From Candidatus Adiutrix sp. (GTDB lineage Bacteria; Desulfobacterota; Desulfarculia; Adiutricales; Adiutricaceae), in the NCBI GenBank assembly GCA_031283395.1, contig JAITBV010000308.1:1-5098 (forward strand): 5,098 nt of DNA. Direction: 5' to 3'. A program made the translations under genes and the position numbers. Shown here one piece after another: positions 1 to 5,098 of the stretch (position 1 is the stretch's first letter; the number at the start of each line of letters is the position of its first letter). Under the pieces are notes generated by a model. That model saw only the letters and a program-made list of their open reading frames with translations, made no database searches and was not told the origin of the DNA.

Positions 1-119
1 GCCTGCCCCACGACCTTTTGGAAACCATCTCCCGCCGCATCCTGGGCGAGGTCCCGGGGGTCAACCGCGTCGTCTATGACCTCACCCCCAAGCCGCCCGG
101 CACCATCGAATGGGAATAG
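1..119 (+). CDS. guaA: GMP synthase (glutamine-hydrolysing), C-terminal end only
   Basis: This is the last 38 codons of an open frame that enters from the left edge (codons begin at base 3, stop TAG 117-119). The residues visible are the hallmark C-terminus of GuaA: a stretch reading [19 protein letters not shown] followed by TIEWE at the very end, which lies in the dimerisation domain of the enzyme. GuaA converts XMP to GMP using ATP and glutamine in the cytoplasm, as the last step of guanine nucleotide synthesis. The stop is followed after one base by the ATG of the next gene, so the downstream genes could be read through from guaA. The call rests on a short but very conserved tail; the catalytic domains are outside the window. 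Confidence 0.93.
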
Positions 120-120
120 C

Positions 121-942
121 ATGATCTGGAGCTGGGCGGCCCTGATGCCGCACCCCCCGGCCATTCTCCCCCAGGTCGGCAACGGCCTCGAACGGGGCGC
201 GACCCACACCCTGGCCGGGTCCAAGACCCTGCTCACCAGGCTGGCGGCCCGGGCCGCCGGGGGCCTGACCGACTTCATCCTGGTCCTTTCGCCCCACCAG
301 CCCTATGAGCCCGGGGCCCTTTTTATCAATACCGCCCCGGAACTGGAAGGCGGCTTGAAACGTTTCGGCGCGCCTAGGACGCGCCTGAGGCTGGATACGG
401 ACCTGGAGATAGAAGCCGCCCTGGCCGCCCATCTGGCCGCCTCCGGCCTCCCCGTGGCCCGGGCTCCCCACCCGGACCTGACCCTCGACCACGGCTCCCA
501 GGTGCCTCTGTATATCCTAAGCCGCATCATACCCAGGCTGCCCCCGGTCGTCCTGGCCAACCCGGTGGGCCTGGCCCCGGACCTGGCCCTGGCCCTGGGC
601 CGGGCCCTGGCCTCTTTTCAACTGCCGGCCCGGCCCCGGACGACCGGGGCCCTGTTGGCCAGCGGAGACCTTTCCCACCGCCTGTCCCCCAACGCCCCGG
701 CCGGCTTCCACCCCGAGGGGGCCGCTTTCGACCGCGAACTTCTGGCCGCCCTGAGCGCCGGGACCGGGGCGGAAATGGCGGCCCGCTGGACCCCGGAGCG
801 CCTGGCCCGGGCCGGCGAATGCGGCTACCGCTCGGCCCTGGCCCTTTCGGGCCTGGCCGGAGGCCCGGTGGAAATAATCTCCTACGAGGGCCCCTTCGGG
901 GTGGGTTACTGCCACGCCCTGTGGCGGCCGGAAGAACAATGA
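121..942 (+). CDS. LigB-type class III extradiol dioxygenase-like protein (AmmeMemoRadiSam-associated)
   Basis: This encodes 273 residues. I start at ATG 121, one base after the guaA stop and behind GGGAA at 112-116, because the family's conserved N-terminal segment (ALMPHPPAILPQVG, residues 7-20) begins almost at once. An in-frame ATG at 76 would overlap guaA and add an unrelated tail. Features of the LigB fold are visible: PHPP with His11, SPH with His59, LDHG with Asp123-His124, SGDLSH with His186, and GECG with Glu233. His11, His59 and Glu233 are plausible metal ligands and His186 a plausible catalytic histidine by analogy with LigB; this assignment is inference. Aromatic ring cleavage is not established for this branch. 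In related genomes a LigB domain is often fused ahead of an AMMECR1 domain; here the two are separate genes overlapping by four bases. It is not the Memo protein (AmrB), which is absent from the window. Confidence 0.85.
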   Translation: MIWSWAALMPHPPAILPQVGNGLERGATHTLAGSKTLLTRLAARAAGGLTDFILVLSPHQPYEPGALFINTAPELEGGLKRFGAPRTRLRLDTDLEIEAALAAHLAASGLPVARAPHPDLTLDHGSQVPLYILSRIIPRLPPVVLANPVGLAPDLALALGRALASFQLPARPRTTGALLASGDLSHRLSPNAPAGFHPEGAAFDRELLAALSAGTGAEMAARWTPERLARAGECGYRSALALSGLAGGPVEIISYEGPFGVGYCHALWRPEEQ

Positions 943-1475
943 GTTCGGTCATAGCCGCCTATCCCGCCCTGGCCCGGGCCGCCGTGACCCGGGCCCTGGC
1001 CGGCCAGGCGGCCCCGGACCCCCTGGATATCGACCCGGACCCGGCCCTCTGGCAGCCGCGCCGGGCCTGTTTCGTCACCCTCAAAAATCCCGGCCTGCGC
1101 GGCTGCATCGGTTCCATTCACCCGGCCCGGGAGAACCTGGGGCAGGAAATAATAGCCAATGCCCTGGCCGCCGCCGGCCGCGACCCCCGCTTCCCGCCCC
1201 TGGCCCGGGAGGAACTGGCCGGGGTGCTTTTTTCCGTCGACGTCTTAAGCGAGCCGGAGCCGGTCTCGGATCAAAGCGAGCTGGACCCCGCCCGCTGGGG
1301 GGTCATCGTAAGCCAGGGCGGCCGGCGGGGGCTTTTGTTGCCCGACCTTCCGGGCGTGGACAGCGCGGCCCGGCAGGTGGCCATCGCGGCCCAAAAAGCC
1401 GGGATAACGGACCTCGGCGGCCTGGACCTCCAGCGTTTCAGCGTGGACCGCCACCCCGAACCGGGCCCCGGGTGA
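939..1475 (+). CDS. amrA: AMMECR1-domain protein (AmmeMemoRadiSam system protein A)
   Basis: This encodes 178 residues starting at ATG 939, which overlaps the TGA of the upstream gene (ATGA, 939-942) and implies translational coupling. A longer in-frame start at 819 lies inside the previous gene and precedes the domain, so it is rejected. The AMMECR1 signature is clear: FVTLKNPGLRGCIGSI at residues 45-60 with the family's LRGC(I)GS motif, NALAAAGRDPRFPPL at 74-88, and FSVDVLSEPEPV at 98-109. The length is close to a stand-alone AMMECR1 domain. The biochemical role is unknown. Phylogenetic co-occurrence with Memo-like and radical SAM proteins gave rise to the AmmeMemoRadiSam name, and Cys56 in LRGC is a candidate functional residue. 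Its stop overlaps the start of the radical SAM gene. Confidence 0.93.
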   Translation: MSSVIAAYPALARAAVTRALAGQAAPDPLDIDPDPALWQPRRACFVTLKNPGLRGCIGSIHPARENLGQEIIANALAAAGRDPRFPPLAREELAGVLFSVDVLSEPEPVSDQSELDPARWGVIVSQGGRRGLLLPDLPGVDSAARQVAIAAQKAGITDLGGLDLQRFSVDRHPEPGPG

Positions 1476-2326
1476 AGGCCCGCTGGTGGCAGGCCGCGCC
1501 CGGCCCGGAGCCGGCCCAGGTCTGCGGCCTGTGCTTCCGCGGCTGCCGCCTGGCCCCCGGGGAATGGGGGGTCTGCCGGGCCCGGCGGGGGGGGCCTCTG
1601 GAGCTTCAGTCGCCCTTTCTGGGGCGCTTCGCCGCCCTGGCCGTGGACCCCATTGAAAAGAAACCCCTCCACTATTGGCGGCCCGGCTCCCTTATCTTTT
1701 CCCTGGGCTCCCTAGGCTGCACCATGGCCTGCCCCTTTTGCCAGAACCACCGCCTGGCCGCGCCCCGCTCCCATCAGCCCCCGCCCCTGAAAGAGCTGCC
1801 CCCCCGGGAACTGGCCCGGGAACTGCGCGGTCTTTCCGCCGTGGCCTATACTTACAACGAGCCCACCTTGGCCGCGGAATACATCCTGGAAGCCTCCCTT
1901 CTCCTGGAGGAGCAAGGCGTGGCCACGGTGCTGGTGACCAACGGCCTGATGAGCCCGGCCGTGGTTTCCGAATTGGGCCCCCGGGTGGCCGCGGCCAACG
2001 TGGATCTCAAAACCTTCAATGCCGAAACCTACCGCCGTTTGGGCGGCAGCCTCTCCGCGGTCCAGGCCTCGGTGCTTGGCCTGTTGAACTTAGGCGTCCA
2101 TGTGGAACTGACCACCCTGGTCGTGCCGGGGGTCAGCGACGACCCCGGGGAATTCGCCGCCCTGGTGGACTGGGTGGCCGGCCTGGACCGCCATCTCCCC
2201 CTCCACCTCTCCCGCTACTTCCCCGCCCACCGCCACCACGCCCCCCCCACGGACCTGGACCTTCTGCGCCGCTTCCACGCCCAGGCCCGGAACCGCCTGT
2301 CCCGGGTGAGCCTGGGCAACATCTAA
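1472..2326 (+). CDS. amrS: AmmeMemoRadiSam system radical SAM enzyme, apparently lacking the C-terminal tail
   Basis: This encodes 284 residues from GTG 1472, which overlaps the previous stop (GTGA, 1472-1475). An N-terminal cysteine cluster (Cys18, Cys21, Cys25, Cys35, pattern CxxC-x3-C-x9-C) precedes the radical SAM site, GCTMACPFC at residues 82-90. The CxxxCxxC residues Cys83, Cys87 and Cys90 bind the 4Fe-4S cluster that cleaves S-adenosylmethionine. Downstream are YTYNEPT (126-132), VTNG (155-158), NVDLKTF (176-182) and VPGVSDD (218-224), as in pyruvate formate-lyase activase-like enzymes of this family. The substrate is unknown. As I recall, family members continue past the VYVGN-like strand into a tail of about 45 residues with two more CxxC pairs. 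This protein stops at VSLGNI and no such tail is seen in any frame of the next 100 bases. It may be a natural short form or a 3' truncation at the border of the accessory insert. Confidence 0.92.
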   Translation: MKARWWQAAPGPEPAQVCGLCFRGCRLAPGEWGVCRARRGGPLELQSPFLGRFAALAVDPIEKKPLHYWRPGSLIFSLGSLGCTMACPFCQNHRLAAPRSHQPPPLKELPPRELARELRGLSAVAYTYNEPTLAAEYILEASLLLEEQGVATVLVTNGLMSPAVVSELGPRVAAANVDLKTFNAETYRRLGGSLSAVQASVLGLLNLGVHVELTTLVVPGVSDDPGEFAALVDWVAGLDRHLPLHLSRYFPAHRHHAPPTDLDLLRRFHAQARNRLSRVSLGNI

Positions 2327-2371
2327 CAGAGAGCTTAAAACGCTGCCCAAGGCCGGCGGAGTCGGATCAAC

Positions 2372-2400
2372 TTGGCAAACAGCCGGTGATTTAGTATATT
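2372..2400 (+). promoter_or_regulatory. sigma70-type promoter of the toxin-antitoxin operon
   Basis: TTGGCA (2372-2377) and TATATT (2395-2400) are separated by exactly 17 bases, so both boxes have 5 of 6 consensus bases. The predicted start of transcription is near 2407, giving a leader of about 20 bases that contains the ribosome binding site GGGAG (2413-2417) of the antitoxin gene. A loose inverted repeat, CCAAG (2347-2351) with CTTGG (2371-2375), overlaps the -35 box. It could be an autoregulatory operator, but five base pairs may be chance. Confidence 0.7.
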
Positions 2401-2425
2401 ACCCGGAAAAGCGGGAGATAAAAAC

Positions 2426-2689
2426 ATGAGCATATCAGCCGGCCCTAAAACTCAATATGAACACCTTCTGACCCAGGCCGCCAAACTGGATCGGGCCGCC
2501 CAGATTGATTTTCTTCTGGATCTGGCCTCGCAAATGCGCCAAATTCAGGCGGCCGAATCTGAGGTCAAGCCCGACCTTCGAGAGGGCCGGAAGGGAAAGG
2601 ATGCCTATGCCCAACTTATGGCCTTCCATAAAGGACGGCGGCTGAATGAATTGACGCTTAAAGATTTGATGCTTGAAGGGCGCAGATAA
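2426..2689 (+). CDS. Probable antitoxin of a VapBC-like type II toxin-antitoxin pair
   Basis: This encodes a small soluble protein of 87 residues starting at ATG 2426, eight bases after GGGAG. I do not recognise a named DNA-binding domain. Residues 10-45 look like a helical, Leu/Ala/Gln-rich segment. The 50-75 region is basic and charged (REGRKGKDAY). The C-terminus, LNELTLKDLMLEGRR (73-87), resembles the short amphipathic toxin-binding tails of antitoxins that precede PIN-domain toxins. Function is inferred mainly from position: its stop codon abuts the start of the PIN gene with no gap, both sit behind one promoter, and size and order (antitoxin first) fit VapBC. In such pairs the antitoxin neutralises the RNase and the complex represses the operon. 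Base composition is lower in GC than the upstream core genes, consistent with horizontal acquisition. Confidence 0.72.
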   Translation: MSISAGPKTQYEHLLTQAAKLDRAAQIDFLLDLASQMRQIQAAESEVKPDLREGRKGKDAYAQLMAFHKGRRLNELTLKDLMLEGRR

Positions 2690-3100
2690 TTGCCCGCCTT
2701 GATACTTGACAGTTCCGTGACTTTAAGCCTGGCCTTTGAGGATGAGTGCGACGACTTCACCAGGCGGGTTTTTGAAGCCGTAAAACAGGCAGGGGCCTTG
2801 GTGCCCTCCTTATGGCGCCTGGAAGTCGCCAACATCATGGTCAGCAGCGTTAAGAGAAAACGGCTGACCGGGCCTGACGCCGGGCTCTTTTTATCATTAT
2901 TGTCCACTCAACCAATTCAGGTGGCCGATGACAATAACCTATCCGCCGCCGCCCTTTACGAGTTGGCTCTTCGTTACGGCTTGACCGCCTATGATGCGGC
3001 TTATCTGAATCTGGCCGAAATAACAGGCCTGCCTCTGGCTTCCAAGGATGCGGCTTTGAAAGCCGCTGTCATAAAGGCCGGCTTAAAATTGTTTGCTTGA
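2690..3100 (+). CDS. PIN-domain ribonuclease toxin (VapC-like)
   Basis: This encodes 136 residues, a normal length for VapC. The start is TTG 2690, directly after the antitoxin stop TAA (2687-2689), with GAAGGG about a dozen bases upstream. It is supported because the first beta strand with the catalytic aspartate (ALILDSS, Asp7) begins immediately. All four acidic residues expected for a metal-dependent PIN nuclease are present: Asp7, Glu45 (in LWRLEVAN, with Asn48), Asp102 (in TAYDAAYLNLA) and Asp120 (in LASKDAAL). The active site therefore looks intact. VapC toxins cut RNA, often tRNA or rRNA, and are held inactive by their antitoxin; the target here cannot be read from sequence. The rare start and tight coupling would keep toxin output below antitoxin output. 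No hairpin terminator follows; a pyrimidine-rich stretch begins just after the stop. Confidence 0.88.
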   Translation: MPALILDSSVTLSLAFEDECDDFTRRVFEAVKQAGALVPSLWRLEVANIMVSSVKRKRLTGPDAGLFLSLLSTQPIQVADDNNLSAAALYELALRYGLTAYDAAYLNLAEITGLPLASKDAALKAAVIKAGLKLFA

Positions 3101-3135
3101 GTCTGGTTCCTTTTCCTCTTTATTTCTCTTCCTTC

Positions 3136-3151
3136 ACTTTTCCCCATCATT
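3136..3151 (+). repeat. 16-bp direct repeat, left copy, flanking the RNA/DUF3800 module
   Basis: ACTTTTCCCCATCATT occurs here and again, without mismatch and in the same orientation, at 4064-4079. The left copy lies 36 bases after the VapC stop and 12 bases before the -35 box of the RNA/DUF3800 promoter. It sits at the end of a pyrimidine-rich stretch (3105-3145). The identity stops sharply on both sides. It may be a target-site duplication, an attachment-like site or a recombination scar. Confidence 0.75.
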
Positions 3152-3163
3152 TGGGCGGACATA

Positions 3164-3192
3164 TTGACAGTTGGCAGTACATGGGTTAAACT
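3164..3192 (+). promoter_or_regulatory. sigma70-type promoter of the structured RNA and DUF3800 gene
   Basis: A perfect -35 box TTGACA (3164-3169) is followed after 17 bases by TAAACT (3187-3192), which keeps the key first, second and last bases of the -10 consensus. Transcription should start around 3198-3200. That is precisely where the first strand of the predicted RNA structure begins (3200), which supports both calls. The promoter lies inside the repeat-flanked unit, so the module carries its own expression signal. Confidence 0.72.
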
Positions 3193-3198
3193 ATTTTC

Positions 3199-3272
3199 GG
3201 TAGCACGGCGTTTGGGCTACGCCTAAATACCCTGCGCCACTTCCGAAGCCCACATGAAAATGTGGGCTTTCG
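3199..3272 (+). ncRNA. Compact structured RNA upstream of DUF3800: pseudoknot plus GAAA-capped hairpin
   Basis: Two elements are visible. First, a possible H-type pseudoknot: GUAG (3200-3203) pairs with CUAC (3217-3220), while GGCGU (3207-3211) plus GGG (3214-3216) pair with GCGCC (3234-3238) plus CCC (3230-3232). An A-rich 9-base loop (3221-3229) lies on the other side. Second, a perfect 10-bp stem, 3246-3255 with 3260-3269, closed by a GAAA tetraloop (3256-3259) and followed by UUUCG. The second hairpin may act as a weak terminator, processing site or structural domain. An alternative simple stem, GGCGU with ACGCC (3219-3223), competes with the pseudoknot. From memory, Weinberg and colleagues described a set of 'DUF3800' RNA motifs that lie upstream of DUF3800 genes; this is very likely a member or relative, though I cannot assign the subtype. 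It could work as a trans-acting RNA partner or antidote, or as a cis leader of the gene 15 bases downstream. Confidence 0.7.
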
Positions 3273-3287
3273 CGTTCAAGGCTTCAA

Positions 3288-4049
3288 ATGCACTATTTTG
3301 TTTATTTGGATGAATTTGGTCATATCGGCCAGTTTGTATCAAGGAGTCATGAAAAATTCCATTCAAGCCCGGTCTTTGGGTTGGGCGGGATAATTTTGCC
3401 TGTTAACGAAGTCCGTCCTTTTTCAATGTATTTTTACAAACTTAAAATTAACTTACTGAAAACTGAAATTGAAAAAGATGGAAAGCATCCTTCAAAATGG
3501 GAGAAGAAAGGCTCGGCGCTCTATACGGTGCAAAACCTGACAAAATATGCTGAACTACGCACGGCAACAAACCGTATTATAAATAAAATAAATAATACAA
3601 ACGGATTTCTTTTTTATACCGGCATTCGTAAGGCCGCTCCCTCTCCAGAACATAAACCAGAGGCGCTTTATGTTTCCGTCCTGAAGGACGCTATCCGTCG
3701 GTTAGATGCGTATTTCGCTGATCTTAATTCCACCTTCAGCTTGTTTTTAGACGCTATTGACAGTAACGAGTCGGGAGATAAAAGGAAATTCCGCCTAAGC
3801 GGGATTGAGGCGGCTACTTTCGAAATGTTCGGCGCAGACCCCAAAAATTCACTTTTAGAGCCGCCCTATCAGCTGGAAAGCCATATCTACCAAAATTTAC
3901 AATGCGCGGATTGGTTTTGCGGTTTATTTAACAGGCTCTCTTCCCATCGCGTATCTCCGGATCAGTATCCTGATTTTGAGTGCTTTGAAAAATATTTTGG
4001 CACCCGGCTTAAGACGATTTTAAAAGCAGACAGCGGCTTGCGCCGGTAA
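3288..4049 (+). CDS. DUF3800 domain-containing protein
   Basis: This encodes 253 residues from ATG 3288, six bases after AAGG (3278-3281). The family start motif YLDEFGHIG lies at residues 6-14 (Asp8, Glu9), then FGLGGIILP (30-38), a basic middle with KWEKKGSALYT (70-80), LFLDAID (152-158, Asp155), and the C-terminal signature LESHIYQNLQCADWFCGL (196-213) with the QxAD motif (Gln205-Cys-Ala-Asp208). The spaced acidic residues Asp8, Glu9, Asp155 and Asp208 suggest an RNase H-like nuclease fold; that is inference, as the biochemical role of the family is not established to my knowledge. No membrane segment or signal peptide is seen. The gene is clearly less GC-rich and richer in AT-ending codons than guaA, the amr genes or the flagellin gene, so it was probably acquired. 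Its own promoter and a structured RNA lie directly upstream and 16-bp repeats flank the unit. This suggests a self-contained RNA-protein module, perhaps in defence or toxin-antitoxin style. Confidence 0.9.
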   Translation: MHYFVYLDEFGHIGQFVSRSHEKFHSSPVFGLGGIILPVNEVRPFSMYFYKLKINLLKTEIEKDGKHPSKWEKKGSALYTVQNLTKYAELRTATNRIINKINNTNGFLFYTGIRKAAPSPEHKPEALYVSVLKDAIRRLDAYFADLNSTFSLFLDAIDSNESGDKRKFRLSGIEAATFEMFGADPKNSLLEPPYQLESHIYQNLQCADWFCGLFNRLSSHRVSPDQYPDFECFEKYFGTRLKTILKADSGLRR

Positions 4050-4063
4050 CCTGAGGGACCAAT

Positions 4064-4079
4064 ACTTTTCCCCATCATT
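4064..4079 (+). repeat. 16-bp direct repeat, right copy
   Basis: This is an exact copy of the 3136-3151 repeat, starting 15 bases after the DUF3800 stop codon. Repeat-to-repeat spacing is 928 bases, and the enclosed DNA is the promoter, the RNA and the complete DUF3800 gene. Recombination between the copies would remove the whole module and leave one repeat. Confidence 0.75.
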
Positions 4080-4159
4080 CAGCCCACACCCACCCCGCTC
4101 TTAGACCCCGGTCGAACAAAAGCTAAGGCAAGTTCACATATTTTAAACCCCGAAATAAA

Positions 4160-4187
4160 CTTTTTAACGGCTTTTTTAGTTAAAAAG
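4160..4187. repeat. AT-rich inverted repeat
   Basis: CTTTTTAAC (4160-4168) and GTTAAAAAG (4179-4187) form a perfect 9-bp stem around a 10-base loop that itself holds six T residues. It lies 110 bases downstream of DUF3800 and could be a weak terminator or protein binding site. The stem is too AT-rich for a confident terminator call. Confidence 0.35.
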
Positions 4188-4325
4188 AAAAAACCCTCCA
4201 GCCCCCCTTCAAGTTTATTGTTAAAAAAAACCTTTTATCTTCACATAGTTATCAGTCGATAAGTAAATCAGCCCCCTCACCCCCGCCATACCTCCAAGGG
4301 CGGGCGGGTCTTTCAGGGCACTTGA

Positions 4326-4335
4326 GGTTTAAACC
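4326..4335. repeat. 10-bp perfect palindrome GGTTTAAACC
   Basis: This is a self-complementary decamer in a non-coding stretch. It could be a dimer-binding operator, but no promoter is visible beside it and palindromes of this size can occur by chance. Confidence 0.25.
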
Positions 4336-4382
4336 ATAAAAATGACTAGGAAAAAGATATGATTCACCCTAGACCCGGCCTA

Positions 4383-4447
4383 TGGACCCCGGCTTTCGCC
4401 GGGGTGACGGAAGAGAAAACCGTCATTCCGGCGAAAGCCGGAATCCA
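4383..4447. repeat. Pair of dispersed REP-like palindromic elements in inverted orientation
   Basis: A 28-base unit at 4383-4410 and its inverted relative at 4420-4447 are separated by 9 bases. Each contains its own 8-bp stem with a 4-base loop: 4386-4393 with 4398-4405, and 4425-4432 with 4437-4444. The right unit, containing ATTCCGGCGAAAGCCGGAAT, is of the widespread type that reads 'TCATTCCGGCGAAAGCCGGAATCC' in many proteobacterial genomes. The two units differ at four positions, arranged as two compensatory pairs, so each stem stays intact. Such elements may act as transcript-end stabilisers or be moved by REP-associated transposases; no transposase is in the window. Confidence 0.72.
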
Positions 4448-4532
4448 CCCAACCCGGCCCGGCCCGGCCAGGGCCAGATCGCCCGCCGGCCCGGCCTCGC
4501 CGGTTTAGTTTAACGGCTCCCCATCAAACAAC

Positions 4533-4555
4533 AAAAAACCGGCCCCCCGGGCCGG
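4533..4555 (-). terminator. Intrinsic terminator on the minus strand
   Basis: Read on the minus strand, a 7-bp all-GC stem (CCGGCCC 4539-4545 with GGGCCGG 4549-4555, three-base loop) is followed directly by six T (4538-4533). That is the classic rho-independent form. No minus-strand gene is visible to its right, so it may block antisense transcription from the flagellin side or be a relic. On the plus strand the stem lacks a T run. Confidence 0.6.
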
Positions 4556-4595
4556 AGAGGGATATTTTCGCGCTCTTTCAGGCCCCCCGGGCCGG
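4541..4595 (+). repeat. 15-bp GC hairpin repeat, two copies 40 bases apart
   Basis: GGCCCCCCGGGCCGG occurs exactly at 4541-4555 and 4581-4595. Each copy can form a short GC stem with a CCC loop. Only the first copy is followed by a T run (on the minus strand), so only that one looks like a terminator. The spacer contains an AT-rich ATATTTT. Confidence 0.6.
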
Positions 4596-4610
4596 GGCGC
4601 CCAGTTAGCA
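4595..4610 (+). promoter_or_regulatory. Possible sigma54 promoter of the flagellin gene
   Basis: GGGCGCCCAGTTAGCA has the invariant GG (4596-4597) and GC (4608-4609) spaced by ten bases and matches 8 of 12 informative positions of the -24/-12 consensus. It would start transcription near 4621 and give a leader of about 90 bases. It is a weak match in GC-rich DNA. I see no good sigma28 site (TAAA with GCCGATAA) upstream of the gene. Confidence 0.35.
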
Positions 4611-4660
4611 ACCACTTAAACAAGCCGGGGCCGGCCAGGGAAAGCCGCCCCCCACTAAAA

Positions 4661-4707
4661 TCAGCAGGGATGCTGACCCCCTGAAAAGGGGACCTCAAGA
4701 AAGGGGA
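4661..4707 (+). promoter_or_regulatory. Flagellin mRNA leader with predicted CsrA binding sites and ribosome binding site
   Basis: UCAGCA (4661-4666) and UGCUGA (4671-4676) form a perfect 6-bp stem presenting GGGA in the loop. The local sequence CAGGGAUG matches the core of the CsrA consensus. Further GGA triplets lie at 4690-4692 and at 4705-4707, the last overlapping the ribosome binding site AAGGGG (4701-4706), six bases before the ATG. CCCCU (4678-4682) can pair either with AGGGG at 4687-4691, around a GAAA loop, or with the ribosome binding site. This arrangement resembles CsrA-controlled flagellin leaders such as hag of Bacillus; regulation here is inference. Confidence 0.5.
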
Positions 4708-4712
4708 TTTTT

Positions 4713-5098
4713 ATGTCTTTGATCATCAACCACAACATGATGGCCATGAACGCCACACGCAACCTGGGCAATGCCTACAAGAACCTGTCGACCAGCGTGC
4801 AGCGCCTGTCCTCGGGCCTCCGGATCAACAGCGCGGCCGACGACGCGGCGGGCCTGGCCATCCGCGAAATGATGCGGGCGGACATCGCCACCACCATGCA
4901 GGGCCATCGCAACGCGGCCGACGCCATAAGCCTCATCCAGACCGCGGACGGGGCCCTGGCCGTCATTGACGAAAAGCTAATCCGCATGAAGGAACTGGCC
5001 GAGCAGGCGGCCACGGGCACCTACACCACGGCCCAGCGGGAGATAATCAACTCCGAATACCAGGCCATGGCCCGGGAAATAGACCGCATAGCCAATGC
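4713..5098 (+). CDS. fliC: Flagellin, N-terminal part (runs off the window)
   Basis: This is an open frame of 128 codons from ATG 4713 to the window end without a stop, preceded by AAGGGG six bases upstream. The N-terminal D0/D1 signature is unmistakable: MSLIINHNMMAMNATRNLG (1-19), QRLSSGLRINSAADDAAGLA (30-49) and ISLIQTADGALAVIDEKL (72-89). Residues RMKELAEQAATGTY (91-104) match the region that in Salmonella FliC carries the TLR5-contact Arg/Leu. Flagellin is exported unfolded by the flagellar type III apparatus and polymerises into the filament; the N-terminus forms the inner coiled-coil core. Wording is closest to Desulfovibrio-type flagellins. Base composition is back to the GC-rich style of the core genes, marking the right edge of the accessory insert. 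Whether further flagellin copies exist cannot be seen. Confidence 0.96.
   Translation, partial: MSLIINHNMMAMNATRNLGNAYKNLSTSVQRLSSGLRINSAADDAAGLAIREMMRADIATTMQGHRNAADAISLIQTADGALAVIDEKLIRMKELAEQAATGTYTTAQREIINSEYQAMAREIDRIAN

Follow-up and report, generated by a model that had tools for sequence, protein, structure and literature searches.

Positions 3198–3282 of the window, the 5,098-nucleotide stretch of DNA analysed here, are a member of a conserved RNA family that matches no family in Rfam 15, and the RNA lies just ahead of a gene for a DUF3800 protein on the same strand. It is marked by a match to a sigma-70-like promoter at its start, by a fold of two hairpins (P1 and P2) and by a near-constant pairing with the genes sampled from this DUF3800 clade. 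We propose, at slightly better than even confidence, that RNA and gene form a two-gene module in which the short RNA acts in trans as a candidate antidote to a putative DUF3800 nuclease toxin. RNAs associated with DUF3800 are known as a class; the family described here, modelled as R1, and its solitary copies, which stand without the gene, appear to be new.

In the window, the whole R1 match (3198–3282, forward strand, as are all features of the module) scores 50.4 bits, the window itself being among the 79 sequences from which the model was built. P1 spans 3199–3238, and its pairs, 3199–3200/3237–3238, 3203–3205/3233–3235 and 3207–3208/3230–3231, come from covariation and, for the inner part, also from the minimum-energy fold. 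The two strands are spelled CGG-UA-GCA and UGC-G-CCA, with UA against G as the internal loop. According to fold and alignment, P1 is capped by an apical hairpin at 3210–3228 (GUUUGGGC-UAC-GCCUAAAU), whose length and sequence differ widely among homologues. P2 starts with UCCG at 3242–3245, which is invariant in the 79 aligned sequences (T45, C46, C47 and G48 of the window row), and the hairpin itself (3244–3272; the window reads CUUCCGAAGCCCACAU-GAAA-AUGUGGGCUUUCGCGUU in this part), seen in both fold and covariation, has 12 pairs, a bulged U at 3268 and its GAAA loop at 3256–3259. A preliminary description of this DNA, made from the sequence, had pointed out a perfect 10-bp stem with a GAAA loop, and that stem is found at 3246–3255/3260–3269; the family register differs slightly at the base of P2, where C3244–G3272, G3245–C3271, A3246–U3270 and A3247–U3269 pair and U3268 is bulged. 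The alignment ends the RNA with a conserved 3′ tail at 3273–3282 (CGUUCAAGGC in the window, GUGUUUCUGG in the family), which is still recognisable in most solitary copies. Inside the tail lies a Shine-Dalgarno-like AAGG (3278–3281), the RNA ending at 3282 and the ATG standing at 3288. The stretch 3195–3290 folds at −38 kcal/mol (z −3.86), and none of 200 shuffles was equally stable. No repeat of the RNA was seen in the window, where R1 gives a single match on the gene strand, in agreement with the earlier statement that tandem RNA repeats are absent.

Upstream of the RNA, a −35 hexamer TTGACA (3164–3169) and a −10 hexamer TAAACT (3187–3192), separated by a spacer of 17 nt, match the promoter consensus at 10 of 12 positions. 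The expected start is at about 3198–3199 and P1 begins at 3199; the start had been predicted earlier at about 3199, coinciding with the first paired base (3200). The position of the −35 hexamer relative to P1 recurs in homologues. The promoter test covered 77 loci, two of the 79 aligned sequences being left out; a promoter-like pair precedes the RNA in 62 of them, compared with a mean of 42.7 in shuffles, and is absent in 15. In 38 of the 77 loci the best promoter match has a −10 element that ends 3–8 nt 5′ of the first P1 base, a spacing seen in 3.0 loci on average, and never in more than 7, across 50 shuffled sets. Because of this recurrent spacing, transcription of the RNA probably starts at P1.

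The protein alone was used to gather loci: the best 80 of 161 in species genomes, together with 22 on viral contigs. Most of them show the same arrangement, set at an almost constant distance ahead of the gene. The family consensus reads [GAG][RC]GCA, variable hairpin, UGC[C]CUC, UUCCGAGGCCC, hairpin, GGGCUUUCGYGUUUCUGG. The covariance model R1 was built from an alignment, A2, that holds 79 of 88 extracted sequences (the nine omitted are near-duplicates and the long L079) and in which a sequence motif guided the placement of P1, 12 rows being set by hand. R1 matches each of the 100 loci searched (the window and L001–L099) once at E 0.01 and on the gene strand, with weak scores in L098 and L099 (21.3 and 26.6 bits) despite their inclusion in A2. 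Two more loci, L101 and L102, match and L100 does not, so that 102 of the 103 related genes sampled have the RNA upstream; this bears out the tie between upstream RNA and DUF3800 gene suggested by the preliminary description. Five loci outside A2 (L084, L089, L096, L101 and L102) match at 37–49 bits, the first four having been missed by the gathering script. Ten of 25 listed phage and plasmid loci were fetched, among them phiO18P, the same phage as L083; eight match at 48 bits or more, a Gordonia locus matches weakly (21.5 bits), and no R1 match was found upstream of a short Agrobacterium gene. A Rhodococcus plasmid gene, whose protein identity is 29%, has a match of 51.5 bits upstream.

Carriers of the RNA include Geobacter, alpha-, beta- and gammaproteobacteria, Acidobacteria, Binatia, Longimicrobiales, a cyanobacterial and a Nitrospinota metagenome-assembled genome (MAG) and Rhodococcus; as many of them are MAGs, single taxon names may be mis-binned. 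The nearest full-length locus encodes a protein 51% identical to that of the window, and no near relative of the window DNA was reached. In L020 (Ca. Burkholderia verschuerenii, 1246–1305), the 30-nt P1 hairpin appears by eye to be tandemly doubled ahead of P2, which recalls the repeats of type III antitoxins. The predicted N-terminal extensions of the proteins P0008, P0009, P0012, P0013, P0019 and P0078, for example FRGPHTHVGFRV, resemble by eye a translated P2 hairpin, so that some database start codons seem to be placed inside the RNA.

The two hairpins are supported by covariation. On A2, 90.2% of the cells in P1 and P2 pair, and 15 of the 21 pairs have changed on both sides. The paired fraction is inflated for P2 because the gathering script demanded a P2-like stem; P1 was not under such selection, save in the 12 hand-set rows. 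The covariation score of 0.397 compares with 0.172 in shuffles (0 of 500 reached it) and with at most 0.133 when partners were slid. Under a home-made, tree-based null, the five strongest of 2028 column pairs all lie in P1 or P2 (2–41, 55–73, 10–34, 57–71 and 9–35), with E-values from 0 to 0.117, that is, below 0.05 in two (2–41 and 55–73), 0.05 in two more and 0.117 in one; the sixth pair (35–41) and the eighth to tenth lie outside the P1/P2 structure. RNAalifold alone predicts only P2 on A2, which we ascribe to the unalignable P1 loop. Covariation among homologous upstream regions, put forward earlier as a check, is thus seen in both stems.

The pairs that covary are not those of the compact H-type pseudoknot first read in this RNA, which was not confirmed: the covarying P1 pairs use 3199–3208 with 3230–3238. 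As read, the pseudoknot would join GUAGC (3200–3204) to GCUAC (3216–3220), a 3′ partner that sits in the apical region of P1. This region (A2 columns 12–32) is absent or unalignable in most homologues, and covariation therefore has no hold on the proposed pairing. With the pseudoknot unsupported, the closest resemblance to ToxI lacks support too. Two other pairings were tried and rejected. A pseudoknot of the 5′-terminal GAGACGC with GUGUUUC in the tail pairs in 77.2% of cells, compared with 77.4% in shuffles; sliding the partners gives lower values (at most 61.2%), but the covariation score is 0.251 against 0.253 in shuffles. Anti-Shine-Dalgarno pairs between the 3′ strand of P1 and the ribosome site form in 54.7% of cells, again with 54.7% in shuffles.

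Searches against Rfam 15 returned no row at the gathering threshold in the window, where the best rows fall on an inverted repeat at 4371–4459. In 20 loci only two tRNAs reached gathering, and in four further loci only P34 did, away from the RNA. The DUF3800 families, run at permissive thresholds, gave no match on the gene strand in the window segment, in 10 loci or in 15 loci. The comparison with the Rfam DUF3800 models that had been suggested earlier thus found nothing on the gene strand; DUF3800-VIII appeared antisense at 14.8 bits (gathering 40.2, E 4.6). A Leu_leader row over the RNA region of L010 (20.4 of 50 bits, E 8.9) is at chance level, and in L117, a match that we set aside, the RNA stretch is overlapped by a tRNA match and by a chance-level row on the other strand. 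The DUF3800-I model (115 positions) found no match in four carrier genomes, nor in control genomes. DUF3800 RNA motifs were reportedly described by Weinberg et al. in 2017. Those in Rfam, such as RF02969 (DUF3800-I), RF02968 (DUF3800-IX) and RF03075 (DUF3800-VIII), resemble the present family in being structured RNAs with a DUF3800 gene and differ from it in that the gathering score of none is reached in the window, homologous or solitary loci scanned. DUF3800 is associated with putative noncoding RNAs in passages of one paper (PMC10910872), and elsewhere excerpts from the literature name the DUF3800 Rfam families only in passing; no role for DUF3800-associated RNAs was found in the literature searched.

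The open reading frame downstream of the RNA (3288–4049, 253 amino acids) was called a DUF3800 gene in the preliminary description, and this assignment is borne out by a PF12686 match at E 1.7e-13 (51.9 bits, cut-off 21). Its AlphaFold2 model is confident and has an RNase HII-like fold, RNase HII being the best among the fold matches listed, and residues D8, E9, D155 and D208 show no variation among homologues wherever they are covered. On this model the protein is nuclease-like, and we treat it as a predicted nuclease. Its likeness to RNase HII and RNase H2 is one of fold: identity is 7–14% in the first 20 fold matches, Pfam at E 0.001 returns DUF3800 only, with neither an RNase HII family nor Abi_2, and a sequence search of PDB chains up to E 1 has no RNase H among its matches. 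In excerpts from the literature, DUF3800 figures as an accessory protein with an RNase H fold in some CRISPR loci of types V-A2 and VI-F, so the domain need not always be a toxin.

How far RNA and protein depend on each other was addressed by scanning with R1 blind to the protein, in 297 genomes from the phylum of L001, 385 from the class of L005 (Thalassospira), 249 from the genus of L040 (Pseudomonas) and 300 from the order of L003; scans of more than 40 genomes ran with stricter filters, in which weak matches are lost. Matches of at least 45 bits numbered 1, 9, 20 and 3, respectively. A DUF3800 reading frame, whole or interrupted, lies within 1.5 kb of 20 of these 33 matches and is missing from 13. 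Without the four seed genomes, the gene stands beside 16 of 29 matches and 13 of 29 have none within 1.5 kb. Set against the 102 of 103 genes preceded by the RNA, this gives p 2.6e-9 in Fisher's exact test, in which the loci are not independent; L113–L115, for example, are one locus in sister species, so that there are fewer events than genomes. The cut-off of 45 bits (40 for the L005 class) was our choice, made because the weak matches L104–L107, L118–L121, L144–L152 and L172–L174 (25–31 bits), none with a DUF3800 reading frame, look chance-like and because L117 (37.5 bits) overlaps a tRNA match. L143 (33.5 bits), which has no DUF3800 reading frame, is not in the 45-bit counts.

The dependence runs in one direction. 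Among the 249 Pseudomonas genomes, the protein occurs in 13, all of which have the RNA, and the RNA at 45 bits or more occurs in 20 genomes, seven without the protein and three with an interrupted one. In the L005 class (385 genomes) the protein occurs in six, with the RNA in five of them (once at 40.1 bits) and the remaining one (G676) at a contig edge, and four of nine genomes with an RNA of at least 40 bits lack the protein. Fourteen genomes hold a solitary RNA (G738 with a 33.5-bit RNA only); 13 of them have no such protein at all, and in G495 an interrupted DUF3800 gene lies beside its other RNA copy. In G697, G739 and G745 a good RNA stands next to a DUF3800 gene that is split or truncated. 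A protein without an upstream R1 match, where upstream DNA is present, was found only in L100 and L161, both distant or short relatives.

Judged by their sequences, the solitary copies give a mixed picture: from flank comparison, compensatory changes and signs of decay, part of them appear maintained and others relic-like. The solitary RNAs of L139, L140 and L142 are 90–95% identical, well above the nearest 100 bp upstream (36–63%) and the stretch 100–300 bp upstream (18–35%). Downstream, L139 and L140 are 73% identical and the others 30%, and recombination may have played a part. Fitted to the R1 model, the 15 solitary copies pair in 83.8% of cells, and 12 of 21 pairs have changed on both sides, both values lying above all shuffles; no more than seven of the 15 can form the two pairs at the outer end of P1. 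These retained compensatory changes and the high identity of the three RNAs speak against the view that the RNA is indeed an antidote while its solitary copies are decaying relics without a function of their own, a view that we consider rather improbable. It draws on the loss of 12 nt of the promoter stretch in L114 and of one P2 pair in L115, and on L143, where the RNA is 78% identical to those of the others, L140 included, below the identity of its upstream flank to that of L140 (82–83%), the reverse of conservation. A weak gene remnant alongside the solitary RNA of L122 and the interrupted genes that accompany intact RNAs in L108, L126, L128 and L135 fit it as well. A dead module loses a gene of 760 nt more readily than an RNA of 80 nt, and for this reason too part of the solitary RNAs may be relics.

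Three roles for the RNA, as an antidote, as a guide or cofactor, or as a leader controlling the protein, had been offered at the outset. The antidote fits best, the protein without the RNA being near-absent while the RNA without the protein is found; this one-way dependence, of protein on RNA and not the reverse, favours it together with the phage and plasmid settings. In such a module, an RNA of about 85 nt would be made in excess, bind the DUF3800 nuclease and hold it inactive. The gene would be translated from a read-through transcript, with a ribosome site that overlaps the conserved RNA tail, and because of this overlap the free protein could bind the leader too and damp its own synthesis. 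A drop in RNA supply, through phage shut-off of host transcription or loss of a plasmid or prophage, would free the more stable nuclease, which would then cut nucleic acid; like RNase HII, it might act on RNA or RNA-DNA hybrids. On this view the solitary RNAs would be leftover or retained antidotes, and the promoter of the module could supply the RNA independently.

The main rival of the antidote is a cofactor ribonucleoprotein, in which the RNA would stay bound to the DUF3800 nuclease as a subunit and would activate it or direct it to its target, in the manner of OMEGA or CRISPR effectors. A near-obligate RNA beside the gene suits a cofactor as well as an antidote, and the RNase H-like fold and the presence of DUF3800 in CRISPR loci noted above also point this way. 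However, the RNA has no obvious unpaired variable stretch that could serve as a guide, its variable parts being P1 and the apical loop, and among related Pseudomonas loci the variation in P1 consists, by eye, of paired-stem changes. Solitary RNAs in protein-free genomes would also be unexpected, and we regard this explanation as unlikely, though worth keeping in mind. The same solitary copies, with a recognisable structure and in some cases a promoter match, disfavour a pure leader, that is, a cis-acting 5′ untranslated structure that would let the protein or a ligand regulate DUF3800 translation, to which we give somewhat less weight still. The overlap of tail and ribosome site is what a leader would predict, as is a hairpin that in many loci sits about equally close to the start. 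A leader should also stay attached to its gene, which the 13 gene-less matches among 29 do not; six Achromobacter loci have 90–129 nt between the RNA end and the homology-inferred start codon, and the P1 3′ strand pairs with the ribosome site no more often than in shuffles. That the RNA is an ordinary intrinsic terminator of the upstream gene seems very improbable. P2 is GC-rich and followed by a U-rich tail, but P2 of the window is absent from the predicted terminators, the tail is broken by a conserved CGYG, P1 covaries, and a promoter match stands directly upstream in the 38 loci mentioned above.

Among published systems, the logic of AbiF–AbiFr would be, by analogy, the closest to the antidote that we favour. 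An Abi_2 protein gene is there preceded by a structured RNA on prophages, according to passages of two papers (PMC12373285; PMC12737573), as a structured RNA precedes the protein gene here, and in the first of these the RNA neutralises the AbiF toxin in cis and in trans. The differences are that AbiF is described in part of PMC12737573 as a HEPN protein, whereas the window protein has an RNase HII-like fold; that RCd22 has two abiF motifs and the present module a single RNA unit; and that AbiF–AbiFr requires an Abi_2 domain, which the window protein lacks in Pfam at E 0.001. The layout of the type III systems (ToxIN, AbiQ, TenpIN and CptIN) is shared in part, as the preliminary description had proposed: an RNA gene lies upstream of a nuclease-like gene with one consensus promoter match, and the support that a pseudoknot would have lent is missing. 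In type III systems, as portrayed in sections of PMC12373285, the antitoxins are tandem repeats, the ToxI unit is a pseudoknot and the named toxins are ToxIN homologues; here, a single two-hairpin unit accompanies an RNase HII-like fold. Each of the 100 loci holds one R1 match at E 0.01, with L020 alone showing the doubled P1, and without tandem repeats the module is not a type III toxin-antitoxin system by definition. Between RNA and gene, no terminator is called at P2 in the window, and the family tail is U-rich but interrupted.

More broadly, one could imagine an undescribed RNA-antidote system that crosses phyla, in which one RNA unit of two hairpins holds a nuclease of RNase HII fold in check on phages, plasmids and chromosomes, solitary RNAs are kept by phages and bacteria as immunity to nuclease copies that arrive from outside, other DUF3800-associated RNAs are also antidotes, and CRISPR-linked DUF3800 descends from such a toxin, as has been proposed for Cas13 from AbiF; this larger picture is speculative, and taken as a whole we think it doubtful. 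The antidote hypothesis can be tested directly on the R1 family, which is compact, consists of a single unit and combines a predicted nuclease fold and a consensus promoter with naturally solitary RNAs and with interrupted genes. If the hypothesis is true, an RNase HII-like toxin would join the systems in which an RNA restrains a nuclease, and this would bear on the origin of RNA-guided defences from RNA-bound toxins.

No recurrent neighbour gene of the module was found among annotated loci. In phage phiO18P it is flanked by unrelated genes. A Pseudomonas plasmid has it close to a PIN toxin pair, a Sphingomonas plasmid close to TIR and caspase genes, and an IncC plasmid among phage genes. The 4.7-kb Thioclava plasmid p6 (L157) has two annotated genes, one of them DUF3800 with its RNA, and offers a natural test case for plasmid maintenance. 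The solitary copies have surroundings of their own. On the viral contig L163 (7089–8102), whose record contains no DUF3800, the solitary RNA (58.1 bits) ends 14 nt from a convergent Abi_2 gene (PF07751). In L142 and L143 the gene 3′ of the solitary RNA is a DUF1493 gene (PF07377, tested in L142 only), and a neighbouring gene looks by eye like pckA. In L131 (944–1030) and L140 (2909–2993), C4 antisense RNA (RF01695) lies within 1.5 kb of the solitary copies, which points to prophage remnants.

In the window itself, three small proteins had no match in PADLOC or NCBIfam. Upstream of the RNA, at 2426–3100, a reading frame of 87 amino acids without a Pfam match is directly followed by a PIN-domain reading frame (PF01850); from its sequence the pair looks like a VapBC-type pair, and a promoter-like site lies at 2372–2400. 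The long imperfect inverted repeat at 4371–4459 (CCCCGGCTTTCGCCGGGG / CCGGCGAAAGCCGG) draws sub-threshold Rfam rows on both strands and may be a REP- or MITE-like palindrome. Further upstream, at 121–2326, Pfam identifies LigB-like, AMMECR1 and radical-SAM genes in a row, which we take to be a known neighbourhood.
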